Source: a virus. From it: 36,133 bases of DNA. Positions 1 through 36,133 of the stretch are shown in pieces. Within the stretch, counting starts at the first letter, position 1. Every line of letters begins with the position of its first letter. The stretch spans positions 1 to 36,133 of the IMG/VR virus record IMGVR_UViG_3300042914_001603; one strand, given 5' to 3'. Below the pieces are notes generated by a model. That model was not told where the DNA came from. It made no database searches and saw only the letters and a program-made list of their open reading frames with translations. The translations under genes were made by a program, and so were the position numbers.

Positions 1-148
1 CGACCCAGACCACAATTGGGCGTCACATGATGGCGACGGATTCAGTTACGGATGCCTGATAGCGGAGCAAATTAAGCCAAAAGAACCCGAAAAACCCGCA
101 AAATTCAACATAAAAGCACAAAACGGTGTCATAATTACGGCACCTTTA
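1..148. repeat. Left copy of terminal overlap repeat
   Basis: These 148 bases recur at 35986-36133 with three substitutions (positions 1, 22 and 139 here). Both copies lie in the same reading frame of terL, and all three differences fall at third codon positions and are silent (Ser, Ala, Thr). The simplest reading is that the sequence is circular, or circularly permuted, and was read slightly past one full turn, with strain variation in the overlap. A true packaged terminal repeat is possible but less natural inside terL. Confidence 0.9.
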
Positions 149-193
149 GACGAATTGTGGCAAGACGTTAAACGCCATCAGGAAAGATACTAA
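1..193 (+). CDS. terL: Terminase large subunit, C-terminal end
   Basis: This is the end of the gene that starts at 34760 and runs off the right edge. It is read in the frame starting at base 2 and stops at the TAA at 191-193. It contains the last acidic residue of the RNase H-like nuclease domain (motif SHDGDGFSYG). Joined across the overlap, the protein is about 472 residues, a usual terminase length. The stop overlaps the next start as TAATG, which suggests translational coupling. Confidence 0.9.
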   Translation, partial: DPDHNWASHDGDGFSYGCLIAEQIKPKEPEKPAKFNIKAQNGVIITAPLDELWQDVKRHQERY

Positions 194-531
194 TGTCTAT
201 ATTTACAGTATCAGCAGAAGTAGTGCAATTAGGAACTGGCGCTATTCAGCCGACAGACACATTTCAGAACGGTGTGCTTTTATCTGGTGATTTGAACAGG
301 GCTATTTCAACTGGTGGTGATGAGTACGCTAACGGTCTTCTAATGACAGACGCAGGACAGATTCGATACGTTGATGCGACTGCTGGGCTTCCTGTGGGTG
401 TGGTGTGGTCTAACGGACTTCCCAGAGCCAATGATGGCGCTTTGTGTGTCTCGACAGGCGCATTGGCGACATATTCAAACGGTACGCCTATGGTTGCGAA
501 TGGCGCGGTAAGAGTGAGCATAGTCCCATGA
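193..531 (+). CDS. Small probable virion-associated protein
   Basis: A 112-residue protein rich in Gly, Ala, Val and Thr, with no charged helices, signal peptide or membrane segment. It looks like a beta-rich particle protein rather than an enzyme. It is coupled to terL by a TAATG overlap and to the next gene by ATGA, so it belongs to the packaging/head operon. I do not recognise the family; decoration or head-completion roles are inferred from position only. Confidence 0.7.
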   Translation: MSIFTVSAEVVQLGTGAIQPTDTFQNGVLLSGDLNRAISTGGDEYANGLLMTDAGQIRYVDATAGLPVGVVWSNGLPRANDGALCVSTGALATYSNGTPMVANGAVRVSIVP

Positions 532-779
532 TATTTGTACAAGCGCACCCACAAGCCAGGCCGCCAGCCATTGATAAAATTGGCGCGGTTCAATATGTCA
601 TGTGGCACCCTGTTAAATGTGAAGACAAAACAGCATATTTTCTATTTCCCAATGGCGCAGAGTTAAAAACTAGCGCAACACCCGAAAGACTGGTGGCCGT
701 TGCGGAAAGCCCAGAGGAGGCTTGGTCAAGAATTATGACCGACAAGCCGCTTCTTGAAAAATACGGAATACCCACATGA
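528..779 (+). CDS. Hypothetical small head-operon protein
   Basis: An 83-residue mixed-composition protein with no recognised motif. The frame stays open further upstream, but the ATG at 528 overlaps the previous stop as ATGA and the stop overlaps the portal start as ATGA, so the short form fits the operon best. It sits between terL and portal. Function unknown. Confidence 0.7.
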   Translation: MIFVQAHPQARPPAIDKIGAVQYVMWHPVKCEDKTAYFLFPNGAELKTSATPERLVAVAESPEEAWSRIMTDKPLLEKYGIPT

Positions 780-2977
780 ACCCAGTAGATGCAAGCACAA
801 AATGGCTGGCCGAGTTAAAACTTGCCAAACGTGAAGATGAAAAGTTTATTGAGCGTGGCGACAGGATAATACGGCGTTATCGTGACGACCGCAAAAACTT
901 CACGACTTATGGTAAGAGGTTTAATATACTCTGGTCAAACGTTGAGACCCTGAAACCCGCCCTATACGGGAAAACCCCTAGAGCCGAAGTATCGAGACGC
1001 TGGAAGGATTCTGACCCTGTTGGTCGCACTGCTTCGGTGATTATAGAACGTTGTTTACAGTACGAGATTGACAAGGGCGACTTTGACGCCTCGATGAAGC
1101 TGGCGATAATTGACAGACTACTGCCCGGACGCGGCACGGTGTGGGTGCGGTTCGAGGAAAAAGAACTAGCCCAGCCTGTTGACGCTTTGCCCGGTGAAGA
1201 GGGCGGCGAGGCGCAAGTTATGCCCAACGCGCCGTATAAATACGAATGCACCCCAGTAGATTATGTCTTCTGGAAAGATGTGAGATATTCACCCGCTAGA
1301 TGTTGGGATGAGGTGACATGGATTGCCCGTAGGGTGTACATGAGCCAAGAGGATGGCATTAAGCGATTTGGCGAGGATTTTAAGCAAGTTCCATTAACTC
1401 ACGAACCTGTTGGCCTAGATGAAATGGAAAAAATGGGTGTTGAAGGCCTGGACGACATGAAAAAAGCCGTTGTCTGGGAAATATGGAGCAAGACGACAAA
1501 GCAGGTTTTCTGGGTGTCTGAGGGATACTCTAAGACGCTGGACATTAAAGACGACCCACTCGGTTTAGATAGTTTCTGGCCGTGCCCCAAGCCTTTGTTT
1601 GCTACTCAAACCACCGAGACTTTAGTACCCATACCCGATTACAGCCTTTATCAAGACCAAGCCGAAGAGATTGACATGCTAACCAACCGGATAGCAAAGT
1701 TAGTCGAAGCGGTTAAAGTCGTGGGTGTCTATGACGCAAGCCAGCAAAGCGTACAGAGGATGTTAAGCGAGGGCGTGGATAACCAGTTGATATCTGTTGA
1801 CACTTGGGCAGCTTTTGCGGAAAAAGGCGGTCTAAAGGGTGTGGTTGACTTCATGCCGCTGGATTCTGTACTCCAAGCATTACGTGAATGCTACGCGGCT
1901 AGAGAGCAGGCGAAACAGGTAGTGTATGAGATTACCGGAATATCTGACATTATTCGCGGTTCAACGATAGCTTCGGAAACCGCAGCCGCGCAACAGATAA
2001 AAAGCCAATATGCTTCATTGAGAATAAAACCAAGACAAACAGAAGTGGCTCAGTTTGCTTCGGAAGTGCTGAGAATAAAAGCCCAGATAATGTGCGATTT
2101 TTACGCGCCCCAGACCCTTGTCGAGATGTCTGGAATCATGGGGACAATGGATGCTCAATATGCTGAGCAGGCCATTATGCTGCTCAAGTCTGAGCCAGCC
2201 AGAGGGTTCAGGATTGAGGTTGCCTCTGATTCACTGGTAGAGATGGACGAGGCCACCGAAAAACAGAGCCGGATTGAGTTTCTTGGCGCGGTCGGTCAGT
2301 TCATGGACAGAGCTTTGCCCGTAACTCAACAAGTGCCAGAACTCGCTCCTTTGATGGGTGAAATGCTGATGTTTGGTGTTCGCGCATTCAAGGGCGGCAG
2401 AATGATGGAATCTGCTTTTGATGAAGCCTTGGCAAAACTTAACGCACCAAAACCGCCTGAACAACCTCAACCGGATCCGGAGCAGATGAAAGCCGAGGCT
2501 ATGATGCAGGTTGAACAGGGCAAGATGCAGCTAGAACAGGCAAAAATACAAACTCAAGGACAGATTGAGCAATTTAAGGCGCAGCAGGCTAAAGATCTGG
2601 AACAGATGCGGCAAGAATACGAATCGGCTAGAGAACAAGTCAGACAAGAAGCCGAGACGCAACGCTTGCAAATGAAAGCCCAGATTGAGGCAGAAACAAA
2701 GCTGCAAGTTGCCAAAATTCAAAAAGGCGCTAAAGAAGAAGAAACTGACGAGCCAGAAATCAATTTGTTAGAAAACATCAGAGACATGATGAGCCAGATG
2801 GCCGAGACTTTGGGGAATACTATAAGCATGACGCGGGATGAAATTATACAAATGAGCAATACCCCAAAAAAAACGCGCATAATACGTGACAACAATGGAA
2901 AAGTACAAGAAGTTGAAATAAATGGAATCGTTCGACCAGTAATTCGTGACCAATTTGGAAACATTGAAAGTATTTGA
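776..2977 (+). CDS. Portal protein
   Basis: A 733-residue protein directly after terminase, where the portal is expected. The portal forms the ring at one capsid vertex through which DNA enters and leaves. The N-terminal 550 residues have the mixed helix/strand character of large podoviral portals, including the segment YGKRFNILWSNVETLKPAL near residue 45. Residues of about 560-660 are a long Gln/Glu/Lys/Met-rich coiled coil beginning with a PPEQPQPDPEQ stretch, matching the barrel or extended C-terminal helix of podoviral portals. The last 45 residues are a separate charged segment. Assigned from size, position and composition. Confidence 0.85.
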   Translation: MNPVDASTKWLAELKLAKREDEKFIERGDRIIRRYRDDRKNFTTYGKRFNILWSNVETLKPALYGKTPRAEVSRRWKDSDPVGRTASVIIERCLQYEIDKGDFDASMKLAIIDRLLPGRGTVWVRFEEKELAQPVDALPGEEGGEAQVMPNAPYKYECTPVDYVFWKDVRYSPARCWDEVTWIARRVYMSQEDGIKRFGEDFKQVPLTHEPVGLDEMEKMGVEGLDDMKKAVVWEIWSKTTKQVFWVSEGYSKTLDIKDDPLGLDSFWPCPKPLFATQTTETLVPIPDYSLYQDQAEEIDMLTNRIAKLVEAVKVVGVYDASQQSVQRMLSEGVDNQLISVDTWAAFAEKGGLKGVVDFMPLDSVLQALRECYAAREQAKQVVYEITGISDIIRGSTIASETAAAQQIKSQYASLRIKPRQTEVAQFASEVLRIKAQIMCDFYAPQTLVEMSGIMGTMDAQYAEQAIMLLKSEPARGFRIEVASDSLVEMDEATEKQSRIEFLGAVGQFMDRALPVTQQVPELAPLMGEMLMFGVRAFKGGRMMESAFDEALAKLNAPKPPEQPQPDPEQMKAEAMMQVEQGKMQLEQAKIQTQGQIEQFKAQQAKDLEQMRQEYESAREQVRQEAETQRLQMKAQIEAETKLQVAKIQKGAKEEETDEPEINLLENIRDMMSQMAETLGNTISMTRDEIIQMSNTPKKTRIIRDNNGKVQEVEINGIVRPVIRDQFGNIESI

Positions 2978-2988
2978 AAGGGCTAAAA

Positions 2989-3393
2989 ATGGCAACATTT
3001 AATAAATTTAACGCATGGGCTGAAAACATGGTAGAAGTGGCTAATCTAGGCACTGACCAGTTCACTATTGCTTTGACAAACACCGCGCCCGTAGCGGCAA
3101 ACAGCGTACTTGCTGACATTACGCAAATAAGCTACACAAACCTGTCTAGCCGAAATGTTACAACGACAAGTTCCTCGCAGACAGGCGGCACTTACACACT
3201 GGTGCTACAGGATTTGGTGTTGACGGCTTCTGGTTCTGTTGGGCCTTTTCGTTATGTGGTGTTGTTTGATGACACGCCAACTTCACCCGCCGACCCGTTG
3301 GCTGGTTGGTGGGATTATGGCTCAAGCATTACGATGGCGAACGGTGAAACGTTTACTGTTGACTTTACTGGCGCTGCAATTACTGTTTCGTAG
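2989..3393 (+). CDS. Conserved podoviral structural protein
   Basis: A 134-residue beta-rich protein beginning MATFNKFNAWAENMVEVANL and carrying the segment VALTNTAPVA-like IALTNTAPVAANS. Proteins with this type of N-terminus are widespread in phage structural regions, without a settled role. A TTG at 2974 is in frame, but the ATG at 2989 is preceded by GAAAGG at the right distance and is preferred. It opens a five-gene block of probable displayed proteins between portal and scaffold. Confidence 0.75.
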   Translation: MATFNKFNAWAENMVEVANLGTDQFTIALTNTAPVAANSVLADITQISYTNLSSRNVTTTSSSQTGGTYTLVLQDLVLTASGSVGPFRYVVLFDDTPTSPADPLAGWWDYGSSITMANGETFTVDFTGAAITVS

Positions 3394-3401
3394 GTATCAA
3401 T

Positions 3402-3869
3402 ATGACAACTTTGGCTCAAAAAGTAGCAGAATTTCCAGCATCAATGCCGGACTGGGAAATTGCTGAGGTATTGAATGCGCCCGACCCTACTCTGCCAATG
3501 AAGCTGACTTTTAGGCGCATTGGCGCTGGAACAATTATTGAAACGATGGGGCTTGGCGCTGTTGGTGGTGGTGTTTTTATTTCAAAATTGCGCGGATGGG
3601 CAGAAAACCCAGAGACAATTCCTGCACAATTATCTGACAATGTTAAAGACATTGCGGAAATTTTGCCTGTTATTGACCGTGGTGATTTAGAGGTGTCAAG
3701 CAACTCAGTGCGCACAATGATTGACACGCTTGCCGCGCTTGGACACATGACGCAAGCGCAAGCAATAGCGTTAAAAGCGCTGGCGAATGATGTTAATCAA
3801 TCATGGGCTGAGGCGAATGGTGTGGAAGTGACCCCCCGCACGGTAGGGCTGGCAAGAGGAGCAGTATAA
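3402..3869 (+). CDS. Hypothetical structural-region protein
   Basis: A 155-residue protein, mostly helical in its second half (DRGDLEVSSNSVRTMIDTLA, then a Gln/Ala-rich helix). Similar DR-x-D-x-EVSS-type proteins are common in phage head/tail modules, often annotated only as hypothetical. No enzyme motif is seen. It lies 8 bases after the previous gene and 1 base before the next. Virion association is inferred from neighbours. Confidence 0.7.
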   Translation: MTTLAQKVAEFPASMPDWEIAEVLNAPDPTLPMKLTFRRIGAGTIIETMGLGAVGGGVFISKLRGWAENPETIPAQLSDNVKDIAEILPVIDRGDLEVSSNSVRTMIDTLAALGHMTQAQAIALKALANDVNQSWAEANGVEVTPRTVGLARGAV

Positions 3870-3870
3870 C

Positions 3871-4284
3871 ATGGCAATCGCGAAATGGGCTGCCCCAAGC
3901 ACGCGGTCGAGTAACTTTGCAGGCACTACGCTCAATTCTCTGGCGAACGCTGGCGAATCGTCTGTTGTTACTTATGACAACTCAACCAACCGCGACCTGT
4001 ACGGTACAGTCACTATTAAGCTTGGCAGTATTACGCCCGCGACGGGCGGCTCGATTACGCTGCGCGTCACTTTGAATGACGGCACTGATACGGCTGATCG
4101 CATTGGTGGTGATTTGTACGTTGTGCCACTTACAAGCGGCGCATCGGCAAAGGTGGCTGTTATTAACATGGTGCGGCTGTACCCGTATTCCATGCGCCTG
4201 AGCGTGGTAAATAACGCAGGCGTGGCGTTCGCTGCGTCTGGTAACGAGCTCTATGTGCGCCCGTGGAATGAGGATATTGCATAA
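3871..4284 (+). CDS. Beta-rich structural protein, probable display or decoration
   Basis: A 137-residue protein dominated by Thr, Val, Gly and Ser in alternating strand-like runs and ending in a hydrophilic tail. It begins MAIAKWAAPSTRSSNFAGTT. The stop overlaps the next start (TAATG at 4282-4286), so it is translated together with the lectin-like gene that follows. No specific family is recognised; a capsid decoration or fibre component is plausible. Confidence 0.65.
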   Translation: MAIAKWAAPSTRSSNFAGTTLNSLANAGESSVVTYDNSTNRDLYGTVTIKLGSITPATGGSITLRVTLNDGTDTADRIGGDLYVVPLTSGASAKVAVINMVRLYPYSMRLSVVNNAGVAFAASGNELYVRPWNEDIA

Positions 4285-5060
4285 TGCCTCGCGGGATAAA
4301 CGCATACGACGAAGCACGTTTGCAGGGGCGGCTGTGGACGCTAGGTCGTGAAATAATTCGAAGCGGTTTGAATCTAGACGCACAAAGAAACATTACGGTT
4401 GTTAGTGGTGCGGTTTCACAATGGGATGATTCGGATAGTCTTTGGTCTTTTACTCAAGGGACTGCTGGACTTCGACCTGCTTATCAAGCAACGGGGTGGA
4501 ATAACACCCCTTCTGTTGGGTTTACAGCCGCAACTCAACGTTTAGTAGGCACCGCTTCTTTTACGCCCCTTGTCAACACCGCGGCATTTACAGCGTTTGC
4601 GGTAATCAATCAAACAGCGACAGGCTGGTTTTTTGAACATGGACCCACTACCCCTACGGCAAGAACGGGATTAGTTGTTATTGGCGCTGATTTGCTTGCG
4701 GTTCTGAACGGTCAGACTACAGGCACAACAATTGCCACGAACACAAATTATCTACTTGCATGGAGATTTGACGGTAGCGCCTCAACAAAATCAATTTTAC
4801 GTGTAAATGGTGCGCTGGTTGCATCAGGTGGGATTACGGCAACGACCACGACAAGTACAGGCCCTTTGTTTGTTGGATTTGGTCCTGACCCAAATACTTT
4901 TACAGGTAGAATGCGAGACCTTTTAATTTTGCCTTATGCGGCGACTGACAGGCAAATTGAGTTGATAGAAGGATATTTATATTGGAAGGACGGTCGGCTT
5001 ATTGACGCGCCGCCCGCCGCGCACCCGTTTCGTAACCGCCCGCCGCTGATCGGGGACTGA
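4284..5060 (+). CDS. LamG/concanavalin A-like lectin-fold protein
   Basis: A 258-residue protein with the pattern of phage concanavalin-like proteins: an N-terminal start such as LDAQRNITVVSGAVSQWDDS, a central region of beta strands, a strand pair LAWRFDGSASTKSILRVNG, and the typical closing helix RQIELIEGYLYWKDGR near residues 220-238. Such domains bind sugars and are used in receptor binding or capsid-surface adhesion. Its position between portal and scaffold favours a head-surface or neck adhesin over a tail fibre, but that is inference. Confidence 0.7.
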   Translation: MPRGINAYDEARLQGRLWTLGREIIRSGLNLDAQRNITVVSGAVSQWDDSDSLWSFTQGTAGLRPAYQATGWNNTPSVGFTAATQRLVGTASFTPLVNTAAFTAFAVINQTATGWFFEHGPTTPTARTGLVVIGADLLAVLNGQTTGTTIATNTNYLLAWRFDGSASTKSILRVNGALVASGGITATTTTSTGPLFVGFGPDPNTFTGRMRDLLILPYAATDRQIELIEGYLYWKDGRLIDAPPAAHPFRNRPPLIGD

Positions 5061-5061
5061 A

Positions 5062-5823
5062 ATGCCGTTGCGAGTTAGAGTACCTCCGCTTTCTCTAATA
5101 ACAGGCGGTTCTTATACACTCACTGCCGAGGGTGGCACTTATACATATAGTGGCAATAACGCCAATCTACTGTATAACCGCGTTTTAATAGCAGAAGGCG
5201 GTACGTACAACTACACTGGAAATAATGCCGACCTGCTTTATAACCGTTTGCTCACTGCCGATGGTGGCACATACAGCTATTCTGGCAACAATGCGGATTT
5301 ACGTTTTAACCGCGTTTTACTTGCTGACGGTGGGGTGTATTCCTACTCAGGCGACAATGCGAACCTGCTTTATAGCCGACTGCTTACTGCTGATGGCGGC
5401 ACATACGGTTACAGCGGGAATGATGCTAATCTTGTTTACACTCCATCTGGTTCCTATACGCTTATTGCCGAAGGTGGGACGTACACGTATTCTGGAAATG
5501 ACGCTAATTTAATATATAGCGGCGCACAAATAGCCGGAGGCCATTATTACGAGTTTTGGCGTAAAAAATGGGCAAAACAGTGGGAAACCAAAACCCCGGA
5601 CATTGAAGAAGTCATAGAGTTTATTGAGGAAGAACCAGAGCAAGCTATAAAAGTGGCGGCAACAGTTTCGCCAAAATATGCCTCAATTCAGCCAGAAACG
5701 CTCAAAATCAATGAAAAATTAGCAGAAAACATTGCAAAACAAATAATTGTTGCAATAAAAATACAACAGATTAGAATCGCGCAAGAGGAAGAAGATATAG
5801 AAACCCTATTATTGATAGCCTAA
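5062..5823 (+). CDS. Tandem-repeat surface protein
   Basis: A 253-residue protein with two parts. Residues of about 20-154 are six copies of a 22-residue unit built on the pattern L-x-A-[E/D]-GGTYxYSGN[N/D]A[N/D]L-x-Y. Residues 160-253 are charged and helical (EFWRKKWAKQWE, then many Glu and Ile). The repeats suggest an extended beta fibre or solenoid, and the C-terminal helices an anchor or multimer domain. Repeat copies differ in DNA sequence much more than in protein, so the protein pattern is under selection. Role is inferred as displayed adhesin or decoration. Confidence 0.7.
   Translation: MPLRVRVPPLSLITGGSYTLTAEGGTYTYSGNNANLLYNRVLIAEGGTYNYTGNNADLLYNRLLTADGGTYSYSGNNADLRFNRVLLADGGVYSYSGDNANLLYSRLLTADGGTYGYSGNDANLVYTPSGSYTLIAEGGTYTYSGNDANLIYSGAQIAGGHYYEFWRKKWAKQWETKTPDIEEVIEFIEEEPEQAIKVAATVSPKYASIQPETLKINEKLAENIAKQIIVAIKIQQIRIAQEEEDIETLLLIA
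5119..5523 (+). repeat. Six 66-bp coding repeats
   Basis: Units start at about 5119, 5185, 5251, 5317, 5383 and 5461; a short insert precedes the last. Units 1 and 3 end in NRV and start LTA, while units 2 and 4 end in RL and start LIA or LLA. This indicates growth by duplication of a 132-bp pair. Third-position differences are frequent while the GGTYxYSGN core is kept. Confidence 0.85.
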
Positions 5824-5827
5824 GACT

Positions 5828-6118
5828 ATGCCCAGACAAAGATACATACAGCACAACGGCGAACTGATACCCGCCGAAGAGTTCTATTCCAGAGAATATT
5901 CCGCGCCGATGATAATCCCGGACATTCAGCCGTACCAAAGCCAAGCAACTGGCGAAATGATTACCAGCCGAAGCCAGCACCGTGAACATCTAAAACGTCA
6001 CGGATTGATTGAAATCGGAAACGAAATCGACCACCACATGAAAAAACAGCAACGGACAGACGACCGGGAAGCCCGGCGTAGGACTATTGCCGAAGTATTG
6101 AATTCAAAAGGTTATTAA
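5828..6118 (+). CDS. Small conserved pre-scaffold protein
   Basis: A 96-residue charged protein beginning MPRQRYIQHNGELIPAEEF, with a central segment SRSQHREHLKRHGLIEIGNE. Proteins of this layout (basic start, proline-rich middle, R-x-x-HREHLKRHGL) sit just before the scaffold gene in many proteobacterial podophages. The molecular role is unknown; head assembly is inferred from the position. Confidence 0.7.
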   Translation: MPRQRYIQHNGELIPAEEFYSREYSAPMIIPDIQPYQSQATGEMITSRSQHREHLKRHGLIEIGNEIDHHMKKQQRTDDREARRRTIAEVLNSKGY

Positions 6119-6130
6119 AAGGAAACCACT

Positions 6131-7120
6131 ATGCCATCCATAGCCGAAGCCCTAGAAAGCGCACTCGAACAACACGAAACGACAGAGGCCGAAGCCGCGC
6201 CAGAAGTTGCCCCCGAAGTAACCACAGAAGTAACTAAAGAACCGAGAGCCAGGTCAGAGGATGGCAAGTTTGCCAAGAAAGAACCAGAAGTTACGCCAGA
6301 AGTTGCCCCAGAACCCGCCCCGCGCAAAGCCCCGTCAAGTTGGAAACCCGCAGCACAAGAAGCTTTCCTAAAGGCTGACCGTGGGGAACCTTTGACGACT
6401 GAGGAAATCAAAATACTCACCCAAGAAGCCGAACGACGCGAATCTGACTTCCATAAAGGTGTTTCAGAGTTCAAAGGCCATTCTGAACGAGCGAAAGCTT
6501 ATGATGCAGCAATAGCTCCCTATCAGCAACATTTACAGAGTTTAGGCGTAGATGCGCCGACCGCTATCAACGCTTTAATGCGTGCCGATATGACGCTGAG
6601 AACGTCAGACCCGGTGACAAAAGCGCAGTATTTCGCTCAACTGGCTAAAGAATACAACATCGACTTAAATCAGGTTCAAGAACCGCCCCAAGTTGACCCG
6701 CAAACTCAATATTTAATGAACGAGCTGCAGGTGTTGCGTAATCAGCAACAAATGTGGCAAAATCAGGCTAGGCAACAGGAACAAGCAATAGCGCAAGATC
6801 AGTTAGCGTCGTTTGCAACTCCTGACCGCCCGCACTTTGACGCAGTGCGTAATGAGATGGCTACCCTGCTGGAAACCGGCAGCGCCAAAGATTTACAAGA
6901 AGCGTATGAAATGGCTGTCTGGATGCGTCCCGACATCAGGCAATCCCTGTTAGATCAGCAACGCGCCGAAGCTCAGAAAAAAGCGCTAGAACAAGCCCAA
7001 GCTCAAAAGGCGAGAACCGCCGCAGTGAGTGTAAAAGGCTCTAGTCCTGCTTCCTCTGGGGTTCAGCCCGGTAATAAAGGTTCGCTGCGAGATATTCTCG
7101 CCGCGCAATTTGATTCTTAA
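6131..7120 (+). CDS. Capsid scaffolding protein
   Basis: A 329-residue protein immediately before the major capsid gene. The first 65 residues are an acidic Pro/Glu/Val-rich region (PEVAPEV-type repeats). The middle is helical, and residues of about 195-240 are a Gln-rich coiled coil. A second helical region is rich in Ala, Gln and Lys, and the C-terminus is short and polar. This disordered-plus-coiled-coil make-up is typical of scaffolds, which shape the procapsid and then leave. The start has AAAAGGAAACC upstream. Confidence 0.8.
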   Translation: MPSIAEALESALEQHETTEAEAAPEVAPEVTTEVTKEPRARSEDGKFAKKEPEVTPEVAPEPAPRKAPSSWKPAAQEAFLKADRGEPLTTEEIKILTQEAERRESDFHKGVSEFKGHSERAKAYDAAIAPYQQHLQSLGVDAPTAINALMRADMTLRTSDPVTKAQYFAQLAKEYNIDLNQVQEPPQVDPQTQYLMNELQVLRNQQQMWQNQARQQEQAIAQDQLASFATPDRPHFDAVRNEMATLLETGSAKDLQEAYEMAVWMRPDIRQSLLDQQRAEAQKKALEQAQAQKARTAAVSVKGSSPASSGVQPGNKGSLRDILAAQFDS

Positions 7121-7134
7121 CAGAAAGGATTGTC

Positions 7135-8127
7135 ATGGCTACGTTTGCCAATTTAAGCGACATTGTCGCAACCACTATTCAGTCACGCTCTGGTTCGCTG
7201 GCTGATAACTGTACCAACAACAACGCATTACTTTATAAACTGAAAGAACGCGGCAACCAAAAGCTGTTTTCTGGCGGTAACGTCATTCTTCAGGAAGTAA
7301 TGTACAACGACACCACTACTGAGAACGCTGGTTCGTTTTCTGGGTATGACATTATCGACATTACCCCGAACAGTCCGATTAGCGCCGCTCAGTTTGACAT
7401 TAAGCAATACGCTGCTGCTGTCTCTATGTCTGGTCTCGAAATGCTGCAAAACAGCGGCAAGGAACAGATCATTGACCTGTTAGAAGGCCGCATTCAGGTT
7501 GCCGAAGCCCAACTGATCAACGACATTTCTGCTGGTATTTACTCGGACGGTACGGGTAACGGCGGCAAAGACATCACTGGTCTGGCTCTGGCTGTTTCGG
7601 CTTCGCCTGGTTCTGGCGTTTACGGTGGTATCAACCGTACTAACTTCTCGTTCTGGCGCAACATTGCGTTTGATGCTACGACCGATGGCGGTGCTGCTGC
7701 TTCGGCTGCTAACATTCAATCGTACATGAACCGAGTTGCAGTTCAGTTAGTGCGTGGTTCTGACCGCCCCGATATCATTGTGGCAGGTAACAACTACTAC
7801 CGCTTCTATCTGGAAAGCTTGCAAGCCATTCAGCGTATTTCTAGCGAGAGTTCCGCAGGTGCAGGTTTCACTAGCCTGAAATACTTCGGTGCTGGCTTTA
7901 ACTGCGATGTGTTCTTGGATGGTGGTATTGGTGGTCAGTTGAACACCAACCGCATGTACTTCCTGAATACTAAATACCTGTTTTTCCGTCCGCACCGTGA
8001 CCGTAACTTTGTGCCGATTGGTGGTGATCGCATGTCGGTTAACCAAGACGCGATGGTTCGACTGATTGGTTGGGCAGGTAACGTGACCAGTTCTGGCCCT
8101 CGCTTCCAAGGCGTTCTGACTGACTAA
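7135..8127 (+). CDS. Major capsid protein
   Basis: A 330-residue protein beginning MATFANLSDIVATTIQSRSG, with the downstream segments FSGYDIIDITPNSPISAAQF and VSMSGLEMLQN. The last 110 residues contain GGDRMSVNQDAMVRLIGWAG. This is the pattern of podoviral HK97-fold-type capsid proteins. It has a strong Shine-Dalgarno (AAAGGA), follows the scaffold, and shows the codon regularity of a highly expressed gene. The HK97 fold is inferred from family resemblance and context, not shown directly. Confidence 0.85.
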   Translation: MATFANLSDIVATTIQSRSGSLADNCTNNNALLYKLKERGNQKLFSGGNVILQEVMYNDTTTENAGSFSGYDIIDITPNSPISAAQFDIKQYAAAVSMSGLEMLQNSGKEQIIDLLEGRIQVAEAQLINDISAGIYSDGTGNGGKDITGLALAVSASPGSGVYGGINRTNFSFWRNIAFDATTDGGAAASAANIQSYMNRVAVQLVRGSDRPDIIVAGNNYYRFYLESLQAIQRISSESSAGAGFTSLKYFGAGFNCDVFLDGGIGGQLNTNRMYFLNTKYLFFRPHRDRNFVPIGGDRMSVNQDAMVRLIGWAGNVTSSGPRFQGVLTD

Positions 8128-8145
8128 TTTTGAAAGGATACTAAA

Positions 8146-8448
8146 ATGGCTGCACCTTTTTCCGTAGCCCCAATTTCGGGGTGTGATTTGAATACCATTA
8201 CCTTGGCCGCTGATGTGGGCCCCGCTTCCGGTGCAGAAGACGCGCCGCAGTTGGGCACTCAGGTCTTTGGTTCTGATGGTCGTCGCTATGTTTATGGCCA
8301 AGCTAACGCCGTCATTACCGCTGCGACAGCAGTATGTACCGTCAACGCTACCACGTTCCTAGTGACTGCAACTGGCGGTTCTTACCGCTCACCTGCGGTT
8401 GCTATGGCTTCTGGTGATCGTGGCTGGTTCTCTGCTGCTTCTGTCTAA
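8146..8448 (+). CDS. Probable capsid decoration protein
   Basis: A 100-residue small beta-rich protein, Ala/Thr/Val/Gly-rich, directly downstream of the capsid gene with a GAAAGGA ribosome site. Small proteins here often cement or decorate the capsid. No specific family is recognised. Confidence 0.65.
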   Translation: MAAPFSVAPISGCDLNTITLAADVGPASGAEDAPQLGTQVFGSDGRRYVYGQANAVITAATAVCTVNATTFLVTATGGSYRSPAVAMASGDRGWFSAASV

Positions 8449-8458
8449 GGAGTAACGT

Positions 8459-8815
8459 ATGAGCTACCCTTCACGGTGTATGGGTGTCGGAATGGCTGCT
8501 GCACTTACCGAACAGGTGTGTGGCGACATTCAGGACAACGTGACCGCCGCGGGTTCAACTCAAGGCACGGCAACTCTGGTAACTGGCGCTCATGTCATAG
8601 TAACGACAGCGGCAGCCAGTACTGGAGTTATTTTGCCCCCGGCTGAACCTGGTGCAGAAGTCACTGTTAAAAACCTTGGCGCTAACGCTCTCAACATTTA
8701 CCCGGCAACTGGCGGTGCTATTAATGCACTGTCAGCTAACGCCGCGTTTTCTGTTGCGGCTGCTGGTCAGGCGAGATTGTTGGGACGTAATAGTCTTAAC
8801 TGGGTCACTTACTGA
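8459..8815 (+). CDS. Probable capsid-associated beta-rich protein
   Basis: A 118-residue protein. The second half, VILPPAEPGAEVTVKNLGAN followed by alternating hydrophobic strands, resembles the repeating-strand domains found in phage decoration and fibre proteins. It has an AAGGAG ribosome site and is the last gene before a terminator, so it closes the head transcript. Confidence 0.65.
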   Translation: MSYPSRCMGVGMAAALTEQVCGDIQDNVTAAGSTQGTATLVTGAHVIVTTAAASTGVILPPAEPGAEVTVKNLGANALNIYPATGGAINALSANAAFSVAAAGQARLLGRNSLNWVTY

Positions 8816-8820
8816 GTGGG

Positions 8821-8847
8821 CAGGGGCATTTGCCCCTGTTTAATTTT
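8821..8847 (+). terminator. Rho-independent terminator after the capsid genes
   Basis: A perfect inverted repeat CAGGGGC-ATTT-GCCCCTG (8821-8838) is followed by TTTAATTTT. It lies between the stop at 8815 and the next start at 8861. It probably reduces read-through from the very highly expressed capsid genes into the tail genes. Confidence 0.85.
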
Positions 8848-8860
8848 GAGCGGAGAAGAT

Positions 8861-9403
8861 ATGAGCAATCCTCAGTCTAGTTTTGTCGAGTTTTTCATGG
8901 AATCTGTTGAATTGAAGTCGGAAAGCGAAAAAGCTGGCCGACCGATTTACAAAGAAATTCCATTTATTCGGATTCAACACCCCGGCGATCGTTTGAATGT
9001 TTTAGAAGTAAAAGCAGACGCACACTACAAGCAGAAGTATGCTCGACAGTGGCGTGAGTTTGAGGCAGGTATGGCGGGGGAAGTGATTGGAACGGTTTTA
9101 AGTCAGTGGCCGCAGATCACAAAGTCGCAATGCAAAGAAGCCGAGTATTTTGGTATTAGAACTGTAGAAAATCTGGCCGAAGTGAACGATGGCGCATTAC
9201 AGCGCATGGGCATGGGCTGGATGGAATTGAGAAAGAAAGCGCGGGATTATCTAGCGGCAGCGGCAGGAAATGCGCCTATTAACGCACTGCAAGCTGAAAA
9301 CGAGCGATTACGTAATGAATTTGAAGCGCTTAAAGCCTCGTTAGAAAACCCGGAAGTGAAACGCGGAAGACCACGCAAAGAACCTGAAATCGTCGAGGGC
9401 TAA
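8861..9403 (+). CDS. Conserved head/tail-region protein with C-terminal coiled coil
   Basis: A 180-residue protein. The start at 8861 has GGAGAAG upstream; the open frame extends back to 8816 through the terminator, which is unlikely to be coding. It contains FIRIQHPGDRLNVLEVKAD and a later ITKSQCKEAEYFGIRTVENL segment resembling a small helix-hairpin-helix-like region. The C-terminus has a coiled coil (residues of about 148-165) and a basic GRPRK tail. Its role is unknown; neighbours suggest virion assembly. Confidence 0.7.
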   Translation: MSNPQSSFVEFFMESVELKSESEKAGRPIYKEIPFIRIQHPGDRLNVLEVKADAHYKQKYARQWREFEAGMAGEVIGTVLSQWPQITKSQCKEAEYFGIRTVENLAEVNDGALQRMGMGWMELRKKARDYLAAAAGNAPINALQAENERLRNEFEALKASLENPEVKRGRPRKEPEIVEG

Positions 9404-9405
9404 TC

Positions 9406-10110
9406 ATGAATTACACCCTGTTGGAGCTAGTGCAGCAGGTTACTGGTGAACTGGGTGTAAGCCGCCCGACATTGGTTATCGGGAACAATGACCCGCAGAT
9501 CATACAACTACTCGCCTTGGTCAACCGACTAGGGCGAGACCTTTCCCGCCAGTACGAGTGGCAAAGGCTGAATACTGAACACAGTTTTACTACGGTTCAG
9601 GGGCAAACACAATACGCCCTACCGAGTGACTGGGGCAGACAAATACCCCAGACCGAATGGGATAGAACGTCACAATGGCCGCTCATAGGGCCTGCAACCA
9701 CTCAAGAATGGCAGATTTATAAATCAGCGATTATCAGCGATGGCCCAAACCTTCGCTTCAGAATTGCTAACAACTTCCTAGAGGTTGACCCGCCCACGGG
9801 TGGATTGAACCTGTCTTTTTACTACATTTCAAAAAACTGGATTGATGCAGGTGGCGGGGTTACTCGCAAAACCTACGCAGACGACACTGACCGAGCGATA
9901 TTTGACGATTCGCTGATGGTTTTAGGTCTAAAAGTACAGTGGAAAGCCTCTAAAGGACTTGACCCTGGCTTAGACTTGCCGGAATTTAGAAACATGCTCG
10001 ACACGATTAAAGCACAGGACAAGTCGGCACCAAAACTTACACTCGGCGGTTTGCCACGTAATATATTGCTGACTGAGTGGAACATACAAGACGGCAATTT
10101 TCCCGGTTAA
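9406..10110 (+). CDS. Head-tail adaptor (tail tube A-like)
   Basis: A 234-residue protein of the class that follows the capsid in podoviruses and joins portal to tail. The N-terminal helical bundle (LLELVQQVTGELGV, then LLALVNRLGRDLSRQYEWQR) is followed by a strand segment YALPSDWGRQIPQTEWDR and the typical FYYISKNWI. This matches adaptor proteins of the gp11-like type. It lies directly before the nozzle gene, as expected. Confidence 0.8.
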   Translation: MNYTLLELVQQVTGELGVSRPTLVIGNNDPQIIQLLALVNRLGRDLSRQYEWQRLNTEHSFTTVQGQTQYALPSDWGRQIPQTEWDRTSQWPLIGPATTQEWQIYKSAIISDGPNLRFRIANNFLEVDPPTGGLNLSFYYISKNWIDAGGGVTRKTYADDTDRAIFDDSLMVLGLKVQWKASKGLDPGLDLPEFRNMLDTIKAQDKSAPKLTLGGLPRNILLTEWNIQDGNFPG

Positions 10111-10112
10111 TT

Positions 10113-11636
10113 ATGGCAACAGCACGAGCTACCTCAATACCTGCCCCGGTTGGCGGTCTTAATGACCGAGACAGCATTGCTGATATGAAACCGCAATATG
10201 CGCTCATACTAGATAACTGGTGGCCGTACCCTTCCTATGTAGGGGTAAGAAAAGGCAGCACTAACCACGTTACAGGTTTTGCAAACGCAGTACAAACGCT
10301 GGTGGAGTATTTGCCGACAAGTGGCGGGGCAAAACTGTTCGCCGCAGCGGGTACGGGTATTTTCGACGTAACTACAGCCGGAGCGGTAGGCGCGGCAGTC
10401 GTGACCGGGCAGACTTCAGCACAATGGCAACACGCTAACGTGACTACTGCGGGTGGGTCTTTTCTGTACCTAGTGAACGGACAAGACAGACCCCAACTAT
10501 TTAACGGCACGACATGGACGGCAATAGATGGAACGTCAACGCCTTCAATAACCGGAGTGACGACAACTAACCTGGTGCATGTGTGCGTGTTTAAGTCACG
10601 GCTGTATTTTGTGGTCAAAAACAGCATGCAGGTGGTATTTCTGCCCGTTGGACAAGTAGGTGGGGCAGTGGGTACGTTGGATATGAGCGCCATTTTCCGC
10701 GATGGCGGGTCGATTATGGCCTGCTATACATGGACGGTGGACGCTGGCGCGGGTGCTGATGACCATTTCGTCGTTATTTCAACGATGGGCGAGGTGGCGA
10801 TTTACAGAGGCAGCAACCCCGGCGCGGGTGGTGATTTTTCGATAGTCGGAGTGTTTCAGTTAGGTAAGCCTTTAGGCCGTCGATGTGCTGAGAAGTACGG
10901 CGGGGATTTAGCAGTCAACACCACAGAGGGCGTTTTCCCGTTGGGGCGCGGTCTTTTGTCAGCAAGTGTCGATAGAACAGTAGCCCTGACTGACAAGATA
11001 CAGAATAGCGTATCTATTGCAGCGAATTCCTACGGTTCGTCGTTTGGGTGGCAACTGACTTTATACCCTGACGCGAACATGATGCTATTGAACGTACCAA
11101 ACCCCGGCGGGAATTATCAGTACGCACAAAACACGATCACGGGCGCATGGACAAAGTTTGTCGGCTGGAACGCTAACGTACTACTACATGCCTCGACCGG
11201 ACTGTACTACGCAGACAATACACGGGTTTATAAGGCATGGCTTGGCGACTTAGACAACACAACACCTATACAAGCTGACTGCTTACCTGCCTTTAATTAC
11301 TTCGGTAACAAAGCCTTCAATAAGTATTTCACGATGGTCAGACCGTACATTTTGACGACTGGCAGCCCTTCGGTACTTTACGGACTGAACACTGATTACC
11401 TAGCCCAAGATGCTCAAGGTACACTGAATTTCACGCCACCTACGGGCATGGTGTGGAGTTCGATGGTATGGGGGTCGATGGTTTGGGGCGGCGGATTGAG
11501 ACCGATTACCGGATGGAATACAGTAGGTGCGGTGGCAAATAGCGCATCGTTAAGGTTGAAAGTACAGAATAACGGCTCTGAGGTTAGGTTTAATAATGTC
11601 GATTATCTTTTCCAGTCGTCCAACTCTGTTTTATAA
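10113..11636 (+). CDS. Tail nozzle / DNA stabilisation protein
   Basis: A 507-residue beta-rich protein beginning MATARATSIPAPVGGLNDRD, a start typical of podoviral nozzle or packaged-DNA-stabilising proteins, which form the tube below the adaptor. Many repeated short strands suggest a beta-propeller-like fold. Near the end is the aromatic repeat WSSMVWGSMVWGGG. An in-frame GTG at 10077 exists, but it would overlap the previous gene and the ATG at 10113 gives the canonical N-terminus. Confidence 0.8.
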   Translation: MATARATSIPAPVGGLNDRDSIADMKPQYALILDNWWPYPSYVGVRKGSTNHVTGFANAVQTLVEYLPTSGGAKLFAAAGTGIFDVTTAGAVGAAVVTGQTSAQWQHANVTTAGGSFLYLVNGQDRPQLFNGTTWTAIDGTSTPSITGVTTTNLVHVCVFKSRLYFVVKNSMQVVFLPVGQVGGAVGTLDMSAIFRDGGSIMACYTWTVDAGAGADDHFVVISTMGEVAIYRGSNPGAGGDFSIVGVFQLGKPLGRRCAEKYGGDLAVNTTEGVFPLGRGLLSASVDRTVALTDKIQNSVSIAANSYGSSFGWQLTLYPDANMMLLNVPNPGGNYQYAQNTITGAWTKFVGWNANVLLHASTGLYYADNTRVYKAWLGDLDNTTPIQADCLPAFNYFGNKAFNKYFTMVRPYILTTGSPSVLYGLNTDYLAQDAQGTLNFTPPTGMVWSSMVWGSMVWGGGLRPITGWNTVGAVANSASLRLKVQNNGSEVRFNNVDYLFQSSNSVL

Positions 11637-11645
11637 AGGCTAACT

Positions 11646-12107
11646 ATGTACACTTTTCATGAAGCAAAAATAGCAAACAATTTGCCTGATTTTTGCCGAT
11701 TGACCAGTGAGCATTACCAAGAAATGAAAGAACGATTAGAAAAAGATGGCATAAAAACCTCGCCATTTAATCCGCAACTAGACAGGTACATCAAATTTAA
11801 TAATGATGGCTGGTTAAAGTTTTTTATTGTAAAACACGACGCTGAATGTGTCGGATATTGTTTGATTTATATTACCAATGATATGCATAACGGTGATAAA
11901 ATAGCCAAAGAAGATGCGTTATTCGTTACCCGAAACCATCGGAATGGCATAGGAAAGAAATTAGTGCAGCATGTATTGGCTGAACTAAAAAAACTTGACG
12001 TTCAAAAAGCCTATTGTACAGCCGTGACTGACTTAAGAGTTAGCAAGTTATGGCAAAGAATGGGGTTTAAGAATATGGCAACCGAAATGGTTTATGAATT
12101 GAGGTAA
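11646..12107 (+). CDS. GNAT-family N-acetyltransferase
   Basis: A 153-residue acetyltransferase of the GNAT fold. Residues of about 91-110 form motif A, with the acetyl-CoA pyrophosphate loop R99-N-G-I-G103. The C-terminal strand-helix LWQRMGFKNMATEMVYEL is also typical. The family transfers acetyl from acetyl-CoA to amines. The substrate here is unknown. It sits inside the tail operon, an arrangement seen in other podophages. Confidence 0.85.
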   Translation: MYTFHEAKIANNLPDFCRLTSEHYQEMKERLEKDGIKTSPFNPQLDRYIKFNNDGWLKFFIVKHDAECVGYCLIYITNDMHNGDKIAKEDALFVTRNHRNGIGKKLVQHVLAELKKLDVQKAYCTAVTDLRVSKLWQRMGFKNMATEMVYELR

Positions 12108-12109
12108 AT

Positions 12110-13180
12110 ATGTGCAGCTCTAGCCCACCCCCCGCACCCGACTACGAATCAGCCGCAAAAGAAACAGCACGAGGTAACTTAGAAGCTACCCGCGCAGCAG
12201 TTCGAGCAAACCGCGCTAACCAGATAACACCGTGGGGAAGACTAACCTGGCGACAAAACCCGACTGGCGGCAAAATAAATTACGACGCTTACAACAAAGC
12301 ATTGCAATCTTATAACCAGTCACGTTTTCCTTCGCAAACTGAAAATGATTGGCAAAATTTAAGCACAGAGGAAAGGGTTAAGCTTAGAAAGGGAGGCTCA
12401 TTGGGTGCGGGAATGATGGCAGAAAGCCAACAAGGGCAAACTCAAGGAACAGCACCAAGACCCGAAGATTTCATGGAATACGACCCAGATTCAGGATGGG
12501 AACAGACAACCGAACTTACCCCCGAAGCACAGGCCGCGTTAGACCAACAACTTGCCCTGAACCGTAAGTATGGCGAGGTGGCAAACCTTGGCTTTGATCG
12601 GGTTCGCTCAATATTTGAAAACCCAGAATTAGACGTTGGCGCATTACCAAAACGTGCAATTGACGTAGGCCAAACCGCGCAGGAAGCGTTACTGGCAAGA
12701 CTTAATCCACAGCTACAGTCACAAGAAGAAGCACTTAGGCAACGGCTGGCAAACACTGGCATTGGACTAGGCTCGGATGCTTTCTCGCGTGAGATGGCAA
12801 TACAAGGCCAGCAAGCTAACGACTTGAGACTACAGGCTGCATTACAAGGCATAAATCTTGACCAGGCTAACCGCTCTGCTGCACTGCAAGAACAAGCTTA
12901 TTTACAAGACCGGCCGCTTAACCTGATAAATGCCCTACGTGCTGGAAACCAAGTACAAGCCCCGCAATTCCAACAGTTTGCACAACAGGCAACGACTTCC
13001 GGCCCCGACATGATGAGAGCCGCCCAGCTAGGTTATGGCGCACAAATGGATGCATACAACGCTGACCAAGCCGCAGGCAGTGGGATGTTTGGTGGTTTGT
13101 TTGATGTTGGGATGGGGCTTGCTAAATTGCCGGGCGCTGGTGGTTCAATGTTTAAGGGCTTTAAGGGGTTATTCTCATGA
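12110..13180 (+). CDS. Internal virion / tail-associated protein
   Basis: A 356-residue protein beginning MCSSSPPPAPDYESAAKETA, a start shared by a family of podoviral proteins placed after the nozzle, often annotated as internal virion or tail protein. The N-terminal Cys-Ser-Pro stretch is low complexity. The body is Gln/Ala/Leu-rich and helical, and the C-terminus is Gly-rich (MFGGLFDVGMGLAKLPGAGG). It overlaps the next gene by 4 bases (ATGA). A likely role is DNA ejection or the ejectosome. Confidence 0.7.
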   Translation: MCSSSPPPAPDYESAAKETARGNLEATRAAVRANRANQITPWGRLTWRQNPTGGKINYDAYNKALQSYNQSRFPSQTENDWQNLSTEERVKLRKGGSLGAGMMAESQQGQTQGTAPRPEDFMEYDPDSGWEQTTELTPEAQAALDQQLALNRKYGEVANLGFDRVRSIFENPELDVGALPKRAIDVGQTAQEALLARLNPQLQSQEEALRQRLANTGIGLGSDAFSREMAIQGQQANDLRLQAALQGINLDQANRSAALQEQAYLQDRPLNLINALRAGNQVQAPQFQQFAQQATTSGPDMMRAAQLGYGAQMDAYNADQAAGSGMFGGLFDVGMGLAKLPGAGGSMFKGFKGLFS

Positions 13181-14499
13181 GAGACTTTGACCTAGAACAA
13201 CAGCTAATAGACGCACGACGCAGACGCTACGGCGAGCAAGCCCAGACACAAGCCCCACAAGGCAGAATGGTAGGGGGTAGATTTGTTGCGCCCCATGCGC
13301 TTGAGTATTTAGCTGCTGGACTGCGTGGCTTTGGTGGTATTCGCGGTCAGCAAATGGCAGAAGATGAGCTAAGACAGCTACAAACTACACGACAGCAAGC
13401 TGTGGCCGATGCCTTACGTGGTTACACTGAAAACATGCAAGGGACACCGGAGCAGGTTATACCAAACCTAACGCAAGTGGACGACGAAGGCAACCCAATG
13501 CCGCAAGCGATTAAACCCGCCCAACCGCAAAATATACCCGCAGCGTTTCGCGCACTAAGCACTTCGCCTGATGCTGCAATGCGTCAATTTGCCCAACAGG
13601 GTGCAATGCAATTTGCACAAAAAGCCGCAGAACAGCGTAGAGCCGAGCAAGACAGACAGCGTTTAATGGGTATATTGCAAAACAGTACCCCGCAGCAAGC
13701 TATAGCCGCTGGTGTTCCTGTTGATTTAGTAAAAAGCTACTATGAAGCCCCGAACATTGGACGGGCAGAGGTAGCGCGAACGGTAGAAATAACTGGCGCA
13801 AACGGTGAAAAGCTAATACAGCAACTAGATAAAGCTGGCCAGCCAGTAGGTGCGCCTATGCCTGCCTACAACGCGCCAATGCAAATTAACACTGGTGGCG
13901 CTATTGAACTGGTAGCACCTAAAGCAGGGCAGCGGTTCGCTGTTGGCATGTCGCCGTCAGAACGTGATGCAAGCGCACGAGGTTGGGCTAATGTAAGACT
14001 GGGGCAAGAAAGGTTAGAAATAGACAAACCAAAAACAACAACTCCGGGCAAGCAATTAACAGAATCGCAAGCTAAAGGCGCGTTATTTTTGGGGCAAATG
14101 AGATCAGCTACCAATGAACTAGACAAGTTAGCGCAGATAGTTAGCCCGGTGCAGACCGCCATGACAGGCAGCACATATACTAACTGGGCTGCCCCAGAAA
14201 ATGCACAACAAGTAGCTCAACTTCAAAATCAATGGTCTGAAGCGTATTTAAGAGCAAAAACAGGGGCTGCCGCTACACTAGGAGAGGTGGAACTCAATAG
14301 AAGGACGTTTTTCCCTGTTGTTGGGGATGGTCCTTTAGTTATTTCTCAAAAGCAAAAAATGCGTGAACAAGCAGAGCGCGATATGGAGCCAACAGCCGGC
14401 CCTGCCGCACAAACGGCAGGACAAAGCCCGACGCGGCCAACACCGCCAAACGAATTATTTAATGCTGCTGATGCAATTTTGAACAGGGGCAAAAAATGA
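13177..14499 (+). CDS. Internal virion-like protein
   Basis: A 440-residue Gln/Ala/Arg-rich, mostly helical protein with low-complexity stretches (QAQTQAPQGR and QQAIAAGVP) and coiled-coil character. It overlaps both neighbours by ATGA. The second of three adjacent genes with the size and helical composition of podoviral ejection proteins. No enzymatic motif is seen. Confidence 0.65.
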   Translation: MRDFDLEQQLIDARRRRYGEQAQTQAPQGRMVGGRFVAPHALEYLAAGLRGFGGIRGQQMAEDELRQLQTTRQQAVADALRGYTENMQGTPEQVIPNLTQVDDEGNPMPQAIKPAQPQNIPAAFRALSTSPDAAMRQFAQQGAMQFAQKAAEQRRAEQDRQRLMGILQNSTPQQAIAAGVPVDLVKSYYEAPNIGRAEVARTVEITGANGEKLIQQLDKAGQPVGAPMPAYNAPMQINTGGAIELVAPKAGQRFAVGMSPSERDASARGWANVRLGQERLEIDKPKTTTPGKQLTESQAKGALFLGQMRSATNELDKLAQIVSPVQTAMTGSTYTNWAAPENAQQVAQLQNQWSEAYLRAKTGAAATLGEVELNRRTFFPVVGDGPLVISQKQKMREQAERDMEPTAGPAAQTAGQSPTRPTPPNELFNAADAILNRGKK

Positions 14500-16241
14500 G
14501 CGCAGAAAAATACGCTCAGTGGATAGTCGAAAATCAGGACAAACAAGGTACGCCTGAATTTGAAACTGTTGCCGCTGCTTATAAAGCCGCAAGGAATCAA
14601 ACGCCACAAGCTCCACAAACACCACAAGCAACCCAAGAACCTAGCCTATTACAAAGACTAGGCAAAGGTGTTGCTGATTATGCTCGACGTTCTGTAGCTG
14701 AAAAAGCAAACCTTGCGGCGGGGGCGGTTCGTGGTGCTGGCTCAATTGGCGCTACATTGCTGACCCCTTATGATTTGCTAGCGGGAAATACTCAATCTAT
14801 TGGAAACCCTGAACGCAGACAAGCAATAGAAGAAGGTTTGCGATCAATGGGCGCAGACCCGGAATCAGCGGCTTTCCAAGTCGGAAAAATAGGCACTGAA
14901 ATAGCGGGAACCGCTGGCGCTGGTAGTGCGCTTGCCAAAGGTCTTGGAATGATACCCGGTGTGGCTTCACGCGCTCCCGCTCTAATAAACGCATTAAGAA
15001 CGTCAGGCATGACGACTGGTGCCGCCCCTGTTACCACTGGAGCAAAAGCCGCTGATTTAGCTTTGAGAGCAGGAGCGGCAGGAACAACTGGCGCACTGGC
15101 GGGGGGGATGATTAACCCAGAAGATGCGGGAACTTCGGCGGCAATTAGTACAGCTATTCCGGTGGTTAGTAAAGTAACAGGATCGGCTGGTTCTTATTTG
15201 GGGCAGAAAATGCGCCCAAAAAACATAGAACTTGCAGAATTGGCGCAAAAATACAACATACCAGTAGGTTTGGGTGATTTGGCAGAAAGCCGTATGGTGC
15301 AAGCTGGTAGGTCTATATTAAAAGACACGCCCATCACTGGCGGCATGGCAGCAACCGCGCAAGAAGCAAAACAGGAAGCATTTAATAGGGCTGTTGGACA
15401 AACATTTGGAGCAAACGCGCCTAAACTTACTTTAGATGTTATAGACGATGCCAAAAAAACATTAGGCAATAAATTTGACGAGATTTGGAACAACAATAAT
15501 TTAGTTGTTGCCCCAAACATGCTTCAAACAATTGAAAACGTAAAAAAACAAGCTCAAAAATTGCCAAAAAACGAAGCTGGCGCGGTTTTGCGTGAAATAG
15601 ATGATTTGTATTCAAAAATAGTGCCCGACGCAAGCGGAAATTCAATTATTCCCGGTGATGTTGCTAATAAATTTCAATCTTATTTGAGACGTAGGGCAGA
15701 ATCTTTCCCGGCGCTTTCTGATGAATTTACTAAGCTGAGAAGGTCTATTATTGACACTTTTAATGATTCAGTAAAGCCAGAAGATGCGGCAGCGCTTACC
15801 ATAAACAGAAGCCAATACAAAGCATTCAAAACGGTTGAACCTTTAATCAGAAATGCAGAATTAGGTATTGCTGGCAGAGAAGCTGGCGACATACCGGCGG
15901 CATTGTTACCGCAAGCAGTAAATAGGTCTTATGGCGACTTAAGAAATGTGCCGCTTGCCGAATTATCTAAACTTGGCTCTAGGGTTTTAGTAGATAGAAC
16001 GCCACAAACAGGCGGTTCAATGAGGGCATTGATGCAATTGGGTGCTTTAGGTGGTTCAGCTATGGCTGGACTTCCCGGACTTGCAGTTGCCGCTCCCAGT
16101 GTTGTTGGGATACAGGAATTATTGAGAAACCCACGACTGGCAAATGCGGTAATGAGACCCGGAAGCGGCGCGCCGAATCAATTACTAATTGACCTTTTAC
16201 GCGCTGGTCAATTAAGCGCACCCGTTATTGCCGCCCAGTAA
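14496..16241 (+). CDS. Large internal virion / ejection protein
   Basis: A 581-residue protein. The N-terminus (residues 1-50) is Gln/Pro-rich. Residues of about 60-230 are Gly/Ala-rich with hydrophobic helices (GAVRGAGSIGATLLTPYDLL, GTAGAGSALAKGL), a pattern seen in proteins that cross the host membrane at ejection. The second half is helical and charged and lacks a clear transglycosylase signature. It closes the ejection-protein trio before the fibre gene. Confidence 0.65.
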   Translation: MSAEKYAQWIVENQDKQGTPEFETVAAAYKAARNQTPQAPQTPQATQEPSLLQRLGKGVADYARRSVAEKANLAAGAVRGAGSIGATLLTPYDLLAGNTQSIGNPERRQAIEEGLRSMGADPESAAFQVGKIGTEIAGTAGAGSALAKGLGMIPGVASRAPALINALRTSGMTTGAAPVTTGAKAADLALRAGAAGTTGALAGGMINPEDAGTSAAISTAIPVVSKVTGSAGSYLGQKMRPKNIELAELAQKYNIPVGLGDLAESRMVQAGRSILKDTPITGGMAATAQEAKQEAFNRAVGQTFGANAPKLTLDVIDDAKKTLGNKFDEIWNNNNLVVAPNMLQTIENVKKQAQKLPKNEAGAVLREIDDLYSKIVPDASGNSIIPGDVANKFQSYLRRRAESFPALSDEFTKLRRSIIDTFNDSVKPEDAAALTINRSQYKAFKTVEPLIRNAELGIAGREAGDIPAALLPQAVNRSYGDLRNVPLAELSKLGSRVLVDRTPQTGGSMRALMQLGALGGSAMAGLPGLAVAAPSVVGIQELLRNPRLANAVMRPGSGAPNQLLIDLLRAGQLSAPVIAAQ

Positions 16242-16344
16242 ATGAACGCCAAAACTGATATATGAAAGCGCAAATGGCAAAGAAAATGAGCTTGATGATT
16301 AAAAAGTCAATAAAATCCATAGGCGTATTGTAAAGGAAAGCAAG

Positions 16345-17562
16345 ATGGCACGTAACGGTAGTGGAACCTATAACCTACTTACAAATAGCTGGAACCCGGC
16401 AACTAACGGTGTTTCTGCTACTGCGGTGGACTGGCAAAACCTAATCAATGACGTAGCTTCTGCGCTTACTCAATCTTTGAGTGCAGACGGTCAAACGCCA
16501 ATAACGGGAAACCTGAACGCTGGCAACAACAAAATAACCGGATTGGCAGCGGGGTCTGCGACGGGTGATTCACTACGTTGGGAACAGCTTTTCAGCCAAG
16601 GGCAACCAGTTACCTTAGCTAGTGCAGCCACTACGGACATTGGCGCACAAAATACGGTATTACTCAACATTACCGGAACCACGACAATTACAAGTTTCGG
16701 GACGAACTACAACGGGCCACGTTACCTTAGATTTGACGGAGTTCTGACCCTTACCCACAACGCGACAACTCTGATATTACCGGGTGGAGCAAATATAATA
16801 ACCACGGCGGCGGGTGATAGTGCAATTGTAGTACCGAATGGAACGCCTGCTAATGGGTGGCGAGTAGTTGGGTATCAACGCGGTAATGGTACTTTGCCGT
16901 TTCAGAATTCAGTAAATACAACCAACATAACCGATGCTTCAATTACGCCAGCGAAGTTATCAACAGGTGCGCCCACATGGGATGTAGGCAGCAATGTTGG
17001 TATTGGTGTTGTTCCAAGTGCTGGGCGTTTGCATGTTAGCCAAGGAACAGGCACGGCAATTTTTGGAACTACTGGTGGTGCTGGTGGTTATGGTGGAAGT
17101 TTTGAAAATACGGACGGCGGTACTACTAAGTTTGTGCGAGCGGCTGGCGCTGGAGGCAATGGCGTTTTTTCTGCTGGTGTTGGAGCTAATAGTTTTATGT
17201 TCTTATCAACAAGCGGGGATAGGACTAGTGTTATACCTGGCGGAACAACTTTACTTCCTGAGTTTCAATGTCGTGCATGGGTAAACTTTAACGGCACTGG
17301 CACTGTGGCAATTCGAGCTAGCGGTAATGTGTCAAGTATTACAGATAACGGAACTGGTAATTACACAGTAAACTTTACGACCGCGATGCCTGATGCTAAC
17401 TATGCTGGGTTTGTTTATGCGCGAGATACGACAACAGTAAATGCTTTGTTAATGTCACGCGCAAATTTTACACAAACCACTAGTACATTTCCTTTCAACA
17501 TAGAAAATACGGGTTTGAGTGGGGTTGATGTAAACCAAGTTTATGTAGTTATTTTTAGGTGA
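16345..17562 (+). CDS. Tail fibre protein
   Basis: A 405-residue protein beginning MARNGSGTYNLLTN, followed by an ALTQSLSADGQTPITGNLN segment, the standard N-terminal virion-binding domain of many podoviral fibres. The middle is Gly/Thr/Ala-rich beta structure. The C-terminus (DANYAGFVYARDTTTVNALL, then VNQVYVVIFR) matches fibre tips that contact the receptor. It is preceded by a 103-base gap with only a possible 23-codon frame at 16262-16333, and by a good AAAGGAAAG site. Host range probably depends on it. Confidence 0.85.
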   Translation: MARNGSGTYNLLTNSWNPATNGVSATAVDWQNLINDVASALTQSLSADGQTPITGNLNAGNNKITGLAAGSATGDSLRWEQLFSQGQPVTLASAATTDIGAQNTVLLNITGTTTITSFGTNYNGPRYLRFDGVLTLTHNATTLILPGGANIITTAAGDSAIVVPNGTPANGWRVVGYQRGNGTLPFQNSVNTTNITDASITPAKLSTGAPTWDVGSNVGIGVVPSAGRLHVSQGTGTAIFGTTGGAGGYGGSFENTDGGTTKFVRAAGAGGNGVFSAGVGANSFMFLSTSGDRTSVIPGGTTLLPEFQCRAWVNFNGTGTVAIRASGNVSSITDNGTGNYTVNFTTAMPDANYAGFVYARDTTTVNALLMSRANFTQTTSTFPFNIENTGLSGVDVNQVYVVIFR

Positions 17563-17565
17563 GCT

Positions 17566-17817
17566 ATGAACGTAATTATCTACAAACAAGACAACAATGT
17601 ATTGGCAATAGTGCGCCCCACTGAAGAAGCACTTGCTAAGTACGGTATTGAAGCTATTGCACTAAAAGACGTACCGGAAGGCAAGCCGTTCAAAATAATT
17701 GACGCTGCTGATGTTCCTACAGACCGCACAGACCGCGCTTTTTGGACATGCGACGACGAAGATTTGACGGACGGAGTTGGAGCTGCGTGGAGTACATTCC
17801 CGGAGGTTACGCAATGA
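17566..17817 (+). CDS. Fibre-associated small protein
   Basis: An 83-residue acidic protein (MNVIIYKQDNNVLAIVRPTE start) directly after the fibre gene. Size, position and acidity fit a fibre assembly factor or capping protein, but no family is firmly recognised. The stop overlaps the next start as ATGA. Confidence 0.6.
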   Translation: MNVIIYKQDNNVLAIVRPTEEALAKYGIEAIALKDVPEGKPFKIIDAADVPTDRTDRAFWTCDDEDLTDGVGAAWSTFPEVTQ

Positions 17818-18218
17818 GCATTGTAAAAATAGACAGAACTCTTAACCAGCCGCCACTTGCCGAAATTAAAACAGCAAAGTGGGAAGCCATTAAAGCCGAA
17901 CGTGAAAGGCGGACATTGTCTGGCGGCTATCAAGCTGGTGGTAAGTGGTTCCACTCTGACATTATCAGTCGTAATCAGCAACTCGGCCTCAACGAAATAA
18001 ACGGCTCGATTCCTCCAGGTATTATGTGGAGTACGATGGACGGGTCATCTATTGAAATGACTTGGGCTTTGGCGCAACAGATTTTAGCGGCTGCATTACA
18101 AAGTGATCGGGCTATATTTGACGCAGCAAGAGCGCACAAAGTAGCTATGGAAGCAAGCGCAGACCCGGCAAACTACGACTTTAGTGGCGGTTGGCCGCCG
18201 GTGTACGGCGAATCATGA
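17814..18218 (+). CDS. DUF4376-family protein
   Basis: A 134-residue protein. The segment AKWEAIKAERERRTLSGG, then GGKWFHSDIISRNQQLGL and a tail with DPANYDFSGGWP, matches the DUF4376 family found after tail fibres. The start at 17814 has GGAGGT upstream and overlaps the previous stop; the longer frame from 17742 is ignored. The biochemical role is unknown; it is usually assumed to be fibre-related. Confidence 0.75.
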   Translation: MSIVKIDRTLNQPPLAEIKTAKWEAIKAERERRTLSGGYQAGGKWFHSDIISRNQQLGLNEINGSIPPGIMWSTMDGSSIEMTWALAQQILAAALQSDRAIFDAARAHKVAMEASADPANYDFSGGWPPVYGES

Positions 18219-18661
18219 AAATCGCCTTTATCTACGGCAAAAAGCCCAGTAGCACGCTGACCAAGATATTCACCGGGTCAAGTTGCTATCACGTCGGCTT
18301 TACGAATGAGTTGCATTTCTGGGATATGAACTTGATACGTCGCCGTAGATTATGGTCTATTTACAACAACAAGAAAACCGTTTTAATCGAAGCGCCCGTT
18401 TCTATCACGGCTGAATATCTTGACCACAAACTCGACACTGACGAGGCTAGGTACGGAGTGATTGATTACATACTATTTGGCTTGCGGCCTATTTACCACT
18501 TATTCGGGAAAAGCACACGGAACGCAAACGGCATTATCTGTTCTGAAATGGTGGCCGATGATTTGAATGCAAACGGCTGGCCGTATTCTTTCAAAGAAGT
18601 GCCAAGCCCGGCAGATTTAGAATTGGCATTGGGCGGTAAAAAAGATTTGATTGGGAATTGA
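18215..18661 (+). CDS. Permuted papain-like (NlpC/P60-related) hydrolase
   Basis: A 148-residue protein with the order His first and Cys later that marks circularly permuted papain-like enzymes (YiiX/YaeF type). H26 is in CYHVGF and C109 in GIICSEMV. Such enzymes cleave peptides or amide/ester bonds, in some cases in the cell wall. It has no signal peptide. It heads a lysis-like module, so it may act as the wall-degrading enzyme or in DNA entry. The start at 18215 overlaps the previous stop as ATGA. Confidence 0.7.
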   Translation: MKIAFIYGKKPSSTLTKIFTGSSCYHVGFTNELHFWDMNLIRRRRLWSIYNNKKTVLIEAPVSITAEYLDHKLDTDEARYGVIDYILFGLRPIYHLFGKSTRNANGIICSEMVADDLNANGWPYSFKEVPSPADLELALGGKKDLIGN

Positions 18662-18662
18662 A

Positions 18663-18944
18663 ATGGAAACAATACAGCCGCCTAGAGTTAATTTGATACG
18701 CTACGAGGTGCCGCTAACCTGGTTGATTGGCGGGTGCGGCTGTATCGCGTCGGCCTTATTTTATGCAGGATGGCAGGCGGCAGACTTAAAAACGCAGTTA
18801 GAAAGCGCGGTGAGGTTAGGTAAAGAAGTCATGCAAAAACAGGAAGCCATGAATCAAGATTTGATGAATTTGAAAGTCAAAGATCAATTGATTGATGCAA
18901 AAATTTTGCAGCTCGAGCAACGTGTAGCGAAGGTGGAAAAATGA
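18663..18944 (+). CDS. Membrane protein with coiled coil, spanin- or holin-like
   Basis: A 93-residue protein with a short N-terminal tail, one membrane segment (residues of about 17-37, PLTWLIGGCGCIASALFYAG) and a heptad-like region from about 45 to 93. One membrane helix followed by a periplasmic coiled coil is the architecture of inner-membrane spanins and some holins. Its place between hydrolase and DUF5675 genes supports a lysis role. The start at 18663 lies 1 base after the previous stop. Confidence 0.6.
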   Translation: METIQPPRVNLIRYEVPLTWLIGGCGCIASALFYAGWQAADLKTQLESAVRLGKEVMQKQEAMNQDLMNLKVKDQLIDAKILQLEQRVAKVEK

Positions 18945-19099
18945 CTTATTTGATTAGCTTTTTTATTGTTGCTGGCGTTATGACACACCCCGTAGTGACT
19001 GTTCACGGCTCACAACAAACCTGCGAACTAGCCAAGGCAAAACTGTTAAAAGACATGCCCAAAGAGTACAAGCTCGTGGCTTCTTGTATAGACAGATGA
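18941..19099 (+). CDS. Small secreted or membrane-anchored peptide
   Basis: A 52-residue protein overlapping both neighbours by ATGA. Residues 1-15 are hydrophobic (MTYLISFFIVAGVM), a signal-peptide or single-helix start. Cys residues occur at 28 and 49 and could form a disulfide in the periplasm. There is no lipobox, so it is not an obvious outer-membrane spanin. Its place in the lysis module suggests an accessory lysis role. Confidence 0.65.
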   Translation: MTYLISFFIVAGVMTHPVVTVHGSQQTCELAKAKLLKDMPKEYKLVASCIDR

Positions 19100-19521
19100 T
19101 AGTCACGCTCAAACGTGGACAGAGTACAGAGCAAGGTACGTTCGGACGTTTGTTGTTTGGCGGCAACACATTGCACACAATTGAATTGCCGTGGCGGGAA
19201 AATCAAAGGCGGGTAAGCTGCATTCCCGAGGGCATTTACCAATGCGCCCTAGTCAATAGCCCAAGATTCGGGCGGGTGTATGGGGTGAGAAATGTACCAG
19301 GCAGAAACCATATTTTGATTCATGCGTCGAATCTTGCCGGGGATGTGAATAAAGGATGGGTCACGCAATTACACGGCTGCATTGCCCCGTGCGAGAGACT
19401 AGGCGCAATCAAGATACCAGACGGGCGCATGCAACGCGCTGGACTTGTTTCACGCCCTGCTTTGCGTAAATTGATGGATTGGGCGGGTGGTAAGCCGTTT
19501 ACTTTGGAGGTGATATGTTAA
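19096..19521 (+). CDS. DUF5675-family protein
   Basis: A 141-residue protein. The pattern GTFGRLLFGGNTLHTIELPW, RVSCIPEGIYQC, SPRFGRVYGVRNVPGR, ILIHASNLAGDV matches DUF5675, which often lies beside phage lysis genes. A conserved His (ILIHAS) and Cys residues are kept. Its enzymatic activity is not established, but with no standard endolysin in this genome it is a candidate partner in wall degradation. The start at 19096 overlaps the previous stop as ATGA. Confidence 0.75.
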   Translation: MIVTLKRGQSTEQGTFGRLLFGGNTLHTIELPWRENQRRVSCIPEGIYQCALVNSPRFGRVYGVRNVPGRNHILIHASNLAGDVNKGWVTQLHGCIAPCERLGAIKIPDGRMQRAGLVSRPALRKLMDWAGGKPFTLEVIC

Positions 19522-20051
19522 GCGCAATTTTAGCGATTCTGGGGTCGAGTACTGTCGGTAGTTTGATTGGTGGCATATTCGCTTTCCTGAACAAAAAAGC
19601 CGACATTGAGATCAAAAAACTTGACCAAGCCCACGAGCTAGAACTAAGAAAAGAAGATAGAGAACTAGCCAAAGTCGAAGCCGAGGGCAGGTTGCAGGTG
19701 GCCGTCGCAGAGGCAGAGGGCAGCATAGAATCAGCCAGAATGACGGCTATCGGACAAGCGCACCAAGCGGATAACTTGGACGCTGAGACGGTTAAAAGCG
19801 CTGGCGGTTGGGCATGGTTGCTAATACTCACGGACGCTTTCCGGCGCATGATACGCCCTAGCCTGACACTTTTGCTTGTCGGTATGGCGTTATACCTAAA
19901 CTGGCTATTAGTCGAACGCTTAGGGGCTGGCTGGGAAACCCTGAGCATTGACCAAAGATATGAAGCCGCAATGCAAGCTTTTGCCTGGCTTACCGGGCAG
20001 GCTTCCGCTGTACTCGGTTACTGGTTTGTCAGTAGAGGGCAAAGCAAGTAA
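19515..20051 (+). CDS. Holin-like membrane protein with coiled coil
   Basis: A 178-residue protein. A hydrophobic start of about 24 residues (LSAILAILGSSTVGSLIGGI) is followed by a charged coiled coil at 28-90. One strong membrane segment follows near residues 114-134 (SLTLLLVGMALYLNWLLV), and a weaker one lies at about 158-172. This layout is common for a phage membrane protein placed last in lysis modules. A holin is inferred; a membrane-scaffold role is the alternative. It ends just before a strong terminator. Confidence 0.65.
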   Translation: MLSAILAILGSSTVGSLIGGIFAFLNKKADIEIKKLDQAHELELRKEDRELAKVEAEGRLQVAVAEAEGSIESARMTAIGQAHQADNLDAETVKSAGGWAWLLILTDAFRRMIRPSLTLLLVGMALYLNWLLVERLGAGWETLSIDQRYEAAMQAFAWLTGQASAVLGYWFVSRGQSK

Positions 20052-20092
20052 ACTGACGTTTTTTCACTCCTGGCTGGCCTGTCCAGCAATTC

Positions 20093-20119
20093 GCCCGGCC
20101 TAGTGCCGGGCTTTTTTTT
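20093..20119 (+). terminator. Strong rho-independent terminator ending the late region
   Basis: The stem is GCCCGGC (20093-20099) and GCCGGGC (20105-20111) with loop CTAGT, followed by eight T. It separates the structural and lysis genes from the promoter-rich accessory region and directly precedes a promoter. Confidence 0.95.
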
Positions 20120-20134
20120 ACCACAAAAAAGTGC

Positions 20135-20162
20135 TTGCATAGTCTTTGTGAGTGTGTATAAT
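20135..20162 (+). promoter_or_regulatory. Promoter P1 (TTGCAT, 16 bp, TATAAT)
   Basis: The -35 is TTGCAT at 20135-20140 and the -10 is TATAAT at 20157-20162, 16 bp apart. The bases next to the -10 are GTGTG. It is the first of six promoters with the same spacing and the TGTG block next to the -10. It should drive the accessory genes beginning at 20186. Confidence 0.9.
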
Positions 20163-20185
20163 ACTAATCATTAACAGGAGATTAT

Positions 20186-20434
20186 ATGAACCCATACACC
20201 GGACACAATGTTGCAGAAGCCACTGGCGAAATGATTTTTTTCGACCAGATGACACCAGAGCGCAAGGCAATAGCCGAGCGTTTACTCAAGTCAATGAAAC
20301 AGTACCACAACAACGGCACTGGCGCGGAGAATGTCGCGGCGGCGCTTGAAGCATTAGTTTATGGCTACTGGCAGCCAAAAATCGAAGCAGAACAAAAGCG
20401 AGTACACGCATGGAACGGGTGGAATCATGAATAA
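20186..20434 (+). CDS. Hypothetical small early protein
   Basis: An 82-residue soluble helical protein preceded by AACAGGAG. First gene under promoter P1. No recognised motif; a charged middle (FDQMTPERKAIAERLLKSMK) and aromatic C-terminus. Its place as the first early gene suggests a role in early host takeover, which is inference. Confidence 0.65.
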   Translation: MNPYTGHNVAEATGEMIFFDQMTPERKAIAERLLKSMKQYHNNGTGAENVAAALEALVYGYWQPKIEAEQKRVHAWNGWNHE

Positions 20435-20606
20435 CATATTCAAATATGCAGTAATTTTCAAAGACGAGCGCATAGAAATTGCCGGCTTCGGCAATTACAG
20501 CATAGAAACGCTTGTTTCGGTCATTTTAGAGGGCAATGCTGGCACAAGTTACCCGTATTTAACTGACTGCCTGCGGGAAAAATTGGAAGAACTGAGGGCA
20601 AAATGA
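20427..20606 (+). CDS. Hypothetical small protein
   Basis: A 59-residue protein (MNNIFKYAVIFKDERIEIAG start) overlapping the previous gene by 8 bases; the ATG at 20427 is chosen over the upstream frame. The stop overlaps the next start as ATGA. No recognised family. Confidence 0.6.
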   Translation: MNNIFKYAVIFKDERIEIAGFGNYSIETLVSVILEGNAGTSYPYLTDCLREKLEELRAK

Positions 20607-20734
20607 TAGGACGTATTGTAATGGAAGTTTTAACCTGGGGGCTGGCTGGCGTGTCTTTTGCGGCTTTGCTAATTCTTTCTTTTGGCCTGACTTATGAGCA
20701 AGTGCAGGCTATTTTTCAGGCATTGGGGGCATAA
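20603..20734 (+). CDS. Single-span membrane peptide
   Basis: A 43-residue protein with one predicted membrane helix (residues of about 10-29, including LAGVSFAALLILSFGL). It overlaps the previous gene by ATGA and ends exactly one base before the next start. No known family. Its short length is typical of phage inner-membrane peptides. Confidence 0.65.
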   Translation: MIGRIVMEVLTWGLAGVSFAALLILSFGLTYEQVQAIFQALGA

Positions 20735-20977
20735 ATGACTAAAGACGACATTATTCGCATAGCGCAAGAAGCCGGAGCCATGACGGGAACCGGGTCAATA
20801 CAGTTTAGGCTTGACGGCTCGCTTGAACGCTTCGCTGAAACACTTGAAGCAAAAGTACGTAAAGAGTGTGCGGCAATATGTAGAAAAGAAGCTGCTGAGA
20901 CAGATAAGCATTTAAGTATTGTAATTGAGGCACTAGAAGATTGTGCATATCTTATTGAAAAGAGAGGTGAGAAATGA
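20735..20977 (+). CDS. MTRDDI-family small protein
   Basis: An 80-residue protein beginning MTKDDIIRIAQEAGAM, an N-terminal module common in phage accessory regions, followed by a C-terminal part (RKECAAICRKEAAE). It is a paralog of the genes at 20974, 22299 and 32487. Its last residues RGEK encode the Shine-Dalgarno GGTGAG of the next gene, and the genes overlap by ATGA. Function unknown. Confidence 0.65.
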   Translation: MTKDDIIRIAQEAGAMTGTGSIQFRLDGSLERFAETLEAKVRKECAAICRKEAAETDKHLSIVIEALEDCAYLIEKRGEK

Positions 20978-21207
20978 CTAGAGACGACACTATCCGCATG
21001 GCGCGGGAGGTTTGGGGCGATGATTCTGGCAAGCCCTGGAGCAAATCGGCATTGTTGCACCTTGAGCGCTTTGCTGAATTACACGAAGGGTTATTCTTTG
21101 ATGCAGTATATGAAGCATGGAATTCAGCAGGAATGGACTTGCTTGGGGGTGACTGGAACACATTTGCTTCAACACTAGAAGCAATACTAGCAAGAGGTGA
21201 GAAATGA
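20974..21207 (+). CDS. MTRDDI-family small protein, second copy
   Basis: A 77-residue protein beginning MTRDDTIRMAREVW. The C-terminal half contains GMDLLGGDWNTF, which matches a segment of the otherwise different gene at 32921 (GIDVLGGDWN). It ends in ARGEK, and its last codons carry the ribosome site of the next gene. Function unknown; module shuffling between these small genes is apparent. Confidence 0.65.
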   Translation: MTRDDTIRMAREVWGDDSGKPWSKSALLHLERFAELHEGLFFDAVYEAWNSAGMDLLGGDWNTFASTLEAILARGEK

Positions 21208-21491
21208 CTAGCACAATTAGACAGCTTACATACGGCGAATGCAGTGACGGTGAACTGTATATACAGGAAGTAGATAACCCCGACATTCAGGTGGCCTATG
21301 TATTGCATTACGGCGATTTTAATAAAACATTGGCGCTTGCTCAATTATTTGCCGCCGCGCCTGATTTGCTTGGAGCGCTAGAAGAATTGTTAGCCATGTG
21401 CCAACGTCAAGAAAACTTTAACGACGACGGCGACGGTTGCATGTTTGAGCGCGCCAGTGCCGCTATTGCAAAAGCAAGGGGTGAGAAATGA
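21204..21491 (+). CDS. Hypothetical phage accessory protein
   Basis: A 95-residue protein. The middle AAAPDLLGALEELLAMCQRQ and the AIAKARGEK end match a common small phage protein of unknown role, usually found with others of the same operon. It overlaps both neighbours by ATGA and carries the same RGEK-coded ribosome site. Confidence 0.65.
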   Translation: MTSTIRQLTYGECSDGELYIQEVDNPDIQVAYVLHYGDFNKTLALAQLFAAAPDLLGALEELLAMCQRQENFNDDGDGCMFERASAAIAKARGEK

Positions 21492-22264
21492 CTGACCGAG
21501 CATACGACACCCAAAAAAAGCGCATTGTGTGCTGGTTTTCATGCGGTGCAGCAAGCGCCGTCGCAACCAAACTGGTGCTGAGTCAGTTTGCAAATCAGGA
21601 AGTTGTCATAGCACGTTGCATAGTGCGCGAAGAACACCCGGACAATGACCGCTTTGCGGCTGACTGCGAACGCTGGTTTGGCCAGCACATCGTCAACCTT
21701 ATCGCTAAGGAGTATGACGGCTCAGTGTTCAACGTCATTGGCAAGCGCAAATACATCAGTGGAGTTGATGGCGCACCTTGCACCATGTTGCTAAAAAAAG
21801 AAGTGCGCTTGGCATTTCAGCGGCCAACAGACCGTCACGTTTTTGGTTACTGCTCAGAAGAACAAGAACGCTATAACATGTTTTTGGACGCCAACAATAT
21901 TGATTGCATCGTTCCGCTGATTGATCGTGGTTTAAGTCACGCCGATTGTTTATCTATGCTACAAACCGCAGGGATAAAACTCCCCGAAATGTACCGTCTA
22001 GGGTACAAGCATAACAACTGCATAGGATGCGTTAAAGCATCTGGTGCTGGTTACTGGAACAAGATCAGGCAGGACTTTCCTGAGCGTTTCTGGATGATGG
22101 CTGGAGCATCTAGGGCGCTTGGTGTAAAGATGACTCGCAGCGAATCTACGCGCATTTATCTTGATGAGCTTCCTGTCGGCATCGGACGCTATCAAGATGA
22201 ACCAGAAATTCAGTGCGGAATTTTCTGCGAAATGGCAAACAACGAAATTAAAGAGAACACATGA
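21488..22264 (+). CDS. PAPS-reductase-like PP-loop ATPase-family protein
   Basis: A 258-residue protein of the PP-loop ATP pyrophosphatase superfamily. The loop is FSCGAAS at residues 17-23 (consensus SGGxxS). Further signatures are GAPCTMLLKKEVR (95-107) and the Cys pair HNNCIGC (C178, C181), followed by GAGYWNKIRQDFPE. Members activate or reduce sulfur-containing substrates or modify nucleic acids. No sulfur-pathway partner or DNA-modification cluster is nearby, so the substrate is unknown. A role in nucleic acid modification or defence evasion is a reasonable hypothesis. Confidence 0.8.
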   Translation: MTDRAYDTQKKRIVCWFSCGAASAVATKLVLSQFANQEVVIARCIVREEHPDNDRFAADCERWFGQHIVNLIAKEYDGSVFNVIGKRKYISGVDGAPCTMLLKKEVRLAFQRPTDRHVFGYCSEEQERYNMFLDANNIDCIVPLIDRGLSHADCLSMLQTAGIKLPEMYRLGYKHNNCIGCVKASGAGYWNKIRQDFPERFWMMAGASRALGVKMTRSESTRIYLDELPVGIGRYQDEPEIQCGIFCEMANNEIKENT

Positions 22265-22302
22265 ACGAAAAAAATGACCGTGAGATTAGAGGCGAAAAAT
22301 GA
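22261..22302 (+). CDS. 13-codon translational-coupling ORF
   Basis: A tiny frame MNEKNDREIRGEK that overlaps the previous stop and the next start, both as ATGA. It ends in the same RGEK motif as the neighbouring small proteins. It looks like the shortened remnant of one such gene, kept because it carries the ribosome site and coupling for the next gene. Whether it is a functional peptide is unknown. Confidence 0.4.
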   Translation: MNEKNDREIRGEK

Positions 22303-22571
22303 TTAGAGACGACATTATCCACATGGCGCGGGAAGCTGGGTTTGACGCGCACGACATGAGCGACGACTTTAGTTGCAATGTTAAAGACATTGAGCGCTTA
22401 GTCATAGCCGCTTACGCTGCTGGATTTACTAATCGAGATTACTTACTCGCCGCCCTTAAAAAACTCAAAGACGAATCTCACACGATTCAGGGCGCAAGCG
22501 ACGATTACAAGCAAGGGCGTGAGATGGGTATTCAATTGTGTATTAACGAATTGATTAGGGGTGAAAAATGA
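22299..22571 (+). CDS. MTRDDI-family small protein, third copy
   Basis: A 90-residue protein beginning MIRDDIIHMAREAGFDAHDM and ending LIRGEK. N-terminal module shared with 20735, 20974 and 32487; the C-terminal part is unrelated to theirs. Overlaps the next gene by ATGA. Function unknown. Confidence 0.65.
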   Translation: MIRDDIIHMAREAGFDAHDMSDDFSCNVKDIERLVIAAYAAGFTNRDYLLAALKKLKDESHTIQGASDDYKQGREMGIQLCINELIRGEK

Positions 22572-22807
22572 CTGACATCAAAGAGTTTTTTAAGCTGTAC
22601 TTTCCAGCAGCAAAATTTAGACGAGCTTGGCAAAACGTTATTGCTTTTTTTGCATTTAACGACGACCAGGCTGAGCTTGACGCATTACAAGCCACTATAG
22701 ACGACCTAGAAAGACAGCGTAGGATTATTTCGCAACAATTAACATTTGTGAGATGGGAGCTGCACCGAAAAAAATATATTAAGGGACAAGTTGATTTAAT
22801 AGATTAA
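22568..22807 (+). CDS. Small coiled-coil protein
   Basis: A 79-residue protein with a hydrophobic first half (FRRAWQNVIAFFAF) and a coiled coil (QAELDALQATIDDLERQRR). Its end overlaps the -35 of promoter P2. No known function. Confidence 0.6.
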   Translation: MTDIKEFFKLYFPAAKFRRAWQNVIAFFAFNDDQAELDALQATIDDLERQRRIISQQLTFVRWELHRKKYIKGQVDLID

Positions 22808-22818
22808 GTGTGTATAAT
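22791..22818 (+). promoter_or_regulatory. Promoter P2 (TTGATT, 16 bp, TATAAT)
   Basis: The -35 is at 22791-22796 and the -10 at 22813-22818, with the shared AAGTGTG block before the -10. It lies inside the end of the preceding gene and drives the recombination gene set starting at 22842. Confidence 0.9.
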
Positions 22819-22841
22819 TATAGCTTTACAGGAGAAATGAA

Positions 22842-23033
22842 ATGTTGATACCAATACCGAATTTTCCGACAAACGAAAAAGAAGGGGTCACGTTGCGCGA
22901 TCTTTCTGCTTTTTTATTGTTACATGCTGTAGTAACACACGGAGTGTCGAACGATAAGTCTAATGATGAAATAGCTTACGAGTGCTACAAAATGGCAGAC
23001 GCTATGATGAAAGCAAGGGAGCCAAAACAATGA
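22842..23033 (+). CDS. Small protein of the TLRD/ADAM-KAR type
   Basis: A 63-residue protein with the pattern EGVTLRDLSAFLLLHAV and ADAMMKAREPK. The gene at 32085 shares both ends (GMTLRDYFAAKAM and ADAMLKARGNK), so these are paralogs under separate promoters. The function is unknown. The stop overlaps the ERF start as ATGA. Confidence 0.65.
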   Translation: MLIPIPNFPTNEKEGVTLRDLSAFLLLHAVVTHGVSNDKSNDEIAYECYKMADAMMKAREPKQ

Positions 23034-23776
23034 GCCAACAGGAATTTTTAGAAACAGTGATGAAAGAACGGGAGTATTTAGACATGAAAGCATCAGCCGC
23101 ATTTGTACGCGCCCAGGCAGGATTCGGCGCAGCACTGAAAACAAGCGAAAACCCGCATTTTCGCAGCCGATACGCTGATTTAAGCGTTTGCGTTGAGGCT
23201 GTAATTGACAGCTTGCACAAAAACGGCTTCGCTTTGATGCAAAAAACGCACGAGTGCGAATCTGGTGTGGCTGTGGAAACAATACTAATGCACGAAAGCG
23301 GTGAACAGATCAGCGGCGGGATTTTGCGCGTACCAGCCAGCAAGCAAGACCCGCAAGGGTACGGCTCGGCTTTAACGTATGCGCGACGTTATAGTTTGAT
23401 GGCAGTGTGTGGTATTGCGCCCGAAGATGACGATGGCAACGCTGCAAGCAAGCCAAAACCTGCTGAAAAAAAACCGATGCAAATACCCGCTAACGTAGGT
23501 GGTATGGACTATTTTGACAAGTGTGACGAACAGGAACGCGCCCTGATTCTTGATTTTGCGATGGAAATTGAAGGCGCAACCTCAGATCAAGCGGCGTTTG
23601 ACGCATACACAAGAGCCAAGCAAACCCTAGACACTGAACAACAAACGGCGCTATGGTCAAAAGTGAGCAGCCAAAAACGTACGGCTATTAAAAAGATTGG
23701 CCAAGCTAAGAATGCAGAAAAAAATACATGGACTGATGTTGCACAGTGCGACGGCAAAGATGCGGGAAGTAAATAA
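23030..23776 (+). CDS. erf: ERF-family single-strand DNA annealing protein
   Basis: A 248-residue recombinase of the ERF superfamily. The N-terminal half contains AALKTSENPHFRSRYADLS (residues of about 35-52), and residues 118-145 contain GYGSALTYARRYSLMAVCGI followed by the acidic PEDDDGN. These proteins anneal complementary DNA ends in phage recombination and genome circularisation. The Lys/Pro-rich linker and acidic C-terminal part are typical. The start at 23030 overlaps the preceding stop; the longer frame is not used. Confidence 0.9.
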   Translation: MSQQEFLETVMKEREYLDMKASAAFVRAQAGFGAALKTSENPHFRSRYADLSVCVEAVIDSLHKNGFALMQKTHECESGVAVETILMHESGEQISGGILRVPASKQDPQGYGSALTYARRYSLMAVCGIAPEDDDGNAASKPKPAEKKPMQIPANVGGMDYFDKCDEQERALILDFAMEIEGATSDQAAFDAYTRAKQTLDTEQQTALWSKVSSQKRTAIKKIGQAKNAEKNTWTDVAQCDGKDAGSK

Positions 23777-24166
23777 ATGATGTTTCGTTTAGTCCACCAG
23801 GCTGCACGAGAAAACGCCATCCAAGCTATCAGGCAAGCGCCTGATGGTTGGGTGGTGAAAGTGACAGAACCGACCCGCAACCTTGAGCAAAACGCGCTTT
23901 TACACGCTGAATTGCAGGAGCTGGCAGCAAATAAAAAATGGTGCAACATGACGCTGGAGGTAGAGCAATGGAAGCGACTACTTACAGCGGCATGGATGCG
24001 TGCTACTCAACAAGGCGGGGTTTTGTATGTTTAAGCCGTGGACGGTCAGGGCATGGATGTTTTGTATCAGCGTACTAGTACCCTGAGTAAGTCGCAGATG
24101 ACAGATTTGATTGAATACATAAAAGCATGGAAGGCAATGCAATGTACAGAAACGAAAAACTTTTAA
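23777..24166 (+). pseudogene. ninB: NinB-like gene interrupted by an in-frame stop
   Basis: The first 85 codons match the start of NinB recombination proteins (PDGWVVKVTEPTRNLEQNALLH, WKRLLTAAWMRATQQGG) and stop at the TAA at 24032-24034. The same frame continues at once with the expected C-terminal part (AVDGQGMDVLYQRTSTLSKS, LIEYIKAWK), closing at 24166. Only that one stop breaks a standard-length protein. It is a nonsense mutant, a sequencing error or a read-through gene. It overlaps the YbcO-like gene start. The family promotes recombination with ERF- or lambda-type systems, matching the neighbour. Confidence 0.75.
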
Positions 24167-24429
24167 GAGCATGTAGAGATTTCCCATGCCAAAATTGCGG
24201 TGCGGACGATGGCACGGTCGTAGCGGCACACTCGAACCAACTCAGAGACGGAAAAGGAAGGGGGATAAAGGCGCATGATTACAGGGTAGCGGCTTTGTGT
24301 TTCAGGTGTCATGCTGATATTGACCAGGGAAACGCACTAACCAAGCACCAAAAACAATTTTTATGGGAAGAAGCACACCGAAAGACCATAGCTCAACTTT
24401 TTGAACGTGAACTGATAAAGGTGATTTAA
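24142..24429 (+). CDS. YbcO-like HNH-type nuclease (DUF1364)
   Basis: A 95-residue protein with zinc-binding CxxC pairs (C16-C19 and C53-x2-C56) and the block HSNQLRDGKGRGIKAHDYR (from H30), then CFRCHADID. This is the signature of YbcO/DUF1364 phage nucleases. It probably cuts branched or single-stranded DNA during recombination. The ATG at 24142 has GGAAGG 7 bases upstream; 24127 is an alternative start. Confidence 0.8.
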   Translation: MYRNEKLLRACRDFPCQNCGADDGTVVAAHSNQLRDGKGRGIKAHDYRVAALCFRCHADIDQGNALTKHQKQFLWEEAHRKTIAQLFERELIKVI

Positions 24430-24608
24430 TGTACACGCACACTGGAACACTACAACGCCTGAACGTTGCTAAAACAGTAAATATACGTCAAGCAGGAAAA
24501 CTATGGATTGACGAGCAGGGAAGGAAATACTTAAAAGAAAACGGCAAGCGACCGTTAGACAGTTCAAATGGCATCAGGCTTCTTATTGAAACGATAAAGG
24601 AAAAGTGA
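24429..24608 (+). CDS. Small basic protein
   Basis: A 59-residue Lys/Arg-rich protein beginning MYTHTGTLQRLNVAKTVNIR, with NGIRLLIETIKEK at the end. It starts in a TAATG overlap with the nuclease. It is small and basic, so DNA binding is possible, but no motif is recognised. Confidence 0.65.
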   Translation: MYTHTGTLQRLNVAKTVNIRQAGKLWIDEQGRKYLKENGKRPLDSSNGIRLLIETIKEK

Positions 24609-24609
24609 A

Positions 24610-24921
24610 ATGAAAAAGCTACTAGCCGCCCTACTGTTTGCCGCCTCTACTGCAAGCGCACAAGTGACAGGAAACACACTGCTGGACAACATTGAAAGCA
24701 GTGAACATATGCTCAAAATGCATGCCTTAGGATACATAACGGGCATTTTCCAGCTTATGCGAGGAACCGCCCACTGTTCACCCGATGGAGTTACTTTCGG
24801 ACAAGCGCGTGATGTTGTGCATAACTACCTAAAAACAGACCCAAAATATCGACACTTAGACGGATATGTAATAGTGATAGCTGTATTTGGCGCTACATGG
24901 CCGTGCAAGGGTCAAATATGA
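24610..24921 (+). CDS. Secreted Rap1a/Tai-like protein
   Basis: A 103-residue protein with an N-terminal signal peptide (charged start, hydrophobic core, cleavage after ASA at residue 17). The mature part has the Rap1a/Tai-family pattern GYITGIFQLM, CSPDGVTFGQARDVV and WPCK, with two Cys (56 and 99) likely to form a disulfide in the periplasm. The family is known as immunity proteins against amidase effectors of type VI secretion. In a phage it might protect the cell wall or modulate the phage's own lysis. Confidence 0.7.
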   Translation: MKKLLAALLFAASTASAQVTGNTLLDNIESSEHMLKMHALGYITGIFQLMRGTAHCSPDGVTFGQARDVVHNYLKTDPKYRHLDGYVIVIAVFGATWPCKGQI

Positions 24922-25184
24922 AAATGCATCGACCCGAAACTCGATTAGAGCGCGGTGAATACTTAGCGCGCACGCGGGAATATTGCTTGCGCGGTGAGCA
25001 GTTGCCGCAGTCAAAGCTAACCGATGCTGACATTGAAGACATAAGAAGCGCGGCGCGGCAACGGGAAAGCCTACGAGCGCATATTAAAAACAATTTGACT
25101 AATGAAGCGCTTGCAAAAAAGTACGGCGTACACCTGCGCACGATTGACAGAGTAACGTCAAATAAGTCATGGTGGCACGTATGA
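24918..25184 (+). CDS. Helix-turn-helix DNA-binding-like protein
   Basis: An 88-residue protein. A basic N-terminal part (LERGEYLARTREYCLRGEQL) is followed by a recombinase/homeodomain-like HTH (LTDADIEDIRSAARQRE, then NEALAKKYGVHLRTIDRV). It ends in SNKSWWHV. It is likely to bind DNA as a small regulator. The start at 24918 overlaps the previous stop as ATGA; the longer frame from 24897 is not used. Confidence 0.65.
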   Translation: MKMHRPETRLERGEYLARTREYCLRGEQLPQSKLTDADIEDIRSAARQRESLRAHIKNNLTNEALAKKYGVHLRTIDRVTSNKSWWHV

Positions 25185-25450
25185 CATTACCTTATGACAT
25201 GGCGCGTTGCGAAGCCAAAAAATGCGAACAGCGACATAAATGCGCACGTTTTACTTCACCTTGGCGGCCTGTTGGTTATCAAGTAGTGCGTGACTTTGAG
25301 GCTTTTTTGGTTCCAGCAAAAGGATGTGATTATTTCATAGGAAATGAAAATGAAAGTAAAAAAGAAAGACTTACAAAACCATTGGACGCAACAGCTAACA
25401 AATGCGCTGATGACCATGAGAGCAAGAAAAACAGACCCGTCAACAAGTAA
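25181..25450 (+). CDS. Cys-rich small protein
   Basis: An 89-residue protein with an N-terminal Cys cluster (RCEAKKCEQRHKCARF) suggesting a small metal-binding domain and a polar Lys-rich tail. The start overlaps the previous stop. It overlaps the following winged-helix gene by about 100 bases in another frame, so one of the two ends may be different from stated. Confidence 0.55.
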   Translation: MTLPYDMARCEAKKCEQRHKCARFTSPWRPVGYQVVRDFEAFLVPAKGCDYFIGNENESKKERLTKPLDATANKCADDHESKKNRPVNK

Positions 25451-25718
25451 AGATGCTGGCGAGAACGCTGAAAAATTTGCGACATACCACTACCGAGCTA
25501 TTTTACTAGCACTTGCTGACATGAAAGATGGCACTGCTGACGAAATAGCAGTGAATTGCTGGCTGGACAAGTACCAGATTAGCCGACGACTGCCAGAGAT
25601 GACAAATTATGTCAGAGTTACGACTGATACAAGGCTGAGCAAAAAAGGACGACCCGCACGAGTGTGGGCGATTACTAAGCAGGGGCTTGCATTTTTGAAG
25701 CAAACGAATAAAATCTAA
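25350..25718 (+). CDS. Winged-helix-like small regulator
   Basis: A protein of about 122 residues. The core RKTDPSTSKDAGENAEKF, then GTADEIAVNCWLDKYQISRR and KKGRPARVWAITKQG is the usual pattern of phage winged-helix DNA-binding proteins. The start is uncertain: 25344 and 25350 are close, and later ATGs at 25410 and 25416 would avoid the long overlap with the previous gene. 25350 has AGGA at good spacing. It is the last gene before promoter P7 and the replication gene leader. Confidence 0.65.
   Translation: MKVKKKDLQNHWTQQLTNALMTMRARKTDPSTSKDAGENAEKFATYHYRAILLALADMKDGTADEIAVNCWLDKYQISRRLPEMTNYVRVTTDTRLSKKGRPARVWAITKQGLAFLKQTNKI
25687..25714 (+). promoter_or_regulatory. Promoter P7 for the replication gene leader
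   Basis: The -35 is TTGCAT at 25687-25692 and the -10 is TAAAAT at 25709-25714, again 16 bp apart, but without the TGTG block. The expected start of transcription near 25721 lies just ahead of the first helix of the structured leader. It overlaps the end of the preceding gene. Confidence 0.65.
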
Positions 25719-25723
25719 TTACG

Positions 25724-25847
25724 CCGTGGAAAGCGTAAATGGAGCATTGATACAGTTCTCTTTGGGGACGGTCTCGATGCCGCCTCAATGACTCCACCGA
25801 GTCGAATGCTCCCGGTAATTTCCACACGGGATCGTCCACCAAAGAGG
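25724..25847 (+). promoter_or_regulatory. Structured leader RNA sequestering the replication gene ribosome site
   Basis: Four helices are visible by eye. (a) 25724-25732 with 25819-25829 (bulged). (b) 25741-25748 with 25805-25812 (8 perfect pairs). (d) GACTC-CACC-GAGTC at 25790-25803. (c) 25758-25773 with 25830-25846. Helix c crosses a and b, giving a possible pseudoknot, and its 3' arm contains part of the Shine-Dalgarno AGAGG (25843-25847) six bases before the start at 25853. Translation of the replication gene would be blocked while helix c is formed. No known riboswitch is recognised. Confidence 0.6.
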
Positions 25848-25852
25848 ATTGT

Positions 25853-26614
25853 ATGCATTACTTCAAAAGAAACATCGGGGATTACCACAAAAAAGCTGGA
25901 AGGCTTTCCATGCTTGAGCACGGAGCGTACACGCTTCTGATGGATGCGTGCTATGACCGTGAACAATTCCCGACAATCGAACAGGCTTATGACTGGTGTT
26001 GGGCTAGAACTGACCAAGAAAAAGAGGCAGTCCGGTTTGTTTTAGAAAAATTCTTTACAGAAAACAACGGGGTATATTTTCAGTCAAGAATTCAGGATGA
26101 AATTGATAAATATCACGAAAATTCAAGCACTAACGCAAGAATAGCAAAAGAGCGCGAAGAAAAAAGACGCACGAACCGTGAACGAACCGTGAACGAACAA
26201 GACACGAACCTCCACCTAACCACTAACCATAAACCAATAACCAATATAAAAGATAAAGATACTACGTATCTTAGTGATCGCTCACGCGATGCACCTTTAA
26301 GATGCCCTGTTGAAAAGTTAGTTGATCTGTACCACAAAGCGCTGCCAACGTGCCCACAAGTGGCGGTAATGACAAAAACCCGACAGGCTTATGCTGCAAG
26401 CCGATGGCGGGAAGTCTGCCAGGCTGATAGTTGGGAAACGGAAAGCGAAGGTCTTGAGTTTTTTGAATCGTATTTTTTGAAAGTGGCTGAATCCAAGTTT
26501 TTGATTGGTAGCGCGGATGGCAGGAATGGGAAAGTGCCGTTCCGGGCTGATTTTGAATGGCTAATGAGGCCGAATAACTTTGCCAAAGTTTTAGAAGGGA
26601 AATATCACAGATGA
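25853..26614 (+). CDS. DUF1376 replication initiation-like protein
   Basis: A 253-residue protein. The N-terminal 100 residues match DUF1376 (YFKRNIGDYHKKAGRLSMLE, EHGAYTLLMDACYDREQFP), found in phage replication initiators of the O type. A low-complexity linker (about 100-140) encodes the repeat region. The C-terminal part ends FEWLMRPNNFAKVLEGKY, typical of these proteins. It should recruit the host replication machinery. Its own repeats and leader suggest autoregulation, as for lambda O. Confidence 0.8.
   Translation: MHYFKRNIGDYHKKAGRLSMLEHGAYTLLMDACYDREQFPTIEQAYDWCWARTDQEKEAVRFVLEKFFTENNGVYFQSRIQDEIDKYHENSSTNARIAKEREEKRRTNRERTVNEQDTNLHLTTNHKPITNIKDKDTTYLSDRSRDAPLRCPVEKLVDLYHKALPTCPQVAVMTKTRQAYAASRWREVCQADSWETESEGLEFFESYFLKVAESKFLIGSADGRNGKVPFRADFEWLMRPNNFAKVLEGKYHR
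26172..26272 (+). repeat. Iteron-like repeats and AT-rich hairpin inside the replication gene
   Basis: Two tandem 11-mers CGAACCGTGAA (26172-26193), then CGAAC copies at 26194 and 26205, are followed by four 7-bp units (CTAACCA, CTAACCA, TAAACCA, ATAACCA) at 26216-26243. An AT-rich stretch and a small hairpin AAGATAC-TAC-GTATCTT follow. This is the layout of a lambdoid replication origin inside the initiator gene. Confidence 0.65.
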
Positions 26615-27078
26615 AAAAGTTTAAGGAATTGACCGTTAAAAAAGAACAGGACGAGCCAAAGTCAACCGGATGCAACGCACACAATTGCGATGCCCCGGCA
26701 GGAAATAGCATTGACGGCCAGCATTGGTACTGTAATTGCCACTTTGGACGCGCACCATACGCAAGCATGGTTATAACGCGCTGGATGCAAGAAGATGGCA
26801 AGGATATAGTGGAGCTATCGGCAGACATTAGAAAAGCAATGGTGGGTCGTATAGCCTTTCCTTGGCACTATTACAAACCTATACTCAAACAGCATTACCC
26901 TGAACTGATGCCAAAAAAGACAGATTTGGACGAAAAAGGGAAAATAATGCCAGCGAAATGGCTTTATAAAGTTGACGCTTATTTAACCGCAAAGTCGAAA
27001 CAGATTGAAGATGAGTACATGAAGCAAGAAAACAAAAAACCGCGCAATTTAGGATTTGATGGGATAGTTTTTGATTGA
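26611..27078 (+). CDS. Cys-rich protein next to the replication gene
   Basis: A 155-residue protein. Residues of about 19-45 contain a Cys/His cluster (CNAHNCDAP, then HWYCNCHFG) that may bind zinc. The remainder is helical and basic, with many Lys. It overlaps the replication gene by ATGA, so it may work with it, for example as a loader or DNA-binding partner. No family is recognised. Confidence 0.65.
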   Translation: MKKFKELTVKKEQDEPKSTGCNAHNCDAPAGNSIDGQHWYCNCHFGRAPYASMVITRWMQEDGKDIVELSADIRKAMVGRIAFPWHYYKPILKQHYPELMPKKTDLDEKGKIMPAKWLYKVDAYLTAKSKQIEDEYMKQENKKPRNLGFDGIVFD

Positions 27079-27102
27079 CAGCTATATTTTATTGTGTAAA
27101 AT
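27075..27102 (+). promoter_or_regulatory. Promoter P3 (TTGACA, 16 bp, TAAAAT) with dyad
   Basis: A perfect -35 TTGACA at 27075-27080 and -10 TAAAAT at 27097-27102. A perfect dyad TGTGT-AAAAT-ACACA at 27093-27107 overlaps the -10, a possible operator. It directs the set of small genes from 27127. Confidence 0.85.
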
Positions 27103-27126
27103 ACACACAAAATGAAGGAGAGTGAA

Positions 27127-27303
27127 ATGATACATACATGGAAGGGAAAAGAAATTGACACGCTTTCACGAGAGGAACTGATTGAAATTATAAAATTTCT
27201 TATTCATGAAATGGAAGTACTTAGAGAAGATAGAGATGCTTGGAGGAGAGGCGGTAGCGCAGTCCAATACATGCTTCAAAAAAACAAAGGAGAGATGAAA
27301 TGA
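27127..27303 (+). CDS. Small helical protein (REEL type)
   Basis: A 58-residue protein with the pattern DTLSREELIEIIKFLIHEME. The gene at 27473 has the same core (LTREELIDLIKLEK), so they are paralogs. The ATG at 27127 has AAGGAGAG upstream; the ATG at 27112 would lie at the start of the transcript. The stop overlaps the next start. Confidence 0.65.
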   Translation: MIHTWKGKEIDTLSREELIEIIKFLIHEMEVLREDRDAWRRGGSAVQYMLQKNKGEMK

Positions 27304-27470
27304 CTTGGCAACCTATAGAGACTGCACCGAAGGATGGGACTAGCATAATTGTATCTGGCGGTACTGTCGAATGGCTCGTTGATGGATGGTTTTCTCATTG
27401 TGCGCAAAGATATTTGCAGTGGCAACCTACCCATTGGATGCCGTTACCAGAACTACCTAAAGGAGAGTAA
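27300..27470 (+). CDS. DUF551-type protein
   Basis: A 56-residue protein beginning MTWQPIETAPKDGT and ending THWMPLPELPKGE, the pattern of DUF551 phage proteins. The function is unknown. It overlaps the previous stop as ATGA. Its last codons carry the ribosome site AAAGGAGAG of the next gene. Confidence 0.75.
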   Translation: MTWQPIETAPKDGTSIIVSGGTVEWLVDGWFSHCAQRYLQWQPTHWMPLPELPKGE

Positions 27471-27472
27471 AC

Positions 27473-27700
27473 ATGAGTATTAAAATAAACGCTGACGAAC
27501 TAGACACATTAACACGCGAAGAACTGATTGATTTAATCAAACTTGAAAAAATTCTCGCTTATCTGGAATCAAATATATTTGAAATGCCAGCAGAAACGGT
27601 TAATAATTTATTCAAAAAACACTCAAAAGAAATAGCTGAAAGTGTAGAAAAAAACAATAAATTATTAGCCAAGTTAAAACGGTTAAACAAAGGAGAGTAA
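27473..27700 (+). CDS. Small helical protein, REEL type, second copy
   Basis: A 75-residue charged helical protein (LTREELIDLIK near the start). Paralog of the gene at 27127. It ends in NKGE, which again encodes the AAAGGAGAG ribosome site for the following gene. Confidence 0.65.
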   Translation: MSIKINADELDTLTREELIDLIKLEKILAYLESNIFEMPAETVNNLFKKHSKEIAESVEKNNKLLAKLKRLNKGE

Positions 27701-27702
27701 AC

Positions 27703-27909
27703 ATGGCTTGGTTAGATATTGTGGCGATTTGTTTTGCGCTGTTTTCACTTTGTTTATCAATAAGGAATTCATGGGTTTTTAACCGAAGGAATGAATTAAA
27801 TCGTTTTGAAAACGGAATTCACGTTATTGAAAACTATGCGGATTACGGCACTATGATTCTCAAGTTCTGGATATGGGACGTTGAAAAGTTCAAGTTGCCT
27901 AACGCTTGA
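27703..27909 (+). CDS. Small membrane protein
   Basis: A 68-residue protein with an N-terminal membrane helix (DIVAICFALFSLCLSI) followed by a charged soluble tail. The stop lies inside the first attC-like site. It is the last gene before the cassette array. No family recognised. Confidence 0.65.
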   Translation: MAWLDIVAICFALFSLCLSIRNSWVFNRRNELNRFENGIHVIENYADYGTMILKFWIWDVEKFKLPNA

Positions 27910-27966
27910 AATAACAGGCTTGGCGCGGCTTTATGCGCCAAGTCCTTGTTGATTGATGGGTTAGCC
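27897..27966 (-). other. attC-like site 0
   Basis: On the - strand this reads R box GGCTAAC, spacer CCATC, L box arm with three extra bases, a hairpin stem (CTTGGCGC and GCGCCAAG) with an 8-base loop, the other arm, spacer TCAAGC, and the perfect core GTTAGGC. Its stem is unlike the other five sites, so it has a separate origin. Confidence 0.8.
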
Positions 27967-28006
27967 GTGCGCCCTTTAGATACGGCACAACAGCGAAGGA
28001 AACAAA

Positions 28007-28243
28007 ATGGACTTTGGCACAGCACTGAAAGAACTGAAAAGCGGCAACAAGGTAGCCCGTAGCGGCTGGAATGGTGTTAGTCTTTGGCTGGAACTGCAAA
28101 CGCCTGACGCAAACAGCAAGATGACGCTGCCGTACATCTACATCAACTACCCGCAGGACGCAAAGACGACCCCCGGCGCAAAAGTGCCGTGGCTGGCTTC
28201 GCAGACTGACATGCTGGCCGAGGACTGGATCATTACGGCCTAG
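28007..28243 (+). CDS. DUF2829 protein, candidate Tad2-like Thoeris inhibitor
   Basis: A 78-residue protein. Residues 16-23 are VARSGWNG, 41-46 LPYIYI and 61-74 PWLASQTDMLAEDW, the core signature of DUF2829. Members of this family include Tad2 proteins, which bind and sequester the signalling nucleotide of Thoeris defence. The sequence is a full single domain. It is carried in a cassette with exactly matching attC ends. The anti-defence role is inferred from the family and context. GAAGGA is upstream. Confidence 0.8.
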   Translation: MDFGTALKELKSGNKVARSGWNGVSLWLELQTPDANSKMTLPYIYINYPQDAKTTPGAKVPWLASQTDMLAEDWIITA

Positions 28244-28278
28244 TGAACAGGAGGCCGTCATCGGTTCAGGCTGGTGAC

Positions 28279-28332
28279 GGCTAACGGCAAAGTTCATCGG
28301 TGCGAAGCATCCGCTGGAACGATGGGTTAGGT
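28279..28332 (-). other. attC-like site 1
   Basis: The - strand reads R box ACCTAAC, spacer CCATC, arm GTTCCAGCGGATGC, loop TTC, arm GCACCGCTGAAC, spacer TTTGCC, core GTTAGCC. The first arm has two extra bases (a C and an A). This is the same 5-nt/6-nt spacer and extra-base layout as the attC of aadA. Confidence 0.85.
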
Positions 28333-28347
28333 GAAAAGGAAAAAATT

Positions 28348-28434
28348 ATGAAAATTACTGTTGCAGGCTTTGTTTGGATTTTATTTGTTTTTGTTTGCGT
28401 TCTTGGTTTTTTGTTGGATTATTACAAAGTTTAG
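28348..28434 (+). CDS. 28-residue membrane peptide, copy 1
   Basis: A small hydrophobic frame, MKITVAGFVWIL then FVFVCVLGFLLDYYKV. It starts 16 bases after the attC core with an AAAAGGAAAAA site. A second copy at 28710 is homologous in both protein and upstream DNA. Conservation of both copies suggests that it is translated. Possibly a membrane-active peptide. Confidence 0.6.
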   Translation: MKITVAGFVWILFVFVCVLGFLLDYYKV

Positions 28435-28442
28435 GATTAATC

Positions 28443-28610
28443 ATGAATTGGCCTACATATAGTGAAATGAAAGAAAAAGGTGGTATTTGGTCGTGCCCGA
28501 AATGTGAGGGTACTGACAAATGGTGCATTCTTGAAATGGATGACGAACGTGGTGCTGTATGCGAAAGACACGGCGTAATAGTGCCTAACGTAGAAAATAA
28601 AGGAGAGTAA
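28443..28610 (+). CDS. Small zinc-ribbon-like protein
   Basis: A 55-residue protein with CPKC (residues 18-21) and further Cys at 28 and 41, suggesting metal binding. It ends in NKGE, so it carries the AAAGGAGAG ribosome site, but only a five-codon frame follows, as if its former partner gene was cut away by the next cassette. Confidence 0.6.
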   Translation: MNWPTYSEMKEKGGIWSCPKCEGTDKWCILEMDDERGAVCERHGVIVPNVENKGE

Positions 28611-28639
28611 CGATGAAACCCGACTAATCATGGGGTCTA

Positions 28640-28696
28640 TCTTAACGCCCAGTCCAGCGGTGAGCGTAGCGAATCCGCTGGAACGTAGTGTTAGGT
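28640..28696 (-). other. attC-like site 2
   Basis: On the - strand: ACCTAAC, CACTAC spacer region, arm GTTCCAGCGGATTCGC, loop TAC, arm GCTCACCGCTGGAC and core GTTAAGA. The tip has a tandem GA mismatch. It is of the second subtype, shared with site 5. The core is a weaker match to the consensus. Confidence 0.75.
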
Positions 28697-28709
28697 GAAA
28701 GGAAAAATG

Positions 28710-28796
28710 ATGAAAATTTCTGCTGAAGGCGTTGCTTGGATTTTACTTGTTCTTGTTTGCGTTATTGGGTTACTTTTGGATTATTACAAAGCTTAA
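28710..28796 (+). CDS. 28-residue membrane peptide, copy 2
   Basis: MKISAEGVAWIL then LVLVCVIGLLLDYYKA. Same length and the same end as the copy at 28348, with substitutions spread over the middle. A second ATG three bases upstream (28707) is also possible. It precedes a membrane protein gene in its cassette. Confidence 0.6.
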   Translation: MKISAEGVAWILLVLVCVIGLLLDYYKA

Positions 28797-28812
28797 AGTT
28801 ATTGAAGGAAAA

Positions 28813-29040
28813 ATGATGAAAAGCTGGAACAGCGACTTCGACAAGCGATTCAATCGCATGCAACGTTTTGTGACGTGGTTTATTGGCGGCGTGCTCGTGC
28901 TAATCCTGTGCATCTGGGTCGGCGGCGCGGTGTTGGCATACAAGGCCGTGACCGTCGCAGGCGAACAAGATTGGAGCGGCGGCATCAAGCCGGTAATTGA
29001 ACGGCTGTGGTGCGGCAAGCCCGGGTGCTTTGGCGACTAA
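28813..29040 (+). CDS. Small membrane protein
   Basis: A 75-residue protein with a charged start (MMKSWNSDFDKRFNRMQRF) and one membrane helix at about 20-43 (FIGGVLVLILCIWVGGAVLA), followed by a soluble tail with two Cys. Its stop lies in the R box of site 3, a usual relation of cassette gene to attC. Function unknown. Confidence 0.65.
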   Translation: MMKSWNSDFDKRFNRMQRFVTWFIGGVLVLILCIWVGGAVLAYKAVTVAGEQDWSGGIKPVIERLWCGKPGCFGD

Positions 29041-29082
29041 CGGCGAAGTTCAGCGGTGCGAAGCATCCGCTGGAGCTTAGTA
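29035..29082 (-). other. attC-like site 3, degenerate
   Basis: The hairpin, spacer (TTCGCC) and core (GTTAGTC) are kept, but the outer R box side is shortened and reads CTTAGTA on +. Probably the least active of the six. Confidence 0.65.
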
Positions 29083-29100
29083 AAGAAACGAGGAGACCTA

Positions 29101-29876
29101 TGAATGCAAAACCTTTAGGCATTAAGAACTACGGAAGCATCGCGCACCTTCCAGGTTCGCGTATGGGGTCAGGCGACCACAGTTGCAACGAAGGACAAAA
29201 GCGCATATGCAACGAGAAGGCGCGAGACAAGCACGACCGCATTATCGTGCAAGAAAAACTTGACGGATCGAACGTAGGTATTTGCAAGGTTAGAGGGCAG
29301 ATTCTGCCGCTGACGCGTGCTGGCTACAACGCAAACACCTCGCCATATGAACAACACCATAAGTTCGCATACTGGGTAACGCAGAATTATGCGCGATTTG
29401 ACGCTATGCTGCATGAGGGCGAGCGGTGCGTAGGAGAGTGGTTGCTACAGGCGCACGGCACTCGCTACGAACTGCCGCATGAACCGTTCGTTCTGTTCGA
29501 CATCATGCGCGGCACTGAGCGGGCGCTGTTCGAGGAAGTGCAATCAAGAGCGCGCGATTTTGTGCTGCCGAAAGTTGTGCGAATCGGCGAGCCGATGAGT
29601 ATTGCTGAAGCGATGGAGTCTCTCGGCGAATACGGCGGTCATGGGGCACTTGATCCCATCGAGGGGGCGGTGTGGCGCGTGGAGCGCAACGAAATCAGCA
29701 AAAAGAGTACAGGAGTCCGCACTTGGCGCGTTGACTTCCTTGCGAAGTACGTTCGACCTGACAAAGCGGATGGTTGCTACCTCGAAAGCGTGACCGGGAA
29801 ACCTACGGTGTGGAACAGCATAAAGCATAACGGCGAAGTTCAGCGGGGCGAAGCATCCGCTGGAACGATGGGTTAG
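29101..29876 (+). CDS. RNA-ligase-family nucleotidyltransferase
   Basis: A 258-residue protein of the ligase/capping superfamily. K53 lies in EKLDGSN, the covalent nucleotidylation motif. Further motifs are CVGEW (110-114), FVLFDIM (130-136), EGAVWRV (188-194) and FLAKYV (K216). RNA ligases of this class repair cut RNAs, such as tRNAs cleaved by defence nucleases. The last 17 residues are encoded within attC site 4 and look like an extension acquired with it. The start at 29101 has GAGGAG upstream. Confidence 0.8.
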
Positions 29877-29878
29877 AA
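29825..29878 (-). other. attC-like site 4
   Basis: The - strand reads TTCTAAC, CCATC, GTTCCAGCGGATGC, TTC, GCCCCGCTGAAC, TTCGCC, GTTATGC. It is almost identical in arms and spacers to site 1. Its R box TTCTAAC exactly pairs with the core of site 5 (GTTAGAA), which is the mark of an integron cassette between them. Confidence 0.85.
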
Positions 29879-29889
29879 AAGGAATTTTT

Positions 29890-30153
29890 ATGAAAGAAAA
29901 CCAATTGGCACATTATCAACATTTGACATGTCAGCAACAGCTAGGACGTATTGAGTTTGCACCTGAACCCTCCACGGTTTTTTGCTTTTGTCAGTGTGCA
30001 TTATTTCAAGCAAAGAAAATGCACCAAGATTCTCAAATGAATAACAAAGAAGAAATTTTTGATCGTGGAAAGAATAAAAATAATCCTCAAACAATGCGAG
30101 AAGCTCTTGAGGAGGCGTTTTATGGAAAAGAACGGCATAACGATGGTTCATAA
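29890..30153 (+). CDS. Cassette protein of unknown function
   Basis: An 87-residue protein with three Cys in a CFCQC block and a C-terminal helix (TMREALEEAFYGKE). It has AAGGAA upstream. A minus-strand frame of the same length exists here and would match the normal cassette direction, but it has no ribosome site. The plus-strand gene is preferred with moderate confidence. Confidence 0.55.
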   Translation: MKENQLAHYQHLTCQQQLGRIEFAPEPSTVFCFCQCALFQAKKMHQDSQMNNKEEIFDRGKNKNNPQTMREALEEAFYGKERHNDGS

Positions 30154-30155
30154 AG

Positions 30156-30213
30156 TTCTAACGGATAAGTTCAGCGGTGAGCGTAGCGAATCCGCAGGAA
30201 CGTAGTGTTATGT
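30156..30213 (-). other. attC-like site 5
   Basis: The - strand reads ACATAAC, CACTAC region, GTTCCTGCGGATTCGC, TAC, GCTCACCGCTGAAC, TTATCC, GTTAGAA. Same subtype as site 2 (tandem GA mismatch near the tip). It is the last site toward higher coordinates. Confidence 0.8.
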
Positions 30214-30239
30214 GAAAAGGAAAAAGGAGCGAGAAAATT

Positions 30240-30527
30240 ATGAACACTTATAACGATAAACCTATGAGCAAGTGGCTTGGCGAAACGTTGCAAGAAATGG
30301 CAGAAATGGAAATGGCAACAACAGAAACCCGTTGCCAACACTGCGGGTATCTCAACCGCTATCGTCACCCGGTCGTTGCGAGACAAAGCGATATTGAATT
30401 GTTTGAAAGCATGATGCGCTCGGCGTTTGAAGTTATGGATAGGCATGGAATAACAGCAAACTTGTTGGCAGATATTCGCGCACAATGTTTAATTTCGATG
30501 GCAAACAAAAACGCTGCAAAGGAATAA
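30240..30527 (+). CDS. Hypothetical protein with CxxC motif
   Basis: A 95-residue protein with CQHC in the first half and a helical C-terminal part. It follows site 5 with the same kind of leader (GTGAAAAGGAAAAAGG), so it is probably a former cassette whose own attC is lost. No known family. Confidence 0.65.
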   Translation: MNTYNDKPMSKWLGETLQEMAEMEMATTETRCQHCGYLNRYRHPVVARQSDIELFESMMRSAFEVMDRHGITANLLADIRAQCLISMANKNAAKE

Positions 30528-30531
30528 GTTA

Positions 30532-30693
30532 ATGAAAGACTACAGCGAAGACGTACTCAAAATACAAGAAGCTGGCAGAAAATTGCCGGTGCTAATGATG
30601 AAAGACAAAAACGCTGCATTGTTGTTTTTAGCGCAAACAATCATATCAGCACAACAAATAATCGAATACCTGAATGAGCCTGCAAACGAATGA
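30532..30693 (+). CDS. Small helical protein
   Basis: A 53-residue protein (DVLKIQEAGRKLPVLMMKDK) starting 4 bases after the previous stop. Charged N-terminal half, and a hydrophobic second half (LLFLAQTIISAQQII). Overlaps the next gene by 20 bases. Function unknown. Confidence 0.6.
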   Translation: MKDYSEDVLKIQEAGRKLPVLMMKDKNAALLFLAQTIISAQQIIEYLNEPANE

Positions 30694-30895
30694 ACGCGCC
30701 GAGACTTTTGAGCGTTTCTGCTGCGCCGTCGAGAATTTTCATGATGGGGAAAGAGATAAAGTCGCGGACTACTTGCGAGACATTGAAGCCCGACTTGGGC
30801 GCGACATTGCCGAACGCGTCAAAACCAGCATTCTTGCCTGTGCGAAGTCATCGGGCTGGCTTAGAGATGTCGAAAGGCTGCGCGTTAAGCCCTAA
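30674..30895 (+). CDS. Hypothetical charged protein
   Basis: A 73-residue protein (AETFERFCCAVENFHDGERD, then YLRDIEARLGRDIAERVK) typical of small phage accessory proteins. Preferred over the overlapping frame starting at 30690, whose composition is poor. Function unknown. Confidence 0.6.
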   Translation: MSLQTNERAETFERFCCAVENFHDGERDKVADYLRDIEARLGRDIAERVKTSILACAKSSGWLRDVERLRVKP

Positions 30896-30908
30896 GGAGC
30901 GCGAGCTA

Positions 30909-30980
30909 ATGCAGATATTCGGCAGGCTTCCATTTTCTTTTGAGTGTGATTGGGACAAAAGGCTTGAACCTGCCGCGTAA
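30909..30980 (+). CDS. Possible 23-residue peptide
   Basis: MQIFGRLPFSFECDWDKRLE followed by PAA and stop. AAGGAG lies about 10 bases upstream. It overlaps the -35 of promoter P4. Weak support; it may be non-coding. Confidence 0.3.
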   Translation: MQIFGRLPFSFECDWDKRLEPAA

Positions 30981-30991
30981 GTGTGTAGAAT
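30964..30991 (+). promoter_or_regulatory. Promoter P4 (TTGAAC, 16 bp, TAGAAT)
   Basis: The -35 is at 30964-30969 and the -10 at 30986-30991, with AAGTGTG between. The ATG of the RHH gene begins 7 bases after the -10, so the transcript probably starts at or within a base of the start codon and is leaderless. Confidence 0.85.
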
Positions 30992-30997
30992 GAGATT

Positions 30998-31159
30998 ATG
31001 GACACTAAAAAAATCGGCAAGCCAAAAACAATTGAAGACGCAAAGCGCGTGAATATCTACATTTCAAAAAAAGCGCATGAAAAAGCGAAAAAGATCGGCG
31101 GCGGGAATTTTTCTGCTGGCGTGACTAAGCTGATAAATGAGTATGCTAATCGGACTTGA
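30998..31159 (+). CDS. Ribbon-helix-helix DNA-binding protein
   Basis: A 53-residue protein with a basic start, a strand RVNIYISKKAHEKAKKI and a helix NFSAGVTKLINEYA, the Arc/MetJ/CopG pattern. Such dimers bind short palindromes and repress promoters. It is read from a probably leaderless message of promoter P4. It may regulate one or more of the promoter family, for example the dyad in P3. It overlaps the next gene. Confidence 0.75.
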   Translation: MDTKKIGKPKTIEDAKRVNIYISKKAHEKAKKIGGGNFSAGVTKLINEYANRT

Positions 31160-31550
31160 CCCCGGTACAAATACGGGAGTAGCTATATTTGAGAACGGAA
31201 AGCTTACAAAGCTAACCACCTGGACGCCAATACAGCTAATAACGCTGCTTCCTAGCTTTTCCGTTACAAGCGTGATATTCGAGGATTCGCGCTTGACTTC
31301 GCCAGTTTGGAGCCGGGGCACTAGCCAAGCTGCACGCATGAAGATAGCCCGGAATGTCGGGCAGGTTGACGCTATATGCAATTTAATATGCGCCATATGT
31401 GAAGAAATGAAAGTAAGCGCTCACGGCATAAGCCCAAAACACAAAGGACGCAAGCTAGACGCGGAAACTTTCAACAAAATCACTGGCTGGACAAAGAAAA
31501 GCAATCAACACGAACGTGATGCTGCAATGTGCGTTTTAGCGCTTGCATGA
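31143..31550 (+). CDS. RuvC-like Holliday junction resolvase
   Basis: A 135-residue RNase H-fold nuclease. Acidic residues are D6 in LIGLDPGTNTG, E47 in IFED and D126 in HERDAA, the arrangement of RuvC-type resolvases. It should resolve branched DNA before packaging. An in-frame ATG at 31137 adds two residues. It overlaps the RHH gene by 17 bases. Confidence 0.85.
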   Translation: MLIGLDPGTNTGVAIFENGKLTKLTTWTPIQLITLLPSFSVTSVIFEDSRLTSPVWSRGTSQAARMKIARNVGQVDAICNLICAICEEMKVSAHGISPKHKGRKLDAETFNKITGWTKKSNQHERDAAMCVLALA

Positions 31551-31570
31551 TCTAAATAAGTGTGTATAAT
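31543..31570 (+). promoter_or_regulatory. Promoter P5 (TTGCAT, 16 bp, TATAAT)
   Basis: The -35 at 31543-31548 and -10 at 31565-31570, with AAGTGTG before the -10. Almost identical to P1. It begins a short transcript of small genes from 31597. Confidence 0.9.
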
Positions 31571-31596
31571 ATCTCTTACTAACTAAGGAGAGAGAT

Positions 31597-32088
31597 ATGG
31601 ACATCATCAATGAAAAGATCGTCGATATGACGTTTGATGAATTTTGCCGAGGCGGTAAAAGCGAGCTGTCACAAGTAACCGGAACCGTCAAAGTTTGGAC
31701 GACGAGCGAATTGGAAGCCGACGCCATCACCACCCTACGTGCTGCTATTCAGCAAGCTGATGAAACGCACTGGAAACTTTCATGTGGCTGTCCTTCGAAG
31801 TACGGTGGCATTCCCGCTGAGTGGGCTACTACTGACCGCTATGGTAGCCCTGCGGTAGCGTATGGCGTGATCTGCGAAAAGCACTGGCACGAGTATGACG
31901 CGCAACATCCACAACGCGCATGGCAAGGGCTGACGGATGATGAGATTGAGGACGAGTGGGAGCGCATCACAGGTCACAGCATTTTCGGCGGCGACAAAGC
32001 CGAGGGCAGAGCAATGTATTTGGCGCCCGATGAGGTGACAGAATTCACCCGTGCCGTTGAAACAAAATTAAAGGAGAAAAACACATGA
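31597..32088 (+). CDS. Hypothetical early protein
   Basis: A 163-residue protein with a Cys pair SCGCPS, HWHEYD, and the C-terminal segment LTDDEIEDEWERITGHSIFG followed by EFTRAVETKLKEKN. The C-terminal part resembles a small domain found in many phage accessory proteins. Ribosome site AAGGAGAGAG. Function unknown. Confidence 0.65.
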   Translation: MDIINEKIVDMTFDEFCRGGKSELSQVTGTVKVWTTSELEADAITTLRAAIQQADETHWKLSCGCPSKYGGIPAEWATTDRYGSPAVAYGVICEKHWHEYDAQHPQRAWQGLTDDEIEDEWERITGHSIFGGDKAEGRAMYLAPDEVTEFTRAVETKLKEKNT

Positions 32089-32288
32089 AACTTTACGTTG
32101 AAGACTCACACGGCATGACCCTGCGCGACTATTTTGCAGCGAAAGCTATGTCAGCAGTCATTACTAATAGATTGGAAGAAGCAAGAACATCAGGCAACAC
32201 ATATAAAAACCCGACACTTTCAGAAATTATTGCTGAAGACTGCTACATCGTTGCCGATGCTATGTTGAAAGCAAGGGGAAATAAATGA
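32085..32288 (+). CDS. Small protein of the TLRD/ADAM-KAR type, second copy
   Basis: A 67-residue protein (GMTLRDYFAAKAMSAV near residues 10-25; ADAMLKARGNK at the end). Paralog of the gene at 22842. The first half matches a segment common in proteobacterial phages. It overlaps both neighbours by ATGA. Confidence 0.65.
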   Translation: MKLYVEDSHGMTLRDYFAAKAMSAVITNRLEEARTSGNTYKNPTLSEIIAEDCYIVADAMLKARGNK

Positions 32289-32350
32289 CTGACAGAAAAA
32301 TGCTAGAACTTGCCGCGAAGGCGGCAGAGATTGGAAAGGGAATGAAATGA
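32285..32350 (+). CDS. 21-residue peptide, probably shortened gene
   Basis: MTDRKMLELAAKAAEIGKGM plus K. This start is common in phage proteins of about 80 residues; here only the first helix remains. Overlaps both neighbours by ATGA, so it may survive for translational coupling. Confidence 0.45.
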   Translation: MTDRKMLELAAKAAEIGKGMK

Positions 32351-32484
32351 AAAAATCATTGCACTTCACGATTGAGTTTTTTCCGCGAAAGTGGCCATGC
32401 TTTGCAGTCGGGTTTTTCAGCGGCGGGAACGAGTTTGCCCTGCATTTGTATATTGTGTGCTTACGCATTCGGTGGGGGTACTGA
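32347..32484 (+). CDS. Small aromatic/hydrophobic protein
   Basis: A 45-residue protein (MKKSLHFTIEFFPRKWPCFA then VGFFSGGNEFALHLY). Similar short proteins occur in phage accessory regions. Overlaps the previous gene by ATGA. Function unknown. Confidence 0.6.
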   Translation: MKKSLHFTIEFFPRKWPCFAVGFFSGGNEFALHLYIVCLRIRWGY

Positions 32485-32486
32485 AC

Positions 32487-32708
32487 ATGACACGAGACGA
32501 TATACTCCGCATGGCAGACATAATCCGCATGGCAGACGAGGCTAATATAGAAATATTTGAAGAGGAAACTATGCGCTTCGCCTCCCTTGTCTACGCAGCA
32601 GGAGCCGCAGCGGAGCGTGAAAAATGCGCAAAAAAGTGTGAATCATACATAGCTGCCGGAATTGGTAAAGAAATGGCGGATGCAATAAGAGCAATGGGCA
32701 ATGAATAA
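32487..32708 (+). CDS. MTRDDI-family small protein, fourth copy
   Basis: A 73-residue protein (MTRDDILRMADIIRMADEAN, then FASLVYAAGAAAEREKCAKK). Contains a duplicated short segment (LRMADIIRMAD). It shares the N-terminal module with 20735, 20974 and 22299. The upstream frame start at 32391 is rejected because it overlaps the previous gene. Confidence 0.65.
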   Translation: MTRDDILRMADIIRMADEANIEIFEEETMRFASLVYAAGAAAEREKCAKKCESYIAAGIGKEMADAIRAMGNE

Positions 32709-32720
32709 CTTTGAAAACAT

Positions 32721-32924
32721 ATGAAAGATGCTATTTTTGAAATTGTACATATAGTGGTAATTGCGGTGCTTTCTGTTTTTTTATTTTTTGCAGTCGCGTA
32801 TGGTGTGTTTACACTATACAAGCACGCAAACGGTGAAGACCCTGCATCCGAATACCGCGCATTGTGCATTAAAAACGAAGGTAAGCCAGTATTCAACGGC
32901 AAGTATTGGGAGTGCATGAAATGA
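32721..32924 (+). CDS. Small membrane protein
   Basis: A 67-residue protein with one strong membrane helix (residues of about 8-30, IVHIVVIAVLSVFLFFAVAY) and a polar C-terminus containing two Cys. Overlaps the next start by ATGA. Function unknown. Confidence 0.65.
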   Translation: MKDAIFEIVHIVVIAVLSVFLFFAVAYGVFTLYKHANGEDPASEYRALCIKNEGKPVFNGKYWECMK

Positions 32925-33148
32925 CTGACAAAACTGACCGAGAACTAATACAGCAAGCGCTAAACGATCTTGAAGCGCTGGTCGCATACATCAAAGGCGG
33001 TGAGCCTGATCTTTTTATGCAAGTTCCTTCAATTGAAGCACTACGTGAGCGACTAGCGCAACCAGAGCAGTGGGGTATTGACGTACTTGGAGGTGATTGG
33101 AACAAAATTTGCCGTGCAGCCGCAGTCATACTAAAAGAAACAAAATGA
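32921..33148 (+). CDS. Hypothetical protein sharing a GGDWN segment
   Basis: A 75-residue protein (MTDKTDRELIQQALNDLEAL start). The C-terminal GIDVLGGDWN segment matches the one in the gene at 20974 even though the first halves differ, showing recombination between accessory genes. Overlaps both neighbours by ATGA. Confidence 0.65.
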   Translation: MTDKTDRELIQQALNDLEALVAYIKGGEPDLFMQVPSIEALRERLAQPEQWGIDVLGGDWNKICRAAAVILKETK

Positions 33149-33297
33149 ATGACCGAGAAGCATTTGAAGAACGCGCAGCAATACTTCAATACGACGCTGG
33201 AATGAGTAAAGCGGAAGCAGAAAAGAAAGCAAAAGCGCTAATTGAAAAGCGGGAAATGTTGGATAAGATAGCGAAAATGAGGGAAAATAAGCACTGA
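33145..33297 (+). CDS. Small coiled-coil protein
   Basis: A 50-residue Lys/Glu/Ala-rich protein (DREAFEERAAILQYDAGMSK, then KAEAEKKAKALIEKRE). It is the last gene before the structured non-coding region. Similar starts occur in other phage small proteins with host-factor-like roles, but the function is unknown. Confidence 0.6.
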   Translation: MNDREAFEERAAILQYDAGMSKAEAEKKAKALIEKREMLDKIAKMRENKH

Positions 33298-33322
33298 CCC
33301 CGGAAAGTACGGGGACTAACAT
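33297..33322 (+). repeat. 26-base direct repeat, copy 1
   Basis: The sequence recurs exactly at 33672-33697. It contains a hairpin CCCCG-GAAAGTA-CGGGG and then the 5' arm of a long helix. Each copy opens one half of the structured RNA. Confidence 0.9.
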
Positions 33323-33671
33323 GAAAGGATGCACGCATTAGCCGCAGCCATTATGCAGCAGGCGGGGGAATGTAAGTCGGGGCGTCCTTCCATGTTAGTG
33401 CTAAAAAGTCTAGGGTCTGGCAACGGGTTAGCGCCGTTGTTTTGGTTTGGTCCTTTCTTGTGCGTCGCTGCTTTATGCGAGCAGACCCTAGACTTGTTAG
33501 TGAATGCGTAGGCTGATACGCAAGATCAACGGTGAAAAGCCGTGGTGTTCTGGTGGACAAGCCGAAAGGACAAAACCACAAGCGGGGAGACAGCACCGCC
33601 ACTAACAAAACGGACGCTGCTTTCGTTTGCTCGAATTGGCTAGGCAGTTCTAAATGCAGCACCTAGATGAC

Positions 33672-33697
33672 ACCCCGGAAAGTACGGGGACTAACAT
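33672..33697 (+). repeat. 26-base direct repeat, copy 2
   Basis: The second exact copy, followed by a 14-pair helix. It suggests that the RNA arose by domain duplication or consists of two tandem related RNAs. Confidence 0.9.
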
Positions 33698-33961
33698 TGA
33701 AGCGGCGGCGTGGAGTGCGTAGGCACTTAATGGACACGCACAAAACCCGAATGTTCGTGGCCTCAGACGCGATGAGTAGGGACTGAGATAGCAGGTCAAA
33801 CCCTGCCTGCTTCAATGTTAGTGAACAGTCCGGCACAGGAGCTACGAAAGTAGCCTGCAAAGCGTATAGCCTGGATTTACAGGTGAACCCTATCGACGGA
33901 TAGGGCTACGGACATCCGGGGTAATAAGCCCCACCTTATACAGCCTTATATTTTGATAGAT

Positions 33962-34243
33962 ATGGACAAACTACAAATACGCTGGAACAAAACAGACGAC
34001 CCAGAATGGCCGCTGGGAGTAGTTTACAAACTTTTCAAACAGAGTGAGACTAAAGAACTGGATAGGCTACTTGCAAAAGAAAGCTATCCTAAACTCGCCC
34101 CATGCCGGACAATAACGGGGGAAAAGTACGCACAAATTCCGGGGGTATGGAAAGAGCGAATAAAAGCCGACGCAGAAACAATGGCGCTGCCTGTTTATGT
34201 TGTTGACATTGATGGCGACCCTATAAAGTGGGGTGCAAAATGA
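33962..34243 (+). CDS. Hypothetical protein before the terminase genes
   Basis: A 93-residue protein starting MDKLQIRWNKTDDPEWPLGV. An in-frame TTG at 33953 could start it, but ATG 33962 is preferred; no clear ribosome site is seen. It overlaps the next start by ATGA. Function unknown. Confidence 0.6.
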   Translation: MDKLQIRWNKTDDPEWPLGVVYKLFKQSETKELDRLLAKESYPKLAPCRTITGEKYAQIPGVWKERIKADAETMALPVYVVDIDGDPIKWGAK

Positions 34244-34395
34244 AAAGAAAATACATCGTCAGTAGATACGCTTTGTATTTGGTCGGGTTAGGTGGTCACT
34301 TTAAGAAACGGCCAGTTATTAACTGCGATGCATTCATTTTAGATAGCCGACAATACAAAAGATACATAAGAGCAAGTGTTGCAAAAACCGCATAA
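34240..34395 (+). CDS. Small basic protein
   Basis: A 51-residue Arg/Lys/Tyr-rich protein (MKRKYIVSRYALYLVGLGGH start). It overlaps the previous stop, and its end contains the -35 of promoter P6. No family recognised. Confidence 0.6.
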   Translation: MKRKYIVSRYALYLVGLGGHFKKRPVINCDAFILDSRQYKRYIRASVAKTA

Positions 34396-34406
34396 TTGTG
34401 TAGAAT
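34379..34406 (+). promoter_or_regulatory. Promoter P6 (TTGCAA, 16 bp, TAGAAT) for terminase
   Basis: The -35 at 34379-34384 and the -10 at 34401-34406, with ATTGTG before the -10. It lies 31 bases upstream of the terS start and so can feed the packaging and head operon through the circle junction. Confidence 0.85.
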
Positions 34407-34437
34407 AAACCTATCTATAGTAAAAAATGGATAGATT

Positions 34438-34767
34438 ATGACTACTAAGCCGAAATCCGGCTTTGGTCGGCCTAAAGGAACACCGAAGACCGGAGGAAGA
34501 ACTGCCGGGACACCGAACAAAGCCACACGCGAATTCAGGGAAACGATCAATAAGCTGTTGGAGGGTAATGCCGATAACGTTGCCAAGTGGCTAACAATAG
34601 TGGCAGAAGGTGATTTAGAAAGAGAAATCAAGCCAGACCCCGGCAAAGCCCTTGACCTGTTGGCAAAGCTGGCTGAGTTTGCTGCGCCCAAGTTAGCACG
34701 AACTGAGCATGTTGGGGACAATGGTGGAGCTTTGACGGTTGTAATCAAACGATTTTCTGATGACTAA
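34438..34767 (+). CDS. terS: Probable terminase small subunit
   Basis: A 109-residue protein with a basic Gly/Pro-rich start (GFGRPKGTPKTGGRTAGTPN), a helical middle (REFRETINKLLEGNADNVAK) and the segment PDPGKALDLLAKLAEFAAPK. This is a pattern of podoviral small terminase-type proteins; they recognise the packaging site and activate the large subunit. It overlaps terL by 8 bases. Assigned from composition and position. Confidence 0.75.
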   Translation: MTTKPKSGFGRPKGTPKTGGRTAGTPNKATREFRETINKLLEGNADNVAKWLTIVAEGDLEREIKPDPGKALDLLAKLAEFAAPKLARTEHVGDNGGALTVVIKRFSDD

Positions 34768-36133
34768 AATCGTATTGCCCAACAACTGGGAGCCACGTAG
34801 TTATCAAAAGAAAGCGTGGAAATACTTAGAGCGCGGTGGTCGGCATGCTGAATTGATCTGGCACAGGCGGTCAGGCAAAGACGAAATAGCTTTGCACCGC
34901 GCCGCTTGCGCTGCTTTTGAGAGAGTGGCAGGGTATTGGCACATGCTCCCGGAATACTCTCAAGCACGTAAAGCTATATGGGATGCTGTAAACCCGCACA
35001 CTGGCAAAAAGCGAATAGATGAGGCTTTTCCAGTTGAGCTACGAAAAACGACCCGAAATCAGGAAATGATGATCGAGTTCAAAAACGGGTCAACGTGGCA
35101 AGTAGTGGGAAGCGATAGTTACAATAGTCTTGTCGGCGCTACGCCAGCCGGGATTGTATATTCAGAGTGGGCGCTTGCTAATCCAAATTCCAGAGCGCAT
35201 TTTCGCCCGATTCTTGCAGAAAATAAAGGCTGGCAGATATTTATTACAACGCCACGCGGCAAAAATCACGCATACAAAACATTCCAGGCGGCAAGAAACA
35301 ATCCGGAAGCTTATGCCGAGATTTTAGACGTTGAGCAAACAAAAGTCTTGACGTTAGAAGAAATAGCGAAAGAGAAAAAAGCATTTATTGACGAGTTTGG
35401 CGAGGATTACGGATTATCTAAGTTTGACCAAGAATATATGTGCAGCTTTACTGCGTCAAACATTGGCGCAATACTAGCGGCTGGAATATCAAAGCTGGAA
35501 AAACAGGGGCGGATAGGTTCTCATGTTGAATTTGACCCAGATGGCGCTGATTTTTATATCAGTGCAGACATAGGCAGAAAAGACACATCAACATGGTATT
35601 TCTGGCAGCCAACAATCGGCGGTTATACGATTTTTGACTATGACTGCGGGTTTGGTTTAGACGCTGACCAGTGGTGTGATCGCCTTGAAGAAAAAATAAT
35701 CCAATACAGGAAAAAGAATGGCATTCGTGCGCTTGGTAAAATATGGCTCCCGCATGACGCAAGGGCAAAAACATTCGCAGCAAAATACAGCGCGGTTGAA
35801 ATATTCATACAAAAGTTTGGCGCAAACAAAATTGACATAACCCCTGATAGCAAAAAATCTGACAGAGTAAACGCCGCCAGAAGGATTATTCAAAGATGCG
35901 AATTTTCCGACAAATGTGAAAAAGGGCTAGAAGGTTTAAGCGCTTGGAGTTATATATGGGATGAGGAAAGACGCATATTTTCAAGTGACCCAGACCACAA
36001 TTGGGCATCACATGATGGCGACGGATTCAGTTACGGATGCCTGATAGCGGAGCAAATTAAGCCAAAAGAACCCGAAAAACCCGCAAAATTCAACATAAAA
36101 GCACAAAACGGTGTCATAATTACAGCACCTTTA
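34760..36133 (+). CDS. terL: Terminase large subunit, main part
   Basis: 458 residues are in this window and the last 14 continue at the left end. The ATPase domain has Walker A WHRRSGKD (residues 34-41), a Walker B-like GIVYSEWA (131-138) and the coupling motif FITTPRGKNH (161-170). The RNase H-like nuclease domain carries D270 (ISADIG), D333 (LPHDAR) and D421 (HDGDGF). The protein drives DNA into the capsid and cuts the concatemer. The stop is at 191-193 across the circle junction. Confidence 0.95.
   Translation, partial: MTKIVLPNNWEPRSYQKKAWKYLERGGRHAELIWHRRSGKDEIALHRAACAAFERVAGYWHMLPEYSQARKAIWDAVNPHTGKKRIDEAFPVELRKTTRNQEMMIEFKNGSTWQVVGSDSYNSLVGATPAGIVYSEWALANPNSRAHFRPILAENKGWQIFITTPRGKNHAYKTFQAARNNPEAYAEILDVEQTKVLTLEEIAKEKKAFIDEFGEDYGLSKFDQEYMCSFTASNIGAILAAGISKLEKQGRIGSHVEFDPDGADFYISADIGRKDTSTWYFWQPTIGGYTIFDYDCGFGLDADQWCDRLEEKIIQYRKKNGIRALGKIWLPHDARAKTFAAKYSAVEIFIQKFGANKIDITPDSKKSDRVNAARRIIQRCEFSDKCEKGLEGLSAWSYIWDEERRIFSSDPDHNWASHDGDGFSYGCLIAEQIKPKEPEKPAKFNIKAQNGVIITAPL
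35986..36133. repeat. Right copy of terminal overlap repeat
   Basis: Matches 1-148 with three silent differences. See the left copy. The unit genome length is about 35,985 bases. Confidence 0.9.

What the first reader, a model, noticed from the sequence alone, without database searches (positions are those of the whole stretch)
28007..28243. Tad2-like (DUF2829) anti-defence candidate as a mobile cassette
The protein has all visible DUF2829 motifs in 78 residues. Tad2 of this family blocks Thoeris by binding its nucleotide signal. Its cassette has the best-matched ends in the array (9 bases), so it looks recently mobile. A phage that collects anti-defence genes through integron cassettes would be new to my knowledge.
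Basis: partly seen in the sequence, partly recalled or inferred. Interest (0 to 1): 0.8.

Follow-up and report, generated by a model that had tools for sequence, protein, structure and literature searches.

The report
Mobile anti-defence gene cassette in phages
A small phage gene that probably disarms a bacterial immune system sits in a cut-and-paste DNA cassette of the kind bacteria use in integrons, and the identical cassette has hopped cleanly into an unrelated phage, which suggests that phages share counter-defence genes through this route.

Summary
ORF 28007-28243 is a Tad2-family protein (Pfam Tad2-like 80.6 bits; predicted fold closest to SPO1 Tad2). It lies in a genuine integron-type cassette, 27903-28284, in a six-site array with no integrase in the 36-kb phage record. 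Mobility is shown by comparison: an otherwise unrelated phage contig (L009) carries the same cassette at 100% identity, and seven sister contigs hold the exact empty site, so 382 bp went in precisely at AAC/GTT, the integron crossover triplet. 139 related attC sites in 49 viral contigs show that cassettes match their own ends (P<1/20000) and that homology breaks at the cut (36 observed, 3.9 expected). Sister cassettes carry Acb2/Tad1, Mom, DNA methyltransferases and RNA ligases. Integron components in phages, including methyltransferase cassettes, are already published (PMC9892861). New here are the inverted cassette family, sponge-protein cargo, and an empty/filled pair showing transfer. Thoeris inhibition and the recombinase (host IntI in trans is most likely) remain inferred.

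The parts
28007..28243 (+). Tad2-like ORF (78 aa)
   Evidence: Pfam PF11195 80.6 bits; PDB sequence hits to SPO1 Tad2, SptTad2, AcrIIA7/HgmTad2; AlphaFold model pLDDT 91.3 matches SPO1 Tad2, TM 0.77-0.81
27903..28284 (-). Tad2 gene cassette, 382 bp between two crossover triplets AA^C (G^TT on the minus strand)
   Evidence: 100% identical block 27901-28285 in L009; seven empty sites in L177-L183
27897..27966 (-). attC site A, the Tad2 cassette's own attC, upstream of and antiparallel to the gene
   Evidence: covariance model R1, 45.7 bits, E 7.5e-8; z -3.8 as single-stranded DNA
27964..27986 (+). leader hairpin GCCGTGC...GCACGGC-type between attC and ribosome-binding site
   Evidence: same leader in front of different genes; stems GCCGTGC/GCACGGC, GCCGGC/GCCGGC, GCCGCG/CGCGGC in other cassettes
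28253..28285 (+). conserved tail hairpin GCCGTCA...TGGTGACGGC followed by TAAC
   Evidence: direct reading; the same tail follows other cassette genes
28279..28332 (-). attC site B
   Evidence: R1 62.8 bits, E 5.8e-12
28640..28696 (-). attC site C
   Evidence: R1 65.3 bits
29035..29082 (-). attC site D, degenerate right end
   Evidence: R1 32.2 bits, E 1.3e-4
29825..29878 (-). attC site E
   Evidence: R1 60.4 bits
30156..30213 (-). attC site F
   Evidence: R1 70.3 bits, E 9e-14
28443..28610 (+). zinc-ribbon-like ORF in cassette B-C
   Evidence: ORF; homologue outside any cassette in L005
28816..29040 (+). DUF7248 ORF in cassette C-D
   Evidence: Pfam PF23906 53.6 bits
29100..29876 (+). RNA ligase ORF in cassette D-E
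   Evidence: Pfam PF09414 68.5 bits; another RNA ligase in a cassette of L140
29890..30153 (+). 87-aa ORF of unknown function in cassette E-F
   Evidence: ORF; cassette shared with L007/L093 while the neighbouring cassette differs
27703..27909 (+). phage gene whose 3' end (codon AAC) is the insertion point of the array
   Evidence: window ends ...KLPNA*, relatives L095/L107 read on ...KLPNVENKG

Best explanation
The Tad2-like gene is the cargo of an inverted integron gene cassette that moves between phages. Shown: the 382-bp unit carries a bona fide attC; it is bounded by the integron crossover triplet at both ends; it is present or absent precisely at that triplet in another phage lineage; and the record has no integrase. 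Inferred: during infection the attC on the phage's gene-sense strand (the canonical bottom strand) folds as single-stranded DNA and is recombined by an integron integrase supplied in trans, most likely by the host's integron, into secondary GTT sites or next to resident attC sites. Inferred from family: once expressed from the phage operon, with its own leader hairpin and ribosome-binding site, the protein sequesters a nucleotide immune signal (gcADPR of Thoeris, possibly related signals) and blocks abortive defence. Cassettes of the same family carry Acb2/Tad1, Mom, methyltransferases and RNA ligases, so the arrays act as an exchangeable counter-defence pool.
For: Family and fold. Cassette: model R1 built from 24 phage sites also finds class 1 integron attCs on the correct strand (L131, L136). 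Extrahelical bases C-N6-A, i.e. T-N6-G on the bottom strand (PMC3053210), appear on the correct arm only when phage sites are read antiparallel to the genes. Phage attC of L121 aligns to the antisense strand of a class 1 array (86.5%). Own-end matching over 83 cassettes, 0 of 20000 permutations. Breakpoints at AAC 36 vs 3.9 expected, at GTT 8, at shifted controls 0-4. Transfer: L009 block 100% over 385 bp with no flanking homology to the window; empty site in seven sisters with flanks mostly 91-99.9% identical. No tyrosine recombinase in the window record. A TIGR02249 integron integrase (474.8 bits) lies beside four such inverted cassettes in L141.
Against: No recombination or Thoeris assay. 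The source of integrase for this phage is unknown and its host is unidentified. No copy of the Tad2 cassette was found in a bacterial integron (genome-contig scan gave only six Firmicutes relatives at 40-46%). Site D is degenerate and homologous recombination between near-identical attC stems must also shape the arrays (some breakpoints lie inside stems). Records may be incomplete. Empty sites for L016 and L114 were not found.
Confidence: 0.72

Rival explanations
1. The cassettes are ordinary modular phage genes, and the attC-like repeats only serve as short homology for recombination between phages (no integron integrase involved).
For: attC stems within the array are 80-97% alike; some breakpoints fall within stems rather than at the triplet, e.g. 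L007 against the window 6 bp inside site E.
Against: L009 carries a single cassette at a site with no attC and no homology beyond the AAC triplet, and the empty site exists in seven sisters. Own-end matching and breakpoint concentration at AAC are not predicted.
Confidence: 0.12
2. The integrase is phage-borne: some phages or prophages of this pool carry their own IntI and supply the cassettes.
For: L141: integron integrase over cut-off beside an array of four inverted cassettes inside a tail/retroelement gene cluster. Integron integrases in temperate phages are published (PMC9892861).
Against: No tyrosine recombinase in the window record or in any of the 21 related records searched; only 4 of 24 had one, and 3 of those are not over the integron integrase cut-off. 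L141 may be a prophage remnant in a chromosome.
Confidence: 0.2
3. The protein is a Tad2-fold sponge whose main target is not Thoeris (for example a CBASS dinucleotide or another signal, or the Cas9 inhibition reported for AcrIIA7).
For: Tad2 homologues bind several cyclic dinucleotides, and AcrIIA7 shares the fold.
Against: Closest structures include SPO1 Tad2 bound to gcADPR. The 78-aa protein is shorter than the 101-104-aa SptTad2/HgmTad2 chains; a long beta2-beta5 insertion is linked to dinucleotide binding.
Confidence: 0.25
4. A non-autonomous single-strand transposon (IS200/IS605-like HUH element) rather than an integron cassette.
For: Hairpins at both ends, no target duplication, insertion next to a short fixed motif.
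Against: attC architecture with R and L boxes, T-N6-G bases, cross-hits to class 1 integron attCs, tandem arrays with own-end pairing, and an IntI beside a sister array.
Confidence: 0.03

Closest known systems
CALINs (attC clusters lacking an integrase) in virulent phages, Qi et al. 2023, PMC9892861
   Same: attC arrays without integrase in phage genomes; methyltransferase cassettes; five of six tested phage attCs recombined by IntI1; MW202573 of that study carries a site of the family described here.
   Different: That paper searched 10,705 phage genomes and found 17 CALINs; its main text does not mention DUF2829. Here: consistently antiparallel genes, standard leader and tail, Tad2 and Acb2 cargo, and an empty/filled pair.
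Tad2 (SPO1 gp34.65; SptTad2; HgmTad2/AcrIIA7; ModTad2)
   Same: Same Pfam domain, fold and GWNG / W..SQTD.LA.DW motifs.
   Different: 34-44% identity to the SPO1 chains in the fold search; shorter (78 aa); carried as a mobile cassette; activity untested.
Class 1 and environmental chromosomal integron gene cassettes
   Same: attC boxes, extrahelical base spacing, own-end pairing, G^TT crossover.
   Different: In textbook cassettes attC follows the gene on the same strand; here it precedes the gene on the opposite strand.
Acb2/Tad1 sponge proteins
   Same: A cassette with the same leader in L114/L115 encodes this family (PF24729, 69.9 bits).
   Different: Different fold; not in the window.

Membership tests
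Tad2 (PF11195) | Profile match over curated cut-off across the domain | tested here: met
   80.6 bits vs 25, residues 1-76
Tad2 (PF11195) | Tad2 fold | tested here: met
   pLDDT 91.3; top 24 PDB matches are all Tad2/AcrIIA7, TM 0.72-0.81
Tad2 (PF11195) | Homotetramer with gcADPR pockets | not testable with these tools
   Monomer modelled only; conserved residues present
Tad2 (PF11195) | Inhibits Thoeris | not testable with these tools
   Needs infection or binding assay
Integron gene cassette | attC with R/L boxes and extrahelical bases of the right polarity | tested here: met
   (minus strand)
Integron gene cassette | Cassette's own ends pair (R'' with R') | tested here: met
   9 bases for Tad2; 47 of 83 family cassettes perfect
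Integron gene cassette | Precise insertion at G^TT | tested here: met
   L009 filled vs L177-L183 empty
Integron gene cassette | attC downstream of and parallel to the gene (usual, not strictly defining) | tested here: not met
   Every Pfam-supported cassette gene examined in the phage arrays runs antiparallel to attC; hence called a variant
Integron gene cassette | Recombined by an integron integrase | not testable with these tools
   Needs an attC x attI assay
Complete integron | intI and attI in cis | tested here: not met
   No PF00589 match in the record; insertion in a coding gene, not an attI
CALIN | At least two attC sites, no intI | tested here: met
   Six sites, no integrase

The most novel reading that the evidence does not exclude
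Phages share a dedicated pool of standardised, inverted integron cassettes (attC, leader hairpin, ribosome-binding site, one small gene, tail hairpin) rich in counter-defence genes, and use host integron integrases in trans during infection to load them, so that the integron, known as a bacterial adaptation device, also works as a gene-capture device for lytic viruses.
Probability: 0.5. Interest if true: 0.9.

Novelty: new variant of a known kind. Interest (0 to 1): 0.82.

Why it matters
It would explain how small anti-defence genes such as Tad2, Acb2, Mom and methyltransferases jump singly between unrelated phages without a phage transposase, and it ties the integron to the phage-bacteria arms race. 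It also gives a practical handle: the cassette leader and attC signature can be used to find new counter-defence genes among the many unknown cassette ORFs, and the inverted orientation makes a strand-specific, testable prediction about recombination.

Tried and rejected
Parallel (gene-sense) attC orientation: rejected by extrahelical bases, alignment to class 1 arrays and breakpoints. The antisense 132-aa ORF as the true cassette gene: rejected, not conserved, and codon pattern favours Tad2. Bacterial source by genome scan: attC pattern gave 0 hits, Tad2 only distant Firmicutes. Rfam: nothing. Tetrasphaera phage TJE1: fetched, but its published attCs are not found by model R1, so it was no orientation control. 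Empty sites for L016 and L114: none. The search of phages with L125:1000-1900 used the wrong stretch of the locus, so its lack of hits means nothing. The other Tad2 relatives among the L011-L077 loci searched (apart from L016 and L018) have no attC of this family in the fetched DNA, so the gene itself is usually not a cassette. Enrichment of anti-defence genes over phage background was not tested statistically.

Full report
WHAT IS THERE. The window is a whole 36,133-bp IMG/VR virus record (classed linear, so possibly a fragment) with portal, major head, amidase, tail fibre and terminase genes and no tRNA or tyrosine recombinase. ORF 28007-28243 encodes 78 aa that match Pfam Tad2-like with 80.6 bits, solved Tad2 chains by sequence and, as an AlphaFold model of pLDDT 91.3, SPO1 Tad2 with and without gcADPR as best folds. 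Codon differences between cassette copies fall mainly on third positions and the antisense ORF is not conserved.

THE CASSETTE. Six hairpin sites lie at 27897-30213. A covariance model built from 24 such phage sites finds all six in the window and 163 matches in two searches; it also finds attCs of class 1 integrons on plasmids, on the strand of the bacterial array. Bacterial attCs carry two extrahelical bases, C-N6-A on the left arm (T-N6-G on the bottom strand; PMC3053210). The phage sites show the same bases on the right arm when read with the genes, so each attC is antiparallel to its gene. An independent check agrees: the gene-sense attC of phage contig L121 aligns to the antisense strand of a class 1 array in Citrobacter plasmid pTTHS031_GES, and to sites on sludge plasmids of Shewanella, Ideonella and Cupriavidus. 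The crossover G^TT is therefore the AAC left of each site, and the Tad2 cassette is 27903-28284 with site A as its attC.

MOBILITY. Contig L009 shares 27901-28285 with the window at 100% and nothing in the immediate flanks. Joining its flanks predicted an empty site; a scan found it in seven contigs, whose flanks align to L009 on both sides, mostly at 91-99.9%, and stop exactly at the shared AAC. So 382 bp entered precisely at the integron triplet, at a site that is not an attC. In the window the array entered a codon AAC near the end of ORF 27703-27909, which reads on in relatives L095 and L107. Over the family (139 sites, 49 contigs), 47 of 83 cassettes have perfectly matching own ends, 271 matches against 184 +/- 6 permuted. 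Homology breakpoints between related loci fall at AAC 36 times against 3.9 expected, at GTT 8 times, and 0-4 times at shifted controls. Breakpoints among related loci are not fully independent, so that P value (2e-23) is only indicative. The near-identical contig L006, from another metagenome, repeats the whole window array, which argues against misassembly.

CARGO. The leader GTTAGCCGTGCGCCC is followed by different genes in different phages. It forms a hairpin whose two arms change together in other cassettes. Recognised cargo: Tad2-like (window, L006, L009, L016, L018; a divergent one in L146, and one read by eye in L178), Acb2/Tad1 hairpin (L114, L115), C5 methyltransferase (L115), N6/N4 methyltransferase (L121 and L129, 94% identical), Dam (L141), Mom (L125), GIY-YIG (L125, under the curated cut-off), RNA ligase (window, L140) and crAss001_48 (L127). 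Most of the other ORFs have no family. Anti-defence roles of methyltransferases, Mom, Acb2, Tad2 and RNA ligase rest on published knowledge of the families, not on tests here.

MECHANISM. Shown: genuine attC, precise insertion, absence of integrase in the record. Inferred: integrase in trans. An integron integrase over its curated cut-off (474.8 vs 265 bits) stands beside four inverted cassettes in L141, in the classical divergent layout, where the array interrupts a phage tail/retroelement cluster. This shows that an IntI is associated with inverted cassettes of this family, but whether L141 is a free phage is unclear. Function of the protein as a signal sponge is inferred from family and fold (PMC12043709).

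WHAT IS KNOWN. Phage CALINs, integrons in temperate phages and IntI1-competent phage attCs were reported in 2023, with methyltransferase cassettes and the suggestion that cassettes help overcome host defence (PMC9892861). Searches for papers joining integron cassettes with Tad2, Acb2 or inverted phage cassettes found none in the held library; preprints and most subscription papers are not held. The finding is therefore a new variant: an inverted, standardised cassette family with sponge-protein cargo and a demonstrated empty/filled pair.

Noticed in passing
L115 1438-1850 and L114 (same cassette): Cassette with the window's leader encodes an Acb2/Tad1-hairpin protein (69.9 bits); the two contigs are 98.9% identical from the AAC triplet onward and differ to the left of it.
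   Followed up: partly
L141 5278-8177: Complete integron layout (IntI 474.8 bits, four inverted cassettes with a Dam methyltransferase) interrupting a tail/retroelement gene cluster.
   Followed up: partly
L121 4288-8250 and L129 (reverse strand) sites 425-3112: Long inverted arrays of 9 and 7 attC sites in phage contigs; they share an N6/N4 methyltransferase cassette at 94% identity.
   Followed up: partly
window 27964-27986 and other cassettes: Hairpin between attC and ribosome-binding site with compensatory changes between cassettes; role unknown (expression control, or part of the recombination site).
   Followed up: partly
cassette junctions, e.g. L121 6323-7027: Several cassette genes run a few codons into the next attC and use its TGA or TAA as stop codon (...PANA*, ...PNV*).
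   Followed up: no
window 28291-28433 and 28651-28795: Two neighbouring cassettes share an 82% identical start (attC plus a short hydrophobic peptide), suggesting cassette duplication.
   Followed up: no
L178 1430-1830: A sister of the L009 phage carries a different Tad2-like gene, again behind an attC-like site (24 bits) with its own leader and tail hairpins.
   Followed up: partly
window 21488-22264: Phosphoadenosine phosphosulfate reductase-like gene, a common auxiliary phage gene.
   Followed up: no
L125, cassette after the attC at 9758-9833 (reverse strand): Cassette ORF with a match to the Mom DNA-modification family (42.6 bits), shorter than the family model.
   Followed up: no
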